A stretch of 64,000 nt of DNA from Kaustia mangrovi (lineage in GTDB: Bacteria; Pseudomonadota; Alphaproteobacteria; Rhizobiales; Im1). Each line of letters begins with the position of its first letter. The first letter of the stretch is position 1. The position numbers were made by a program, and so were the translations under genes. The notes under the pieces are model-generated. The model was not told the DNA's origin and did no database searches. It saw only the letters and a list, made by a program, of their open reading frames with translations. Location: assembly GCF_015482775.1 (NCBI RefSeq), contig NZ_CP058214.1, positions 4,144,501 to 4,208,500 on the forward strand, read 5' to 3'. Shown here piece by piece: positions 1 through 64,000 of the stretch.

Positions 1-625
1 TCCGGAGCCGCGTATCGGCCTCGTCGGCGATAACGGGTCCGGCAAGAGCACGCTGCTGAGGCTCATGAACGGCCTGCTCCTGCCCGACCGGGGCCGCGTG
101 CTGGTCCATGGTCGCGAAACGGCGCGCCACCGCAAGGACCTGCCGTCCATCGCAGGCTTCATCTTCCAGAATCCGGACCACCAGATCATCTTTCCGACCG
201 TCGTGGAGGAGATCGCCTTCGGTCTGCGCCATCGCGGGTTCGCCCGGCGCGAGGCGGAGCAGCGCGCCACCGCGCTCCTGGAGGAGACCGGGCGCGGAGA
301 TTGGGCGGACCGGCCCGTGCACGAGCTGTCCCAGGGCGAGAAACAGCTCGTCTGCATCCTCTCCGTGCTTGCCATGGAGCCCCGCGTCATCCTGCTGGAC
401 GAGCCCTTCTCCAGCCTCGATCTCGTGACCCGCGAGGCGATGGCGCGGAGGGTCCGGCGTCTCGACCAGCAGGTCGTGATGGCGAGCCACGAGCTCGACA
501 TGATCGCCGATTTCGACCGGGTGGTCTGGCTCGAGCGCGGCCGGGTCCGCGCCGACGGCACGCCGGGAGAGGTGCTCGCCGCCTATCGCCGCCATGCGCG
601 CGAGGCCGGGGAGGTCATGGCATGA
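1..625 (+). CDS. bioM: Biotin ECF transporter ATP-binding subunit BioM (5' end outside the window)
   Basis: This is the cytoplasmic ATPase that powers the energy-coupling-factor biotin importer together with BioN and BioY. The frame is open from base 2, so the start codon and roughly the first 20 residues lie outside the window; 207 residues are visible. All ABC motifs can be read: Walker [10 protein letters not shown], a Q-loop in FQNPDHQ, a signature variant LSQGE, Walker B VILLDEP with the following SSLD, and the switch histidine in MASHELD. The stop overlaps the bioN start (ATGA at 622-625), and the bioY gene two positions downstream identifies the substrate. Assignment as BioM rather than another ECF ATPase rests on this context. 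Confidence 0.93.
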
Positions 626-1230
626 TCAGTCTCTATCTCTGGCCGCCCGGCTGGGCGCACAGGATCCCCGCGGGCTGGAAGCTCCTGGCCCTGGCCATCG
701 TCGGGGGCGTTATCTCCGTCACGGGCGATCCGGCCTGGCTTGCCGCGGCGCTTGCTGGCGTCGTCGCGCTCTATGCCTCGCTGGGCCTGCGCGCCCTGAA
801 GGAGATCCGGCGCCTTGCGCCGCTTCTCCCCATCCTCGTGGCGATTGCCGGGTTCCACGCCGTGCTCGGCAACTGGCTGGACGGCGTCGTCGTCGTGGAA
901 CGGCTCGCGGTCATGGTGCTCGTGGCCAATGCCGTGACCATGACGACGCGCATGAGCGACATGCTCGATATCGTCTCGACGGTGCTCAAGCCGCTCGCGC
1001 GGGTCGGCGTGCCCGTTCCGGCGGTCGCCTTCGCGATCTCGCTGGTGGTGCGCTTCGTGCCCGTGTTGCTCAATCTTTGGCAGGACCGCGCCGAGGCCCA
1101 CAGGGCGCGGACCGGCAAGCGGCCGTCATGGCGCGCGCTCGGCAGCTTCTTCCTCGATGCGGTGCGGCTTGCCGACCGGGTCGCGGAGAGTGTCGACGCG
1201 CGCGGCGGGCTGCCGGTCCTGCCGGCGTGA
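622..1230 (+). CDS. bioN: Biotin ECF transporter transmembrane subunit BioN (EcfT family)
   Basis: BioN is the membrane scaffold (T component) that couples ATP hydrolysis by BioM to the substrate-binding protein BioY. The product has 202 residues, usual for the short BioN branch of the family. It shows several hydrophobic segments in the first 150 residues and a basic C-terminal part with the Ala-Arg-Gly coupling motif near the end (ESVDARGG). The ATG at 622 overlaps the bioM stop as ATGA, so translational coupling is likely. Longer upstream extensions of this frame lie inside bioM and are not real. Confidence 0.92.
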
Positions 1231-1259
1231 CAGTCAGGATCAGGAGGAAAGTCGATCCC

Positions 1260-1835
1260 ATGTCCATCTCGACCCGCTCGCTCGTTCATATCGCGCTCTA
1301 TGCCGCCCTCGTGGGTGCGCTCGGCCTGTTTCCACGCATCGACATTCCGGTCGCCGGCGGTGTGCCGATCACCGCGCAGACGCTCGGCGTCATGATGGCC
1401 GGCATCATGCTCGGCGCGTGGCGCGGCGGTCTCGCGCTCGTTCTGTTCCTGATCGCGGTGGCGGTCGGCCTGCCGCTCCTGGCCGGCGGACGCGGCGGTC
1501 TCGGCGTGTTCTTCGGGCCATCGGTCGGCTTCCTGATCGGCTGGCCCCTGGGCGCCTTCGTGGCGGGCCTCATCATGGAGCGCACGCGGCGCTGGGGCGT
1601 GTTCCCGGCGGCGTTCACCGCGGCCATTCTGGGCGGCATCGTTGCGGTCTACGCCATCGGCGTGCCGATGCTCGCCTACAAGACCGACATGACGCTGGGC
1701 CAGGCGTTCCTCGCCTCCGCGGTCTTCCTGCCGGGCGATACGCTGAAGGCGCTGATCGCCGGGCTTGTCGCCGATTTCCTGGCGCGCGGCTATCCGTCCG
1801 CACTCATGTCGCGGAGTGCGCCGTCCAGGCCATGA
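1260..1835 (+). CDS. bioY: Biotin transporter substrate-binding protein BioY
   Basis: BioY is the high-affinity biotin-binding S component in the inner membrane; it works with BioMN and in some bacteria alone. The 191-residue product is very hydrophobic with about six membrane segments. It carries the family pattern near the N-terminus (VPITAQTLGVMMAG) and the glycine-rich loop around LLAGGRGGLGVFFGPSVGF. The ATG at 1260 is preceded by AGGAGGAA, a strong ribosome site 29 bases after the bioN stop. The stop overlaps the next gene by ATGA (1832-1835). Confidence 0.95.
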   Translation: MSISTRSLVHIALYAALVGALGLFPRIDIPVAGGVPITAQTLGVMMAGIMLGAWRGGLALVLFLIAVAVGLPLLAGGRGGLGVFFGPSVGFLIGWPLGAFVAGLIMERTRRWGVFPAAFTAAILGGIVAVYAIGVPMLAYKTDMTLGQAFLASAVFLPGDTLKALIAGLVADFLARGYPSALMSRSAPSRP

Positions 1836-3313
1836 CGACGGTTGCCGCGCCGCTCGACGCCCTTGCCCGGGAGGCGCCCGGCGCCCCGGCGCTCACCGTC
1901 GGGGGCACGACCCTCGCGCGGCGCGACCTCGCCGCGACGCTGAAGCGCCTGGAGGGGGCGGTCGCAGCCCGCACGGCGCCGGGCGAGACCGTGGCGCTCG
2001 TCCTGCCCAACGGCTTCGCCCTGGCGCTCCTCTTCCTCGCCTGCGCCCGCACGGGCCGCGTGGCCGCCGTGCTCGACCGTGAATGGACACACCACGAGCG
2101 CGATGGTGTGCTCGCCGCCCTCGCGCCCCGTCTCGTCATCGCGGAGGAGGGCAATGCGGACATTCTCATGCCCTCCGGCGTGGGCCCCGAAGCCGTCGTC
2201 GCCGCCCTCGCACCGGACGGGGAGGGGGCGCCATGCCCGCCCCGCCCGCAGGACGCCTTCTATATCGGCTTCACCTCGGGCACGACGGGGCTCCCCAAGG
2301 GATACCGCCGCAGCCACGCCTCCTGGGTGGCGAGCTTCGAGGCGGGCGCGCGCGAATTCGCCATCGGCCCGCAGGACCATGTGCTGGCGCCGGGGGCCTT
2401 TACCCACTCGCTCTTCCTCTACGCTCTCGTCGACGGCCTGCAGCGGGGCGCCCATGTGACGGCGCTCGAACGCTTCCGCCCCCGCGCCGCGGTGGAGCGG
2501 CTCGCGGCCGGCGATGTGTCGGTGCTCTACGGGGTGCCGACCCAGCTTCGCCTCGTTCTGGAGGCCGCGCGCGGCAGGCGCTTTCCGTCGGTCCGCCTGA
2601 TCCTCTCAAGCGGCGCGAAATGGCCGGCCGATCTCGGTGCCGAGGTCGCGCGCATCTTCCCCGGGGCGCGGCATGCGGAGTTCTACGGGGCCTCCGAACT
2701 CTCCTTCGTCGCGCTCGCCCGCAGCGGCGAGCCCGTGCCGGAGGGTTCCGTCGGACGGCCCTTTCCGGAGGTCGCGGTCACGATACGCGGTCCCGACGGC
2801 GCCAGCCTTCCGCCGGGGCGGGTCGGGCGGATCCATGTGGAGAGCCCCTTCCTGTTCGACGGCTATGCGGTCGGCGGCGGGGAGGGCGCCCTGCATCGCC
2901 ACGGCAAGGCCCTGTCCGTCGGCGATCACGGCTGGCTGGACGAGGCGGGCTGGCTGTTCCTGGCGGGACGCGAGGGGCGCATGCTGGTGACCTCCGGCGT
3001 CAATGTCTATGCCGAGGAGGTGGAGCGCGTGCTTGAGAGCCATCCGGGCGTGGCTGCCGCCGTCGCGCTCGGCGAGCCGGACCGGCTGCGCGGCACCCGG
3101 CTCGTCGCCGTCGTCAGGCCAGGCGACGAGGCGCACCCGCCGGCCGCTTCCGCCCTGCGCGCCCATTGCCGCGACCGCCTCGCCGAGGCCAAGCGCCCGC
3201 GCCGGTTCCTCATGGCCCGCCGCTGGCCCCTGACGCGCTCGGGCAAGACGGATGCCGCCACGCTGGCCGACATGCTGGCGCGGTCCGATCCGGCGCTGGA
3301 GCCGCTGCCATGA
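1832..3313 (+). CDS. Acyl-CoA/AMP-forming ligase in the biotin-uptake operon
   Basis: This 493-residue protein belongs to the ANL superfamily, which activates a carboxylate as acyl-AMP and usually transfers it to CoA. Visible motifs are the phosphate loop GFTSGTTGLPKG near residue 147, YGASE near 283, the hinge region LSVGDHGWLDEAG near 364, GREGRMLVTSGVNVYAEEVE, and the C-terminal catalytic lysine in LTRSGKT near 471. It begins inside the bioY stop (ATGA) and ends inside the start of the thiolase (ATGA), so five genes form one coupled unit. The substrate cannot be read from sequence. A biotin-precursor dicarboxylate such as pimelate is an inference from the neighbours only. Confidence 0.85.
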   Translation: MTTVAAPLDALAREAPGAPALTVGGTTLARRDLAATLKRLEGAVAARTAPGETVALVLPNGFALALLFLACARTGRVAAVLDREWTHHERDGVLAALAPRLVIAEEGNADILMPSGVGPEAVVAALAPDGEGAPCPPRPQDAFYIGFTSGTTGLPKGYRRSHASWVASFEAGAREFAIGPQDHVLAPGAFTHSLFLYALVDGLQRGAHVTALERFRPRAAVERLAAGDVSVLYGVPTQLRLVLEAARGRRFPSVRLILSSGAKWPADLGAEVARIFPGARHAEFYGASELSFVALARSGEPVPEGSVGRPFPEVAVTIRGPDGASLPPGRVGRIHVESPFLFDGYAVGGGEGALHRHGKALSVGDHGWLDEAGWLFLAGREGRMLVTSGVNVYAEEVERVLESHPGVAAAVALGEPDRLRGTRLVAVVRPGDEAHPPAASALRAHCRDRLAEAKRPRRFLMARRWPLTRSGKTDAATLADMLARSDPALEPLP

Positions 3314-4578
3314 CGGTCCGGCCCGTCATCGCCGCGGCCAGGCGCACGGCGGTCGCCCCGCGCGGCGGCGCGTTCGCGCATCTCGGCGTCGATGCGCTCG
3401 CCGCACCGGTCATCGCGGCCTGCCTCGCCGATGCCGGGCTTGCGCCGGGCGATGTGGACCATGTGGTGCTCGGCAACGGGCTCTATGGCGGCGGCAATCC
3501 CGCGCGGTTCGCGAGCCTCGGCGCCGGCCTGCCGGAAACGGTGCCCGCCCTGACCTTCGATACGCAATGCTGCGCGGGGCTCGACGCCATTGCGCTTGCC
3601 GCCCGGCTCGTCGCCAGCGGGGCCGCGGAAACCGTCCTTGCCGGCGGTGTGGAGAGCTGGAGCCGCGCACCGATCCGCATGACGAGGCCGATTGCCGGGG
3701 AGGCTCCGGTCGCCTACGACCGCCCGCCCTTCGCGCCGGATGCGGCGAAGGATGTCGACATGACGGACGCCGCCGCCGCGCTCGCGGCTGCCCATGGCGT
3801 CACCCGCAAGGCCCAGGAAGCCTTCGCGGTGGAAAGCCACCGCCGCGCGCTCGCCGCACAGGGCGCGGGCCGGTTTGCGGGCGAGATCGTCGCGCAGGAC
3901 CTGCCGCTTGGCTCGGATGCTTTCACGCGCAGATTGACGCCGGCGCTCTGCGCGCGCCTGCCCGCGATTGGCGGATCCACGCACCATGGAGAACGCTCAC
4001 CCCCTCACCCGGCGCCTGGCCGATCCGCCTCGTTTTCCCTCTCCCCTGGCGGGAGAGGGAGGGACCCAGCGCCGGAAGGCGATGGGACGGTGAGGGGGCT
4101 CGCCCTGGCTGGGACACAGGACTGTGCGATCACCGCGGCGACGGCGGCCGTGGAGGCGGATGCCGCGGCGGTCGTGGTGGTGACGTCCAGGCGGCGCGCA
4201 CCGCAGGGATTGGGGATCGTCGATGCGATCTCGCTCGGCGGCGATCCGGCCATGCCGGCCCTTGCGCCGGTGCCGGCCATCGCCGCACTTCTGGAGCGCA
4301 ACGGGCTTGTGCCCGTCGATCTCGCGGCGGTGGAGCTGATGGAAGCCTATGCCGCCCAGGCGATGGTCGACATCTGCGAGACGGGGCTCGATCCCTCCCG
4401 GGTCAATCGCTGTGGCGGGGCGCTCGCGCGCGGCCATCCGATCGGTGCGTCGGGCGCCATCCTCGCCGTGCGCCTGTGGCATGAGCTGGCCGGGGAGGGC
4501 CCGGGCGCCATCGGCCTTGCCGCCATTGCCGGCGCCGGCGGACTGGCGAGCGCCATGCTGATCCGGCGCGAGCGTTGA
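3310..4578 (+). CDS. Divergent thiolase with an in-frame palindromic-repeat insertion
   Basis: The product is a thiolase-superfamily protein of 422 residues. The nucleophilic cysteine is present (QCCAGLDA, Cys88), as is the histidine of GHPIGASGA (His376). The usual Asn of NEAFAAQ is replaced (MEAYAAQ, Met344), and the last cysteine motif (normally CIGGG) reads AIAGAGG without cysteine. Residues 231-263 are encoded by a palindromic repeat (4000-4098) of exactly 99 nt; without it the protein would have the normal length of about 389. The start overlaps the ligase stop as ATGA. Ordinary acetyl-CoA acetyltransferase activity is doubtful; a condensing or thioester-cleaving role on the ligase product is inferred. 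The gene could also be decaying. Confidence 0.8.
   Translation: MTVRPVIAAARRTAVAPRGGAFAHLGVDALAAPVIAACLADAGLAPGDVDHVVLGNGLYGGGNPARFASLGAGLPETVPALTFDTQCCAGLDAIALAARLVASGAAETVLAGGVESWSRAPIRMTRPIAGEAPVAYDRPPFAPDAAKDVDMTDAAAALAAAHGVTRKAQEAFAVESHRRALAAQGAGRFAGEIVAQDLPLGSDAFTRRLTPALCARLPAIGGSTHHGERSPPHPAPGRSASFSLSPGGRGRDPAPEGDGTVRGLALAGTQDCAITAATAAVEADAAAVVVVTSRRRAPQGLGIVDAISLGGDPAMPALAPVPAIAALLERNGLVPVDLAAVELMEAYAAQAMVDICETGLDPSRVNRCGGALARGHPIGASGAILAVRLWHELAGEGPGAIGLAAIAGAGGLASAMLIRRER
4000..4098. repeat. Palindromic repeat element inside the thiolase gene
   Basis: The outer 10-bp arms (4000-4009 and 4089-4098) are perfect inverted repeats of the type CCCCCTCACC/GGTGAGGGGG. The centre is a perfect 10-bp stem TCCCTCTCCC (4036-4045) and GGGAGAGGGA (4051-4060) with loop CTGGC. 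The same motifs occur in the intergenic elements at 11368-11500, so this is a dispersed family. Its 99-nt length keeps the host frame open. Confidence 0.85.
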
Positions 4579-4678
4579 ACGCGCGTGGAGAAACCATTAA
4601 ACCATTGGGGGAAGACAGTCCGGTTGCATCCCTCGTCACACCGTTCGCAACGAGTTCAAGCTGCAAGGAAACCATGCC

Positions 4679-6181
4679 ATGAAGATCAAGTTCGCAAGGC
4701 CGGCTCCGCCGACCTCCGGTGTCCTCGTCCTTCTCGCCGGCGAGGGGGGCAAGCTCGGGCCCTTTGCAACTGAGATCGACAGGGCGACCGACGGCCAGAT
4801 CGCGCGGGCGATGAAGGCGGCAGGCTTCGAGGGCAAGCGCGAGAAGGTGCTCGACATCGTCGCGCCGGCCGGGCTGAAGCTCGACCGGATCGTCGTGGTC
4901 GGCGCCGGCAAGCCGGGCGAGCTCGCCGCGGCCGATCTGGAAATGATCGGCGGGGCGGCCATGGGTGCCGTGGCGTCCGGGACCGCCAAGGATGCCGCCA
5001 TCGCCGTCGACATCGATACCGGCGATGCCGTGAAGGCGGAGGAGGCCGCGGCCCTCATCGCCTCCGGCGCGCTTCTGCGCAGCTACAGCTTCGACAAGTA
5101 CAAGTCCAAGGCGACCAGGGAGAAGGGAGCGAGGAAGACTCCGCCGAAGGCCCTGACCGTGATGACCGCGGCCACCGTGGCGGCGGCCAGGAAGGCCTTC
5201 GCGCCGCTCGACGCCATCGGCGGCGGCGTGGCGCTTGCCCGCGACCTCGTGAACGAGCCGGCGAATGTGCTCGACCCCGTCGCCTTCGCCAAGCAGGCCA
5301 AGGCGCTGGAGAAGCTCGGCGTGGAGGTGGAGATCCTCGAGCCCAAGCAGCTTGAGAAGCTCGGCATGCGCGCCCTGCTCGCCGTCGGCCAGGGTTCGGC
5401 CAACGAGTCCCGCGTCGCGGTGATGATGTGGAATGGCGGCAAGAAGAAGGACAAGCCCGTCGCCTTCATCGGCAAGGGCGTGACCTTCGATACGGGCGGC
5501 ATCTCCATCAAGCCCGCGGGCGGCATGCAGGACATGAAGGGCGACATGGGCGGTGCGGCCTGCGTGACGGGCCTCATGCATGCGCTCGCCGCGCGCAAGG
5601 CCAAGGTCAACGCGGTGGGCGTCATCGGCCTTGTGGAGAACATGCCCGACGGCAACGCCCAGCGCCCCGGCGACATCGTCACCTCCATGTCCGGCCAGAC
5701 CATCGAGATCCAGAACACGGATGCGGAGGGCCGGCTGGTGCTCGCCGACATCCTCTGGTATGCGCAGGACCGGTTCAAGCCGCAGTTCATGGTCAACCTC
5801 GCGACGCTGACGGGCGCGATCCTCGTCGCGCTCGGCAAGGAGCATGCGGGTCTGTTCTCCAACAACGACGCGCTCGCCGACCGGCTGTTCGCCTCCGGGG
5901 CGGCCACGCGCGAGAAGGTCTGGCGCATGCCGCTCGGGCCGGAATACGACAAGCTCATCGATTCCGACTTCGCGGACATGAAGAATGTCGGCGGCCGCAA
6001 TGCCGGCTCGATCACCGCCGGCCAGTTCCTCCAGCGCTTCGTCAACGACACGCCCTGGGCCCATCTCGACGTCGCCGGCACGGCGATGGACAGTCCCAAG
6101 ACCGCGATCAGCCAGAGCTGGGCGTCGGGCTGGGGCGTTCGGCTGCTTAACCATCTCGTCGCCGAGCACTACGAGAAATAG
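4679..6181 (+). CDS. pepA: Leucyl aminopeptidase (M17 family)
   Basis: This cytosolic di-metal exopeptidase removes N-terminal amino acids from peptides; some homologues also bind DNA. The 500-residue length fits the family. The N-terminal domain is followed by the catalytic domain with the metal-binding lysine and aspartate in [10 protein letters not shown] and the M17 signature NTDAEGRL at about residues 346-353. The ATG at 4679 has AAGGAAA seven bases upstream. It stands alone, about 100 bp after the biotin operon. In related genomes pepA lies beside holC; here about 2.8 kb with two transport/stress genes separates them. Confidence 0.95.
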
Positions 6182-6680
6182 TCGTCGCGCCGGCGGGCGT
6201 TCCCGGGCGGCCGGATGGCCCGGCCCTCCGGGGGGTGCCCGCCCGTGCCCTTCGTTTTTGACAAATTCGTGACGCTCCCGGCTCCTGCAATGTCGGTGAG
6301 AGCCTATGCCGCCTTGCCGTCCCGTCTACAGTGATGGAGGTGAGGGGCGTTTCGTGCATGCGACGGGCCCCGTATCCAGGAGCGAGGTCGTGGAGTGGCG
6401 TCACATGCCGACCGCAGCCAGACATCGCCATCGCCCGGAGCACCCGGGGCGCTCCGCATGCCGGGAAACATGCGGCAGATGCCGCCGGCGACCGTCTCCG
6501 ATTGTCAACACCTCAATGAACAAAGGACAAAAGTGCTGGGGCATGCCCTAGCCCAAGTCATTTACATGCATTAACGTGACCATGCGTTTTACGAGCGGGG
6601 CAGGGGAACGGAACCGGCGGCGTATAGTGTGCCCAGTCTGGCCTCCGATGTCCTGTGTACATCTCAAGGGAGAGGTGCCC
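6182..6680. other. Intergenic region between pepA and the UspA gene
   Basis: This 499-bp stretch holds a probable pepA terminator at its left end and the uspA ribosome site (GGGAGAGG) at its right end. Short open frames inside it have no convincing ribosome site or protein-like composition. A consensus -35 hexamer TTGACA follows the terminator but lacks a fitting -10. I could not place the uspA promoter with confidence; a TATAGT near 6626 is the best -10 candidate. A small RNA cannot be excluded. Confidence 0.5.
6204..6259 (+). terminator. Probable pepA terminator
   Basis: A 7-bp outer stem CGGGCGG (6204-6210) and CCGCCCG (6239-6245) encloses a second pairing CCGG/CCGG, and a run of five T follows at 6255-6259. 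The gap between stem and T-run makes it imperfect. Confidence 0.45.
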
Positions 6681-7094
6681 ATGTACCAAACAATAATGGT
6701 GCCGGTAGATCTGGCGCATGTCGAAAGGCTGGACAAGGCCCTGAAGACGGCGGCAGATCTGGCAAAGCACTATGGCGCGTCGGTCTGTTACGTCGGGGTT
6801 TCTACGGCGCAGCCCGGGGCCGTGGCCCATACGCCGCGGGAGTTTGCCGAAAAGCTCGAGCAGTTCGGCAAGGAGGAGGCGCAGAAGCGCGACGTGCAGG
6901 CGACCACCAAGGCCGTGATGAGCCACGATCCCTCGATCGATCTCGACGACACGCTCATGAAGGCCGTGAAGGAGACCTGTGCCGACCTGGTGGTCATGGC
7001 GTCCCACACGCCCGGCCTGCCGGAGCACATCTTCGCGTCGAATGCGGGCTATATGGCCTCGCATGCCGACGTGTCGGTCTTCGTGGTGCGCTAA
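6681..7094 (+). CDS. Universal stress protein (UspA family)
   Basis: This is a single-domain Usp of 137 residues with the family opening YQTIMVPVDLAH and the late DLVVMASHTPGL strand. The nucleotide-binding stretch near the C-terminus (GLPEHIFASNAGYMASHA) lacks the canonical G-2X-G-9X-G-Ser pattern, so ATP binding cannot be assumed. The ATG at 6681 has GGGAGAGG upstream. It lies 98 bp before a BCCT transporter. Usp proteins encoded next to osmolyte transporters, as TeaD is with TeaABC, can modulate uptake; a similar role is inferred here. Confidence 0.88.
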   Translation: MYQTIMVPVDLAHVERLDKALKTAADLAKHYGASVCYVGVSTAQPGAVAHTPREFAEKLEQFGKEEAQKRDVQATTKAVMSHDPSIDLDDTLMKAVKETCADLVVMASHTPGLPEHIFASNAGYMASHADVSVFVVR

Positions 7095-7192
7095 GACCCG
7101 AAGCAGTCTCGAGACCCCGCGCGGGCCCGTTGGGGAAAGCCCGCCAGCGCTGAGAAACCCGGGGTCTGGAAGGGGAAACATGCGGAGCTGTC

Positions 7193-8833
7193 ATGTCTGA
7201 CACAGGAAATCCCGCGCCGGAAGGCGCCGCTGATATCATCGAGACCGATTACGAGATCGGTCAGGACAACGTTCAACCCCAGATCGGCCCGTTCGGCATG
7301 GACATCCATAACCCGGTGTTCATGATCTCCGGCCTGACGATCATCGCATTCGTGATCTTCACCCTGATCTTCAGGGCGGAGGCAGCGGAGTTCTTCGGCT
7401 GGCTCAGGCCGTTCCTGACATCGAACTTCGACTGGTTCTTCATCCTTGCCGGCGACATTTTCGTGCTGCTGTGCCTGTTCCTGATCGTCTCGCCCTATGG
7501 CAGCGTCAGGCTGGGTGGTCAGGACGCGACGCCGGACTATTCCTATAGCGGCTGGTTCGCGATGCTGTTCGCCGCCGGCATGGGCATCGGGCTCATGTTC
7601 TACGGGGTGTCGGAGCCGATCTCCCATTTCACCTCGTCATTCGCGGAAGGCGCCGGCTCGCCGGACAGTTGGGCACCGCTTTCCGGCGCGGCCGGCGATG
7701 CGGAAGCCGCCCGCCGCCTGGGCATGGCGGCGACCATCTACCATTGGGGCCTGCATCCCTGGGCGATCTATGCGGTGGTTGCGCTCGCGCTCGCGCTGTT
7801 CGCCTACAACAAGGGCCTGCCGCTCACCGTGCGGTCGATCTTCTACCCGATCTTCGGCGAGAGGGTCTGGGGCTGGACCGGCCATGTCATCGACACGCTG
7901 GCCGTCTTCGCCACCCTGTTCGGGCTGTCGACCTCGCTGGGCTTCGGCGCGGAGCAGGCCAATGCGGGCCTTGAGTTCCTGTTCGGCATTCCGGTCAGCG
8001 ATGCCTCCAAGGTCTTCCTGATCACCGGGATCACGGGCGTCGCGCTCATCTCGGTGGTCGCCGGCCTGGACGCGGGCGTGAAGCGTCTGTCGGAGATCAA
8101 CATGGTGCTCGCCGCGCTGCTGTTGCTCTTCGTGATCGCGGTCGGGCCCACCCTGGTGATCCTCACGGGCTTCTTCGGAAATCTCCTGGCCTATGCGGAA
8201 TACCTGCCGGCGCTCGCCAACCCGTTCGGGCGCACCGACGCCAACTTCTCGCAGGGCTGGACGTCCTTCTACTGGGCGTGGTGGATCTCCTGGTCGCCCT
8301 TCGTGGGCATGTTCATCGCCCGTGTCTCGCGTGGCCGTACGGTCCGGGAGTTCATCACCTGCGTGCTGATCATCCCGTCGGTCGTCTCCGTCCTGTGGAT
8401 GACGGCTTTCGGCGGCACGGCGATCACCCAGATCGTCGCCGACGGCTATCAGGGCGTGGCGGAGGCCGCTCTCGAGCTCAAGCTCTTCATCATGCTGGAG
8501 CAACTGCCGCTCGCCTTCATCACCTCGTTCATCGGAATCGTGCTGGTCATCGTGTTCTTCGTGACCTCGTCGGACTCCGGGTCGCTGGTGATCGACACGA
8601 TCACCGCCGGCGGCAAGGTGGATGCGCCCGTGCCGCAGCGTGTGTTCTGGGCGATATTCGAGGGGCTCGTGGCGATCGCGCTGCTGCTCGGCGGCGGCCT
8701 CGGATCGCTGCAGGCGGCGGCGGTCTCGACCGGCCTGCCCTTCACCTTGGTGCTGCTGCTCGGTTGCTACGCCATCCTCAAGGGGCTTGCGAGCGAGCCG
8801 CGCGGCAAGACGGTGCCGGCGGAAAACCAGTAG
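7193..8833 (+). CDS. BCCT-family betaine/choline/carnitine transporter
   Basis: This is a secondary inner-membrane importer of quaternary ammonium compounds, normally driven by sodium or protons, used for osmoprotection or as a carbon source. The product has 546 residues and about 12 membrane segments. The tryptophan-rich family signature WAWWISWSPFVGMFIARVSR lies near residue 360, and the glycine-rich GMGIGLMFYGVSEP near residue 128. The C-terminal tail is short, without the long regulatory domain of osmosensing BetT types. The start has only a weak GGAG. Substrate cannot be assigned. A strong hairpin follows the stop, so uspA and this gene probably form one transcript. Confidence 0.93.
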   Translation: MSDTGNPAPEGAADIIETDYEIGQDNVQPQIGPFGMDIHNPVFMISGLTIIAFVIFTLIFRAEAAEFFGWLRPFLTSNFDWFFILAGDIFVLLCLFLIVSPYGSVRLGGQDATPDYSYSGWFAMLFAAGMGIGLMFYGVSEPISHFTSSFAEGAGSPDSWAPLSGAAGDAEAARRLGMAATIYHWGLHPWAIYAVVALALALFAYNKGLPLTVRSIFYPIFGERVWGWTGHVIDTLAVFATLFGLSTSLGFGAEQANAGLEFLFGIPVSDASKVFLITGITGVALISVVAGLDAGVKRLSEINMVLAALLLLFVIAVGPTLVILTGFFGNLLAYAEYLPALANPFGRTDANFSQGWTSFYWAWWISWSPFVGMFIARVSRGRTVREFITCVLIIPSVVSVLWMTAFGGTAITQIVADGYQGVAEAALELKLFIMLEQLPLAFITSFIGIVLVIVFFVTSSDSGSLVIDTITAGGKVDAPVPQRVFWAIFEGLVAIALLLGGGLGSLQAAAVSTGLPFTLVLLLGCYAILKGLASEPRGKTVPAENQ

Positions 8834-8843
8834 CCGGATCTAA

Positions 8844-8869
8844 GAGGCGGGGCCCCAAGGCCCCGCCTC
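8844..8869 (+). terminator. Hairpin terminator after the BCCT gene
   Basis: A perfect 11-bp stem GAGGCGGGGCC / GGCCCCGCCTC with loop CCAA starts 10 bases after the stop. There is no T-run, so strong pausing or Rho assistance is assumed. Confidence 0.6.
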
Positions 8870-8875
8870 GCCCCT

Positions 8876-8901
8876 GCATACGGGCGGGTCTGCCCGTATG
8901 C
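8876..8901. other. Second perfect hairpin behind the BCCT terminator
   Basis: A 10-bp perfect inverted repeat GCATACGGGC / GCCCGTATGC with a 6-base loop lies six bases after the first hairpin and 51 bases before holC. It may be a backup terminator or belong to the holC leader. Confidence 0.5.
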
Positions 8902-8952
8902 GGCAGGCGACGCGAACTGCCAGCTTGACGGAAGGCGGCGAATGCCGCTTCC

Positions 8953-9411
8953 ATGCCCTCCATGACCGAGGTGCTGTTCTATCATCTGGAGCGCCAGCCC
9001 CTGGAGCGGGTCCTGCCGACGCTCCTGGAAAAGACGCTCGAGCGCGGCTGGCGCGCCGTTGTCCAGGCGGCGAGCGAAGAGCGCATCGAGGCCCTGTCGA
9101 CCGCCCTGTGGACCTATCGCGACGATTCGTTCCTGCCCCACGGGGCCGCGCGCGACGGCAATGCCGCCCTCCAGCCGGTCTGGCTGACGGCAGAGGCGGA
9201 CAATCCGAACGGGGCCAATATCCGCTTCCTCGTCGACGGATCGGACACCGACGACATTTCCGGCTACGACCGCGCGGTCTATCTGTTCGACGGCCATGAC
9301 GGCGATGCCGTCGCCAGGGCGCGCGAGCAATGGAAGGCGGCCCGGGCGAAGGGCTACGAGGTCACCTACTGGCAACAGGCACAGACGGGGCGCTGGGAAC
9401 GCAAGGCATGA
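8953..9411 (+). CDS. holC: DNA polymerase III subunit chi
   Basis: Chi links the clamp-loader to single-strand-binding protein during replication. The product has 152 residues and matches the chi pattern: EVLFYHLERQPLERVLPTLL at the start, the WRAVVQ strand, WTYRDDSFLPHG, and the late YDRAVYLFDGHD. A second ATG at 8962 gives MTEVLFYHLE, which looks more like family N-termini; either start is possible and neither has a strong ribosome site. In related genomes holC follows pepA directly; here uspA and the BCCT gene intervene. Confidence 0.9.
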   Translation: MPSMTEVLFYHLERQPLERVLPTLLEKTLERGWRAVVQAASEERIEALSTALWTYRDDSFLPHGAARDGNAALQPVWLTAEADNPNGANIRFLVDGSDTDDISGYDRAVYLFDGHDGDAVARAREQWKAARAKGYEVTYWQQAQTGRWERKA

Positions 9412-9442
9412 ACGCCCCGGCGGCCGAAACGGAGAGAACGCG

Positions 9443-9628
9443 GTGAGCGAGAAACTGCCCTACAGGCTCCTGACCGGTCCGGACGACCGCAGCTTCTGCG
9501 AGAAGGTCTCGCGGGCCATCGAGGACGGCTACATCCTCTACGGTCCGCCTTCGATGACCCATGACGGCGAGCGCGTGGTCTGCGCGCAGGCCGTGATCCT
9601 GCCGCATATCGCGACGGCCGGGGGCTGA
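9443..9628 (+). CDS. Small DUF1737 protein
   Basis: This 61-residue protein resembles DUF1737 proteins, whose role is unknown. The recognisable core is LPYRLLTGPDDRSFCEKVSR followed by a DGYILYGPP turn and a strand ending AQAVILP. The GTG start at 9443 is preceded by GGAGAG eight bases upstream and lies 32 bases after the holC stop, so the two may be cotranscribed. No signal peptide or membrane segment is visible. Confidence 0.75.
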   Translation: MSEKLPYRLLTGPDDRSFCEKVSRAIEDGYILYGPPSMTHDGERVVCAQAVILPHIATAGG

Positions 9629-9655
9629 GGGCGCCCGGGTCCGGGCCTCGCCCTC
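9627..9655. terminator. Bidirectional terminator between convergent genes
   Basis: A stem GAGGGCG (9627-9633) and CGCCCTC (9649-9655) with an inner CCC/GGG pairing fills the 31-bp gap between the DUF1737 gene and the minus-strand crotonase gene. Confidence 0.5.
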
Positions 9656-9659
9656 CTGC

Positions 9660-10478
9660 CTATCGGATGTCCCCGAAATCGCCATGCCGGCCCTTGCCGG
9701 CCGCGAACCGGGCCGCGCCCTGGCGGCCCTCGCGCTCAAGCGCCTCCATGCCGTTGCGCCATTCGCGCTCCATCGCGTCCCAGACCTCGTGACCCTGCTG
9801 GAGATACAGGGAGCGGCGGTCTGCGCGCAGGCAGATCTGCGGGAAGCGGGCGATCTCGCGGGCATAGGCTTCGGCCTCCTCCCGCACCGTGCCGTCCGCC
9901 ACGACGCGTGCGGCAAGCCCGATATCGAGACATTCGCGCGCCGGCACCTTGCGGCCGGTGAGTACGATATCCATGGCGCGCGACAGGCCCACCAGGCGCG
10001 GCAGACGCACCGTGCCGCCATCGATCAGGGGCACGCCCCAGCGCCGGCAATAGACGCCGAGATAGGCCGTCTCCTCCATGATGCGCACGTCGCACCACAG
10101 GGCGAGCTCCATGCCGCCGGCAACCGCGGGGCCCGCGACCGCGCCGATGACCGGCTTCGACAGCATGAGGCGCGACGGGCCCAGGGGGCCGCGGGGCAGG
10201 GCGGAGCCATTGCCGGGCGCGCGGTCTGAGGGGAAGTCCAGCTTGCGCACCTCCGGCATGTCGTCGGCAAGATCGCCGGCATATTTGAGGTCCCATCCGG
10301 CGCAGAACGCGCCGCCCTCGCCATAGAACACGGCGACCGCCGCCTCGTCGTCCGCGTCGAAGGCGAGAAACGCCTCCTGCAGCGCGTCCGCGCTCTCCGG
10401 GTCCATGGCATTTCGCGCCTCCGGTCGGCAGTGGACGATTGTCCAGACCGGACCGTTCCTCTCGATACTGACCGTCAT
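9660..10478 (-). CDS. Enoyl-CoA hydratase/isomerase family protein (crotonase fold)
   Basis: The 272-residue product has the crotonase core: RPEARNAMDPE near the N-terminus, an oxyanion-hole region around GGAFCAGWDLK, and GGMELALWCD, which keeps the first catalytic glutamate position. The second glutamate of true hydratases is not evident in the segment LGVYCRRWGVPLIDGGT, a variant seen in a distinct subfamily of uncertain reaction. The start at 10478 is set by a perfect AGGGAGGT eight bases upstream; longer forms have none. It is divergent from the SDR at 10639, suggesting related roles in an acyl-CoA pathway, by inference only. Confidence 0.85.
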   Translation of the reverse strand: MTVSIERNGPVWTIVHCRPEARNAMDPESADALQEAFLAFDADDEAAVAVFYGEGGAFCAGWDLKYAGDLADDMPEVRKLDFPSDRAPGNGSALPRGPLGPSRLMLSKPVIGAVAGPAVAGGMELALWCDVRIMEETAYLGVYCRRWGVPLIDGGTVRLPRLVGLSRAMDIVLTGRKVPARECLDIGLAARVVADGTVREEAEAYAREIARFPQICLRADRRSLYLQQGHEVWDAMEREWRNGMEALEREGRQGAARFAAGKGRHGDFGDIR

Positions 10479-10638
10479 GATGTCGGACCTCCCTGTTTCG
10501 TGGCGATGGACAGGCCCCGCCACTCCATCGCAGGATGGTCGGCGATGCAACGTTGCAGGAGGGGCGCGAAGGGGGCGCTGCCTTGGGCCTTGCGCGCCGT
10601 GGCGCATGGCCGGTCGATGGTTCAGGAGGTTCCCGCCC

Positions 10639-11340
10639 ATGTCTCGCCAAACCCCTCAAACCGGTCTCATCGTCGGCGCCGGTGCGGGCCTGAGCGCCTC
10701 GCTCGCCCGCGCCTTCGCCAGGGAGGACATCAAGACCGCGCTGGCCGCGCGCAATCCCGACGACCTCGCCGACCTCTGCGCGGAGACCGGCGCGCGCGCC
10801 TTTTCCTGCGATGCGTCCCGGGCGGACGAGGTGGAGGCCCTGTTCGCCGCGCTCGATGGCGGGTTCGGGCTGCCGGACGTGGTCGTCTACAACCCCTCCA
10901 GGCGCTTGCGGGGTGCGGTGGTCGATCTCGATCCGGCAGAGGTCGAGGAGGCGCTGCGGATCACCGCCTTTGGCGGCTTCCTCGTCGCCCGGCAGGCGGC
11001 TCGGTGCATGCTGGAGAAGGGCGGCGGCACGATCATGTTCACCGGCGCGTCGGCGAGCGTGAAGGGCTATGCGCAATCGGCGCCGTTCGCCATGGGAAAA
11101 TTCGCCCTGAGGGGGCTAGCCCAGAGCCTCGCCCGCGAGCTGCATCCCCGCAATATCCACGTCGCCCACATCGTCATCGACGGGTCCATCCGCAATCCGG
11201 GCCGCCAGGAGCCGGACGACGCGCCCGACAGCATGCTGTCCCCCGACGCCATTGCGGAGGCCTATGTCGCGCTCCTGAAGCAGGACCGCTCCGCATGGAG
11301 CTGGGAGATCGAGCTGCGCCCCTGGGTGGAGCGGTTCTGA
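10639..11340 (+). CDS. Short-chain dehydrogenase/reductase-like protein with an altered active site
   Basis: This 233-residue protein is Rossmann-fold SDR-like. The dinucleotide loop is GAGAGLSASLARAF, CDASRADEVEALF follows, and an N-P-S stands where NNAG is usual (VVYNPSRR). Ser is present in GASASVKG, but the usual YxxxK is FAMGK, so the catalytic tyrosine is replaced by phenylalanine. The protein may be a slow enzyme, use another tyrosine, or only bind ligand. The ATG at 10639 follows a perfect AGGAGGT. It is divergent from the crotonase gene and convergent with the ABC-F gene. Confidence 0.82.
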   Translation: MSRQTPQTGLIVGAGAGLSASLARAFAREDIKTALAARNPDDLADLCAETGARAFSCDASRADEVEALFAALDGGFGLPDVVVYNPSRRLRGAVVDLDPAEVEEALRITAFGGFLVARQAARCMLEKGGGTIMFTGASASVKGYAQSAPFAMGKFALRGLAQSLARELHPRNIHVAHIVIDGSIRNPGRQEPDDAPDSMLSPDAIAEAYVALLKQDRSAWSWEIELRPWVERF

Positions 11341-11367
11341 GGGGAGAGGGCGCGACAAAACTCGCAT

Positions 11368-11500
11368 CCCCTCACCCGGCGCCTCTGGCGCCACCCTCTC
11401 CCGCAAGGGGAGAGGGTTCTCTTGGGGCCGCTTTCTTCGTTCCCTCTCCCCTTGCGGGAGAGGGAGGGGCCCATTGTGCAAGCAATGGGAGGGTGAGGGG
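11368..11500. repeat. Pair of palindromic repeat elements between convergent genes
   Basis: Two facing copies of the family seen inside the thiolase lie here. The left copy runs from CCCCTCACCC (11368) through a GGCGCC/GGCGCC hairpin (11378-11392) to the stem ACCCTCTCCC...GGGAGAGGGT region ending at 11417. The right copy has TCCCTCTCCC (from 11441), GGGAGAGGGA (to 11465), a CCCATTG/CAATGGG hairpin (11470-11489) and ends in GGGTGAGGGG (11500). Any transcript from either side would form strong hairpins, so the region can act as a bidirectional terminator. Confidence 0.8.
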
Positions 11501-11508
11501 GCTTTGTC

Positions 11509-13467
11509 CTACGACGCGACGGCCTCTTCGTGGGCCGCCTCGAGCTCGGTGCTGGCCTCCAGCCACTCCTCCTCCGCATCCTCGAGCTGCTTGGCGAGGC
11601 GCCCATGCTCATAGGCGGCGGCGCGGGCATCCTCGGGAGCCGTCTCGTAGAGCGACGGATCGGCGAGGCGTTCGTCGAGCGCCTCGATCTCGCGCCGGAT
11701 CTTCGCCATGCGTTTCTCGACCCTCTCCACCCGGCGCTTCAGCGGCGCGACGCGGGCGCGCGCCTCCGCGCCCGCGCGGCGGCGGTCCTGCGCGCTCATG
11801 GCGGGCTGCGTCGATTCAATCTGCGAAATCGTTGAATCGGCCTGCGAGCTGTCCGCGCCATCCCCTTGGGATGACTCCTCCTTCTGCCGGCGCTCGGCGC
11901 GCGCCTTGCCGAGAATGAGGCGCGTATAGTCGTCGAGGTCGCCCTCGAACGACTTGACCGTGCCGTCGGCGACGAGCCAGAGACGGTCGGCGGAGGCCTC
12001 GATCAGGTGGCGGTCGTGGCTGATCATGATCACCGCGCCCTCATACTCGTTCAGCGCCCTGACGAGGGCCGCCCGGCTGTCGATGTCGAGATGGTTGGTG
12101 GGCTCGTCGAGCAGCAGGATATGCGGTCCCTTGAAGGCCGCGAGCATGAGCGTGAGGCGCGCCTTCTCGCCGCCCGACAGGGTCTCCACCCTGTTGTCGG
12201 CGAGGCGTTCGCCGAAGCCGAAGGCGCCGAGCTTCGCCCGCCGCTGGGCTTCCGTCGCCTCCTCCATCAGGGCACGGATATAGTCGTAAGGCGTCATGCC
12301 GGCATTGAGCGCGTCCACCTGGTGCTGCGCGAAATAGCCGACCTCCAGCCGCTTGTGATGGCGCATGGCGCCCGACTGGACGGAGAGCTTGCCCGCGATC
12401 AGCTTGGCGAAGGTCGACTTGCCGTTGCCGTTGGAGCCGAGAAGCGCGATCCGGTCGTCGGGGTCGATGCGCAGGTCGAGGCCCCTGAGGATGGGTTTGC
12501 CGGGCTCGTAGCCGACGGCGGCGTCCTCGAAGCGGATGAGCGGCGGATTGAGCGCGCGTTGCGGCTCGGGGAAGTGGAAGGGCGCGACGTCGGTCTCCAC
12601 CACGGTGGTCACGGGCTGCATGCGCTCCAGCATCTTCAGCCGGCTTTGCGCCTGGCGCGCCTTGGAGGCCTTCGCGCGGAACCGGTCCACGAAGGACTGG
12701 ATGCGCCGGCGCTCGTCGTCCTGGCGCTTCTTCATCTTCAACTGACGCGCCTGCTCCTCCGCGCGGGTGCGCTCGAACCGGTCGTAATTGCCGGCATAGA
12801 GCGTCAGCCGGCCCTGGTCGAGATGCAGGATGCTCTGCGGCACGGCGTTCAGGAGGTCGCGGTCGTGGCTGACGATGATGACCGTGTAGGGGTAGGACCT
12901 CAGATAGCTTTGCAGCCACAGCGTGCCCTCGAGGTCGAGATAGTTGGTCGGCTCGTCGAGGAGCAGCACGTCGGGTGCGGCGAACAGGGCCGCGGCCAGC
13001 GCGATGCGCATGCGCCAGCCGCCGGAGAAGGACGAGCAGGGACGGTCCTGCACCGCCTCGGGAAAGCCGAGGCCGGCGAGGATCGTCGCCGCGCGCGCCG
13101 GCGCGGAATGGGCGTCGATATCGGCAAGCCGGGTGTGGATCTCCGCGATGCGGTGGGGATCGGTGGCGGTGTCCGCCTCCGCCATCAGGCGCGTGCGCTC
13201 CGTGTCGGCGGCCAGCACCACGTCGATAATCGGCTCCGGCCCGCCGGGCGCCTCCTGGGCGACCTGGCCGATGCGTGCATTGCGCGGCACGCTCACGCTG
13301 CCGGCATCGGGCGCGAGACCCCCGGTGATGATCTTCAGGAGCGTGGACTTGCCCGTCCCGTTGCGCCCGACGAGGCCCACACGGTGGCCTGCGGGGATGG
13401 CGGCGGTCGCGTCCTGGAGGAGGGTGCGGCCCTCGATGCGGTATGTCAGCGCGTTGATGTGGAGCAT
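11509..13467 (-). CDS. ABC-F family ATPase (Uup/YheS type)
   Basis: ABC-F proteins have two ABC domains and no membrane part; they bind ribosomes and relieve stalls or protect the translation machinery. The 652-residue product has Walker A motifs GRNGTGKST and GSNGNGKST, signatures FSGGWRMRIALA and LSGGEKARLTLM, two LLLDEPTNYLD/LLLDEPTNHLD Walker B motifs, and a basic interdomain linker with a KKRQDDERRRIQSF helix. A charged coiled coil forms the last 90 residues. The ATG at 13467 opens a standard N-terminus (MLHINALTYRI). In related genomes this gene sits between holC and ndk, as here. Confidence 0.92.
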   Translation of the reverse strand: MLHINALTYRIEGRTLLQDATAAIPAGHRVGLVGRNGTGKSTLLKIITGGLAPDAGSVSVPRNARIGQVAQEAPGGPEPIIDVVLAADTERTRLMAEADTATDPHRIAEIHTRLADIDAHSAPARAATILAGLGFPEAVQDRPCSSFSGGWRMRIALAAALFAAPDVLLLDEPTNYLDLEGTLWLQSYLRSYPYTVIIVSHDRDLLNAVPQSILHLDQGRLTLYAGNYDRFERTRAEEQARQLKMKKRQDDERRRIQSFVDRFRAKASKARQAQSRLKMLERMQPVTTVVETDVAPFHFPEPQRALNPPLIRFEDAAVGYEPGKPILRGLDLRIDPDDRIALLGSNGNGKSTFAKLIAGKLSVQSGAMRHHKRLEVGYFAQHQVDALNAGMTPYDYIRALMEEATEAQRRAKLGAFGFGERLADNRVETLSGGEKARLTLMLAAFKGPHILLLDEPTNHLDIDSRAALVRALNEYEGAVIMISHDRHLIEASADRLWLVADGTVKSFEGDLDDYTRLILGKARAERRQKEESSQGDGADSSQADSTISQIESTQPAMSAQDRRRAGAEARARVAPLKRRVERVEKRMAKIRREIEALDERLADPSLYETAPEDARAAAYEHGRLAKQLEDAEEEWLEASTELEAAHEEAVAS

Positions 13468-13554
13468 GACGGCTTGATCTGGTGGAAATTCTCCCTCCGG
13501 TCAAGCCCTCCGGCGCCGCGAAGGGGGGCGCCGGCCCGGTTCGCACACGCCGTC

Positions 13555-13583
13555 TTGATGGCCGAAGGCGGCACCGCTATAAG
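13555..13583 (+). promoter_or_regulatory. Probable ndk promoter
   Basis: A -35 TTGATG (13555-13560), a 17-bp spacer and a -10 TATAAG (13578-13583) make a good housekeeping-type promoter. The leader before ndk would be about 40 nt. Confidence 0.6.
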
Positions 13584-13629
13584 GCGGCAACCCTTCAATC
13601 CTCAAGTCTAACCTCTAAGGACATCCATG

Positions 13630-14052
13630 ATGGCGACCGAGCGTACCCTCTCGATCATCAAACCCGACGCGACCGCCCGCAACATCACCGGCAAGATCGT
13701 CGACAAGCTGGAAAGCGCCGGCCTGCGCGTCGTGGCGCAGAAGCGCGTGAAGTGGAGCCAGGCGGACGCGGAGGCCTTCTACGCCGTGCACAAGGAGCGC
13801 CCCTTCTTCAACGACCTCGTCGCCTTCATGACCTCCGGCCCGATCGTGCTGCAGGTGCTGGAGGGCGAGGACGCCGTGGCGAAGAACCGCGAGGTGATGG
13901 GCGCGACCAACCCGGCCGATGCCGCCGAAGGCACGATCCGCAAGGCGTTTGCGGAGAATATCGAGCGCAACTCCGTCCACGGCTCCGACAGCTCGGAGAA
14001 TGCGGAGAAGGAAATCGCCATGTGCTTCAAGGCCGACGAGATCGTCGGCTGA
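13630..14052 (+). CDS. ndk: Nucleoside diphosphate kinase
   Basis: Ndk equalises nucleoside triphosphate pools by phosphate transfer through a histidine. The 140-residue product is full length. It shows [11 protein letters not shown] at the start and the active-site histidine in NSVHGSDS. Two adjacent ATG codons exist (13627 and 13630); AAGGA at 13617-13621 lies eight bases before the second and five before the first, so 13630 is slightly preferred. A clear promoter precedes it and a clear terminator follows, so it is monocistronic. Confidence 0.96.
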
Positions 14053-14080
14053 CCGCCAGCCGCGATTTGCGACCTCTCGA

Positions 14081-14113
14081 ATGCCCGGGCCCCGCGCCCG
14101 GGCATTTTCGTTT
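14081..14113 (+). terminator. Rho-independent ndk terminator
   Basis: A perfect 10-bp stem ATGCCCGGGC / GCCCGGGCAT (14081-14105) with a 5-base loop is followed by TTTCGTTTT, 28 bases after the ndk stop. Confidence 0.85.
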
Positions 14114-14182
14114 TCGGCGCATGTGCCATTCTGTCCGATTGAAACCGCGCCGGCCCGCTCCCCCGACCGGCAGGAAAATCCC

Positions 14183-15385
14183 CTATCTCAGGCGGGACAG
14201 GAGCTCCGCCGTCGGGTAGGAATCGGCCGGCAGGCCGAGCCGGGCCTGCACCGCCTTCACCGCCTGGCGTGTCCGCTCGCCGATAATGCCGTCCACACCG
14301 CCGACATCGTAGCCGGCGCGCTTGAGCAGCCTCTGCAGCTCCTTCACCTGCGCGACGTTCAGCGAGGCAACCTTGCCGCCGGGATGAACACGCGGCGCGC
14401 CGGCGAGCCTTGTCGCGAGATAGGCCGCCGTCGTGGAGTAGACGAGCGACTGGTTCCATTCCAGATAGGTGTCGAAATTGCGGTAGGCGAGGAAGGCCGG
14501 CCCGTTGCGCCCCATGGGAAGCAGCAGCGAGGCGGGCAGGCCGTCATTGGAGAGCCGCTGGCCGTTGGCCCGCGTCACGCCCCAACGGGCCCATTGCGAA
14601 CGCGGATGCTTGATCGCGATATCGGCCTGGTCCCACGGCAGGTTGGAGGGCACGCGCACCTCCTCCAGCCACGGCTCGCCGGCGCGCCAGCCGAGCGCCT
14701 TGAGGTAGTTCGCGGTCGAGGCCAGAACGTCCGGCACGCTGCGGATGAGATCGCGCCGGCCGTTGCCGTCGTAATCCACCGCATACTGGTCGTAGACCGT
14801 CGGCAGGAACTGCGTCTGGCCGAGCTCGCCGGCCCAGGGGCTGATCATCTCGCGCGGGGTGAGGTCGCCGCGCTGGACGATCCTGAGCGCGGCCATGAGC
14901 TGCGGGCGGAACTCCTCCGGCCGCCGGCAGTCATAGGCGAGCGTGGCCAGCGACCGCAGCGTCGAGGTATTGCCCATATTGGCGCCGAAATCGGTCTCCA
15001 GCGCCCAGAAGGCGGTGATGACCGGCCCCGGAACGCCGTATTGCCTTTCGATGCGCGAGAATGTGGAGCCGTATTTCTTGAGGTTCCGCCGGCCGTGGGT
15101 CAGCCGGTAGTTGTTGACCATGCGCCCGGAGAATTCGAGGAAGGTCTGCGCGAACACGCCCTGCCGGCGGTCCGCGGCGATGACCTTCGGGTCGAGCGTC
15201 ACGCCGTTCAGCGCATTGGCGATGGTGCGCTGGGAGATGCCGGAGGCCGCCGCCTCCTGCTTGAAGCCCTGAAGCCAGCGGTCGAAGCTGCCCGTATTCT
15301 GGCATGCCGCATGGGCGGACCCGCCCGCCAGCACCGCCGCCAGGACAATCGCAGCCCCCGCCAAACCCGTTCCCGTCTGCCGCAT
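14183..15385 (-). CDS. Lytic murein transglycosylase (MltB-like) with peptidoglycan-binding domain
   Basis: The enzyme cleaves the glycan backbone of peptidoglycan with formation of anhydro-muropeptides. The 400-residue precursor starts with a Sec signal peptide ending near SAHA (residues 1-26). The SLT_2/MltB domain follows, with the catalytic glutamate in FWALETDFGA and the ELGQTQFLPTVYDQYAVD segment. The last 60 residues form a PG_binding_1 domain (ELQRLLKRAGYDVGGVDGII). There is no lipobox, so it is probably periplasmic and soluble. It is divergent from the molybdopterin oxidoreductase gene. Confidence 0.92.
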   Translation of the reverse strand: MRQTGTGLAGAAIVLAAVLAGGSAHAACQNTGSFDRWLQGFKQEAAASGISQRTIANALNGVTLDPKVIAADRRQGVFAQTFLEFSGRMVNNYRLTHGRRNLKKYGSTFSRIERQYGVPGPVITAFWALETDFGANMGNTSTLRSLATLAYDCRRPEEFRPQLMAALRIVQRGDLTPREMISPWAGELGQTQFLPTVYDQYAVDYDGNGRRDLIRSVPDVLASTANYLKALGWRAGEPWLEEVRVPSNLPWDQADIAIKHPRSQWARWGVTRANGQRLSNDGLPASLLLPMGRNGPAFLAYRNFDTYLEWNQSLVYSTTAAYLATRLAGAPRVHPGGKVASLNVAQVKELQRLLKRAGYDVGGVDGIIGERTRQAVKAVQARLGLPADSYPTAELLSRLR

Positions 15386-15556
15386 CGTCGTCGACTCGCC
15401 TGATGATTGAAACCGCGGGCCACTGTGCCAGCGCTTCCGGCGGCGTTCAAGGCCGGCCGGATCTCCGGTCCCGGCAGACGGAACCGCCGGTCATGCCCTC
15501 TACAACAGGCGCCAGTTGCGGTATGACTGGGTAACAATGACAGGGATGAGCGCACC

Positions 15557-17650
15557 ATGAATGTCCGCCAGGAAATCGCCACCGGTTATTCCGCCTGCCC
15601 GCATGACTGCCCGTCGACATGTGCGCTGGAGGTGGAGCTTCTCGACGAGAACACTGTCGGCCGGGTGCGCGGCGCGGCGGACAACAGCTACACTGCGGGC
15701 GTGATCTGCGCCAAGGTCGCGCGCTATGCGGAGCGTATCCACCACCCCGACCGGCTGACGAAGGCGCTGAAGCGCAAGGGCGCGAAGGGCGACGGCGCGT
15801 GGCAGGAGATTTCCGTCGGCGACGCGCTCGACGAGGTCGCCGAGGCCTTCCTGAAGGCGGAGGCGCGCTACGGACCCGAAGCGGTGTGGCCCTATTACTA
15901 TGCCGGCACGATGGGCCTCGTCATGCGCGACGGCATCCACCGGCTGCGCCATGCCAAGCGCTATTCGGGGATGTACGACACGATCTGCACCGCGCTCGCC
16001 TGGCCGGGCTTCATCGTCGGCACCGGCCGGCTCTACGGGCCGGATCCGCGCGAGATGGCGAAATCGGATCTGGTGGTCATCTGGGGCACCAACCCGGTGC
16101 ACACCCAGGTCAACGTCATGACCCACGCGATCCGCGCGCGAAAGGAGCGCGGCGCGAAGATCGCCGTGGTCGATGTCTACGAGACGGCCACCATGAAGCA
16201 GGCCGATATCGGCCTCGTCATCCGCCCGGGTACCGACGGGGCGCTCGCCTGCGCGGTGATGCACGTGCTCTTCCGCGACGGCCATGCCAACCGGGATTAC
16301 CTCGAGAAATACGCCGATTGCCCGAAGGAATTCGAGCAGCATCTCAAGACGAGGACGCCCGAATGGGCCGCCGCGATCACCGGGCTCACGGTGGAGGAGA
16401 TCGAAGCCTTCGCCACGGCCATCGGCTCAACTCCGCGCAGCTATATCCGCGCGGGCTACGGCTTCACGCGCTCGCGCAACGGCGCGGTCAACATGCATGC
16501 GGTGACCTGCATTCCCACCGTCATCGGCGCCTGGCTCCACGAGGGCGGCGGCGCGTTCCACAATAACGGCTCGATCTTCCACTGGAACAAGGAGCTGATC
16601 GAAGGGCTCGACAGGCGCGACGACAACGTACGCATGATCGACCAGATTCGCGTCGGCCCGGCGCTCAACGGCGACCCCTACGACCTGGAGGGCGGACCGC
16701 CGGTCGCGGCCATGCTGATCCAGAACACCAATCCCGTCTCCGTCGCGCCCGACCAGACGCTCGTGAAGCGGGGCTTCGCGCGCGACGACCTGTTCGTGTG
16801 CGTGCACGAGCAGTTCATGACGGAGACGGCGGCCATGGCCGATATCGTGCTGCCGGCCACCATGTTCCTGGAGCATGACGACGTCTACCAGGCCGGCGGC
16901 CAGCAGCACATCCTGTTCGGTCCGAAGCTCGTGGAGGCGCCGGGCGCGTGCCTGTCCAACCACGATGTGATCTGCGGGCTGGCAGACCGCGTCGGTGCGG
17001 AGCATCGCGGTTTCGCCATGACCCCGCGCGAGCTGATCGACGAGACCCTGCAGGCGTCCGGCTGGGGCACGCTGGAGGCGCTGGAGGAAAAGCGCTGGAT
17101 CGACTGCCAGCCCGACTTCGACCGGGCCCACTATGTCGACGGCTTCAAGCATCCCGACGGGCGCTTCCGCTTCAGGCCGGACTGGGAAAGCTATTATTTC
17201 CGGCCGAACCACAGGCGCCATTTCGGCCCGTTCGACACCATTCCTGAGATGCCGGATCACTGGGCGGTGATCGAGGAGGCCGACGAGGCCCACCCCTTCC
17301 GCCTGGCGACGAGCCCGGCGCGCAATTTCCTCAACTCCACCTTCAACGAGACGCCGACCTCGTTGTCGCGCGAGAAGCGGCCCTCGCTGCTCGTCCATCC
17401 GGACGATCTGGAGGCGCTGGGCGCGCAGGACGGCCAGAAGCTCCGGATCGGCAATGCGCGGGGCACGGTCACGATCCACGCGCAGGCCTTCGCCGGTATC
17501 AAGCGCGGCGTGGTCATCGCGGAGTCGATCTGGCCGAACGAGGCTCACGAGGACGGGCAGGGCATCAATACGCTGACCGGCACCGACCAGCCGGCGCCCT
17601 CCGGCGGTGCGGCGTTCCACGACAACCGCGTGTGGATCCGGCCGGCCTGA
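15557..17650 (+). CDS. Molybdopterin-dependent oxidoreductase (DMSO reductase/formate dehydrogenase family)
   Basis: The 697-residue product is a bis-MGD molybdo- or tungstoenzyme. A [4Fe-4S] site is formed by Cys14, Cys18, Cys22 (CPHDCPSTC) and Cys51 (GVICAKV). The molybdopterin domain follows, with [15 protein letters not shown] and [16 protein letters not shown], and a molydop_binding domain at the C-terminus ([17 protein letters not shown]). There is no twin-arginine signal, so it is cytoplasmic. No electron-transfer subunit or cofactor gene is adjacent, and the substrate is unknown. The proposed formate role is only one option. Confidence 0.88.
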
Positions 17651-17738
17651 GGCGGCCCGGAACGGCGCCCGGCCGCGGCGGCCTTCATCGTGCCGTCACA
17701 CAGGGCTATTATCCGGCGAGGAAGGTGGAGGCCCTGTC

Positions 17739-20057
17739 ATGCGCGCAAAGCAGACCAAAGAGACCGAGACGGTCGGAAACGACAACGGCGCCGCGACCGG
17801 CGAGGCGGTCGAGGCAGGCGAGATCGCCACTGTCCGCGAGACGGCGCCCGCGCCGCGGACGCGCCGGCGCGGACGGGCGCCGGCCACCGTCTCCCCGGAC
17901 AGCCCGGAGCGCTTCATCAATCGCGAGATTTCCTGGCTCGGCTTCAACAAGCGGGTGCTGGAGGAAGCGCGCAACATGCACCACCCGCTGTTGGAGCGGC
18001 TGCGCTTCCTGTCGATCTCGGCCAACAATCTCGACGAGTTCTTCATGGTGCGCGTGGCGGGCCTGATCGGCCAGATCCGCGCCGGCGTGGAGCAGATCAG
18101 CCAGGACGGGCTGACGGCGGCCGAGCAGCTCGAAGGGGTGCGCGCGCTCGCCCAGGACCTGATGCGCCAGCAGGACCGCGAATGGCTGAAACTGCGCGCC
18201 GAGCTCGCCGAGGCCGGCATCGTCCTGGTCGATGCCAACACGCTCTCCAAGGCGGATCTCGGCTGGCTGGAGCGACACTTCCTGGAGCAGATCTTCCCGG
18301 TTCTCACCCCGATCGCCATCGATCCCGCCCATCCCTTCCCGTTCATCCCGAACAAGGGGCAGACCTTCGCGCTGAGGCTCCGGCGGACGAGCGACGGCGA
18401 TGTGATGAACGCGCTGATCCCGATCCCGCCAATGCTGGCGCGCTTCGTGCGTGTGCCCTCCGGCGAGGCGGGCGAGGACGAGCCGGGCGTGATGCGCTGC
18501 ATCCGGCTGGAGAATATGCTGAGCGTGTTCATCACGCGCCTGTTCCCCGGCTACGAGATCCTCGGCCAGGGCGTGTTCCGCGTCATCCGCGATTCCGATA
18601 TCGAGATCGAGGAGGAGGCGGAGGACCTCGTGCGCGTGTTCGAGAGCGCGCTCAAGCGCCGCCGCCGGGGCACCGTGATCCGGCTGGAGATCGATTCCGC
18701 CATGCCGGCGCGCCTGCGCGACTTCATCGCCGAGGAATTGCAGGTGAGTGGCGACAACGTCGTGCTGTGCGACGGCCTCGTGGGCTATGCCGACACCTCC
18801 CAGCTCATCCTGGACGAGCGGCCGGACCTCAAGTTCGTGCCGTATAATCCACGCTTCCCGGAGCGTATCCGCGACCATGGCGGGGATTGTTTCGCCGCGA
18901 TCCGGGAGAAGGACATCATCGTCCATCACCCCTATGAGTCCTTCGACGTGGTGGTGCAGTTCCTGCGCCAGGCGGCCAAGGACCCCGACGTCATCGCGAT
19001 CAAGCAGACCCTCTACCGGACCTCGCCGGGCTCGCCCATCGTCGCCGCGCTGGAGAAGGCTGCGGAAGCGGGCAAGTCGGTCACCGCCATCGTGGAGCTC
19101 AAGGCGCGCTTCGACGAGGAGGCCAATATCCAGTGGGCGCGCGATCTGGAGCGCGCCGGCGCGCAGGTCATCTTCGGCTTCATCGAGCTGAAGACCCACG
19201 CCAAGGTCTCCATGGTGGTGCGTCGCGAGGGGCAGGGGCTCAAGACCTATGTCCATTACGGCACCGGCAACTATCATCCGATCACGGCGAAAATCTATAC
19301 CGACCTCTCCTTCTTCACCTGCGAGCCGGCGCTCTGCCACGATGCGGCCTGTGTGTTCAATTATGTGTCGGGCTATGCGCCGCCCTCCGATCTGGAGAAC
19401 CTCGCCATCTCCCCGATCAACCTCCACAAGCGGCTGATCGAGCATATCGAGGAGGAGATCGCGCATGCCAGGGCCGGGCGCCCGGCGCAGATCTGGGCGA
19501 AGCTCAACTCCCTGGTCGACCCGGAAATCATCGACGAGCTCTATCGGGCAAGCCAGGAGGGTGTCCAGATCGACCTCATCGTGCGCGGCATCTGCTGCCT
19601 GAGGCCGGGCGTGAAGGGATTGTCGGAGAACATCCGGGTGAAGAGCATCGTCGGCCGGTTCCTGGAGCATTCGCGAATCGTCTGCTTCGGCGCGGGCGAG
19701 GGGCTGCCGTCGCGCAAGGCGCGCGTCTATATCTCGTCGGCCGACTGGATGCCGCGCAACCTGCACCGCCGCGTGGAGACGCTGGTTCCCATCCACAATC
19801 CGACCGTCCACCAGCAGGTGCTCGACCAGATCATGGTGGCCAATCTGAAGGACAACCAGCAGAGCTGGGAGCTCCTGCCCGACGGCTCGTCGCGGCGCAT
19901 CGTGCCGGGGCCGGAGGACGAGCCCTTCAATGCCCACGAATATTTCATGACCAACCCAAGCCTCTCTGGACGGGGCAGCTCGCTGCAGGATAGTCTGCCG
20001 CCCGCGCTATCCGACCGCATATCGCAGCATGCAAGGGCAGTTCAGGGCGGAGAATAA
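17739..20057 (+). CDS. ppk: Polyphosphate kinase 1
   Basis: Ppk1 reversibly polymerises the gamma-phosphate of ATP into polyphosphate. The 772-residue protein has a charged, low-complexity N-terminal extension of about 55 residues (RTRRRGRAP) before the family start [18 protein letters not shown]. The catalytic histidine regions are seen in [11 protein letters not shown] and [17 protein letters not shown]. The ATG at 17739 has GGAAGGTGGAG upstream. The stop directly abuts the GTG of ppx, so synthesis and breakdown enzymes are probably made together. Confidence 0.95.
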
Positions 20058-21575
20058 GTGAAGCGAAAGACGCGGAGCGGGGTGGAGCGCCCGCGATACG
20101 AGCCGGTCGCCATCGTCGATATCGGCTCGAACTCCGTGCGGCTGGTCGTCTATGACGGGCCGAACCGTGCGCCGGCGCCCATCTTCAACGAAAAGATCCT
20201 GTGCGGGCTGGGCCGTGGCGTGGCCTCCACGGGGCGTTTGTCGGACGAATCGGTCGACCGGGCGCTGAGGGCGCTGCGCCGGTTTCGGGCGCTTGCCGAG
20301 CAGATCGGCGTGACCCGCGTCTATGCGGCCGCGACGGCGGCTGCGCGGGAAGCGGAGAACGGCGCCGATTTCGTCAAGCGGGCCGAGGAAACCCTCGGCC
20401 GCAAGATCCTGCTCCTGTCGGGGCGCAAGGAGGCGGAGCTTGCCGCGCGCGGCGTCGTCTCCGGTATTCCGGATGCGGACGGGCTGATCGGCGATCTCGG
20501 CGGCGGCAGCCTGGAGCTCATCGAGGTCAAGGACGGAGAGTTCAAGAAGCCCGTCACCGTTCCGCTCGGGCCGCTGAGGCTCATGGACCTGTCGGGCGGC
20601 TCGATCGACAAGGCGCGCACCATGGTCGACGAGATGTTCGCCGACCTGCCCGTCCTTCAGAAGCTCAAGGGCCGGCCCTTCTATGCCGTCGGCGGCACAT
20701 GGCGCAATCTCGCCCGGCTCCATATGGCGCAGACGCATTATCCGCTCCATATCCTGCACCACTACCGGATCCCGCGGGCCGCCGCGCGCAGCCTTGCAAG
20801 CCTCGTGGCGGGGCTGTCGCCGGAGACGATCCGCGACATTCCGGTGATCCAGAAGAGCCGGGCGGAAACGCTGCCCTATGGCGCGCTCGTGCTCGACCGC
20901 CTGCTGAAGCGCACCAAGTCGCACAGCATGATCGTTTCCGCGCTCGGCCTGCGCGAGGGGCTGCTCTTCGCCAAGCTCGACAAGCGCAAGCGCAAGCGCG
21001 ATCCGTTGATCGTCGCCTGCGTGGACTTTGCCCGGCGCTATGCCCGCTCCGTCGACCACGAGTTCGAGCTGTGCGACTGGACGGACCAGCTCTTCGAGAA
21101 GAGCGGCCTGAAGGAGGACGCGCGCCAGAGCCAGCTTCGCCATGCCGCCTGCCTGCTCGCCGATATCGGCTGGCGCACCCATCCGAACTATCGCGGCGAG
21201 CGCGCGATGACCATCGTCTCGCAGGGCTCCTTCGTCGGCGTCAGCCATCCCGAGCGCATCTTCCTCGCGCTCACCGTCTTCTTCCGCCATGTGGGCCCGC
21301 TCGGCGAGAAGGCGCCGTCGGAGTTCATCCGGCTGATCGACGACGAGATGATCTCGCGCGCGCGCCTCATCTCGTCCGCCCAGCGGCTCGCCTATCTGTT
21401 ATCCGGCGCCATGTCGGGCATGCTGCCGCGCATCGGCCTCGACATCAGCGGCAAGACGCTGACCCTGTCGATGCCGAAGGATCTGGAGGACCTGCTCGGC
21501 GAGCGCGTCGACCGCCGCTTCTCCGAGCTCGCCCTGCTTGCCGGCAAGACACCGCAGATCAAGATCGCGGACTGA
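20058..21575 (+). CDS. ppx: Exopolyphosphatase (Ppx/GppA family)
   Basis: This enzyme hydrolyses terminal phosphates from polyphosphate or acts on pppGpp. The 505-residue product has the ASKHA-fold signature VDIGSNSVRLVVYD, a second phosphate loop GDLGGGSLELIEV, and a C-terminal HD-like helical part with RHAACLLADIGWR. The GTG at 20058 follows the ppk TAA without a gap, with GGCGGAG as ribosome site. The two activities of the family cannot be told apart by sequence; pairing with ppk favours exopolyphosphatase. Confidence 0.93.
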   Translation: MKRKTRSGVERPRYEPVAIVDIGSNSVRLVVYDGPNRAPAPIFNEKILCGLGRGVASTGRLSDESVDRALRALRRFRALAEQIGVTRVYAAATAAAREAENGADFVKRAEETLGRKILLLSGRKEAELAARGVVSGIPDADGLIGDLGGGSLELIEVKDGEFKKPVTVPLGPLRLMDLSGGSIDKARTMVDEMFADLPVLQKLKGRPFYAVGGTWRNLARLHMAQTHYPLHILHHYRIPRAAARSLASLVAGLSPETIRDIPVIQKSRAETLPYGALVLDRLLKRTKSHSMIVSALGLREGLLFAKLDKRKRKRDPLIVACVDFARRYARSVDHEFELCDWTDQLFEKSGLKEDARQSQLRHAACLLADIGWRTHPNYRGERAMTIVSQGSFVGVSHPERIFLALTVFFRHVGPLGEKAPSEFIRLIDDEMISRARLISSAQRLAYLLSGAMSGMLPRIGLDISGKTLTLSMPKDLEDLLGERVDRRFSELALLAGKTPQIKIAD

Positions 21576-21653
21576 GGCTGCACAGCGCGGGCGGCCTGCC
21601 TGCGTGATCTTTTCGAACCGGGAAGAGTGGTGGGGGCGCGTTATGGAAGGCCG

Positions 21654-22832
21654 CTACTCCGCGGCCTCCGCATAGGTCTCGTCGCGCGCGACGATCCGCG
21701 GGCGCTTGCCGTCGATGACGATGGCGAGCTTGCCGTGCTTGAGGGCGAGCGCGGTCTCCCCGAAGAGCTGGCGGCGCCAGCCCTTCAGCGCGGGGATATC
21801 GGCGTTGTCGTCGGCGGCGAGCATCTCAAGCTCGGCTGCCGACGCGATGATCTTGGCGGCGACGCCCTCGCGCTCGCACACGACCTTGAGGGCGAGCTTC
21901 AGCACATCGCCGAGCACGCCGACATTCTCGCGCGGGCCCCCCCGGTCGTCGGCGACGTCCGGCAGGCTGGAGGGATCGCGCGCGCGGCCCTCCTCGATGG
22001 CCCTGATAAGCCGGTCGGCATGGCGGCTGTCGGCGAAGCCGCGCGGCACGGCGCGAAGCTGGCGAAGGGATGCGGCATCCGCCGGGGCATGCACCGCGAT
22101 CTCCGACAGCGCGTCGTCCTTGAGGATGCGGTTGCGCGGCACGTTGCGCTCCTGCGCCTCGCGCTCGCGCCATGCGGCGACCTCGATGAAGACGCCGAGC
22201 GCCTTCTTGTTGCGGGCACGGAACTTCAGCCGCCGCCAGGCCTCGGCGGGTTCGGCGCGGTAGGTGTCGGGCGAGGTGAGGGTGGCCATCTCCTCCTTCA
22301 GCCAGGGAGCGCGGCCGGACTGCTCGAGCTCCGTCTTCAGCTTCCTGTAGACGGTGCGCAGATGCGTCACGTCGGAAATGGCGTATTTGAGCTGCTTGTC
22401 GCTCAGCGGCCGCCGGCTCCAGTCGGTGAAACGGGAGGTCTTGTCGATCTGCGCGCCGGCCAGCTTGCGCACGATGTTCTCGTAGCCGATCTGCTCGCCG
22501 AAGCCGCAGACCATGGCGGCGATCTGCGTGTCGAAGAGCGGTGCCGGGATCACGTCGCCGCGCTGATAGACGATCTCCAGGTCCTGGCGGGCGGAATGGA
22601 AGACCTTGACCACGCCCTCATCCGCCATCAGTCGGAAGAAGGGGCCGAGATCGATGCCGTCGGCGAGCGGGTCGACGATCACCTCGTGGCTCTCGCCGGC
22701 CATCTGGATCAGGCAGAGATTGGGCCAATAGGTCGTCTCGCGCATGAACTCCGTGTCGACAGCGACAAAGGGCTCGCGCGCCAGTTCCGCGCAGACGATA
22801 TCGAGTTGTTCTGTATTTGTAATGATGTTCAT
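21654..22832 (-). CDS. rnd: Ribonuclease D
   Basis: RNase D trims the 3' ends of tRNA precursors and other small RNAs. The 392-residue protein has the DEDDy exonuclease residues: Asp and Glu in VAVDTEFMRE, Asp in FHSARQDLEIVYQ, and Tyr/Asp in YAISDVTHLRTVY. An HRDC domain follows near residues 205-290. It is convergent with ppx and 40 bp downstream of the minus-strand MFS gene. The order ppk-ppx-rnd-aspS is common in Hyphomicrobiales. Confidence 0.94.
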   Translation of the reverse strand: MNIITNTEQLDIVCAELAREPFVAVDTEFMRETTYWPNLCLIQMAGESHEVIVDPLADGIDLGPFFRLMADEGVVKVFHSARQDLEIVYQRGDVIPAPLFDTQIAAMVCGFGEQIGYENIVRKLAGAQIDKTSRFTDWSRRPLSDKQLKYAISDVTHLRTVYRKLKTELEQSGRAPWLKEEMATLTSPDTYRAEPAEAWRRLKFRARNKKALGVFIEVAAWREREAQERNVPRNRILKDDALSEIAVHAPADAASLRQLRAVPRGFADSRHADRLIRAIEEGRARDPSSLPDVADDRGGPRENVGVLGDVLKLALKVVCEREGVAAKIIASAAELEMLAADDNADIPALKGWRRQLFGETALALKHGKLAIVIDGKRPRIVARDETYAEAAE

Positions 22833-22872
22833 GAGCGTTCAGTGCACAAGATGAGGTGAGTCCCGCCGAAGT

Positions 22873-24165
22873 TCAAGCATCGCGTTCCGGCGCGGCGCCC
22901 ATCGTGGCCTGCTTTCTCCCGTCGCGTTTATGCCCCGACCGGTTGTGGTTGGCCCTGCGTGCAAGCCTGAAAATCATCGGGGAGGTCCGCAGCAGCGTCA
23001 CGAACCGCGTGCGCCGCTGGGCCGGAACGCCCGGCCTGGTTGCGATGCGCCACAGCGTGACCACGACGAGCAGGCCGTGCACCACACTTGTATAGAGGAA
23101 TAGGGCGCGCGCGCCAAACAGTTCGATCACCAGCGAGGCGATGGATGGCCCGGCCATGGCGCCGAGCGAGAAGAAGAACATGAGCCCCGCCGCGATGAGC
23201 ACATACTGCCCGGGCTCGGCGCGGTCGTTGGCGTGGGCGGCCGACAGCGAGTAGAGCGGCATGGCGAAGGCGCCGAACAGGAGCGCGCCGGCATAGGTGA
23301 GCGCGGGCGACCCGTCGGCGACGAGGCTCAGGAACAGGCCGGCGAAGGTCGCGCCCGCCGTCGCCACGCCGAGCGCGACGCGCCGGCTCGCCCGGTCCGA
23401 CAGGAGGCCGAAGGGGAATTGCAGCGTCGCTCCGCCCACGATGCCGGCGCTCATGAACAGCGCCACGCCTGTCACGTCGAGCCCGATCTTCTCCGCATAG
23501 AGCGGGCCGATCAGGCGGAAGGCGCTGTTGGTGAGCCCGATGGTGAAGCAGCCGATGCAGGCGAGCGGCGCGATGCGCCATATGGCGCCGAGATCGAAGC
23601 GGAAGCTCTCCGGCGCCTTCGGCCGCGACCGGTTGGACAGCGAGACGGGAACGAGCGAGATGCAGAACATGATGGCGGTGATCGCGAACAGCGCGAACCC
23701 GCCCGCGCCATAGACCGGCAGCAGGAACTGCCCGCCGGTCACCGCGCCGAGGTCGACCAGCCGGTAGACGCTGAGCAGCCGCCCGCGATCCTGGTTGCGG
23801 GCATTCTCGTTGAGCCAGCTTTCCACCACGGTGAACAGGCCGGCGAAGCAGAAGCCCATCAGATAGCGGATCGCCATCCAGGCATAGGCGTCGACGATGA
23901 GGACCAGCGCCAGCGTGCCCGCCGCGGCGAGGGCGGCCAGCGCGGCGAAAACACGGATATGGCCGACCGCCTTGATGAGGCGCGGCCCGTAGATGCAGGC
24001 GGTGATGAAGCCCGCATAGTAGGTCGTGCCCATGAGGCCGATGGCCCAGGGCGGAAACCCCTCCATCGCCGCGCGCAGCGTGATGAAGGTGCCCTGAAGC
24101 CCGTTGCCCGCGAGCAGGATGCCGGCGGCGGCGAACAGGGGGAGAAGCGGGCCGAGCGCGATCAT
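22873..24165 (-). CDS. MFS transporter (YcaD-like)
   Basis: The 430-residue protein has about 12 hydrophobic segments and the MFS pattern of two six-helix halves. Loop motifs include YLMGFCFAGLFTVVESWLNE and GRLLSVYRLVDLGAVTGGQ, which resemble the YcaD-type subfamily. The start at 24165 (MIALGPLLPLF) has AAGG five bases upstream; the longer frame adds 51 non-hydrophobic residues without a ribosome site. The basic C-terminal tail is unusual. The substrate is unknown. It sits between rnd and aspS, which are normally adjacent, and is probably an addition to that block. Confidence 0.88.
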   Translation of the reverse strand: MIALGPLLPLFAAAGILLAGNGLQGTFITLRAAMEGFPPWAIGLMGTTYYAGFITACIYGPRLIKAVGHIRVFAALAALAAAGTLALVLIVDAYAWMAIRYLMGFCFAGLFTVVESWLNENARNQDRGRLLSVYRLVDLGAVTGGQFLLPVYGAGGFALFAITAIMFCISLVPVSLSNRSRPKAPESFRFDLGAIWRIAPLACIGCFTIGLTNSAFRLIGPLYAEKIGLDVTGVALFMSAGIVGGATLQFPFGLLSDRASRRVALGVATAGATFAGLFLSLVADGSPALTYAGALLFGAFAMPLYSLSAAHANDRAEPGQYVLIAAGLMFFFSLGAMAGPSIASLVIELFGARALFLYTSVVHGLLVVVTLWRIATRPGVPAQRRTRFVTLLRTSPMIFRLARRANHNRSGHKRDGRKQATMGAAPERDA

Positions 24166-24425
24166 GACGCCTTGGAAAGCTGAACGGGGGAGCCCCTTTT
24201 GCGGATCGATGGTCCAGCACAACCCGATTTGGTGCGACAAGGCAAGCCGGTTGTGGCCGCATGCGCGCGGGTCGGGGGCATTTCGGGGCCTGCCGTCTTG
24301 ACAAACGGGGCCTCGCATGCGCTCTTCCGCGCCGTGCCTGACGGCATGGGCGGCGCTGCCCGTTCCCTGTCGTCTCGGGGCGGTTTTGGACAGCGATCAA
24401 TCTCCGGACGAAGAAGAACGAAGTG

Positions 24426-26207
24426 ATGAGTGGCATGCACCGCTATCGGACACATTCATGCGGCGAACTGCGCGAGGCCAATGTGGGCGAGACCGTCCGG
24501 CTTTCCGGCTGGGTGCATCGTGTGCGCGACCATGGCGGGCTCCTGTTCATCGACCTGCGCGACCATTTCGGGCTGACCCAGTGCGTCGCCGATCCGGATT
24601 CCCCGGCCTTCGCCGCCGTGGAGGAGGTGCGTGCCGAATGGGTGGTGCGCATCGACGGCGAGGTGAAGCTCAGGACGGACGAGACGGTCAATCCGGGCCT
24701 GCCGACAGGCCATGTGGAGCTGTTCGTGCGTGAGCTGGAGGTGCTCGGCCGCTCGCGCGAGCTGCCGATGCCGGTCTTCGGCGAGCCCGACTATCCGGAG
24801 GACACGCGGCTGCGCTACCGCTTCATCGACCTGCGCCGCGAGACGCTCCACCGCAACATCGTCAGGCGCGGCGAGATTATTTCCTCCATGCGCCGGCGCA
24901 TGGTCGAGAGCGGCTTCATGGAGTTCCAGACGCCGATCCTGACGGCTTCGTCGCCGGAGGGCGCGCGCGACTTCCTGGTGCCCTCCAGGCTCCATCCGGG
25001 CTCGTTCTACGCGCTGCCGCAGGCGCCCCAGCAGTTCAAGCAGCTCATCATGATGTCGGGCTTCGACCGCTACTTCCAGATCGCGCCCTGCTTCCGCGAC
25101 GAGGATCCGCGCGCCGACCGGCTGCCGGGCGAGTTCTACCAGCTCGACGTGGAGATGAGCTTCGTGGAGCAGGAGGACGTGTTCTCCGCCACGGAACCGG
25201 TCATTCGCGGCCTGTTCGAGGAATTCGCGCAAGGCCGGCCGGTGACGGAGACGATGCCGCGCATCCCTTACGCCGAGGCGATCCGCAAATACGGCTCCGA
25301 CAAGCCGGACCTGCGCAACCCCATCGTCATGAGCGAGGTGACGGAGCAGTTCGCGGGTTCCGGCTTCAAGGTCTTCGCCGGCATGATCGAGGCCGACCCG
25401 AAGACCGAGGTCTGGGCGATCCCGGCCAAGGGCGGCGGCAGCCGCGCCTTCTGCGACCGCATGAACTCCTGGGCGCAGGGCGAGGGCCAGCCGGGGCTCG
25501 GCTACATCTTCTTCCGCGACGGCGAGGGCGCGGGCCCGATCGCGAAGAACATCGGTCCGGAACGGACCGCCGCCATCCGCGACGGACTCGGGCTCGGCGA
25601 CGGCGACGCGGTGTTCTTCGTCGCGGGCGATCCGCGCAAGTTCGCCGATTTCGCGGGCAAGGCGCGCCAGAAGGCCGGCGAGGATCTGGGGCTCGTGGAC
25701 GAGGACCGGTTCGAGCTCGCCTGGATCGTCGACTTCCCGATGTATGAGTGGGACGAGGAGGAGGAGAAGGTCGACTTCTCCCACAACCCCTTCTCCATGC
25801 CGCAGGGCGGGCTCGAGGCGCTCGAGAACGGCAATCCGCTCGATCTGAAGGCCTATCAGTACGACATCGTCTGCAATGGCTACGAGATCGCCTCGGGGGC
25901 CATCCGCAACCACGAGCCGGAGATCATGAAGCGCGCCTTCGCCATCGCCGGCTATGGCGAGACGGTGCTGGAGGAGCGCTTCGGCGCCCTCTACCGCGCC
26001 TTCCAGTATGGCGCGCCGCCCCATGGCGGCATGGCCGCCGGCATCGACCGGATCGTGATGCTGCTGTGCGGCGCGAAGAACCTGCGCGAGGTGACGCTGT
26101 TCCCCATGAACCAGCAGGCAGAAGACCTGCTCATGGGCGCGCCGTCGGAGGTGTCGGCGAAGCAGCTGCGCGAGCTCTCCATCCGGCTGTCCCTGCCGGA
26201 GAGCTGA
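24426..26207 (+). CDS. aspS: Aspartyl-tRNA synthetase
   Basis: This class II synthetase charges tRNA-Asp (and in organisms lacking AsnRS also tRNA-Asn). The 593-residue length, with an N-terminal OB fold ([20 protein letters not shown]), a GAD insert domain and the catalytic core, is of bacterial type. Motif 2 is [19 protein letters not shown] and motif 3 [15 protein letters not shown]. Starts at 24423 (GTG), 24426 or 24435 ([12 protein letters not shown]) are all possible; the last matches most homologues. No strong ribosome site decides. Confidence 0.97.
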
Positions 26208-26294
26208 GCGCGACCGGGACCGGCGGACGCCCGCGCTTAACGCTTTGTCAACCGGCGACTGCCTTCATCGCCTGGGCAGTTGGGGGTATTTGCG

Positions 26295-27338
26295 GTGTCC
26301 GAGGCAGCGTGGAATGACGGGCTCGCCGGCATCGGGCCGGAACGGGCGGAGCGGCCGCCGCGTCAGGGGGCGCTGCCGTTCATCGGCGCGTTGCGCGATG
26401 CCTGGACGCGGCACAAGGTCTCCCAGGCCGCGCGCGCCCTGAAACGCACCCGGCGCATGCCCGATCTCGTCGCGCGCGACATCGTCGCCGTGATGGTCGT
26501 GCGCGACGCGGCAAGACGGCTTCCCGATATCTTCCGCCATCACCGGGACCTGGGCGTCGACCGCTTCGTCCTCGTCGACAACGGATCGCGCGACGACACC
26601 CGCGCCATCGCGCTCGGCGAGCCGGATGTGGAGGTCTATGTCGTGGAGGACGGGGAGCCGGACCGCGACGATGTCGTCTGGGCCATGGCGGCGATCCGTC
26701 TGACGGGGCTCGGGCGGTGGTATCTCGCGATCTCGGCGGACGAGCTGTTCGTCTACGATGGCTGCGAGGGGCACGACCTCCACGCGCTCGCGGAGCGGCT
26801 GGAGCGCTGGCGCATCCCGGCCATGCCGGCGCTTGCGGTGGACATGTATGGCGAGGGGCCGGTGCGCTCGACCTATGTGGAGCGCGGCGGACGCCTTCTC
26901 GAGGCCTGCCCGTTGTTCGACGGCGACTATACGATGGACCGCAAGGCCAGCCGGCGGTGGCTGGTCTATCGCGGCGGGCCTTTCGAGCGGCTGTCGGGGG
27001 GAACCGCGCAGCCCGTGCTCGCGCGCACGCCTTTCGTGAGATGGACGGGGCGCACGCTCTATCGCAGCCCGCAGGAGGCGACGCCCGTATGGTGCAATGT
27101 CGGCGCGATGCGCGGCTGCCTGTTGCGGTTCCGCTTCATGGAGGACCTCGCCGACCGGGCCTTCGCCGCCGTCGTCCGCGACGAGCGCGAGGGCGGTGCG
27201 CCCGAAGAGCGGCTGCTTCTCGACCTGAGCGAGGCCGACCCCGGCCTCACGCTCGCCCATGAGCACAGCATCCGCTACGAGAGCTCGCACGATCTCGTGG
27301 CCGCGGGGCTGATGCCGTCCATTGCGTGGCGGCGCTAG
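26295..27338 (+). CDS. Glycosyltransferase family 2-like protein
   Basis: The 347-residue protein has a GT-A type nucleotide-sugar fold: VMVVRDAARRLPDIFRHHRD, then DRFVLVDNGSRDDT as the sugar-nucleotide turn, and ISADELF as the acidic metal-site equivalent. It matches the type that Pfam calls Glyco_tranf_2_4. No signal peptide or membrane helix is seen, so it is probably cytoplasmic. The GTG at 26295 has a GGGGG eight bases upstream. No other sugar genes adjoin it, and its acceptor is unknown. Confidence 0.8.
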   Translation: MSEAAWNDGLAGIGPERAERPPRQGALPFIGALRDAWTRHKVSQAARALKRTRRMPDLVARDIVAVMVVRDAARRLPDIFRHHRDLGVDRFVLVDNGSRDDTRAIALGEPDVEVYVVEDGEPDRDDVVWAMAAIRLTGLGRWYLAISADELFVYDGCEGHDLHALAERLERWRIPAMPALAVDMYGEGPVRSTYVERGGRLLEACPLFDGDYTMDRKASRRWLVYRGGPFERLSGGTAQPVLARTPFVRWTGRTLYRSPQEATPVWCNVGAMRGCLLRFRFMEDLADRAFAAVVRDEREGGAPEERLLLDLSEADPGLTLAHEHSIRYESSHDLVAAGLMPSIAWRR

Positions 27339-27511
27339 CGCGATTTCAGGACGGCCCGCGCCGGCCTTGCGCACGGGCCGGACGTGTCAAAATGCGGGGC
27401 GGCTGCCTCTGGCGGGAGGGCGCGCGGCGAAGTAGGGTGCCCGGGATCCGCGTGCACCGCCCGCGGGTCCAGACGTCAATCCGGGATCTCCAAAGGGGCT
27501 TACGCTCGACA

Positions 27512-29818
27512 ATGCCAGCACGCATATCAGACGATCTGAGGACGCACGCTCTCGCCTATCATCGCCAGAACCGGCCGGGGAAGATCGAGATCGCCTCGAC
27601 CAAGCCCTTGAGCAACCAGCACGATCTGGCGCTCGCCTATTCGCCGGGCGTGGCGGCGGCCTGCGATGCCATCGTGGAGAACCCCGACGATGCCGCCGAG
27701 CTCACCTCGCGCAGCAATCTGGTCGCGGTCATCTCCGACGGGACGGCCGTTCTGGGCCTCGGCAATATCGGGCCGCTCGCTGCCAAGCCGGTCATGGAGG
27801 GCAAGGCGGTGCTCTTCAAGAAGTTCTCCGGAATCGACGTCTTCGACATCGAGGTTGCCTCGCGCGATGTCGACCATTTCTGCGATGTGGTGGCCGCGCT
27901 GGAACCGACCTTCGGCGGCATCAATCTGGAGGACGTGAAGGCGCCGGAATGCTTCGAGGTGGAGACCCGCCTCAAGGAACGCATGGGCATCCCCGTCTTC
28001 CATGACGACCAGCACGGCACCGCCATCATCGTCGGCGCGGCGGTTACCAACGCCATGCTGCTTGCCGGCAAGAAGCTCGAAGACGTGAAGGTCGCGGCGT
28101 CGGGCGCGGGGGCTGCCGCCATCGCCTGCCTGAACCTTCTCGTCTCGCTCGGCGTCAAGCACGAGAATATTTGGGTCAGCGATATCGACGGCGTGGTCTA
28201 TGAGGGGCGCGAGAAGGGCATGAACCGCTGGATGGCGGCCTATGCCCAGAAGACCGACAAGCGCTCGCTCGGCGAGATCGTCGAGGGCGCCGACATCTTC
28301 CTCGGCGTGTCTGCCGGCGGCGTGCTGAAGCCGGAGATGGTGAAGCGCATGGCCGAGCGCCCGCTGATCATGGCGCTCGCCAATCCGACGCCGGAGATCA
28401 TGCCCGACGAGGCGCGCGAGGCCTCGCCCGAGGCGATGATCTGCACCGGCCGGTCGGATTACCCCAACCAGGTCAACAACGTCCTGTGCTTCCCCTATAT
28501 CTTCCGCGGCGCGCTCGATGTCGGCGCCACCGCGATCAACGAGGAGATGAAGCTCGCCGCCGTGCGTGCCATCGCCGAGCTCGCCCACGAGGCGTCCTCC
28601 GACGTGGCGGAACGGGCCTATGGCGGCGAGGTGCGCACCTTCGGCCCGGACTATCTGATCCCCACGCCCTTCGATCCCCGGCTCATCCTGCGCATCGCCC
28701 CGGCGGTCGCGCGCGCGGCCATGGAAACCGGCGTGGCGCGCCGGCCGATCGAGGATTTCGACGCCTATGACGAGCGGCTGAACCGCTTCGTCTTCCGCTC
28801 GGGCTTCGTGATGAAGCCGGTCTTCGCCAAGGCGCGCCAGGCGCCCCGGCGCGTGATCTATGCCGAAGGCGAGGACGAGCGCATCCTGCGCGCCGCCCAG
28901 GTGGTCATCGAGGAGGGCATCGCCAAGCCCACGCTCATCGGCCGGCCCGACGTGGTGAACGTCCGGCTGGAGCGCTACGGGCTCTCCATCCGCCCGGGCG
29001 AGGATTTCGACCTCATCAATCCGGAGGACGATCCGCGCTACCGGCAATATGTCGACAGCTATCTGGAGCGCACCTGCCGGCGCGGCATCACGCCCGATCT
29101 CGCGCGGACCGTCGTGCGCACCAACACCACCGTGATCGGCGCGCTGGCGCTTTATCGCGGCGAGGCCGACGCCATGATCTGCGGGCTCGAGGGCCGGTTC
29201 GACTGGCATCTCGACGATATCCGCGACGTGATCGGCCTTGCGCCAGGGGTGGAGGATTTCTCCGCGCTGAGCCTCGTGATCCTGTCGAAGGGCAGCTACT
29301 TCCTCGCCGACACCTATGTCTCAGCCGATCCGTGCGCGGAGGAGATCGCGGAGATGACCGTGCTCGCCGCCGACCAGGTGCGCAATTTCGGCATGGAGCC
29401 CAAGGTCGCGCTCCTGTCGCATTCGAGCTTCGGCAGCGCCGATTCCGACAGCGCCTGCAAGATGCGCAAGGCGCTGGAGATCCTGCGCATGCGCGCGCCG
29501 GACCTGGAGGCGGAGGGCGAGATGCACGGCGATGCGGCCCTCGACGAGGCGCTGAGAATGCGCATCTTCCCGCACTCCAGGCTCAGGGGCGAGGCCAATG
29601 TGCTCATCATGCCGAATCTCGATGCGGCCAACATCTCCTACGAGCTGATCAAGTCCATGGCCGATGCGCTGCCCGTCGGTCCGATCCTCATCGGCGCTGC
29701 CAAGCCCGCCCATATCCTGACGCCCTCCGTAACGGCGCGCGGCGTGGTCAACATGACGGCGCTGTCGGTCATCGAGGCGCAGCGCCGGGCCGGCACGGAG
29801 AGCGGCGAGACGGCCTGA
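27512..29818 (+). CDS. maeB: NADP-dependent malic enzyme with phosphotransacetylase-like C-terminal domain
   Basis: This large malic enzyme decarboxylates malate to pyruvate. The 768-residue chain has the malic N-terminal and NAD(P)-binding domains up to about residue 430: [39 protein letters not shown] and [18 protein letters not shown] phosphotransacetylase-like domain follows ([18 protein letters not shown] onward). In studied MaeB proteins that domain is regulatory and inactive, often sensing acetyl-CoA. The ATG at 27512 has AAAGGGG upstream at a long spacing. Confidence 0.95.
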
Positions 29819-29943
29819 TGCCCACGCCCTTGCACGGCGCGAATCGACGCACCATCTGCAAGCGGCAAGGCACGAGCGGCGCGGCGATCCGCCCCTTTCG
29901 GGACGGCCATCGAAAAAATCGTCGCGGGGCCGTCAGGAATGTC

Positions 29944-29979
29944 TTGATTGTGACGCAATGGGCCGGTATATGCCGGCCC
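29944..29979 (+). promoter_or_regulatory. Probable speH promoter with an inverted repeat over the -10
   Basis: A -35 TTGATT (29944-29949), a 17-bp spacer and a -10 TATATG (29967-29972) precede speH. The -10 is exactly framed by a perfect 7-bp inverted repeat GGGCCGG / CCGGCCC (29960-29966 and 29973-29979), which could be an operator or an RNA hairpin. Confidence 0.5.
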
Positions 29980-30026
29980 TCAAATCCAGACCCCCTGGGT
30001 TTCATCTACTGGTTGGGGAGGTTGCC

Positions 30027-30509
30027 ATGACCACAGAGGCCCTCTTCCAATTGGGGATGGACTTGGAGGCTCCAAGCACCGCCCAAACGGAAGATTACAC
30101 ATACCAATCCGAAGGCTCCGACGAGCTGGAGGGGCGGAAGGACCACTTTATCAGCAAGAACGGAGTCTCCTGTGCGGGGACCCATCTGATCATCGATCTG
30201 ATCGGCGCCGAGAAGATCGACGATATCGACCATATCGACCGGGCTCTGCGCGACTGCGTGGAGACGGCCGGTGCAACGCTGTTGCATATCCATCTGCATC
30301 ACTTCACGCCCAATAGCGGCGTGAGTGGCGTGGCGGTGCTGGCGGAAAGCCATATTTCCATCCACACATGGCCGGAGCGCGGCTACGCGGCGCTCGACGT
30401 GTTCATGTGCGGCGATGCCAAGCCGGAGCGCTGCGTGGATGTGCTCAGGCAATCGTTCGGGCCCCGCAAGGTCCGCGTGAAGGAAGTCCTGCGCGGCCGC
30501 GGAGCGTGA
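30027..30509 (+). CDS. speH: S-adenosylmethionine decarboxylase proenzyme
   Basis: The enzyme makes decarboxylated AdoMet, the aminopropyl donor for spermidine. The proenzyme cleaves itself to create a pyruvoyl group; here the cleavage serine is Ser108 after Glu107 in AESHISIHTWPE. The 160-residue chain carries an N-terminal extension of roughly 40 residues compared with the short bacterial type before GTHLIIDLIGAE. The ATG at 30027 has GGGGAGG seven bases upstream, excluding the longer frame. Spermidine synthase follows after 158 bp, giving a complete aminopropyl-transfer pair. Confidence 0.95.
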   Translation: MTTEALFQLGMDLEAPSTAQTEDYTYQSEGSDELEGRKDHFISKNGVSCAGTHLIIDLIGAEKIDDIDHIDRALRDCVETAGATLLHIHLHHFTPNSGVSGVAVLAESHISIHTWPERGYAALDVFMCGDAKPERCVDVLRQSFGPRKVRVKEVLRGRGA

Positions 30510-30667
30510 CCGGGCGCGATCCGACCGAACAGGGGGAGGGCGGTGCCGACGGTGCCGCCCGAACCGTCCCGGACCCGGGTTATCCAGTGTCATCCAGAAC
30601 ATGACAGCATGATGCGTGCCGGGCGCCATCGGCGCCTTGCGCGCTCCAGCCTGCGAGGGAGCTTCCA

Positions 30668-31555
30668 ATGACGCACTCCACGAGCGATGCCGGGCAGGGG
30701 ACCTGGTACTCGGAGACCCTGCACCGTGGCCTGCGCACCTCCATCGAGGCGCGCAAGGTGCTCTTCGACAGCGAGACCGAGCATCAGCGCCTCGTCGTGA
30801 TCGAGAGCGTCGGCTTCGGCAAGGTCGTGCTGCTCGACGGCGTCATCCAGCTCACCACGTCGGACGAGTTCATCTATCACGAGATGCTCGCCCATCTGCC
30901 GATCCTGGCCCATGGTGCGGTTTCCGACGTGCTGATCGTCGGCGGCGGCGACGGCGGCATGGCCGAGGAGGCGCTCAAGCACGACGGCGTGAAGCGGCTG
31001 ACCATGGTGGAGATCGACGCCGGCGTGATCGATTTCGCGCGCGAGCATCTGGCGGAGGTCAACAAGGGCTGCTTCGACGATCCCCGCTTCGATCTCGTCA
31101 TCGCCGACGGCAAGGACTTCGTCGCCTCCACGGACAAGCGCTACGACCTCGTCATCGTCGATTCGACCGACCCCATCGGCCCGGGCGAGGTGCTCTTCAC
31201 GGAGACCTTCTACGGCGCCTGCAAGTCGATCCTGAAGCCCGGCGGCATCCTGGTGACGCAGAACGGCGTGCCGTTCTTCCAGGCCGGCGAGCTGAAGGCC
31301 ACCATGGCCGCCTTCTCCGGCCTGTTCGCCGATGCGAGCTGCTACCTTGCCTCCGTGCCGACCTATTTCGGCGGCGACATGGCCTTCGGCTGGGGCACCG
31401 ACAATGCCGATCTCAGGACGGTGCCGCTCGAGACCCTGAAGGCGCGCTACGCCGCATCCGGCATAGACACGCGCTACTACACGCCCGAGGTTCACCAGGC
31501 CGCCTTCGCGCTGCCCGCCTATGTCCGCGACATGGTGGAGGCCGCCGGCCGATAG
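30668..31555 (+). CDS. speE: Spermidine synthase
   Basis: This cytosolic aminopropyltransferase makes spermidine from putrescine and decarboxylated AdoMet supplied by SpeH. The 295-residue product has GTWYSETLHRGLRTSIEAR at the N-terminus, the nucleotide loop DVLIVGGGDGGMAEEALKH and the catalytic aspartate region VIVDSTDPIGPGEVLFT. The YHEML substrate segment is also present. The ATG at 30668 has GAGGGAG upstream. Confidence 0.96.
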   Translation: MTHSTSDAGQGTWYSETLHRGLRTSIEARKVLFDSETEHQRLVVIESVGFGKVVLLDGVIQLTTSDEFIYHEMLAHLPILAHGAVSDVLIVGGGDGGMAEEALKHDGVKRLTMVEIDAGVIDFAREHLAEVNKGCFDDPRFDLVIADGKDFVASTDKRYDLVIVDSTDPIGPGEVLFTETFYGACKSILKPGGILVTQNGVPFFQAGELKATMAAFSGLFADASCYLASVPTYFGGDMAFGWGTDNADLRTVPLETLKARYAASGIDTRYYTPEVHQAAFALPAYVRDMVEAAGR

Positions 31556-31660
31556 GCCCTGCCTCCGCGCCGTTGCGCCTGGCCGCTCGCCTTGCCGCGC
31601 CGATTTGGCTATGATTTCCCTCCGGGGTCCGCGAGACACCATCAGGGCGAGGGTCAGGCA

Positions 31661-32254
31661 ATGAGGCACCTTGTGCGTGGCGGAATACTGGGGGTGGTGG
31701 CATTCGGCCTGGCCATGACCATGGCCTCGTCGGCGGCATCCGCCCAGCAGCGCCAGGCCGATGTCTTCGGCGGGATCGGCCGCTTCTTCGAAGAGCTCGG
31801 CAATGCCTTTTCGGGATCGTCGCGGCGGACGGTCTCCTTCGACACCAAATATGCGCCGAACTCCATCATCGTCAGCACGCGCCAGCGCGCGCTCTATTTC
31901 GTGACGCAGAGGGGGCGGGCGCTGCGCTACCCCGTCGGGGTCGGGCGCCAGGGCTTCCAGTGGAGCGGCGTCTCGCACATTTCGCGCAAGGCCAAATGGC
32001 CCGGCTGGACGCCGCCCGCCGCCATGCGCAAGCGCCAGCCCTATCTGCCGAAATACATGCCGGGCGGTCCCGGAAACCCGCTCGGCGCGCGCGCCCTCTA
32101 TATCTCCGGAACGCTCTACCGGATCCACGGGACGAGCGAGGCGCGCACCATCGGTCGGGCCGTGTCGTCGGGCTGCATCCGCATGCTGAACGACGATGTC
32201 ATCGACCTCTACCAGCGCGTGCCCATAGGCGCTAAGGTCTACGTCTATCAATAG
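31661..32254 (+). CDS. L,D-transpeptidase (YkuD domain)
   Basis: The enzyme forms 3-3 peptidoglycan cross-links or attaches proteins to the wall, using an active-site cysteine. The 197-residue precursor has a signal peptide ending near ASAQ (residues 1-29). The YkuD domain spans about residues 68-197, with the catalytic motif HGTSEARTIGRAVSSGCIRM, including the SxGCxR core. The ATG at 31661 opens the signal peptide; upstream extensions are not signal-like. It stands between the polyamine genes and an MBL-fold gene. Confidence 0.92.
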   Translation: MRHLVRGGILGVVAFGLAMTMASSAASAQQRQADVFGGIGRFFEELGNAFSGSSRRTVSFDTKYAPNSIIVSTRQRALYFVTQRGRALRYPVGVGRQGFQWSGVSHISRKAKWPGWTPPAAMRKRQPYLPKYMPGGPGNPLGARALYISGTLYRIHGTSEARTIGRAVSSGCIRMLNDDVIDLYQRVPIGAKVYVYQ

Positions 32255-32341
32255 ACCGGCGGGGCGGCCGCCAGGACGGGGTGCGCCGGCGCCCGCCATC
32301 GCTTGCCGCCTCCGCATGCCGGGAGAGGGGGAACGAGCGTC

Positions 32342-33241
32342 ATGAGACTGACCCTTCTGGGAACGGGCTGCCCGGTCGCGAGCGCGGAGCGCCTGGGGCC
32401 GGGAACGCTGATCCGCCATGGCGATGTCGCGGTGCTCGTGGATTGCGGATCGGGCGTCGCCCAGCGGCTCGTCCAGGCGGGATGCCCGGGGCGCGGTCTC
32501 GACGCGGTCCTCGTCACCCACATTCATTCCGACCATCTGGTCGACCTCTACCAGCTCATCGTTTCCTCGTGGCATCAGGGGCGGGAGAAGCCGTGGCTCG
32601 TCTACGGTCCGCCGGCCCTGCGTCCGCTCGTGAAGGAGATGATGGCGCTGTGGCAGGATGAGCGCCAGCTCAGGATCGCCCATGAGCACCGCCCCTCCAC
32701 CACGGGGCTGGAGGTGGAGGTGCGCCCGCTTCACGACGATGGCCATTTCGCCATTGGCGGGCTCGCCATAGAGAGCTTCGCCGTCGACCATCGCCCAGTC
32801 GAGCCGGCCTTCGGCCTGGCCTTCGGGGCGGGCGAGGGGACGGAGCACCGCCGTCTCGTCCTGTCCGGCGATACATGCCGCTGCCCGGCCGTCGTGGCGG
32901 CCGCGAAGGGCGCCGATCTCCTGGTGCACGAGGTGTTCGTGCATGCCGCCATGACGCCGGAGCCCGGCGTGCGCAGCCGCGAGACCATCGACCGGGTCGC
33001 GGCCTATCACACATCCTCCGGCGAGGTCGGCAAGATCGCCACGGAGGCGGGCGCCGGCGCCCTGGCGCTCACCCATATCGTGCCGCCCTCCGCCGACCGC
33101 GCCGCGCTTCTGCGCGAGGTGGCGGCGGATTTCTCCGGCCCCGTCATCGTCGGCGAGGACCTCATGGAGATCGATCTGGACGGCCGCGCCCTGCGTCACG
33201 GCACACTCCATCTCTCGCTCGGCCGGACCGGCGGGGACTGA
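32342..33241 (+). CDS. MBL-fold metal-dependent hydrolase (RNase Z-like)
   Basis: The 299-residue protein has the metallo-beta-lactamase fold with the zinc motif THIHSDHLVDLYQL, the LSGDTCRC strand carrying the third-ligand aspartate, and a late histidine in ALTHIVPP. The start MRLTLLGTGCP is typical of RNase Z and arylsulfatase-type members. No signal peptide is present, so it is cytosolic. The actual substrate is unknown; tRNA 3' processing is possible but the exosite arm of RNase Z is not evident. A GAGAGGGGGAACG precedes the ATG. Confidence 0.85.
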   Translation: MRLTLLGTGCPVASAERLGPGTLIRHGDVAVLVDCGSGVAQRLVQAGCPGRGLDAVLVTHIHSDHLVDLYQLIVSSWHQGREKPWLVYGPPALRPLVKEMMALWQDERQLRIAHEHRPSTTGLEVEVRPLHDDGHFAIGGLAIESFAVDHRPVEPAFGLAFGAGEGTEHRRLVLSGDTCRCPAVVAAAKGADLLVHEVFVHAAMTPEPGVRSRETIDRVAAYHTSSGEVGKIATEAGAGALALTHIVPPSADRAALLREVAADFSGPVIVGEDLMEIDLDGRALRHGTLHLSLGRTGGD

Positions 33242-33273
33242 CCGGCACGGGCCTCAACGTCCCGGGGGGCGTC

Positions 33274-33954
33274 ATGAACTGGTTCGCCTATATCGACCTC
33301 TATTGCGAGCGCACCGCGCCGGGGCTCATGAACGAGCCGGCCAATGCGGTGTCGAACGCCGCCTTCTTCCTCGCCGCGCTCCTTGCCATGCGGGCCGCGA
33401 TGAAGGCCGGGGACGCCGCCCGGCGCGACGGGTTCCTGTGGGTGCTGATCGCGCTCGTGGCGGTCATTGGCGCGGGCTCCGCCGCCTTTCACACCTTTGC
33501 GGAACGCTGGTCGCTGATCGCCGACGTGGCGCCGATCACGGCCTTCATCTATGCCTTCTTCTTCTATGCGATGAGGCGCTATATCGGGCTCGGCACGACC
33601 GGCGCGCTCGCGGCCATGGTCGCCTTTCTGGCTCTGTCCTTCGGCTTCGGCGAGCTCATGCCGGCGGGCGCGCTGAACGGCTCGGGCGACTATCTCCCCG
33701 CCTTCGCGGCCATGGTGGCCGTCGGGGCCGAACTCCTCCGGCGCGGCCATCCCGCGGGCCACTGGGTCCTGGGCGCGGGCGGCGTGTTCGCCATCTCGCT
33801 CACCTTCCGCACCGTCGATCCGGCCGTCTGCCCGGCCTTCCCCACCGGCACCCATTTCCTCTGGCACATCCTCAACGCCACGGTGCTCTACCTCCTCCTC
33901 ATGTCCGGCGTGCGTTACGGCGGGGGCGCGGAGCGCGGCGGGGCCGGCACATAA
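33274..33954 (+). CDS. Ceramidase-family membrane protein
   Basis: The 226-residue protein is an integral membrane protein with about seven helices. It resembles the alkaline ceramidase family (Pfam Ceramidase): YCERTAPGLMNEPANAVSN at the N-terminus, GAGSAAFHTFAERW, and HFLWHILNA near the end supply the Asp/His/Ser positions that form the zinc site in this superfamily. Bacterial members are hydrolases of unknown lipids. It starts 32 bp after the MBL gene, so coexpression is likely. Confidence 0.8.
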   Translation: MNWFAYIDLYCERTAPGLMNEPANAVSNAAFFLAALLAMRAAMKAGDAARRDGFLWVLIALVAVIGAGSAAFHTFAERWSLIADVAPITAFIYAFFFYAMRRYIGLGTTGALAAMVAFLALSFGFGELMPAGALNGSGDYLPAFAAMVAVGAELLRRGHPAGHWVLGAGGVFAISLTFRTVDPAVCPAFPTGTHFLWHILNATVLYLLLMSGVRYGGGAERGGAGT

Positions 33955-33962
33955 GGCAGAAA

Positions 33963-33997
33963 AGCCCCCCGGCCGGCGGGCGCGGGGGGCTTCCTTG
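33963..33997. terminator. Bidirectional terminator between the ceramidase-family gene and nrdJ
   Basis: A GC-rich stem AAGCCCCCC (33963-33971) and GGGGGGCTT (33985-33993), followed by CCTT, lies between two convergent genes. On the minus strand the A-rich flank becomes TTTT, so it should also stop nrdJ transcripts. Confidence 0.8.
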
Positions 33998-34031
33998 TCG
34001 TTCAGTGTCGGTCAGTGTGCGGTGCGGTGTC

Positions 34032-37000
34032 TCACGAGCATCCGCTCGTGGAACCGCAGGTGTCGCATTTCAGGCAGGTGCCGTTGCGGACCATGGTGAA
34101 GTTGCCGCATTCGCCGCAGGCCTCGCCCTCATAGCCCTTCATGCGGGCCTCCGCGACGCGGGCGGCGGCGATCTCGGTGTGCGAGGTGGTCGTGACGCCC
34201 ATGGCGGTCGTTTCCGTCGTGATGTCCTCGACCTCCATCTCCGCTACCGCGAGCGAGGGCGCCGGCTGGCCGGACGCCTCGGCGGGGTTTGCGACGGCGA
34301 CCGACAGCGCGCCGGACGACTTGCCGGGGATCACCACCAGATTGTCCGTCATCCGCCGGCGCAGGAAGCCGGAGGAAAGGAGCTTGGCGGCGGGCAGGGG
34401 GGCGGGCGCATGCTCGCTGCCGGCGCTGTCCGCGCCGTCGTCCCCGTCCGCCGGGGCCTTGCCCTCCTTCACGCCCTTGCCGAGCGCGTCGAAGCCGATG
34501 TCGCCGGGCTCGACATGGGCGAGGTCGTGGCGGCCGAGATAGGAGACCGCGAGCTCGCGGAACACATAGTCGAGGATCGAGGTCGCGTTCTTGATCGCCT
34601 CGTTGCCCTGCACGAAGCCGGCCGGCTCGAAGCGGGTGAAGGTGAAGGCCTCCACGAACTCCTCCAGCGGCACGCCGTACTGGAGGCCGAGCGACACGGC
34701 GATGGCGAAGTTGTTCATCATCGCCCGGAAGGCGGCGCCCTCCTTGTGCATGTCGATGAAGATCTCGCCGAGCGCGCCGTCCTCGTACTCGCCGGTCCTG
34801 AGATAGACCTTGTGGCCGCCGACAATGGCCTTCTGGGTGTAGCCCTTGCGGCGGTGGGGCAGCTTCTGGCGCTCGGCGCGTTCGGCCGGCATCTCCACGA
34901 TGCGCTCCACGATCTTCTCCACCACGCGTTCCACGCGCTGATTGGCGGGCTGGCTCGCCGCGACCTCCTCGACGAACTCGTCCTGCTCGTCCTCGTCGTC
35001 GGAAATGAGCTGGGCGTTGAGCGGCTGGGAGAGCTTGGAGCCGTCGCGATAGAGCGCATTGGCCTTCAGGGCGAGCTTCCAGGAGAGCATATAGGCCTCC
35101 TGCGTCTCCTCCGTCGTCGCCTCGTTCGGCATGTTGATGGTCTTGGAGATGGCGCCGGAGATGAAGGGCTGGGCGGCGGCCATCATGCGGATGTGGCTCT
35201 CCACCGACAGATAGCGCTTGCCGAGCCGGCCGCACGGATTGGCGCAGTCGAAGACGGCGAGATGCTCGTCCTTCAGGTGCGGTGCGCCCTCGAGCGTCAT
35301 GGCGCCGCAGCAGTGGATGTTGGCCGCCTCGATCTCCTTCCTGGAAAAGCCCAGATGGGCGAGCAGGTCGAAGGCGAGGTCGTTGAGCTGATCGTCGGTG
35401 AGCCCCAGCGTTTCCTTGCAGAAGGCCTCGCCGAGCGTCCACTTGTTGAAGACGAACTTGATGTCGAAGGCGGTCGCGAGCCCCGCCTCGACCGCCTCGA
35501 TGGCGGCGTCGGTGAAACCCTTCGCCTTGAGCGCCTCGTGATTGACGCCGGGCGCGTCCTTCAGCGTGCCGTGGCCGACCGCGTAGTCGACGATGGCCTT
35601 GATCTCGCCGGCCCCGTAGCCGAGCCCGCGCAGGGCTTCCGGAACGGCGCGGTTGATGATCTTGAAGTAGCCGCCGCCGGCGAGCTTCTTGAACTTGACC
35701 AGCGCGAAGTCGGGCTCGATGCCGGTCGTGTCGCAGTCCATGACGAGGCCGATCGTGCCGGTCGGCGCGATGACGGTGGCCTGCGCGTTGCGGTAGCCGT
35801 TCTTCTCGCCGAGCGCGACGGCGCGGTCCCAGGCCGCGCAGGCATGCTCGACAAGGGTCTGGTCGGGGCAGTTCGCGTGATCGAGCGCGACGGGGGCGAC
35901 GTTGAGCGCCTCGTAGCCCTCGCTCTCGCCATGGGCGGCGCGGGCATGGTTGCGCATGACGCGCAGCATGTGGTCGCGGTTCTTCTTGTAGCCGGGGAAG
36001 GGGCCGAGCTCGCCGGCCATCTCCGCGGAAGTGGCGTAGGATACGCCCGTCATGATCGCGGAGATCGCACCGCAGATCGCGCGGCCCTCGTCGGAATCGT
36101 AGGACACGCCGGAGGTCATGAGCAGGCCGCCGATATTGGCAAAGCCAAGGCCCAGCGTGCGGAACTCGTAGGACAGCGCCGCGATCTCCTTGGACGGGAA
36201 CTGCGCCATCATGACCGAGATCTCGAGCACGACGGTCCACAGCCTCACGGCGTGCTCGAAGGACTCCGTCTCGAACCGGCCGGTCTCCTTGTCGCGGAAC
36301 TGAAGCAGGTTCAGCGAGGCGAGATTGCAGGCCGTGTCGTCGAGGAACATGTATTCCGAGCACGGGTTCGATGCGCGGATCTCGCCCGATGCCGGGCAGG
36401 TGTGCCAGTCATTGATGGTGGTGTGGTACTGGATGCCGGGATCCGCGCAGGCCCAGGCGGCATAGCCGATCTTGTCCCACAGCGCGCGCGCCTTCACCGT
36501 CCTGGCGACGCCCTTGCGCATGCGCCAGTTGAGATTCCAGTCGCCGTCCTCCTCGACCGCGCGCAGGAAGTCGTCGGTGACGCGCACGGAATTGTTGGAG
36601 TTCTGGCCGGAAACCGTGCGGTAGGCCTCCGAATCCCAGTCGGTGTCGTAGGTGTCGAACGAGATGTCCGTGTGGCCCTGGCGCGCGAACTGGATGACCC
36701 TGCGGATAAGGCTGTCGGGCACGTGGTTGCGCCGCGCCTGGCGCACCGCGCGCTTGAGGGCGGGGTTGCGGTCGATCTCGTAGCAGTCCTCGCCCGGCGC
36801 CTCGCAGTTCACGCACGCCTTCATGATGGCGGAGAGGCTCTGCCTGACGAGCTTGGAGCCGGCGACGAGGGCGGCGACCTTCTGCTCCTCCTTCACCTTC
36901 CAGTCGATATAGGACTCGACATCCGGGTGGTCGATGTCGACCACGACCATCTTGGCCGCGCGCCTGGTGGTCCCGCCGGACTTGATGGCGCCCGCCGCCC

Positions 37001-37787
37001 GGTCGCCGATCTTCAGGAAGCTCATGAGGCCGGAGGACTTGCCGCCGCCCGAAAGCGGCTCGTTCTCGCCGCGGATGCGGGAGAAGTTGGAGCCCGTGCC
37101 GGAGCCGTACTTGAACAGCCGCGCCTCGCGCACCCACAGGTCCATGATGCCGCTCTCGTTGACGAGATCGTCCTCGATGGACTGGATGAAGCAGGCATGC
37201 GGCTGGGGATGCTCATAGGCCGATTTCGACTTCACCAGCTTGCCGGTGAACGGGTCGACATAGAAATGCCCCTGGGACGGGCCATCGATGCCATAGGCCC
37301 AGTGGAGGCCGGTATTGAACCATTGCGGGGAGTTCGGCGCGCATTTCTGTGTGGCGAGCATGTAGCACAGCTCGTCATAGAAGGCGCGCGCATCCTCCTC
37401 CCCGTCGAAATAGCCGCCCTTCCAGCCCCAGTAGGTCCAGGTTCCGGCCAGACGGTTGAACACCTGCCGGGCCTGGGTCTCCGAGCCGTAACGCTCATCC
37501 TCCGGCAGCTCGGCGAGCGCCGCCTCGTCGGGCACCGAGCGCCACAGCCACGAGGGAACGCTGTTCTCCTCCACGCGCTTCAGCCGTGCCGGCACGCCCG
37601 CCTTGCGGAAATATTTCTGCGCGATGATGTCGCTCGCCACCTGGCTCCACGCGGCCGGCACCTCGATATCCTCCAGCCGGAAGACGACGGAGCCGTCCGG
37701 ATTGCGAATCTCGCTCGTGGTGCGGCGGAACTCCAGTCCCTCGAAGGGCGACTGTCCGGCTTCAGTGTAACGGCGCTCGATGCGCAT
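34032..37787 (-). CDS. nrdJ: Adenosylcobalamin-dependent ribonucleotide reductase (class II)
   Basis: NrdJ reduces ribonucleotides to deoxyribonucleotides with adenosylcobalamin, with or without oxygen. The 1251-residue chain is the long alphaproteobacterial type. Visible are ATP-cone-free N-terminal segments, [39 protein letters not shown], the active-site region [39 protein letters not shown] and a C-terminal zinc ribbon with [19 protein letters not shown]. The start at 37787 follows GAGAGGG; the frame opens seven codons earlier without a site. No other reductase is in the window, so it may be the main dNTP source. It is read away from a shared regulatory region with NDUFA12. Confidence 0.97.
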
Positions 37788-38075
37788 GGGACCCTCTCGA
37801 ATTCTCAAACCCGTCTTGCGGCCGGCAGGCCGCGCCGATCTGCCCCTGAATCAAGGACAAAAATCCTCCCACGCGGAACAGGCACAGGATCCGCGTTTGG
37901 GGCCAAGCCCCCACGCCCGCAAAGTCTGCAGACCGCTAACTCGTTACGAACGTTATGGTTTTTGTGTTTTACCCGAGAGCCGTGCGACGGGCCCTGAACA
38001 AGACCCCAACAATAGCGTCCCCGTCTCCCCCGAGTCCCGAGCCGATAGAAAGATAATCTCAACCCCGTGGCCGGA

Positions 38076-38091
38076 CGTCAAGCGCTAGTGT
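38076..38091. promoter_or_regulatory. Degenerate NrdR box (upstream member of a pair)
   Basis: Nine of 16 positions match the NrdR consensus ACACWATATATWGTGT, including an intact TAGTGT half. Its centre is exactly 31 bp from that of the strong box at 38107-38122, the usual spacing of tandem NrdR sites. Confidence 0.5.
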
Positions 38092-38092
38092 G

Positions 38093-38107
38093 TTAACGAA
38101 AGGTAAA
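38093..38107. promoter_or_regulatory. CtrA-like site in the nrdJ control region
   Basis: TTAA, seven bases, then TAAA (consensus TTAA-N7-TTAA; seven of eight fixed bases). It lies between the two NrdR boxes. CtrA is the alphaproteobacterial cell-cycle regulator. Confidence 0.4.
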
Positions 38108-38122
38108 CGCTATATATTGTGC
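38107..38122. promoter_or_regulatory. NrdR box overlapping the nrdJ -10
   Basis: ACGCTATATATTGTGC matches 14 of 16 positions of the NrdR consensus. NrdR is the repressor of ribonucleotide reductase genes and responds to ATP/dATP. Overlap with the promoter -10 fits repression. Confidence 0.8.
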
Positions 38123-38136
38123 CAGCTTGTTGACAA
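38109..38136 (-). promoter_or_regulatory. Probable nrdJ promoter
   Basis: On the minus strand, -35 TTGTCA (38136-38131), a 16-bp spacer and -10 TATAGC (38114-38109). The -10 is covered by the NrdR box. Confidence 0.55.
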
Positions 38137-38139
38137 CTC

Positions 38140-38148
38140 TGTGAATAA
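38140..38148. promoter_or_regulatory. DnaA box upstream of nrdJ
   Basis: TGTGAATAA is a perfect match to the DnaA consensus TTATNCACA on the minus strand, four bases upstream of the nrdJ -35. DnaA activates the nrdAB genes of E. coli; a like role here is inferred. Confidence 0.5.
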
Positions 38149-38338
38149 CCCTGTGTCCGCCGATTCGTGGCGTGGACTCAAGGCGATGGCGTGCGGCACT
38201 TGGGCTTCGGCTCCCGCCGTCGCTTGTGGGTGGACGGGGCGGGCGTCATGCGCCATATTCGCGCCGGGTTTGGCGGGCACGAGGAGACCATGGGTCCGGA
38301 CCGGTGCCTGCCCGCGGACGACGCAGGGTCTTTCGATT

Positions 38339-38728
38339 ATGACGCTCAAAACCTTTCTGCTCGAGTTCTTCACCTGGTGGAACGGCCAGACGCTCGGCAC
38401 GCGATTCTTTACCTGGCGAAAGGGGGAGTTCGTGGGCGAGGACGAGCTCGGCAACAAATACTACCGCGAGCGCGGCGGCAAGCGGCGCTGGGTGATCTAT
38501 AACGGCGAGGCGGAAGCCTCCCGCTCGACGTCGGACTGGCACGGCTGGCTGCATTACCGGGTCGACACGCCGCCGACCAAGGAACCCTATTCGGCGCGCC
38601 CCTGGCAGGCCCCCTACCAGCCGAACCCGACGGGCACGCCCGCCGCCTACCACCCGCCGGGAAGCCTCGCCGTGCCGCGTCCGCGCGAGGAAGGCTCCGG
38701 CGACTACGAGGCCTGGCGGCCCGAATAA
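38339..38728 (+). CDS. NADH:ubiquinone oxidoreductase subunit NDUFA12-like protein
   Basis: This 129-residue protein is the alphaproteobacterial counterpart of the mitochondrial complex I accessory subunit NDUFA12 (B17.2), peripheral to the matrix arm. The family core is evident: TWWNGQTLGTRFFTWRKGEFVGEDELGNKYY, of which the first half is WNGQTLGTRFFTWRKGEFVG, then RRWVIYNGEAEAS and WHGWLHYRVDTPPT, with a proline-rich C-terminus. The ATG at 38339 lies after AGGG at loose spacing. mlaD follows 40 bp downstream, as in related genomes. Confidence 0.93.
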   Translation: MTLKTFLLEFFTWWNGQTLGTRFFTWRKGEFVGEDELGNKYYRERGGKRRWVIYNGEAEASRSTSDWHGWLHYRVDTPPTKEPYSARPWQAPYQPNPTGTPAAYHPPGSLAVPRPREEGSGDYEAWRPE

Positions 38729-38768
38729 GCCCTCTAGGGCCTGCAACAGACAACAGGACGGACGCGTC

Positions 38769-39224
38769 ATGAAACAGACAGTGGCGGAAACCCTGATCGG
38801 CGCGGTCGTTATCGCGGTCGCCGGCGCATTCTTCACTTTCGTCTACACCACCTCCGGCATCGGCAGCGGCTCCGACGGCTACCGCGTGGTGGCGGAGTTC
38901 CAGAATGTCGAGGGGGTCAGTCCCGGCACGGATGTGCGCATGTCGGGCATCAAGGTCGGCACGGTGGTGGACCAGTCGCTCGATTCGGACACTTTCCAGG
39001 CGCTTCTGACGCTGTCCATCGACAACACGATCAAGCTGCCGGAGGATTCCTCCGCCAAGATCACGTCGGAAGGGCTCCTGGGGTCGAAATTCGTCGCGCT
39101 CGAGGCGGGCGGGTCGCAGACCATGCTCAAGAACGGCGACCACATCATCTACACCCAGAGTGCCATCGACATCTGGGGCCTGATCGGCCAGGCCATGTTC
39201 AACAAGGGCGACGACGACAAATGA
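38769..39224 (+). CDS. mlaD: Phospholipid ABC transporter substrate-binding protein MlaD
   Basis: MlaD is the membrane-anchored MCE-domain ring of the MlaFEDB system that keeps outer-membrane lipid asymmetry. The 151-residue product has one N-terminal membrane helix (ETLIGAVVIAVAGAFFTFVY) and an MCE domain with EGVSPGTDVRMSGIKVGTV. The other mla genes are not adjacent. The stop overlaps the next start as ATGA. Confidence 0.92.
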   Translation: MKQTVAETLIGAVVIAVAGAFFTFVYTTSGIGSGSDGYRVVAEFQNVEGVSPGTDVRMSGIKVGTVVDQSLDSDTFQALLTLSIDNTIKLPEDSSAKITSEGLLGSKFVALEAGGSQTMLKNGDHIIYTQSAIDIWGLIGQAMFNKGDDDK

Positions 39225-39985
39225 CCGGAGCCTCGCCGGCAGACTGGCAGAGCTGGAGCGCGGAACAATACGGCACCCATGCGCGCTTCGTGGCCGATCT
39301 CGCTGGCGAGATCGTCTCCTGGCTCGCGCCGCGCCCCGGCGAGCGAATCCTCGATCTCGGCTGTGGCGACGGTGCGCTGACCGAACAGCTCGCCGCGACC
39401 GGCGCGGAGGTGGTCGGCGTCGATGCGAGCGAGGATCTCGCCCGGGCGGCCCGGGCCCGCGGGCTCGATATCCGCGTGCGCGACGGCGAGGCGCTGGACT
39501 TCGAGGCGGAGTTCGACGCGGTATTCTCCAACGCGGCCCTGCACTGGATGACGCGCCCCGAAAAGGTCGTCGCCGGCATCCGCCGCGCGCTGAAACCGGG
39601 CGGCCGCTTCGTCGCGGAGTTCGGCGGCCATGGCAATGTGGCGGCGATCGCGACGGCGCTGCGCGCCACGGCCCGCACCCGCGGCGGCGACCAGGGCCTC
39701 GCGAGCCCGTGGTATTTCCCGAGCACGGAAGACTATGGAACCCTGCTCGGCGAGCACGGCTTCTCCGTGCGCCGCATCGGCCTCTATCCGCGCCAGACCC
39801 CGCTCAAGTCGGGCATGGCGGCCTGGCTCGCCGTGTTCCGCGAGCCGTTCTTCGCCCAGTATGGCGAGGAGAGGACGGTTGTCGCCGCGGAGGTGGAGGA
39901 TCTGCTCCGCCCGGCGCTGTGCGACGCCCATGGCAACTGGATGGCGGACTATGTCCGCCTGCGCGTCGAAGCGGTGCTGGCATGA
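39221..39985 (+). CDS. Class I SAM-dependent methyltransferase
   Basis: The 254-residue protein has the Rossmann methyltransferase motifs: motif I RILDLGCGDGALTEQL, an acidic end of strand 2 (VVGVDASEDLARAA), a DAVFSNAALHWM segment and LKPGGRFVAEFGGHGN. The pattern resembles trans-aconitate methyltransferase-type enzymes, but the substrate cannot be assigned. It is coupled on both sides by ATGA overlaps (mlaD before, DUF2155 gene after), so it is part of the same operon. Confidence 0.88.
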   Translation: MTGASPADWQSWSAEQYGTHARFVADLAGEIVSWLAPRPGERILDLGCGDGALTEQLAATGAEVVGVDASEDLARAARARGLDIRVRDGEALDFEAEFDAVFSNAALHWMTRPEKVVAGIRRALKPGGRFVAEFGGHGNVAAIATALRATARTRGGDQGLASPWYFPSTEDYGTLLGEHGFSVRRIGLYPRQTPLKSGMAAWLAVFREPFFAQYGEERTVVAAEVEDLLRPALCDAHGNWMADYVRLRVEAVLA

Positions 39986-40428
39986 GCTGGCGGACGGGGG
40001 CAGCCGCGCTCGGGCTTGCGGTGGCCGTGGCCGCCGCGGCGGTGCCCCATGCGCTGGCGCAGAAGCTGGAGAACCCGATTGCCGTCTTTGCGGGGCTCGA
40101 CAAGATCTCCGCGCGCATCACCACCTTCGAGGTGCGCATCGACGAGACCAAGCGCTTCGGCTCGCTCGCCGTCACGCCGCGCGTGTGCTATTCGCGGCCG
40201 TCCACGGAGGAGCCGAAGACCACAGCCTTCGTGATCGTCGAGGATGTGGGCGACGACGGGGTGCGGAAGAAGATCTTCTCCGGCTGGATGTTCGCCCAGA
40301 GCCCGGGCCTCCATGCCGTGGAGCATCCCGTCTACGACGTCTGGCTCACCGATTGCCGCGATCCGAACCGGCGCGAGGATACGCTGGAGTTCCCCGACGA
40401 GGGCGAGACGCTCAACGACGAGGAATAG
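39982..40428 (+). CDS. DUF2155 exported protein
   Basis: This 148-residue protein has a signal peptide ending at ALAQ (residues 1-26) followed by the DUF2155 domain: ISARITTFEVRIDETKRFGS, LAVTPRVCYSRP and an IFSGWMFAQSPGLHAVEHPVYDVW core, of which IFSGWMFAQSPGL is the most conserved part. Two cysteines (RVCYS and LTDCRD) could form a disulfide. The function is unknown; the gene accompanies NDUFA12, mlaD and aat across alphaproteobacteria. It starts inside the methyltransferase stop. Confidence 0.88.
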   Translation: MSWRTGAAALGLAVAVAAAAVPHALAQKLENPIAVFAGLDKISARITTFEVRIDETKRFGSLAVTPRVCYSRPSTEEPKTTAFVIVEDVGDDGVRKKIFSGWMFAQSPGLHAVEHPVYDVWLTDCRDPNRREDTLEFPDEGETLNDEE

Positions 40429-40559
40429 GGCGGCCCGCGCGAGGCCTGGCGGCAGGGCGCCCGAGCCCGAATTTCGCCATCCTCGCGGGGTTGCGCCGTG
40501 AGTGGCATAATTTCGACTGATTCGTTTCCGTGTGCTGTCTCCGGGGAGGGGGGCACCGC

Positions 40560-42689
40560 ATGCGAGACCAAGCCGGAGCACCGGACACCGACATGTCAAA
40601 GGTCCACGATCTGTTCGACCGTATCGAGGCCGAGCCTTCGAGCGATGCGCCCCGTCCGCGCCCGGCCGGGACGGCGCGTCCGGAAGAGACCGCACCGGCC
40701 CCGCAGGCTGCCACGCCGGCCCGGCGCAGGGCGGCGCCCGGGGCGGAGCCGGGCGAGGGCTACACCGCCGCCGATATCGAGGTTCTGGAGGGGCTCGAGC
40801 CGGTCCGCCGCCGTCCGGGCATGTATATCGGCGGGACCGACGAGAAGGCGCTCCATCATCTCTTCGCGGAGGTGATCGACAATTCGATGGACGAGGCCAT
40901 TGCCGGCCATGCGAGCTTCATCGAGGTGGATTACGACGCGGAGGGCTGGCTGACCGTCACCGACAATGGCCGCGGCATCCCGATCGACCCCCATCCGAAA
41001 TTCCCGGAGAAGTCGGCGCTGGAGGTGATTCTCACCACGCTGCATGCGGGCGGCAAGTTCGATTCGAAGGTCTATGCGACCTCCGGCGGCCTGCACGGCG
41101 TCGGCATCTCGGTGGTGAACGCCCTGTCGGAGCGGCTGGAGGTGGAGGTCGCGCGCGGCCAGGAGCTCTATCGCCAGATCTATGGGCGCGGGCGCCCGGA
41201 AAGCGGGCTCGACCATGTGGGCCGTGCGCCCAACCGGCGCGGCACCCGCATCCGTTTCCGGCCGGATCCCGAGATCTTCGGGGCGAAGGTGCGCTTCAAG
41301 GCCGCGCGGCTCTACAAGATGGCCCGCTCCAAGGCCTATCTGTTCGGCGGGGTGGAGATCCGCTGGTCGTGCGCCGAAGAGAACATCCGCGAGGGCGACA
41401 CGACGCCGACGCGCGAGGTGCTGCGGTTCCCGGGCGGGCTGAAGGACTATTTGGCGACCGCGCTGGAAGGCCGGCAGCGCGTCTGCGACGACATCTTCGC
41501 CGGCAATGTGAAGAAGCCGGAGGGCCACGGCTCGGTGGAGTGGGCGGTCGCGTGGTTCGCCGGCGACGGCTTTGTGGAATCCTACTGCAATACCGTGCCG
41601 ACGACCGAGGGCGGCACCCACGAGACCGGCCTGCGCGTGGCGCTGTCGCGCTCGCTGAAGGCCTATGGCGAGCTCGTCGGCAACAAGAAGGCCCAGACCA
41701 TCACCGCCGAGGATGTGATGGGGTCTGCCGGCGTGATGCTGTCGGTCTTCATCCGCGAGCCGGAATTCCAGGGCCAGACCAAGGAGAAGCTCGCCACCCA
41801 GGAGGCCTCGCGCATCGTCGACCAGACGGTGAGGGATCATTTCGACCACTGGCTCGCGGGCCATCCCAACCAGGCCAACAAGCTGCTCGACTGGGTGATC
41901 GACCGCGCCGAGGAGCGCCTGCGGCGGCGCCAGGAGCGCGAGGTGGCGCGCAAGACGGCGACCCGCAAGCTGCGCCTGCCGGGCAAGCTCGCCGACTGCC
42001 AGCAGAACGCCGCCCACGGCGCGGAAATCTTCATCGTGGAGGGCGATTCGGCCGGCGGCTCCGCCAAGCAGGGGCGCGACCGCAAGATCCAGGCGGTCCT
42101 TCCGCTGCGCGGCAAGATCCTCAATGTCGCTTCCGCGGGGCGCGACAAGCTCGCCCAGAACCAGCAGATCTCCGATATCGTCCAGGCGCTTGGCTGCGGC
42201 ACGGGAACGACCTATCGCGAGGACGACCTCAGATACGAGAAGGTCGTCATCATGACCGACGCCGATGTGGACGGAGCCCACATCGCCTCGCTGCTGATCA
42301 CCTTCTTCTTCCGCCAGATGCCGGGGCTCATAGACGGCGGCCATCTCTATCTCGCCGTCCCGCCGCTCTACCGCCTCGCACAGGGCGGCAAGACGATCTA
42401 TGCGCGTGACGACGCCCACAAGGACGCGCTGCTCCAGACGGAGTTCTCGGGCCGCGGCAAGGTGGAGGTCTCCCGCTTCAAGGGCCTCGGCGAGATGCTG
42501 CCCGCCCAGCTCAAGGAGACGACCATGAACCCGGCGACGCGCACGCTCCTGCGTGTGGAGATGCTGGAGGACGAGGCATCGACCACGAAGCGTGTGGTGG
42601 AGCAGCTCATGGGCAACAAGCCGGAGGAGCGCTTCCGCTTCATCTCCGAGCGCGCCGAGTTCGTGACCGGCGACGAGCTCGATATCTAG
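40560..42689 (+). CDS. parE: DNA topoisomerase IV subunit B
   Basis: ParE is the ATPase subunit of the topoisomerase that decatenates daughter chromosomes. The 709-residue product has a GHKL ATPase domain (EVIDNSMDEAIAGH, TDNGRGIPIDPHP, SGGLHGVGISVVNALS), a transducer domain and a TOPRIM domain (VEGDSAGGSAKQGRD and MTDADVDGAHIASLL). About 75 residues of low-complexity sequence precede the ATPase domain, more than usual. The ATG at 40560 is set by GGGGAGGGGGG seven bases upstream. ParC is not in the window. Confidence 0.96.
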   Translation: MRDQAGAPDTDMSKVHDLFDRIEAEPSSDAPRPRPAGTARPEETAPAPQAATPARRRAAPGAEPGEGYTAADIEVLEGLEPVRRRPGMYIGGTDEKALHHLFAEVIDNSMDEAIAGHASFIEVDYDAEGWLTVTDNGRGIPIDPHPKFPEKSALEVILTTLHAGGKFDSKVYATSGGLHGVGISVVNALSERLEVEVARGQELYRQIYGRGRPESGLDHVGRAPNRRGTRIRFRPDPEIFGAKVRFKAARLYKMARSKAYLFGGVEIRWSCAEENIREGDTTPTREVLRFPGGLKDYLATALEGRQRVCDDIFAGNVKKPEGHGSVEWAVAWFAGDGFVESYCNTVPTTEGGTHETGLRVALSRSLKAYGELVGNKKAQTITAEDVMGSAGVMLSVFIREPEFQGQTKEKLATQEASRIVDQTVRDHFDHWLAGHPNQANKLLDWVIDRAEERLRRRQEREVARKTATRKLRLPGKLADCQQNAAHGAEIFIVEGDSAGGSAKQGRDRKIQAVLPLRGKILNVASAGRDKLAQNQQISDIVQALGCGTGTTYREDDLRYEKVVIMTDADVDGAHIASLLITFFFRQMPGLIDGGHLYLAVPPLYRLAQGGKTIYARDDAHKDALLQTEFSGRGKVEVSRFKGLGEMLPAQLKETTMNPATRTLLRVEMLEDEASTTKRVVEQLMGNKPEERFRFISERAEFVTGDELDI

Positions 42690-42738
42690 AGCGCCGCGCT
42701 GACACCTGTCTCCAATTCTTGACGTTCGGCCCTCGCCT

Positions 42739-42806
42739 CGTCATTCCCGCGAAAGCGGGAATCCACCTTGCACTCGGTATGGATTCCCGCTTTCGCGGGA
42801 ATGACG
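42739..42806. repeat. Perfect 27-bp inverted repeat (REP-like)
   Basis: Arms 42739-42765 and 42780-42806 are exact reverse complements over 27 bp, separated by 14 bases. Each arm contains its own palindrome, ATTCCCGCGAAAGCGGGAAT and its counterpart. The motif ATTCCCGC-TTTC/GAAA-GCGGGAAT is a widely dispersed bacterial REP type. It follows the parE stop by 50 bp and can act as a terminator. Confidence 0.9.
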
Positions 42807-42909
42807 GGCACTGGCGGATGACGGGCACTGGCGGATGACGGGCACTGGCGGATGATGGGCACTGGCGGATGACGGGCACTGGCGGATGACGGGCAGCAGG
42901 GAATGACGG
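42801..42909. repeat. Tandem array of 17-bp repeats
   Basis: Five complete units of ATGACGGGCACTGGCGG start at 42801, 42818, 42835, 42852 (one change, ATGATG) and 42869. A partial sixth unit follows (42886), and a final GGGAATGACGG (42899-42909) copies the end of the REP arm. Unit starts coincide with the last bases of the inverted repeat, so the array probably grew from it by slippage. Confidence 0.9.
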
Positions 42910-42982
42910 ACAGAGCAGGCCGCATGGCGATCGAGCGGATCGCATACGAATTCACCGTCCCCGGATCGTTCGATCAGGCAAC

Positions 42983-43660
42983 TCACAGCGCCGCGCGATA
43001 GATCTTTCGCCATGTCCTCGCGGTGGCGAGCTCAAGCACGCGCTCCGGCTCGTCGTCTTCGGCGAAGGCGGAGAAATCCGCCTCGGCTGCGAGCGCCGTC
43101 TCGAGCAGGACGTGATAGTCGTCCCGCGCGATCTCGTGGGCCCCGAAGCGGGTGAGGTGCTCGGTGACGAACTGCGTGTCGAGCAGGCGGAAACCGCCGA
43201 ACTTCAGCCGCGCGACCAGATGGACGAGGGCGACTTTGCTGGCGTCGCGCTCGCGCGAGAACATGCTCTCGCCGAAGAAGGCCGCGCCGATCCTGACACC
43301 GTAGAGCCCGCCGACCAGCCGGTCGCCCTGCCAGCACTCCACCGTATGGCAGAAGCCCATGCGGAAGAGCTGGCCATAGAGCGAGCAGATGCGGTCGTTG
43401 ATCCAGGTGGTGGTGCGGCCCGGCTGGGGCTCGGCGCAGCCCGCGATCACGCCGTCGAAATCGCTGTCGACGCGCACGGAGAACGGCTTGTGGCGAATGG
43501 TGCGCGCGAGCCGGCGCGGCACGTGGAAGCGTTCGAGCGGGACGATGCCGCGCTGGTCCGGATCGATCCAGTAGAGCGAGCTGTCGTCGGCACTTTCCGC
43601 CATGGGAAAGATGCCCGCAGCGTAGGCCTTGAGAAGGATCTGCGGCGTGATCGTCGTCAT
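42983..43660 (-). CDS. aat: Leucyl/phenylalanyl-tRNA-protein transferase
   Basis: Aat adds Leu or Phe to proteins with N-terminal Arg or Lys, marking them for ClpS/ClpAP under the N-end rule. The 225-residue protein has the GNAT-like fold and family motifs [49 protein letters not shown] and [17 protein letters not shown]. It follows accC after 24 bp on the minus strand and closes the aroQ-accB-accC-aat run. Confidence 0.95.
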
Positions 43661-43684
43661 CCCGCGATCTCCCCGGCGAACCCG

Positions 43685-45058
43685 TCAAGCCTTCTGCGCG
43701 GTGCCTGCTTCGCTCTCGCGCCGTCTGTCGAGGTAGTTTTCCAGCCAGTGAATATCATAGTGGCCGTCGATGATATCCGGTTCGGCGAGCAGGTCGTTGA
43801 ACAGCGGGATGGTCGTCTGAACCCCCTCGATCACATACTCGCCGAGCGCTCGCCGCAACCGCATGAGGCATTCGTTCCGCGTCTTGCCGAAGACGATGAG
43901 CTTCGCGATCAGACTGTCATAATAAGGCGGAACCGAGTAGCCCGAATAGAGGCCCGAATCGACGCGCACCCCGAGGCCGCCCGGCGGGTGCAGCTCCTCG
44001 ATGCGGCCGGGGGAGGGGGCGAAGGTGAAGGCGTTCTCCGCGTTGATCCGGCATTCGATGGCGTGGCCGTCGAAGGTGATGTCCTCCTGGCCGTAGCCGA
44101 GCTGGGACCCGGCGGCGATGCGGATCTGCTCCTGGACCAGGTCGAGGCCGGTGATCATCTCCGTCACCGGATGTTCCACCTGCAGCCGGGTGTTCATCTC
44201 GATGAAGTAGAACTGGCCGTTCTCGTAGAGGAATTCCACCGTCCCGGCGCCGGAATAGCCAAGCTCGGCGACGGCATTCGCGACGCGCGTGCCGATCTCG
44301 CGGCGGGCCTCGTCGTTGAGCGCCGGCGACAGCGCCTCCTCCCACAGCTTCTGGTGGCGGCGCTGGAGGGAGCAGTCGCGCTCTCCGAGATGCACCGCAT
44401 TGCCCTGGCCGTCGCCGAGGACTTGGATCTCGATATGGCGGGGCTTGGCGAGATACTTCTCGATATAGACCGCGTCGTCGCCGAAGGCCGCGCCGGCCTC
44501 GTTGCGGCAATGCTGGAGCACGCCCTCGATCTCGTCCTGCGAATAGGCGACCTTCATGCCGCGCCCGCCGCCGCCGGCGGCCGCCTTGACGAGCACGGGA
44601 TAGCCGATCTCCGCGGCGATGCGGCGCGCCTCGTCATTGTCGTCGATCGCACCCTCGGATCCCGGAACGACGGGAATGCCGAGGCCGGCAGCGGTGCGCT
44701 TGGCCTCGATCTTGTCGCCCATGAGCCGGATGTGCTCCGCCGACGGGCCGATGAAGGCGATATTGTGCTCCGCCAGAATGTCGGCGAAGCGGGCGTTCTC
44801 CGACAGGAAGCCGTAGCCGGGATGCACCGCGTCCGCGCCGGTGATCTCGCAGGCCGCGAGGATCGCGGGGATGTTGAGATAGCTCTGGCTCGCCGATGGC
44901 GGGCCGATGCACACGCTCTCGTCGGCCAGCCGCACATGCATGGCGTTCTCGTCGGCCGTGGAGTGCACGGCCACGGTGGCGATGCCGAGCTCGCGGCAGG
45001 CACGCAGGATTCTCAGCGCGATCTCGCCGCGATTCGCTATCAGGACCTTGTCGAACAT
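43685..45058 (-). CDS. accC: Acetyl-CoA carboxylase, biotin carboxylase subunit
   Basis: AccC carboxylates biotin on AccB with bicarbonate and ATP, the first step of malonyl-CoA formation. The 457-residue chain has the ATP-grasp fold: [28 protein letters not shown], the glycine-rich [14 protein letters not shown], and [17 protein letters not shown] with metal-binding glutamate and catalytic arginine. It lies 15 bp behind accB. Confidence 0.97.
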
Positions 45059-45073
45059 GCCGCCCGCTGATTC

Positions 45074-45538
45074 CTACTCGATGATCATCAGCGGCTCGCC
45101 GAACTCGACCGGCTGACCGTCTTCCACCAGGATCGCCGTGACGCGGCCGGAATGGGGCGCGGGGATCTGGTTCATGGTCTTCATGGCTTCCACGATCAGC
45201 ACCGTCTCGCCCTTGGCGACCTCCGCGCCGATCTCCACGAAGGGTTCCGCACCGGGCGCGGGTGCGCGGTAGGCGGTGCCGACCATGGGCGACTTCACCG
45301 CGCCGGGATGGCTGTCGGGATTACTCTCGGCGGCGTCGATGGCCGGCGCGACGGGGGGCGCGGATGCGGCAGGGGCCGCGTGCGCGGGCGCCGCCACGGA
45401 CACGCTCTGGATCTGGCGCGACACGCGCACCCTGAAATCGTCCCGTTCGATCTCGATCTCGCTGAGGCCGGTCTCGTCCAGAAGGCCGGCGAGATCGCGA
45501 ATGAGGTCCTTGTCGACGCTTTGCTTGTCTTTGCTCAT
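45074..45538 (-). CDS. accB: Acetyl-CoA carboxylase biotin carboxyl carrier protein
   Basis: AccB carries the covalently bound biotin. The 154-residue protein has an N-terminal helical part, an Ala/Pro-rich linker (residues 48-70) and a C-terminal biotinyl domain. The modified lysine is Lys120 in VEAMKTMNQ; threonine replaces the more usual second methionine after the lysine. It starts six bp after aroQ ends and is followed by accC, so the three are surely cotranscribed. Confidence 0.96.
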
Positions 45539-45544
45539 ACCGTG

Positions 45545-45997
45545 TCAGTCCGTCGCGCGATTGTCCTGCTGGCCGGCCAGGGCTTCGAGCGCAAGCTCGT
45601 AGCCCACGGGGCCCAGCCCGCAAATGATGCCGCGGGCAACCGGCGCGATGTAGCTGACATGCCGGAAGCTTTCGCGGTTGTGAATATTGCTGAGATGAAC
45701 CTCGATGACCGGAAGGGCGACGGCGCGGATCGCGTCGTGGATGGCCACCGAGGTGTGGGTGTAGGCGCCCGCATTGAGAATCGCCGCGAAGGCCTTGTCG
45801 CCCGCCTCGTGGATCCAGTCGACAAGCGTGCCCTCGGCATTCGTCTGGCGGAAATCCACCTCAAGGCCCAGCGCGTCCGCACGACGCCGGCAGCGCCCGG
45901 CGATGTCGTCGAGGGTCTCCGCGCCATAGGTCGCAGGCTCGCGCCGCCCCAGGAGATTGAGGTTCGGTCCGTTGAGGATGAAGACCGTCCGTGTCAT
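45545..45997 (-). CDS. aroQ: 3-Dehydroquinate dehydratase, type II
   Basis: AroQ performs the third step of the shikimate pathway. The 150-residue dodecamer-type protein has ILNGPNLNLLGRREPATYG with the reactive tyrosine, RQTNAEGTLVDWIHEAG, NAGAYTHTSVAIHDAI and EVHLSNIHNRESFRHVS with the catalytic histidine. The start at 45997 has GGGTGG eight bases upstream; the longer frame is not family-like. It leads the aroQ-accB-accC-aat unit. Confidence 0.95.
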   Translation of the reverse strand: MTRTVFILNGPNLNLLGRREPATYGAETLDDIAGRCRRRADALGLEVDFRQTNAEGTLVDWIHEAGDKAFAAILNAGAYTHTSVAIHDAIRAVALPVIEVHLSNIHNRESFRHVSYIAPVARGIICGLGPVGYELALEALAGQQDNRATD

Positions 45998-46163
45998 CGC
46001 CACCCGTTCAGCTGCACAGGGCGAGCCCGGGAGAAACGCTCCGGCCACCGGCGCACACCGCACCCCAGGCCGAATCTCTGCCGAAACCCACCTTGCCGGC
46101 GGTTATAGTGGCAAACGGCGCGGAACGGAAGGCGTCGCGCGACGCGTCCGGGACGGGAAGCTC

Positions 46164-46190
46164 GCGGGTGGGGTGCGTGTCCACACCCGC
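46164..46190 (-). terminator. Possible terminator after the DsbA-like gene
   Basis: A 7-bp stem GCGGGTG (46164-46170) and CACCCGC (46184-46190) lies just past the minus-strand stop. There is no T-run. Confidence 0.35.
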
Positions 46191-46196
46191 AAGGGC

Positions 46197-46958
46197 TCAT
46201 TCCCCGGCCTGGCGTTCGGCGTCGATGGCGCCTTCCAGGACCTCCCGGCCCATCGCACCGGGCACGAACTGCTCGCCGATGACGAAGGCCGGTGTGCCCT
46301 GGATGCCGAGGAGATTGGCGAGCTTGTATCCCTGCTCGATGGTCTCCTTGACCTCCGGCGCCTCCATATCCGTCTTGAGCTGCTCGACATCGAGGCCGAC
46401 ATCGCCGGCGATCTTGAGGACGGTGTCCTCGTCGATCTCGCCGCGATGCTTCATCATGGCGAGATGGAAGGGCCAGTACTTGTCCTGCTTTCTCGACGCG
46501 ATGGCCGCGCGCGAGGCGAAGACGGAGCCGGGGCCGAGAATGGGGAATTCCTTCGGGATGAAGCGCAAATCGGGATCGTTCTCGATCAGCGCCAGCACGT
46601 CGGCCAGCGACCGCTTGCAGTAGCCGCAATTGTAGTCGAAGAACTCCACCATGGTCACATCGCCGTCCGGGTTGCCGGCGACATGGTCCAGCGGGGACTG
46701 GAACAGCGCATCGCTATTCTCGCGGATGAGGTCGGTGACCTTCTCCGCCTGTGCCGCCTGCTCCTTCTCCTCCAGCGCCTGGAAGGCCTCGCGCAGTACC
46801 TCCGGATTCTCCAGGAGATAGTCGCGAACGATCTCGCCGATCTCGCCGCGCTGGGCGTCGCTGAACTCCTCCGCCTGAGCGGGGGCCATGCCAGCGGGGA
46901 CGGCCAGTGCGACGGCGGCCGAGGTGAACAGGACCGCTAGGCGTTTCGCTGAACGCAT
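46197..46958 (-). CDS. DsbA-family periplasmic thiol oxidoreductase (Com1-like)
   Basis: The 253-residue precursor has a signal peptide ending near AQAE (residue 30), a helical N-terminal segment and a thioredoxin-fold domain with active site Cys111-Gly-Tyr-Cys114 in FFDYNCGYCKRSL. A cis-proline is seen in QGTPAFVIG. This arrangement matches Com1/BdbD-type DsbA relatives. The start at 46958 is fixed by GGAGGAA seven bases upstream. It precedes aroQ by 199 bp and probably forms disulfides in exported proteins. Confidence 0.93.
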   Translation of the reverse strand: MRSAKRLAVLFTSAAVALAVPAGMAPAQAEEFSDAQRGEIGEIVRDYLLENPEVLREAFQALEEKEQAAQAEKVTDLIRENSDALFQSPLDHVAGNPDGDVTMVEFFDYNCGYCKRSLADVLALIENDPDLRFIPKEFPILGPGSVFASRAAIASRKQDKYWPFHLAMMKHRGEIDEDTVLKIAGDVGLDVEQLKTDMEAPEVKETIEQGYKLANLLGIQGTPAFVIGEQFVPGAMGREVLEGAIDAERQAGE

Positions 46959-47066
46959 GTCATTCCTCCGAAAAATGTCCGGCTGTCCGCCCGGGCATGC
47001 GCCGGCGCCGCACAGCAATTACGCGCTGTTGTAGCAGCTTATGGCCGCGGGGCCACGCCCCCATTG

Positions 47067-48458
47067 TCATTCGCGGGGCGGTTCGATGTTCAAAATGTCG
47101 TTAGCGCGGATCCATTGGGGCGAGCCGCGCTTGAAGGAGGACTGCGCGCGCTTCGCCTTCTGCTTGGCGAGGTCGAGGTCGCCGGAGAGCACGGCCGATT
47201 CCGCAGTCTCAAGCTCCGCCATCGGGATATTGCCCTTTCGGGCATAGGCGATGGCGAGCTGGCTGTGGACGAGCGGCATGCCGTTCTCGGTACGCCGTGC
47301 CTTGAGCAGCTGGTTCATGGCCTGGTCGAGATTGCCGGCCCCGCCCGCCCCCAGAAGGGCCTGGGCCAGCATGATGCGGATCAGCCCGGAATTGGGTGCC
47401 AGGGCGACGGCCCTCTTGAGCGGCTCGACGGCCTGCGAGGCGCGCCCGGCCTCGAACAGCGCCTGGCCCTTCAGCTCCCAGAAATAGGGGTTCTTCGGGT
47501 CGGCGCGGATGAGCGGGTCGATCTCCGACAGCGCGGTGCGCAGGTCGCCGGAGCGGAAGGCGGCAATGGCGCGGGCATAGCGCGCGGGCTCGCTCGTGTC
47601 GCTCGTCGGGTATTTCTGGTAGACGCGCTGCGGCGATTTCAGGAAGCCCATGAGCTTGGCCTGCACCAGCTTGTGGCGCTTCACGAGGCTCGCCGGGTCC
47701 TTCGTATTGAAATAGGGGCTCTTGCGCGCGGCGTTCTCCAGGTTGCGCACCCGTTCCAGCGGCATGGGGTGGGAGAGCACATAGGGGTCGGCATAGCGCG
47801 CCGACGCCATGGACTGCATGGCCAGCTCCTCGAACAGGGTGATCATGCCCTGGGCGGACTGCTTGGTCGCGGTCAGATATTTGAGCGCGGCCTGGTCAGC
47901 GGCCGATTCCTGCGCGCGCCGATAGGACAGGAGGTTGCGCATGGCGAGCGACTGGCCGCCCAGCATGACGCCCTGTCCGGAGCGCGCGACGCCGCCCTGT
48001 CCGGCAAGGCCGCCACCGACCACCGCGGCCGCGCCGAGCAGCATGCCGATGATGGCCGTCGTGCTGGCCTGGTCGAGCTGGCGGCTCATGCGCGACAAAT
48101 GGCCGCCGGCAATGTGGCCCGTCTCGTGGGCGAGAACGCCGATCACCTCGTTCGGCGTCTTGGCGTCCATCAGCATGCCGGTATTGATGAAGATGCGCTG
48201 GCCGCCCGCGACGAAGGCGTTGAGCCGGTCGTCATTGAGGATATGCACGCGCACCACGGAGGGGGCGAGGCCCGCCGCCCGGAAGATCGGCGTGGCATAG
48301 TCCCTGAGCAGTTCCTCCGTCTCCGCATCGCGGATCAGGGAAACGTTCTGCGCGCGCGCCGTGCCCGCCGGGAGGGCGGACAGGGACAGACAGGCGGCAA
48401 GGCCCGTGGCGAGGGCGCGCCTGGACAGCACACGCAAGTTTCGGGTCAGAACAGACAT
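47067..48458 (-). CDS. M48-family periplasmic metalloprotease with TPR repeats (BepA-like)
   Basis: BepA-type proteases and chaperones check outer-membrane protein assembly. The 463-residue precursor has a signal peptide (residues 1-36), an M48 domain with zinc motif His111-Glu-Thr-Gly-His115 and third ligand glutamate in RRAQESAADQAAL, and TPR-like helices from about residue 290 to the end. The start at 48458 gives the signal peptide; upstream residues are not signal-like. A promoter with a perfect -10 lies 140 bp upstream. Confidence 0.92.
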   Translation of the reverse strand: MSVLTRNLRVLSRRALATGLAACLSLSALPAGTARAQNVSLIRDAETEELLRDYATPIFRAAGLAPSVVRVHILNDDRLNAFVAGGQRIFINTGMLMDAKTPNEVIGVLAHETGHIAGGHLSRMSRQLDQASTTAIIGMLLGAAAVVGGGLAGQGGVARSGQGVMLGGQSLAMRNLLSYRRAQESAADQAALKYLTATKQSAQGMITLFEELAMQSMASARYADPYVLSHPMPLERVRNLENAARKSPYFNTKDPASLVKRHKLVQAKLMGFLKSPQRVYQKYPTSDTSEPARYARAIAAFRSGDLRTALSEIDPLIRADPKNPYFWELKGQALFEAGRASQAVEPLKRAVALAPNSGLIRIMLAQALLGAGGAGNLDQAMNQLLKARRTENGMPLVHSQLAIAYARKGNIPMAELETAESAVLSGDLDLAKQKAKRAQSSFKRGSPQWIRANDILNIEPPRE

Positions 48459-48599
48459 TACCCGGCGGTCTCCATGGCCTCGCCGCGGCCGGTGCGGGGG
48501 CCCAAGGTTTTCTCGGTAGTCGGTCTCCACGGCCCCGTAGCGACCATGCCGCAACAACCTGCCATGCGCCGTCGATCCGTTTCAAGCATTCCGCCGACC

Positions 48600-48627
48600 A
48601 TTATAGGCGACATTTGGCCCCTGTCGC
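48600..48627 (-). promoter_or_regulatory. Possible promoter of the M48 protease gene
   Basis: On the minus strand, -35 GCGACA (48627-48622), a 16-bp spacer and a perfect -10 TATAAT (48605-48600). Confidence 0.45.
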
Positions 48628-48734
48628 CCCGGGACTGACCCGCGCTGCGAGGGGCGGGGACGCTGCAGGCTCCACAAGTCTCCAGCGATCTGCTACGAAC
48701 CGATGACGAGCTGTCGATCAAGGGGGACAAGGGC

Positions 48735-49898
48735 ATGTCCAAGGCGCCCGAGCCGTCGAGCCGAAGCCGCGTGGCTCCGTTCCTGGCCATGGATGTGCTG
48801 CGCGAGGCCAACAGCCTCGCCGCCGCCGGCAGCGATATCGTTCATCTGGAGGTCGGCGAACCGTTCGGCCCGGCGCCGCGCACCGCGCTCGATGCCGCCA
48901 AGCAGGCGCTCGATGCGGGCATGATCGGCTATACGGAGGCGACGGGCCGGCCGGCGCTTCGCGAGCGCATCGCCGCCCACTATCACGACCGCTACGGCGT
49001 GGAGGTCGCGCCCGGCCGGGTGATCGTCACGACCGGCTCGTCGGCCGGCTTCGTGCTCGCCTTCCTCTCCGCCTTCGATGCCGGGGCGCGGGTCGCGCTG
49101 CCGACGCCGGGCTATCCGGCCTACCGCAACATCATGAGCACGCTCGGCATCGAGGTCGTGCCCATCGAGACGTCGCCGCAGACGCGCTGGGAGCCGGAGC
49201 CCGAGGCGCTCGGGAGGCTCGCGCGAGAGGCGGGCGGCCTGCAGGGGCTCATGGTGGCAAGCCCGGGCAATCCGACGGGAACCATGATCTCGCCCGACCG
49301 GCTGGCGCGCCTCGTCCACGCGACGGAGGAGACCGGCGCCTGGTTCATATCCGACGAGATCTATCACGGGCTCGCCTACGAGACGCCGGAAATGACAGCG
49401 CTCGCCTTCAGCGACGACGCCATCGTCATCAACAGCTTCTCCAAATATTACTGCATGACGGGCTGGCGCATCGGCTGGATGATCGTGCCGGAGCGCCTCG
49501 TCCGGCCGATCGAGTGCCTCGCCCAGAGCCTCTATATCTCGCCGTCCGCGCTCTCGCAGGCGGCGGCCTACGCGGCCTTCGACGCGACGGAGGAGCTGGA
49601 GGCGCGCAAGGAGGCCTATGCGGAGAACCGGGCCTTCCTCCTCGACGCGCTGCCCGGGATCGGTCTTGGCGACCATGCCCCGATCGACGGCGCGTTCTAT
49701 GTCTATGCGGATGTGTCGCGCTTCACACAGGACAGCTTCGCCTTCGCGGAGGCCATGCTGAGGGAAACCGGCGTGGCGACGACGCCGGGGGCGGATTTCG
49801 ATGAACGGCGCGGCTCGCGCTATCTGAGGATGTCCTTTGCCGGCGCCCGCCGCGATCTGGAAGAGGCGGTGCGGCGCATCGGCGCCTGGCTCGGCTGA
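48735..49898 (+). CDS. Class I/II pyridoxal-phosphate aminotransferase
   Basis: The 387-residue protein is fold type I. It shows LEVGEPFGPAP near the N-terminus, VTTGSSAGFVLAFLSAF, VASPGNPTGTMI with the asparagine contact, FISDEIYHGLAYE with the PLP-binding aspartate and tyrosine, and the Schiff-base lysine in NSFSKYYCMTGWRIGW. Substrate specificity cannot be deduced. AAGGGGGACAAGGG precedes the ATG at 48735. It is divergent from the M48 gene and convergent with rne. Confidence 0.9.
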   Translation: MSKAPEPSSRSRVAPFLAMDVLREANSLAAAGSDIVHLEVGEPFGPAPRTALDAAKQALDAGMIGYTEATGRPALRERIAAHYHDRYGVEVAPGRVIVTTGSSAGFVLAFLSAFDAGARVALPTPGYPAYRNIMSTLGIEVVPIETSPQTRWEPEPEALGRLAREAGGLQGLMVASPGNPTGTMISPDRLARLVHATEETGAWFISDEIYHGLAYETPEMTALAFSDDAIVINSFSKYYCMTGWRIGWMIVPERLVRPIECLAQSLYISPSALSQAAAYAAFDATEELEARKEAYAENRAFLLDALPGIGLGDHAPIDGAFYVYADVSRFTQDSFAFAEAMLRETGVATTPGADFDERRGSRYLRMSFAGARRDLEEAVRRIGAWLG

Positions 49899-49997
49899 GC
49901 CGGGAAAGGCGGGCCGTTCGCGCCAGGCCAGCTCCGACAGGCGGGGTTGCCGGGGCGGCTCCCTCGAAAGAGGGGAGACGCCGCCCCGGCTGCGCGA

Positions 49998-52817
49998 TCA
50001 ATCGTTGCCCAGGATCCGGCGCTGCCACCAGCCCCGGCGGCGCGGCGCGGGCTTCTCGTCCCTTTCCGCCACGGCGGTGTCGGTCTGTGCGGGCGCAGCC
50101 GCAGGCTCCGCCTCGGCGTCGGCCTCCGCCTCTGCCGCGACGAACTCCTGAGACGGGCTCGTCGCTTCGGCCAAGGCGGGGGCGGGCGCTTCCGGCGCGG
50201 GTGCCGGCTCCACCGTCGTGTCCGCCTCTGCGGGAGCTGCCTCCGCCTCGGCAGGGGCGGCCTCGGCCGCAGCCTCCTCGGCCTTCTTGGCGGCCGTCTT
50301 CGTGGTGCGGCGCGTGCGCTTCTTCGGGGCCGGCTTCTCCGTCTCGTCCTCGCCGGCCTTGGCCTCCTCGGCCTTCTTCTTCCGCGACGCGGCGCTCGTG
50401 CTCTTCGCCTTCGTCGTCCGCTTCCGGCGCGCGGGCTTGGCCGGCTCGTCCGCCTGTTCGGCGGGAGCCTCCTCGGGAGACGCCTCCGCCGTCGCCTCGG
50501 CGGGGGCGGCATCGGCATCCGCAGGCTCCGGGGTCTCGGCAGGGGCCGGCGCTTCGGCCTCTGCGGCGTCGGCCGTCTCCGCCGTCTCCGCCTTCGGCTT
50601 GCGCGACCGCGAGCTGCGGCGACGGCCCTTGGCGGGCGCCTCCTCGCTCACCGTATCGGCCTCCGCGCCTTCGGCACTCTCGGCGGCCGCGGCGACAGCG
50701 GGCTCCTCGGCCTGTTCCGTGCGGGACCCGGTTTCGCCGCTATCGGCGTCCTCGCTATCGGAGGCGGCCGGAGCCTCGTCCTGCTCCCGGTTGTCGCCAT
50801 GGATCTCGTCATGCTCGTCGGCGCGTGTCTTGTTGCGCCGGCCGCCGCGGCGGCCGCGCCGGCGCCGGCGGCGCTTCTTCTGGCCGTCCTGGTCGCGGTC
50901 GCCATCCTCGTCGCCGCCATCGCGGGCTTCGGCGTCCTCCGCCTCGGCCTCGGCCTCGGCCTCGATGTCGGTCTCGGCCTCGGTCTCGTCATCCTCGGGC
51001 TCGTCGGAATAGGCGGAATCGATCTGCACGGCCACGGCCGGCTTGGGCGGCACGATGTTGCGCGCCTCCGCCTTCTCGATCTTGAACTGCGAGGACTTCT
51101 GGTCGGCGCCGGGCTGGATGAAGACGGAGACGCCATAGGCGGATTCCAGACCCAGCACATGGTTGCGCTTCTGGTTGAGCAGGTAGGAGGCGACCTCCGC
51201 GTCGCACAGCACCGTGATGTTCTCGTGGCGGCGCAGGAGATGCTCCTCGATGCCGCGCAGCACCGACAGCGCGCAGGATTCGACCGACCGGATGAAGCCG
51301 TGCCCCTCGCAATGGGGGCACATCAGCGTGGAGCCTTCCAGCATGCCGACCCGCAGACGCTGGCGCGACATCTCCAGGAGGCCGAAATGGCTGATCCGAC
51401 CGACCTGGATACGCGCGCGGTCGTGCTTGAGCGATTCCTTGAGGCGGCGCTCCACGGACCGGTTGTTGCGCTTCTCCTCCATGTCGATGAAGTCGATCAC
51501 GATGAGGCCCGCGAGGTCGCGCAGGCGAAGCTGGCGGGCAACCTCTTCCGCCGCCTCGAGATTGGTCTTCAGCGCGGTATCCTCGATATTGTGCTCGCGC
51601 GTCGACTTGCCGGAATTGACGTCGATGGAGACCAGCGCCTCGGTCTGGTTGATGACGATATAGCCGCCCGATTCGAGCGTCACCGTCGGCAGGAACAGCC
51701 CGTCGAGCTGGCCTTCCACCTGATAGCGGCTGAACAGCGGGCGCGGTTCCTTGTAGGCCTTCACATGCCGGGCGTGGCTCGGCATGAGCATCTTCATGAA
51801 TTCCTTGGCCTCGCGATAGGCGTGGTCGCCCTCCACGAGCACCGTGTCGACATCCTTGGTGTAGAGGTCGCGGATGGCGCGCTTGATGAGGCTGCCTTCC
51901 TCGTAGATGAGGCAGGGTGCGGTGGATTTGAGCGTCAGGTCGCGGATGTTCTCCCACAGCCTGAGGAGATAGTCGTAGTCGCGCTTGATCTCAGCCTTGG
52001 TGCGGTTGGCGCCGGCGGTGCGCACGATCAGCCCCATGCCTTCCGGCACCGACATCGACTTGGCGGCCTCCTTCAGCCGGCGCCGGTCGGAGGCGTCGGT
52101 GATCTTGCGGGAAATACCGCCGCCGCGCGCTGTGTTCGGCATCAGGACGCAGTAGCGCCCGGCAAGCGACAGATAGGTGGTGAGCGCCGCGCCCTTGTTG
52201 CCGCGCTCCTCCTTGACGACCTGAACGAGCAGGATCTGCCGTCGCTTGATGACTTCCTGGATCTTGTAGTTGCGCTTCACCGAGCGCTGGTGCCGGGGCA
52301 CCTCCTCCAGCGCGTCCTCCGCGCCGACGGATTCCACGGAGGAGCCGTTGTCGCCATCCTCCTCGACGCTCTCCGCATCGGCCTTGGTGCTGGCCCCGCG
52401 CTTGCGGCGGCCGCCCTTGCGGGAGCGGCCCTTGGGCTCATCGGCGGCGTCCTCGCCGTCGGACCCGTCGCCGTCGGCCTCGCCCCTGCTGCCGGAGCCG
52501 GCCTCGTCGGGCTCGTCGTCGGCCTTCTGGTAGTTCGCCTCGGCCTCGACCAGTGCCTGCCGGTCGGCCATGGGGATCTGGTAATAGTCGGGATGGATTT
52601 CGCTGAAGGCGAGGAACCCGTGCCGGTTACCGCCGTAATCGACGAATGCCGCCTGGAGCGACGGCTCCACGCGCGTCACCTTCGCCAGATAGATATTTCC
52701 CCTTATCTGCTTGCGCGACGCGGATTCGTAGTCGAATTCCTCGATCTTGTTGCCGCGCAGGGTAACCACCCGGGTCTCTTCCGGGTGGGCGGCATCGAGG
52801 AGCATCTTTGTACCCAT
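49998..52817 (-). CDS. rne: Ribonuclease E
   Basis: RNase E is the endonuclease that starts most mRNA decay and matures rRNA and tRNA. The 939-residue chain has an S1 domain with a long charged insertion (about residues 85-170), catalytic aspartates in SIDVNSGK (near 399) and VIDFIDMEE, and the Zn-link CPHCEGHG near 500. From about residue 590 the chain is acidic and Ala/Glu-rich with arginine blocks (KKRRRRRRGRRGGRR), the degradosome scaffold, ending in a conserved WWQRRI tail. The ATG at 52817 follows GGAGAAG. A 734-bp spacer precedes it, fitting the long autoregulatory leaders known for rne. Confidence 0.96.
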   Translation of the reverse strand: MGTKMLLDAAHPEETRVVTLRGNKIEEFDYESASRKQIRGNIYLAKVTRVEPSLQAAFVDYGGNRHGFLAFSEIHPDYYQIPMADRQALVEAEANYQKADDEPDEAGSGSRGEADGDGSDGEDAADEPKGRSRKGGRRKRGASTKADAESVEEDGDNGSSVESVGAEDALEEVPRHQRSVKRNYKIQEVIKRRQILLVQVVKEERGNKGAALTTYLSLAGRYCVLMPNTARGGGISRKITDASDRRRLKEAAKSMSVPEGMGLIVRTAGANRTKAEIKRDYDYLLRLWENIRDLTLKSTAPCLIYEEGSLIKRAIRDLYTKDVDTVLVEGDHAYREAKEFMKMLMPSHARHVKAYKEPRPLFSRYQVEGQLDGLFLPTVTLESGGYIVINQTEALVSIDVNSGKSTREHNIEDTALKTNLEAAEEVARQLRLRDLAGLIVIDFIDMEEKRNNRSVERRLKESLKHDRARIQVGRISHFGLLEMSRQRLRVGMLEGSTLMCPHCEGHGFIRSVESCALSVLRGIEEHLLRRHENITVLCDAEVASYLLNQKRNHVLGLESAYGVSVFIQPGADQKSSQFKIEKAEARNIVPPKPAVAVQIDSAYSDEPEDDETEAETDIEAEAEAEAEDAEARDGGDEDGDRDQDGQKKRRRRRRGRRGGRRNKTRADEHDEIHGDNREQDEAPAASDSEDADSGETGSRTEQAEEPAVAAAAESAEGAEADTVSEEAPAKGRRRSSRSRKPKAETAETADAAEAEAPAPAETPEPADADAAPAEATAEASPEEAPAEQADEPAKPARRKRTTKAKSTSAASRKKKAEEAKAGEDETEKPAPKKRTRRTTKTAAKKAEEAAAEAAPAEAEAAPAEADTTVEPAPAPEAPAPALAEATSPSQEFVAAEAEADAEAEPAAAPAQTDTAVAERDEKPAPRRRGWWQRRILGND

Positions 52818-53551
52818 GTTCTGTCTTCTCCGACGCGCACGGGCAGCGCCGGGCGGCTCAAGCGGAAAGCCCGCTGATCCGTGCCCGAAGGTGGCCTGCC
52901 ATGTCGCGTAAACGGAAATGAGATCGGCTTCATGCCGGGCACCCCCTGCTCGGGGGCGTCGGCCATTGCGGCTCGCTCGCTGCCAAGCTGTCCGGGGCGC
53001 GCTGACGGCATCATAATGTCCGCTGGGGCATTGTACGAAGCCCGATACATTTCACCATCAACACTCAAGCCTCCGACCGTCATCGGCCGGAAGCGGCTCG
53101 TCTTCTCCACGTCGGTGCGGGAAAGTTCATGCACCGACGGCATGTCGCACGAAGACCGCGATAAGTTCTGTGCGCGATCTTGCGAGCATGGCGACCGGAC
53201 GGCATCTGGACAATTTGCGCCAGCAGATCCGTCCGGCGCGAGAAATTCTCTCGTCGGGGCCCGCCAGTCCTGCCCTGTCGGGCGATTGCGAACCTCCACG
53301 TGATCCTCCTAATTACGGAGAGATGAAGGGCTTTGCAAGAGCGACGATACCAGATGGTGCAATTTCCGCTGGCGCAGGCCGGCCTGCGCACGGGCACAAT
53401 CGGGGCTGAGCACACCTTTTGTCGTTGCAACGATCGCTTAACCAAGGAGCGATAAGTTTATGCCGTCCAGACGGGACATGGGACACACATGAGCCGTGTC
53501 GGTGCAGCATGATGCTGGAACCGCCTTGAGCGAGGAGACGCGGGCAGGAGA
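52818..53551. other. Divergent spacer between rne and the amidase gene
   Basis: This 734-bp stretch should hold the promoters and the long leader of rne. A minus-strand open frame of 198 codons starts with GTG at 53299 behind a perfect AGGAGG (spacing five) and runs past the rne start out of frame; its composition does not look protein-like. A perfect 18-bp palindrome lies at 53372-53389. No tRNA-like sequence or certain promoter was found. Confidence 0.5.
53372..53389. other. 18-bp perfect palindrome in the rne/amiC spacer
   Basis: GCGCAGGCC joined to GGCCTGCGC. It could be an operator for a dimeric regulator or a hairpin in the rne leader. Confidence 0.5.
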
Positions 53552-55240
53552 ATGAGAGGCCTCGGCCGGATAGTCTCTGCGGGGGTGCGGGCGCTTGTCG
53601 CCGTGCTCGCGATCCTGTTCGTCTTCCTGCAGGTCTCCGACGACAGCTCGCGCCCCTCCATGTCGGCCGTTGCCGCCGGCGACCCGCCGGTCGCGACCGC
53701 CACGCGGGTGGGCGGCGACGGGCGGCGAACCCGCTTCGTGGCGGACGTGACCCAGCCCCTGGGCTTCAGTGTCTATGTCATTCCCGATCCGTTCCGCGTC
53801 ATCATCGACCTGCCGGAAGTCGATTTCGAACTGCCCGCCGGTATCGGCCAGCAGGGCCGCGGTCTGATCGACAGCTATCGCTATGGGCGGTTCGCGCCGG
53901 GCAAGTCGCGCATCGTGCTCGATGCGAACGCGCCCGTGCTGATCGAGAAGTCCTATGTGGTGAAGGCGGAGAACGGCCAGCCGGCGCGCTTGGTGGTCGA
54001 CCTCATCCGCACCGACCGGGTGACCTTCGCCAAGATCCACGACCGGGTGGAGCGCGCCATGCGCGCCGCCAAGGCGGCCGAGGAGGGCAAGCCGGAAACC
54101 GTGGCGGCGGCCGCCGGAGCAGGCGACGGCGCGCCGGATGCCGCCGGGGAGGAGCGGGAGGAGACGCGCCAGGCTGCGCTCGAGCCCGTGCCCGGCGAGC
54201 CCGAGCCGTTGCCCGTGTCCGGGGCCGACGGCGAGGGCGCGAGCCCCCGCGATCCCGCGCCGCTGCCGAAGCCCCGTCCCGTCGTCGCCGATGCGTCCGA
54301 TGCATCCGATGCCGGCGATACGGCGGGAACGCCGCCGGAGCCAGAGGAGGGCGGCGGTGAGGAGCGGGCTGGCGATCCCGCGCCGGCCGGCGACGCCCCC
54401 CAGGCCGGAGAGGAGGCGACGGTCGCGGCCGCGGGCAGCGAGGATGGCAGCGTTTCCGAGGATGCCGCCCGCGAGCTGGAGCGCGTCATGGGCGCCCTGT
54501 CGAGCCCACCGCCGCTGCCGCCCGCCAAGCCGCACAGGGATATTCCCGACCGGCGCGTGGTGGTCATCGATCCGGGGCATGGCGGTGTCGATCCCGGTGC
54601 GATCAGCCGGTCTGGAACCTATGAGAAGAAGGTCGTCCTCGCCTTTGCGAAGGCCCTGCGCGACAAGCTCGCCGCGTCCGGCCACTACAAGGTGCTGATG
54701 ACGCGCGACGACGACACCTTCGTGCGCCTCGGCGACCGGGTGAAATTCGCGCGGCGCAACCACGCCGACCTGTTCATCGCGATCCACGCCGATTCGCTCA
54801 GGAGCGGCAAAGCGCGCGGCGCGACCATCTATACGGTGTCGGAGCGCGCCTCCGACCGCGAGGCCGCCGAACTCGCCGCCAAGGAGAACCGCGCCGACTT
54901 GATCGCCGGCGTCGACCTCGTGGAGGAGAACGAGGAGGTGACCGGTATCCTTCTCGATCTCGCCCAGCGCGAGACCAAGAACCATTCCGTCTATTTCGCC
55001 AAGACGCTGATCTCGGAGATGAAGGCGAAGACGCGCATGCACAGCCGGCCGCATCGCTATGCGGGCTTCCGCGTCCTGCGCGCGCCCGACGTGCCCTCCG
55101 TCCTGGTCGAGCTCGGCTATCTCTCCAGCCGGGCCGACGAGAAGCTGCTGCTCTCCGCGCAATGGCGGGCCAGGGTGGCCAGCGCCATGACCAAGGCCGT
55201 CGACGCCTTCTTCGGCATCAAGGTCGCCGCGAACCGGTGA
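53552..55240 (+). CDS. amiC: N-acetylmuramoyl-L-alanine amidase (AmiC-type)
   Basis: The enzyme cuts the amide bond between muramic acid and the stem peptide, separating daughter cells. The 562-residue precursor starts with a hydrophobic signal/anchor (residues 7-28), then an AMIN domain (TRFVADVTQPLGFSVYVI) that targets septa, and a low-complexity acidic linker (about 175-310). The Amidase_3 domain follows with zinc ligands in VVIDPGHGGVDPGAI, FIAIHADSLRSGKARG and a late VLVELGYLSSRADE glutamate. The order rne-amiC-PBP1A-prfB is shared by many Hyphomicrobiales. Confidence 0.94.
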   Translation: MRGLGRIVSAGVRALVAVLAILFVFLQVSDDSSRPSMSAVAAGDPPVATATRVGGDGRRTRFVADVTQPLGFSVYVIPDPFRVIIDLPEVDFELPAGIGQQGRGLIDSYRYGRFAPGKSRIVLDANAPVLIEKSYVVKAENGQPARLVVDLIRTDRVTFAKIHDRVERAMRAAKAAEEGKPETVAAAAGAGDGAPDAAGEEREETRQAALEPVPGEPEPLPVSGADGEGASPRDPAPLPKPRPVVADASDASDAGDTAGTPPEPEEGGGEERAGDPAPAGDAPQAGEEATVAAAGSEDGSVSEDAARELERVMGALSSPPPLPPAKPHRDIPDRRVVVIDPGHGGVDPGAISRSGTYEKKVVLAFAKALRDKLAASGHYKVLMTRDDDTFVRLGDRVKFARRNHADLFIAIHADSLRSGKARGATIYTVSERASDREAAELAAKENRADLIAGVDLVEENEEVTGILLDLAQRETKNHSVYFAKTLISEMKAKTRMHSRPHRYAGFRVLRAPDVPSVLVELGYLSSRADEKLLLSAQWRARVASAMTKAVDAFFGIKVAANR

Positions 55241-55288
55241 GGCGGCGTCCCGCCCCGTCACGGCATGGCCATATTGTTTCAGTTTGTT

Positions 55289-55315
55289 TTGACATCGACA
55301 GGCCCATGTTACAGT
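55289..55315 (+). promoter_or_regulatory. Possible promoter of the PBP1A gene
   Basis: A perfect -35 TTGACA (55289-55294), a short 15-bp spacer and TACAGT (55310-55315). The spacer is below optimum, and a CAGTAG at 17 bp is the alternative. Confidence 0.4.
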
Positions 55316-55447
55316 AGTGCGTAATCGTTTCGCGGGAACCGACGGGTACCGTTCGCCGCTCGCCGGAAGGTCCGGCCGGGCCGGCGGGAGATGCCGCCCG
55401 GCAGCCGCCGGCACGGGGCCGGCAGGCTGGGGCGTATAGAGGCTTTC

Positions 55448-57913
55448 ATGCTGAGATTTCTCGGGTTTTTGTTCGCCGCCGGGTTCATTGTCTTTCTCGG
55501 CGTGATGGCGGCCGGGGCCTATATTGTGTGGGACGTCTCGCGCGACCTGCCGGACTATTCGCAGCTTGCCGAATACGAGCCGCCGGTCATGACGCGGGTG
55601 CATGCGGGCGACGGTTCGCTGATCTCCGAATATGCCCGCGAGCGGCGCCTCTTCGTGCCGGCCGACGCGATCCCGAAACAGCTGATCGAAGCTTTCATCT
55701 CCGCTGAGGACAAGACCTTCTACAGCCATAGCGGCATCGATGTGTTCGGCATTGCGCGCGCGGTCGTGACCAATGCCCGCAACATGATGTCCGGCGGCGA
55801 CCGGCGGCTGGTCGGGGCGTCCACCATCACCCAGCAGGTGGCGAAGAACTTCCTGCTCTCCAGCGAGCAGACGCTCATGCGCAAGCTCAAGGAGGCGTTG
55901 CTCGCGCTGCGTATCGAGCGCGCCTTCTCCAAGGACCAGATCCTGGAGCTCTATCTCAACGAGATCTATCTGGGCTTCGGCTCCTATGGCGTGGCGGCGG
56001 CGGCGCTGAACTATTTCGGCAAGTCGCTGAGCGAGCTCGACCTTGCGGAGATGGCCTATCTCGCAGCGCTGCCCAAGGCGCCCAACAACTACCATCCGAT
56101 CAGGTATCACGACCGGGCCGTCGGGCGGCGCGATTGGGTCATCGAGCGCATGCTGGAGAACGGCTACATTACCGAGGAGGAGGCCAAGGCCGCCATGGCC
56201 GAGCCCCTCGAGGTCGATCCCCGCCCGCTCGGCTCCCACCTGTTCTCCGCGGAATTCTTCGCCGAGGAGGTCCGCCGCGAGGTCCTCGACATCTATGGCG
56301 AGAAGAAGCTCTACGAGGGCGGGCTGTCGATCCGCACGACGCTCGATCCCAAGCTGCAGATCTTCGCCCGCCAGGCGCTCACGCGTGGGCTGATCGACTT
56401 CGACCGCGAGCGCGGCTGGCGCGGGCCGGTCGACCGGATGTCGACGGATGGCGACTGGGGCGCGGCGCTTGCCGATGTGGACGTCGCCTCCGATCTCGCG
56501 CCCTGGCGGCTCGCCATCGTGCTCGACAGCGACAAGGACGCGGCGACCATCGGCCTGCGTCCGAAGAGGTCCGGCGGCAAGGTGGAGAAGACGCGCGAGC
56601 GCGGGCGCATCCCGCTGTCGCTCATGAGCTGGGCGCGCAAGGCCACCGAGGGCGGCGGCCGGGGCCCGGAGGTCAAGGCCGCCAGCGACGTGCTCTCGCC
56701 GGGCGATGTCGTCTATGTCGCGCCCTCCGGCGAGGAGGGCGAGTGGCATCTGGTTCAGGTGCCGGAGATCCAGGGCGCCCTCGTCGCGATGGACCCCCAT
56801 ACCGGGCGCGTTCTGGCTCTGGCGGGCGGCTTCAGCTACGGCATGAGCCAGTTCGACCGGGCGGTGCAGGCCAAGCGCCAGCCGGGCTCGGCCTTCAAGC
56901 CCTTCGTCTATGCCGCGGCCCTCGACAATGGCTACACCCCGGCCAGCGTGGTGCTGGACGCGCCGATCTCGTTTGAGATGGAGAACGGCGAGACCTGGTC
57001 GCCGAGGAACTATTCGCGCAAGTTCTACGGCCCCTCCACATTGCGGCGCGGCATCGAGCTGTCGCGCAATGTGATGACCGTCCGGCTGGCGGAGGACATG
57101 GGCATCGACACCGTCGTCGACTATGCGGAGAAGTTCGGCATCTACGACAAGCTCTCGCCGGTGCTGGCCATGGCACTGGGGGCGGGGGAGACCACGCTTC
57201 TGCGCATGACCGCCGCCTACAGCATGCTCGACAATGGCGGCAAGCGCATCGAGCCGACGCTGATCGACCGCATCCAGGACCGCTACGGCCACACCATCTA
57301 TCGCCACGACAAGCGCGAATGCACCGATTGCGAGGCGGAGGCCTGGAACGGCCAGCCCGAGCCCGAACTCGTCGATGTGCGCGAGCAGGTGATCAACCCC
57401 TATACCGCCTACCAGATCACCTCCATGCTGGAGGGCGTGGTCCTGCGCGGCACCGGGCGTGTGGTGTCGCGGGCCGTGTCGAAGCCGCTCGCCGGCAAGA
57501 CGGGGACGACCAACGACTACAAGGACGCCTGGTTCGTGGGGTTCGCCCCGGATCTCGCGGTCGGCGTCTATATCGGCTACGACACGCCGCGCTCCATGGG
57601 GCGCAGCGCGACCGGCGGGCAGGTCGCCGCCCCCGTCTTCGCAGACTTCATGAAGATGGCGCTGAAGGACAAGCCGGGCATTCCCTTCCGTGTGCCCTCC
57701 GGCATCCAGCTCATCCCGATCAATCCCAAGAACGGCCAGCGCGCCGCGTATGGCGACGACAATGTCATCCTCGAGGCGTTCAAGCCGGGCAACGGGCCGG
57801 CGCAGGACACCGTCGTGATCGGCGCGGGCCGGTCCTACGACGGAGCGGCGGGCGATTCGTCCGGCACGGTGGTCGAAGGCGGGCTCGGCACGGGAACGGG
57901 CGGCCTCTACTGA
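55448..57913 (+). CDS. mrcA: Penicillin-binding protein 1A
   Basis: PBP1A is the bifunctional synthase that polymerises and cross-links peptidoglycan. The 821-residue protein has one N-terminal membrane helix (FLFAAGFIVFLGVMAAGAYI), a GT51 domain with catalytic glutamate near 87 (ISAEDKTFYSHSG) and ASTITQQVAKNFLL, an inserted OB-like domain, and the transpeptidase domain with Ser481-x-x-Lys (SAFKPF), SRN and Lys684-Thr-Gly. The start at 55448 follows AGAGG; the longer frame adds 19 non-hydrophobic residues. Confidence 0.95.
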   Translation: MLRFLGFLFAAGFIVFLGVMAAGAYIVWDVSRDLPDYSQLAEYEPPVMTRVHAGDGSLISEYARERRLFVPADAIPKQLIEAFISAEDKTFYSHSGIDVFGIARAVVTNARNMMSGGDRRLVGASTITQQVAKNFLLSSEQTLMRKLKEALLALRIERAFSKDQILELYLNEIYLGFGSYGVAAAALNYFGKSLSELDLAEMAYLAALPKAPNNYHPIRYHDRAVGRRDWVIERMLENGYITEEEAKAAMAEPLEVDPRPLGSHLFSAEFFAEEVRREVLDIYGEKKLYEGGLSIRTTLDPKLQIFARQALTRGLIDFDRERGWRGPVDRMSTDGDWGAALADVDVASDLAPWRLAIVLDSDKDAATIGLRPKRSGGKVEKTRERGRIPLSLMSWARKATEGGGRGPEVKAASDVLSPGDVVYVAPSGEEGEWHLVQVPEIQGALVAMDPHTGRVLALAGGFSYGMSQFDRAVQAKRQPGSAFKPFVYAAALDNGYTPASVVLDAPISFEMENGETWSPRNYSRKFYGPSTLRRGIELSRNVMTVRLAEDMGIDTVVDYAEKFGIYDKLSPVLAMALGAGETTLLRMTAAYSMLDNGGKRIEPTLIDRIQDRYGHTIYRHDKRECTDCEAEAWNGQPEPELVDVREQVINPYTAYQITSMLEGVVLRGTGRVVSRAVSKPLAGKTGTTNDYKDAWFVGFAPDLAVGVYIGYDTPRSMGRSATGGQVAAPVFADFMKMALKDKPGIPFRVPSGIQLIPINPKNGQRAAYGDDNVILEAFKPGNGPAQDTVVIGAGRSYDGAAGDSSGTVVEGGLGTGTGGLY

Positions 57914-57985
57914 CGGCCACGCCGACTTATCAACAGCTTTCCGGACTTTATTAACAGGCGCGACGGTTCGGAGGCCGCCAGCCGG

Positions 57986-58015
57986 TTGCTGTACTCGTTA
58001 ATACCCTCATAAGAT
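57986..58015 (+). promoter_or_regulatory. Possible promoter of the outer-membrane protein gene
   Basis: A -35 TTGCTG (57986-57991), an 18-bp spacer and -10 TAAGAT (58010-58015), giving a leader of about 70 nt. Confidence 0.45.
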
Positions 58016-58092
58016 GTATTTCCGATTGATGAAACCATGGGGAGCAAGCCTCCGTTACACACGTCCAATGGTCGATACAGAGGGTCGCTATA

Positions 58093-58842
58093 ATGAGAAT
58101 GGGTATGGCGTCGAGAATTTCCGGAACACTTGCGTATATGGCGATGTTTGCGGCCGCGATGACCGTCGGCAGCGCGGGCGCATCCGCGGCAGATCTGTTC
58201 GTGCCGCCTCCTGCGGAGGAGGCGGTTGTTCCTGCGCCGCCCATGGACACAACCTATGACTGGTCGGGTGTCTATCTTGGCGGACATGCCGGCTGGGGCT
58301 GGATGGACGCCAAGATGAGAAACGAGACGGTCGGCACCCACAAGCTGGACGCCGACAGCTTCGTCGGCGGTGTGCTCGGCGGTGTCAGCTTCCAGTCCGG
58401 AAATGTCGTCTATGGCCTCGAGGGCGACGTGACCTGGGGTAGCTTGAGCAGCCCATACAAGGCTCTCTGCGAGACGCCATGCGCCCCGGCGTTCGAGGAG
58501 TCCTTCCGGGTCGGCCCGATCGGCACCATTCGGGGGCGCGTGGGCTATGCGGCGAATCGGACGCTGTTCTTCGTGACCGCCGGTCTCGGTATCGCGGACG
58601 CCAGAGCCAAGCTCCGCCGCGATCCGGACAGCGCCCGCGACAGCCGCGTTCACTATGGCGTCGTGGTCGGAGCCGGCATTGAATATGCGGTCACCGACAC
58701 CGTCCTTCTGCGCGGCGAGTATCTCTACGGCAATTACGGGAAGAAAACCTACAGGTGGCCGAACGCCGCCGACCGGATCGATTTCGAGACCAATACCGTG
58801 CGGGCGGCTGTCTCGTTCAAGCTCGATCCGTTCCTCTTCTGA
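58093..58842 (+). CDS. Outer-membrane beta-barrel protein (Omp25/Omp31-like)
   Basis: The 249-residue precursor has a signal peptide ending near ASAADL (residues 1-33) and an eight-stranded barrel pattern of alternating hydrophobic residues. Family marks are YDWSGVYLGGHAGWGWMDA, VVYGLEGDVTWG, GRVGYAANRTLFFVTAGLG and a C-terminal phenylalanine (FKLDPFLF) for barrel assembly. Members are abundant porin-like or structural proteins in Hyphomicrobiales. A GAGGG precedes the ATG at 58093. Codon use is less GC-extreme than in its neighbours, and a hairpin follows the gene. Confidence 0.9.
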   Translation: MRMGMASRISGTLAYMAMFAAAMTVGSAGASAADLFVPPPAEEAVVPAPPMDTTYDWSGVYLGGHAGWGWMDAKMRNETVGTHKLDADSFVGGVLGGVSFQSGNVVYGLEGDVTWGSLSSPYKALCETPCAPAFEESFRVGPIGTIRGRVGYAANRTLFFVTAGLGIADARAKLRRDPDSARDSRVHYGVVVGAGIEYAVTDTVLLRGEYLYGNYGKKTYRWPNAADRIDFETNTVRAAVSFKLDPFLF

Positions 58843-58855
58843 CGCGGCTGCCGGC

Positions 58856-58878
58856 GAGCCCCTGTCCTGCCGGGGCTC
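58856..58878 (+). terminator. Hairpin after the outer-membrane protein gene
   Basis: A 7-bp stem GAGCCCC / GGGGCTC with a 9-base loop lies 14 bases past the stop. There is no T-run. Confidence 0.5.
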
Positions 58879-58952
58879 TCTCGGCCGGGCGGCTCCGGGC
58901 CTGGAGGGAAGGGATTTACAGGCCGGGGCGGCGGCTCTATGGTCCGGCCATC

Positions 58953-58977
58953 CGGTGCCCCGAGGGGCACCGTTTTT
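58953..58977 (+). terminator. Rho-independent terminator upstream of prfB
   Basis: An 8-bp stem CGGTGCCC / GGGCACCG with a 4-base loop is followed directly by TTTTT. It ends transcription from the outer-membrane protein gene 36 bases before prfB, so either prfB starts close by or the hairpin acts as an attenuator. Confidence 0.8.
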
Positions 58978-59012
58978 CCCTTGCGGCCATTCCGAGGAGT
59001 GACGAGCCGACC

Positions 59013-60153
59013 ATGCGCGCGGAAGTGCAGTCTGTCATCGACGACATCAAGCAGTCTCTCGGACTGCTGAGGAGGCATCTTTGACTGGGATAACGCTCTC
59101 AGACGCCTCGACGAACTGAACTCCCTGGCGGAGGACCCGTCCCTCTGGGACGATCCGCAGGCCGCCCAGTCCATGATGCGCGAGCGCCAGAAGCTCGATG
59201 ATCAGATCGGCGTCTGCCGGGAGCTCGAGCAGGGGCTCAGCGACAATATCGAGCTGATCGAGCTCGGCGAGGCCGACGGCGACGAGGATATCGTCGCGGA
59301 GGCGGAGGCCGCGCTGAAGGCTCTGCGCACGAAGGCCGGCAAGCACGAGCTCGAGGCGCTGCTGTCCGGCGAGGCCGACGCCAACGACACCTATGTGGAG
59401 ATCCACGCGGGCGCGGGCGGAACGGAAAGCCAAGATTGGACGGAGATGCTCACGCGCATGTATATGCGCTGGGCGGAGTCCAAGGGCTACAAGGTGGAGG
59501 TGATGGAGATCCATCCGGGCGAGGAGGCGGGTTACAAGTCCGCGACCCTGCTCGTGAAGGGCCACAACGCCTATGGCTGGCTGAAGACCGAATCGGGCGT
59601 GCATCGCCTGGTGCGCATCTCGCCCTTCGATTCCAATGCCCGCCGGCACACCTCCTTCTCCTCCGTCTGGGTCTATCCGGTGATCGACGATTCGATCGAG
59701 ATCGACGTCGCCGACAAGGATGTGCGCATCGACACCTACCGCGCCTCCGGTGCTGGCGGACAGCACGTCAACACCACCGACAGCGCGGTGCGCATCACCC
59801 ATATTCCCACCGGCATCGTCGTGCAGTGCCAGAACGAGCGCTCCCAGCACAAGAACCGGGCCACCGCCTGGTCGATGCTGCGCGCCCGCCTCTACGAGCT
59901 GGAGCTCCAGAAGCGCGAGGAGGAGGCCCAGGCCGAGGCCGCCCAGAAGACGGATATCGGCTGGGGCCACCAGATCCGCTCCTATGTGCTGCAGCCCTAC
60001 CAGCTCGTGAAGGATCTGCGCACGGGCGTGGAGAGCACGAGCCCGCAGGCCGTTCTCGACGGCGGCATCGACGCGTTCCTGGAGGCCTCGCTCGCCCAGC
60101 GCGTCCATGGCGGCGAAGGCGGGGAAACCGCCCAGCCGGCCAATGGCGGCTAG
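59013..60153 (+). CDS. prfB: Peptide chain release factor 2 with programmed +1 frameshift
   Basis: RF2 ends translation at UGA and UAA. The gene is split into two frames: codons 1-23 (59013-59081) end at an in-frame TGA (59082-59084), and reading resumes one base later (59083-60153). Joined, the product has 379 residues, normal for RF2. The frameshift site is AGGAGG-CAT-CTT-TGA-C. The stop-recognition motif SPF is in [12 protein letters not shown], and the catalytic GGQ in [10 protein letters not shown]. Low RF2 slows termination at the internal TGA and favours the shift, an autoregulatory loop known from other bacteria. Confidence 0.96.
59070..59085 (+). promoter_or_regulatory. Programmed +1 frameshift site in prfB
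   Basis: AGGAGG (59070-59075) is an internal Shine-Dalgarno-like stimulator, three bases before the slippery CTT (59079-59081), followed by TGA C. Spacing is identical to the well-studied E. coli prfB site. Confidence 0.95.
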
Positions 60154-60243
60154 ATGTGAGCTCTTCAGCTCGTTTCGGTCAGGACCGGCTGTCTCGCGGG
60201 ACGTATCCGCTCAAGGGTCACGGGGAAAATCGGGATCGGGCGC

Positions 60244-60744
60244 CTATTCCGCAGCGCCCGACGAGCCGGGGCGCAGCAGGCCGGCCGGCCTGAACCGGCG
60301 GTCGTCGAGTGGCTCGGCCGGCTGGTCGTCATAGAGCAGCGGGCGCGACGGCTCGTCCGCGCCATATTGCTCCAGCGGATTGTCGGCCCTGTGGATATTG
60401 CCCTCCACGAAAGCGCCGTTCTCGATCGAGATGGTCTCGTGGATCACGTCGCCCTCGACATGGGCGCCGGAGAAAATGTGGACGTGAATGCCGCGTATGG
60501 GGCCGATGATGCGGCCGCGCACCACCACCTCCTCGGCGATGACCTCGCCATGGACGATGCCGCGGGCATCGACCACCAGCGCGCCGGCGCGCACGTCGCC
60601 ATGGATCGTGCCGTCGATCTGGAGCTCGCCCGCCGTCATGACCTTGCCCTCGATGACGACCTCGGAGGTCAGGATCGAGGGGCCGACGCGCGGATCCCGT
60701 CCGGCCGGGTGCTCAGTCCGCTTCTGCTTGCGTTTGAAGAACAT
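60244..60744 (-). CDS. Bactofilin (polymer-forming cytoskeletal protein)
   Basis: Bactofilins form filaments that place wall enzymes. The 166-residue product has a short basic N-terminus (FFKRKQKRTEH), a right-handed beta-helix core about residues 25-125 with repeated six-residue turns (VVIEGKVMTAGELQIDGTIH and VIAEEVVVRGRIIGP), and a proline-rich tail. The start at 60744 overlaps the end of the M23 peptidase gene by 32 bp. Pairing of a bactofilin with an M23 (LmdC-type) peptidase recurs in bacteria and suggests joint control of local wall remodelling. Confidence 0.9.
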   Translation of the reverse strand: MFFKRKQKRTEHPAGRDPRVGPSILTSEVVIEGKVMTAGELQIDGTIHGDVRAGALVVDARGIVHGEVIAEEVVVRGRIIGPIRGIHVHIFSGAHVEGDVIHETISIENGAFVEGNIHRADNPLEQYGADEPSRPLLYDDQPAEPLDDRRFRPAGLLRPGSSGAAE

Positions 60745-61987
60745 GACGCGCTTGCCAAAACCGCTTGGGATCGACCGGCCGCCCCTCAAGGCGGGTTTCG
60801 TAATGGAGATGCGGACCTGTGCTGCGGCCCGAACTGCCCACGCGGCCGATGACGTCTCCCCTGTTGACGTACTGGCCTTCATCGACCGCGATCTCGCCGA
60901 GATGAGCATATCGGGTCGCGATGCCGTTGTCATGGCGGATCTCGACCATACGCCCATAGGCGCCCTTCCAGCCAGCCGTGACGATCCTGCCGGAGGCGGT
61001 CGCGAGAATGGCGTTGCCGTCCAGGGCCTTCATGTCGATACCGGTATGCATCGCCTCGACCTTGCGGAACGGATCGTCGCGCGTGCCGAAGTCGCTGGTG
61101 ATCCGGAACGTGGCGAGGGGGTCGGCGATGGGCATGCGCGTAATGGCCTGCTTCAGCTTCTCGACCGCCTCCATGCTCTTGCCGACCGTGCTCATGCGCT
61201 GCACGAGCTCGTCGTCGCCGAGGTCGATGGCGGACGGCGCGACGAACGGCCCGCCGACATTCTCGGGCAGATGGCGCCGGGACCGTTCCAGGACGGCGTC
61301 CGGGTCGAGGCCGACCTTGGACACTGCGGTTTCCACCGTCTCCAGCCGGCTGGCCGCGGCGGTCTCCACCCTGTCGAGCAGGGCATGCTGCATCCGGTCG
61401 AAGGAGGTAAGGAGCGCGCGCATCTCCTCAAGCGGCAGATCGGCGTCGGCGGCCTTGCGGAACGCCTCCTGGAACCGGGACCGGAAGGCGGGCAGGTCGA
61501 GCGTGCCCTGCTTGCCGGGCTCCGCGTCCGCCGCGCCGTCGCTGTCGTCCATGTCGTCGGCGTCCCCGGCCACGCTCGCCGGCTGCCATTGCTGGCTGAA
61601 GAACAGCTCCAGCTTGCGGTGGCGGGCGACCAGCGCCTCGTAGTCCTCGCGCAGCGCATCCACCTTGTCGAGATAGGCGTTCTGGTCGAGCAGCATGCGC
61701 CCGTTGAGCTTGCCGACGGTGCCGCGTAATGCGGCGATGCGCGCGTCATAGGCGGCGCGGAGTCCGGCGACGCGCTGTTCGGTCAGCACGACGCTCGCCG
61801 TCGCATAGGCGAGCCAGCCGAGAAGGCCGACGAGACACGACAGTGCCGCGATCTGCGTCCACGGCTTGAGGGTCACATAGCGGATATGCCCCTCGCTGCG
61901 CAGATAGATCTGGCGCTCGCGGAACAGCCGGCGGCGTGCCGATGCCGGCGTCCGGCTCCGTGATGCATGCTTGTTACGACGTCGCAT
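60713..61987 (-). CDS. M23-family peptidoglycan endopeptidase (LmdC-like)
   Basis: The 424-residue protein has a basic cytoplasmic N-terminus, one membrane helix (about 46-66, IAALSCLVGLLGWLAYATAS), a long coiled-coil/helical periplasmic part and a C-terminal LytM domain with zinc ligands in MHTGIDMKA and HLHYE. TRYAHLGEI is also conserved. The start at 61987 has AGGA upstream; the longer frame lacks one. The promoter at 62080-62108 should drive it together with bactofilin. Confidence 0.92.
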   Translation of the reverse strand: MRRRNKHASRSRTPASARRRLFRERQIYLRSEGHIRYVTLKPWTQIAALSCLVGLLGWLAYATASVVLTEQRVAGLRAAYDARIAALRGTVGKLNGRMLLDQNAYLDKVDALREDYEALVARHRKLELFFSQQWQPASVAGDADDMDDSDGAADAEPGKQGTLDLPAFRSRFQEAFRKAADADLPLEEMRALLTSFDRMQHALLDRVETAAASRLETVETAVSKVGLDPDAVLERSRRHLPENVGGPFVAPSAIDLGDDELVQRMSTVGKSMEAVEKLKQAITRMPIADPLATFRITSDFGTRDDPFRKVEAMHTGIDMKALDGNAILATASGRIVTAGWKGAYGRMVEIRHDNGIATRYAHLGEIAVDEGQYVNRGDVIGRVGSSGRSTGPHLHYETRLEGRPVDPKRFWQARHVLQTQAEAD

Positions 61988-62069
61988 GTCGTCCTGGATG
62001 ATCGTGCACCCCCGAGGGAGACGAGCCCCGCCCCGATGTCCGTATCCGCCTCCGCTGGCGCGGAAGCTC

Positions 62070-62077
62070 ATGGTTAA
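62070..62077 (-). promoter_or_regulatory. CtrA half-site at the M23/bactofilin promoter
   Basis: TTAACCAT on the minus strand is a perfect copy of the CtrA half-site consensus, placed at the predicted transcription start. Confidence 0.55.
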
Positions 62078-62079
62078 CA

Positions 62080-62108
62080 CTTATACAAGCGGCAGAAGGG
62101 CTTGTCAC
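62080..62108 (-). promoter_or_regulatory. Promoter of the M23 peptidase/bactofilin unit
   Basis: On the minus strand, -35 GTGACA (62108-62103), a 17-bp spacer and -10 TATAAG (62085-62080); each hexamer matches five of six consensus bases. It lies at the end of the DUF455 gene's downstream gap. Confidence 0.65.
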
Positions 62109-62137
62109 CCGTATGCGGTCTGCCTCGGAGCGCCGGG

Positions 62138-62977
62138 TCAGGTGGGCGACATCACCCCGACGAGGGGTTTGTAGAAACCCGGCACGAGGCCGGCCTCGGC
62201 GCGGGCGCGGTCGTTGAAGGGCGGCTTGATCCGGCCCTTGAAATGGCGCTGCACGAGGCGCTGGAACTCGGGCTCCGGCGGCAGCCCCTCGCGGGCGCAC
62301 AGGAACCGGAACCACTTCACGCCGAAGGCCACATGGGTTTTCTCGTCGCGATAGATAATCTCAAGAATTCCGGCCGTTTCCGCATCCCCCGCCTCGTGCA
62401 TCCGGTCGATCATGGAGGGCGTGACGTCGAGCCCGCGCGCTTCCAGCACCATCGGCACGATGGCGACCCGGGCGAGCAGTGAGTGGCCGGTATCCTGCGC
62501 GGTCTGCCACAGCCCGTCATGGGCGGGCAGGTCGCCATAGGCGCCGCCGAGCTCCGCGAGCCGCCGGTCGAGGAGGGCGAAATGCCGCGCCTCCTCCGCG
62601 CCGACGCGCACCCAGTCGTCGAGGAAGGAGTGCGGCATGGGCGCATCGAAGAAGCGCGCGATGAGGTCCCAGGTGAGATCCACCGCATTGAGCTCGATAT
62701 GGGCGAGCGCGTGGACCATGGCGAACCGGCCGCGCCCGCCCGATGTGGAGCGCTTCGGCATGTCCCGCGGCGCAAGGAGCTCGGGCCGGTCGGGGCGCCC
62801 GGGCCGGTCGGGCAGGGACGGCATGCCGGCGCGCACGCCCCGCGACAGCCGCCTGGCGCGCCAGGCCTTGGCGGCCTCGCGGGCCAGGCGGACCTTCTCC
62901 GCCGGCTCCGCGGCCTCCACGACGAGGCGGGCAGCCTCGGCGAGCGAGCGCGGCGCAGTCGGGCCGTCTGCCGCCAT
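62138..62977 (-). CDS. DUF455 ferritin-like protein
   Basis: The 279-residue protein belongs to DUF455, a family with a ferritin-like four-helix bundle. Likely di-iron ligands are the glutamates and histidines in HIELNAVDLTWD, GAEEARHFALL and DEKTHVAFGVKW. The function is unknown; some relatives act in tRNA hydroxylation. ATG at 62977 is taken as start, but a GTG at 62986 overlapping the bcp stop (GTGA) is equally possible. Either way the gene is tightly linked to bcp upstream. Confidence 0.83.
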   Translation of the reverse strand: MAADGPTAPRSLAEAARLVVEAAEPAEKVRLAREAAKAWRARRLSRGVRAGMPSLPDRPGRPDRPELLAPRDMPKRSTSGGRGRFAMVHALAHIELNAVDLTWDLIARFFDAPMPHSFLDDWVRVGAEEARHFALLDRRLAELGGAYGDLPAHDGLWQTAQDTGHSLLARVAIVPMVLEARGLDVTPSMIDRMHEAGDAETAGILEIIYRDEKTHVAFGVKWFRFLCAREGLPPEPEFQRLVQRHFKGRIKPPFNDRARAEAGLVPGFYKPLVGVMSPT

Positions 62978-62982
62978 GGCGG

Positions 62983-63453
62983 TCACCCGAGCGCCCTTGC
63001 CGCCTCGAGCACCTCCTCGGCATGGCCGGCAACCTTCACCTTGCGCCAGATGCGCGCGATCCGCCCGTCGCGGCCGATCAGGAAGGTCGACCGGTCGATG
63101 CCCATATATTTGCGCCCGTACATGCTCTTCTCGACCCATACGCCATAGGCCTCGATCGCGGCGCGGTTCTCGTCGGAGGCCAGCGTGACGGCGAGCGCGT
63201 GCTTGGCCTTGAACTTGTCGTGCCTGGCGACGGAATCGGCGGAAATGCCGATGATGTCCGTCTCCGCCTCGTCGAAGGCACCCTTGAGGCCGGTGAAGGC
63301 GATGGCCTCCTTCGTGCACCCGCTGGTGTCGTCCTTCGGGTAGAAATAGACGACGGCCTTGCGGCCCTTCACGGCGGACAGCGAGGCGTTGCCGCCACTG
63401 TCCGTCGGCAGCGAGAAATCCGGCGCCATGTCGCCTTCCTTCAGTGTGCTCAT
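62983..63453 (-). CDS. bcp: Thioredoxin-dependent peroxiredoxin (Bcp/PrxQ)
   Basis: The enzyme reduces hydrogen peroxide and organic peroxides. The 156-residue protein has the thioredoxin-like fold with FSLPTDSGGNASLS and the peroxidatic cysteine in DDTSGCTKEAIAF. The resolving cysteine found five residues later in typical two-cysteine Bcp is absent, so this is a one-Cys form. The ATG at 63453 has AAGGATG upstream. The DUF455 gene follows with little or no gap. Confidence 0.94.
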   Translation of the reverse strand: MSTLKEGDMAPDFSLPTDSGGNASLSAVKGRKAVVYFYPKDDTSGCTKEAIAFTGLKGAFDEAETDIIGISADSVARHDKFKAKHALAVTLASDENRAAIEAYGVWVEKSMYGRKYMGIDRSTFLIGRDGRIARIWRKVKVAGHAEEVLEAARALG

Positions 63454-63696
63454 GGTTTGGTCATCCTTTCGTCCCAATTTTGGTGAAATGAGCGGTTTTG
63501 GGGCATGCCGAGTTGTGTTGGCGCAAAGCGGATGTACACTGATCTCTCAGATTCTGAACGAGGATCGGTGTCGGTTATCCGAACAGGGCCCTGAATCACC
63601 ATGGAGTTTGGCCCGGCCGTTTCGCCCGGTGCAAGAGGTATCCGGGGTGGAGGGGCCGTTCGGGCGGTCGTACGCCTGTCATAGACCTTTGCGGAT

Positions 63697-64000
63697 TTGC
63701 GTAGAAAGCTGACGAGGCTGGGGTTGTTTTCGCTGGGCGGCGTGCTGCTGCTGGCCGGTGTGCTTGCGCTCGCCATCCTGTGGCGGCTGTCCATGGGGCC
63801 GATCTCGCTCGGTTTCATGAGCGGCCCGGTGGAGCAGATCGTCAATGCCGGGCTGAGCGGCATGCGCGTGGAGTTCAGCGACGTCGTCGTCGAACGCGAG
63901 GACGGCAACGGGCCGCCGACAGTGCGTTTCCGCCATGTCCGGCTGGTCGACGAGGGCAACCGGCTCATTGCACGAGCGCCCCGAGCGACCGTCGAGATCG
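63697..64000 (+). CDS. AsmA/YhdP-like protein (3' part outside the window)
   Basis: An open frame runs from a stop at 63682-63684 through the window edge. With a TTG start at 63697 it begins MRRKLTRLGLF, then a membrane helix (LGGVLLLAGVLALAILWRLS) and the motif SMGPISLGFMSGPVEQIVNA typical of large AsmA/YhdP-like (DUF3971) proteins of the alphaproteobacteria. Such proteins bridge inner and outer membrane and take part in lipid transport. Only about 100 residues are visible. The exact start is uncertain, and no strong ribosome site is seen. Confidence 0.75.
   Translation, partial: MRRKLTRLGLFSLGGVLLLAGVLALAILWRLSMGPISLGFMSGPVEQIVNAGLSGMRVEFSDVVVEREDGNGPPTVRFRHVRLVDEGNRLIARAPRATVEI

Follow-up and report, generated by a model that had tools for sequence, protein, structure and literature searches.

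REPs carrying a CGTC tag owe their definition to Di Nocera et al. 2013 (PMC3733652), who give the CGTC-1 type an 8-bp stem that begins with two A/T pairs, a 4-nt loop and tails that are mostly CCA. The paper describes CGTC elements as mostly head-to-head dimers that predominate in alphaproteobacteria and include Neisseria dRS3; the superfamily members 'apparently lack a dedicated transposase', and their mode of spread is left open in that paper. The REPINs of Pseudomonas (Bertels and Rainey 2011, PMC3116915) are likewise symmetric pairs that form one large hairpin and occur with REP-anchored tandem arrays, but they are of the GTAG type and are accompanied by a RAYT. The tandem arrays known from these two sources are made of complete elements: in PMC3116915 the REP arrays repeat whole REPs, those of GI and GIII being 72 and 112 bp apart, and the REPIN clusters repeat whole REPINs, while PMC3733652 reports whole REPs or dimers reiterated with their flank. 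In contrast, the units described below are half-REPs on the tag side, and such arrays are new as far as we found. In the main text of PMC3733652 the words half, partial, truncated and slippage are absent and no half-REP tag-side array appears, and the available text of PMC12306157 (RepRanger) holds nothing on CGTC repeats beyond its reference list; since the literature searched was covered only in part, half-REP arrays are better called 'not found' than 'never described'.

In the window, that is, the whole stretch of 64,000 nucleotides of Kaustia mangrovi DNA analysed here, a left arm (42739-42765, plus strand) and a right arm (42780-42806, minus strand) were exact reverse complements over 27 bp, separated by a 14-bp spacer (42766-42779), and each arm was itself palindromic with an 8-bp stem and a 4-nt loop, in full agreement with the original prediction of a perfect 27-bp inverted repeat with palindromic arms. 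As judged from sequence and fold, the CGTC tags point outward and the CCA tails inward, and both arms have the CGTC end, the stem starting with A/T pairs, the 4-nt loop and the CCA-type tail of CGTC-1 REPs. When folded as single-stranded DNA, the 68-nt pair formed one hairpin (−36.1 kcal/mol, z = −12.9), and none of 200 shuffles did as well. The same prediction had taken the arms for a REP pair, and this was borne out by the genome searches: the exact 27-bp pattern CGTCATYCCCGCGNNNGCGGGRATCCA occurred at 56 sites in the 4.63-Mb genome (reversed control, 0), and the 20-bp arm core, which matched twice in the window (mean of 0.02 in shuffled sequence), matched at 98 sites genome-wide with up to 3 mismatches (51 forward and 47 reverse, compared to 2 for the reversed pattern), some of these 3-mismatch sites being a second palindrome type with GCTC ends. 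Since copies of the arm are present throughout the genome, the contrary case named in the prediction, a unique array with no other arm copies, does not apply.

This high dispersed copy number in the genome of the window (hereafter G000) again corresponds to CGTC-1 REPs, as do the head-to-head arrangement, which was seen here and at many others among 55 G000 stretches, and the mostly alphaproteobacterial hosts. Judged by the nearest relatives of its ParE, many of which are Hyphomicrobiales or Rhizobiales records, the host of the window is an alphaproteobacterium. Thus, read from its sequence, the locus is a head-to-head CGTC-1 REP dimer, or REPIN-like pair, lying in the gap between the convergent genes parE and aat. 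It shares with the REPIN-RAYT system the symmetric pair that forms one hairpin, whereas its tag is CGTC rather than GTAG (GT[AG]G) and no RAYT gene was detected in the genome. A RAYT-type transposase had been proposed as something to look for, and here the expectation was disappointed: PF01797 (Y1_Tnp), the only transposase family searched for, had no match in G000, in a search that did detect it in 6 of 14 control genomes, and the best match of a RAYT-like protein query reached only E = 0.012 (residues 121-227 of 228 aa). Because no Y1_Tnp gene is detectable in the genome, a RAYT link is not supported.

The parE gene (DNA topoisomerase IV subunit B, 40530-42689, plus strand, predicted start; NCBIfam TIGR01055 parE_Gneg, 778 bits for a cut-off of 723) ends 49 bp ahead of the REP pair, and aat (leucyl/phenylalanyl-tRNA--protein transferase, 42983-43660, minus strand; TIGR00667, 191 bits for a cut-off of 143.6) approaches from the other side, so that the REP pair and its array lie in the gap between them. 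Three open frames of 89-101 aa, one in each of the minus-strand frames, overlap one another across the pair and the array (42640-43013), and these look like spurious ORFs. Regarding the neighbourhood in relatives, 40 genomes with aat were considered, none of the same genus, 29 of which gave aat loci; parE was adjacent in none of the 29 (about 1.5 kb flank), and aat was adjacent in none of 80 named parE loci (mostly 3.5 kb flank).

Beside the right arm, the motif ATGA(C/T)G was found seven times on the plus strand, at 42801, 42818, 42835, 42852 (where C is changed to T), 42869, 42886 and 42903, with every step exactly 17 bp. Six 17-bp steps thus span 42801-42902, and the array is closed, as had been predicted, by a last copy of the arm end, GGGAATGACGG at 42899-42909, which is still in the 17-bp register with its ATGACG at 42903. 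The 17-bp tandem units of the prediction were exact, but their proposed start where the right arm ends was not, the first unit beginning inside the arm at 42801. Minisatellites, the VNTR loci used in MLVA typing, consist of short near-identical tandem units whose number is expected to vary. The array has this character of tandem near-identical units, the TRF program reporting period 17, 5.6 copies and 97% matches over 42801-42895 with the highest score of the window (183); it differs from minisatellites in that its unit starts in a REP arm and in that the spacing of such arrays is constrained. Elsewhere in the window, at 50936-50988, there is an imperfect 6-bp / 18-bp tandem repeat of CCTCGG.

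With up to 3 mismatches the 17-bp unit matched 7 times in the window, compared to a mean of 0.48 and a largest value of 3 in 100 shuffles, and the 5 of these with at most 1 mismatch were the array itself. Genome-wide, the unit at up to 1 mismatch occurred only in this array, and looser matches, 55 in all, were near the control (39). Since the arm pattern recurs across the genome and the unit does not, the arms belong to a dispersed family and the array is confined to this locus. One interpretation of the unit is that it consists of the tag-side arm half GCGGGAATGACG, cut down by 2 bp to GCGGATGACG, followed by GGCACTG; with strict matching, 0 bases agreed upstream of the satellite in this array, so that the half-REP reading would require a 2-bp deletion common to the units.

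Among the 149 genomes of the order, 17 carried the 27-bp CGTC-1 pattern, with the highest counts in G000 (56), G087 (55), G040 (38), G056 (35) and G038 (12), and none of three genomes of the same family that were searched had it. In the 55 G000 stretches, other REPs were likewise followed, about 20 bp farther outward, by incomplete copies of their outer end. The recurrence of such satellites was therefore counted at 206 tag ends from four REP-rich genomes (G000, G087, G040 and G056), at loci picked for REPs and not for arrays, with identical contexts and ends too near the stretch edge left out. An extra ATGACG was found within 46 bp at 17 of the 206 ends and 17-22 bp outward at 12, whereas 179 control hexamers of the same composition gave means of 1.71 and 0.27, respectively, none reaching the observed counts (maxima: 13 within 46 bp, for GATGAC, which overlaps the motif, and 7 at 17-22 bp). 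Partial satellites within 40 bp were present at 7 of 75 tag ends in G000, 4 of 62 in G087, 4 of 36 in G040 and 0 of 33 in G056; two of the seven in G000, which are among the twelve cases at 17-22 bp, are not independent of each other, being the paralogous pair of locus L055 described below.

Wider searches for a REP end followed, after 2-32 bases, by a partial end gave matches in 27 of 387 genomes of the class (reversed control, 1 match) and 291 matches in 30 of 397 genomes of the phylum (reversed control, 3 matches), many of these broad-pattern matches not lying beside a REP. Clear arrays adjoining a REP had units of 21 bp in G181, 19 bp in G600 and 22 bp in both G564 and G582. The array in the window is accordingly one case of a recurrent structure. 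The richest genome, G557 (1.5 Mb, from another class of the phylum), had 228 matches (reversed control, 0), with many different units of 18-26 bp, many of them 25-26 bp long and including the loop (for example C3:5060-5137, C24:5743-5973 and C43:7467-7578; loci L399-L402 and L419-L447). G557 also has 33-bp tandem units that hold whole REPs. The corresponding tail-side pattern, one letter shorter than the tag-side pattern, matched 54 times, in 10 of the 397 genomes. G557 accounted for 45 of these matches, and of the 10 that were listed for it, 9 include a whole REP. When G557 is set aside, the tag side had 63 matches versus 9 for the tail side (sums by hand), and in G000 alone 8 versus 0. Because the tail side is inside the dimer, this scarcity of tail-side arrays could reflect a lack of room.

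For the anatomy of the unit we used 61 non-redundant REP-anchored cases from loci L041-L095, L266-L337, L339-L354 and L356-L447, taking only REP-adjacent matches from the class and phylum searches. L338 and L355, being duplicates of G000 stretches, were left out, as were loci L236-L265, satellites that were full REPs, ends followed by fewer than 60 bases and repeats of the same 40-bp context. The spacing was 17-26 bp in 49 of the 61, compared to 19 expected if it were uniform over 9-40 (p about 4e-15, with imperfect independence of the cases, several of which come from G557). When the match was read back from ATGACG into the REP, it ended after 1 base in 15 of the 61 and after 6 bases, at the stem/loop junction, in 14, the 1-base stop being an A/G that the pattern or scoring itself grants. 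The 31 clearest duplications were those with a spacing of 17-26 in which 5 or more of the 8 flank bases agreed. Among them, the commonest read-back length was 6 bases (10 cases), followed by 2 (6), 1 (4) and 5 (4); their period peaked at 22 (9 cases) and 19 (8) and was 20 in just 4, and the unit included 8-10 flank bases in 16. The first 8 flank bases were identical at 0.64 within a locus and at 0.30 between loci. Since flank identity is higher within than between loci and the copied part is the tag-side end, the arrays evidently arose in situ by duplication of the tag-side end of the REP, in many cases that entire half, together with local flank.

A change in unit number was captured at L055 (G000:C1:1528690-1529430), where two paralogous segments of about 330-360 bp are 84% identical. 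Both carry the same REP pair and the same 22-bp half-REP unit, which is present twice in one and once in the other, and their alignment has one 22-base gap within the array. As the paralogues differ by one 22-bp unit, comparison of the two demonstrates gain or loss of a unit in this genome, at L055 and not at the window's own array. Together with the near-identity of the 17-bp units, this lends indirect support to the original prediction that the array had grown by slippage.

As for how such arrays arise, we think it rather likely that hairpin-guided replication slippage built the window's array in place at the right-hand tag end of the dimer. During copying of the region, one REP would fold as a hairpin, and the growing end would then slip back by about one hairpin length (the hairpin is 20 nt), so that the tag-side half-stem, the tag and 8-10 nt of flank would be copied again; once two copies were present, ordinary slippage between direct repeats could add or remove units. 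Duplication in place, its direction, its narrow spacing, the frequent break at the stem/loop junction and the change of unit number are evident from the sequences, and the spacing of the partial tag-end copies, narrow in several genomes, is near the 20-nt hairpin length. Similar arrays stand beside palindromes of this kind in other bacteria too, which suggests that it is the folded palindrome itself that makes arrays grow. A strict slip of one hairpin length was rejected, as it predicts a period of exactly 20, whereas the peaks were at 22 and 19; since, in addition, the 25-26 bp units of G557 include the loop, the simple slip model is incomplete. Against hairpin-guided slippage also stand 10 of the 31 clearest cases, in which the match ends after 1-2 bases, near the tag, and G056, which had no satellite at its 33 tag ends. 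In the case of GTAG-type REPs, Nunvar et al. doubt whether array differences can be explained by slippage alone (PMC2817692). Hairpin-guided slippage is nevertheless favoured over the action of a RAYT or chance slippage.

Ordinary slippage at a direct repeat that happened to lie next to the REP, with no role for the palindrome, would suit the near-identical, minisatellite-like units (97%) and the steps of exactly 17 bp, but it is unlikely in our view, because REPs whose flanks differ repeatedly show partial copies of the tag end, on the tag side and at a narrow spacing, and chance repeats would not recur in this way at REPs.

We give little credence to the proposal that a Y1 (HUH) transposase, of the RAYT type or another, makes a cut at the REP tag and rejoins the ends, the array being a by-product of failed mobilisation. 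Such enzymes are reported to cleave GTAG-type REPs at the tag (PMC3733652, PMC6006769), and RAYTs have been proposed as drivers of REP array changes (PMC2817692). In the order, Y1_Tnp was detected in 20 of 149 genomes, and it was commoner among those bearing the CGTC-1 pattern (6 of 17) than among the others (14 of 132; raw hand count); the 10 of 31 clearest duplications whose match ends within 1-2 bases of ATGACG would also fit a cut near the tag. On the other hand, the commonest single break in the 31 is the stem/loop junction, PF01797 is absent from the window's genome, and among the five pattern-richest genomes only G040 has it, where the 3,330 bases around the gene contain a single 1-mismatch match to the stem pattern, which is no CGTC REP. 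As a separate observation, G088 has 25 Y1_Tnp matches, several fragmentary or with internal stops, and one CGTC-1 pattern site.

Equally doubtful is a dedicated activity that processes CGTC REPs by opening the hairpin near its apex and acting again about 8-10 nt beyond the tag, and of which half-REP arrays would be the footprint; if it existed, it would be the missing mobilising machinery of the transposase-less superfamily.

Another explanation draws on BoxC-type motifs: the REP stem and a purine-rich flank (a GGGAA-TGACG-AAGGG mirror) would form an intrastrand triplex that disturbs replication and leads to instability. Holder et al. 2015 (PMC4666352) associate intrastrand triplex motifs with instability in E. 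coli, and the likeness to BoxC lies in the possible third strand and the small local instability, although BoxC is another sequence family and the triplex fit is weak here. The first flank base was a purine at 97%, 92%, 83% and 67% of the tag ends in G000, G087, G040 and G056, respectively, and the mirror score over the 206 ends was 3.46, compared to 3.28 (sd 0.046) for shuffled flanks. This excess is small, however, and full 5-triad matches (20 versus 12.4 expected) stayed within the shuffled maximum of 22. A purine was also the first base on the tail side in 98% of cases in G087, 94% in G040 and 100% in G056 (25% in G000), so that beginning with a purine does not set the tag side apart, and satellites were also found beside flanks without a purine tract, e.g. 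TTTTAAAAAAAC and TTCCTTCGTGATGA. We therefore regard a triplex with the purine-rich flank as possible and weakly favoured, with a small chance of accounting for the array. Purine richness beyond the CGTC tag (on the strand ending in ATGACG) was uneven along the flank.

The position of the array between convergent genes, a context among those where REPs predominate (PMC3733652), would fit selection for it as a cluster of binding sites or as an element that ends transcription, but this is most improbable, given that no terminator-like site was found in 42550-43050, that the array strand folded no better than shuffles (z = −0.31) and that the unit at up to 1 mismatch is nowhere else in the genome.

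With hairpin-guided slippage as the favoured reading, the array is probably neutral and of variable unit number, a by-product of a folded mobile-type repeat. A recurring, directional and geometry-constrained array at the tag end would be a physical record of how the cell handles a folded repeat, and the birth of arrays makes it measurable which stem, tag, flank and enzyme are needed. Half-REP arrays also indicate where one may look for variable-number loci in genomes with many CGTC REPs.

Two further arrangements were seen in the loci collected. At L410 (G582:C63:5500-7500), 32-bp tandem units of whole REPs and 20-bp half-REP units occur within 2 kb of sequence. In G000 (C1:3107500-3115000; L066 and L067), CGTC-like REPs are accompanied by a second type of palindrome, GCTCGCTCCCGCGAAGGCGGGAGCCCAG, in two opposed sets of three units spaced about 310-330 bp apart, and single cases of it were observed in L092 and L094.
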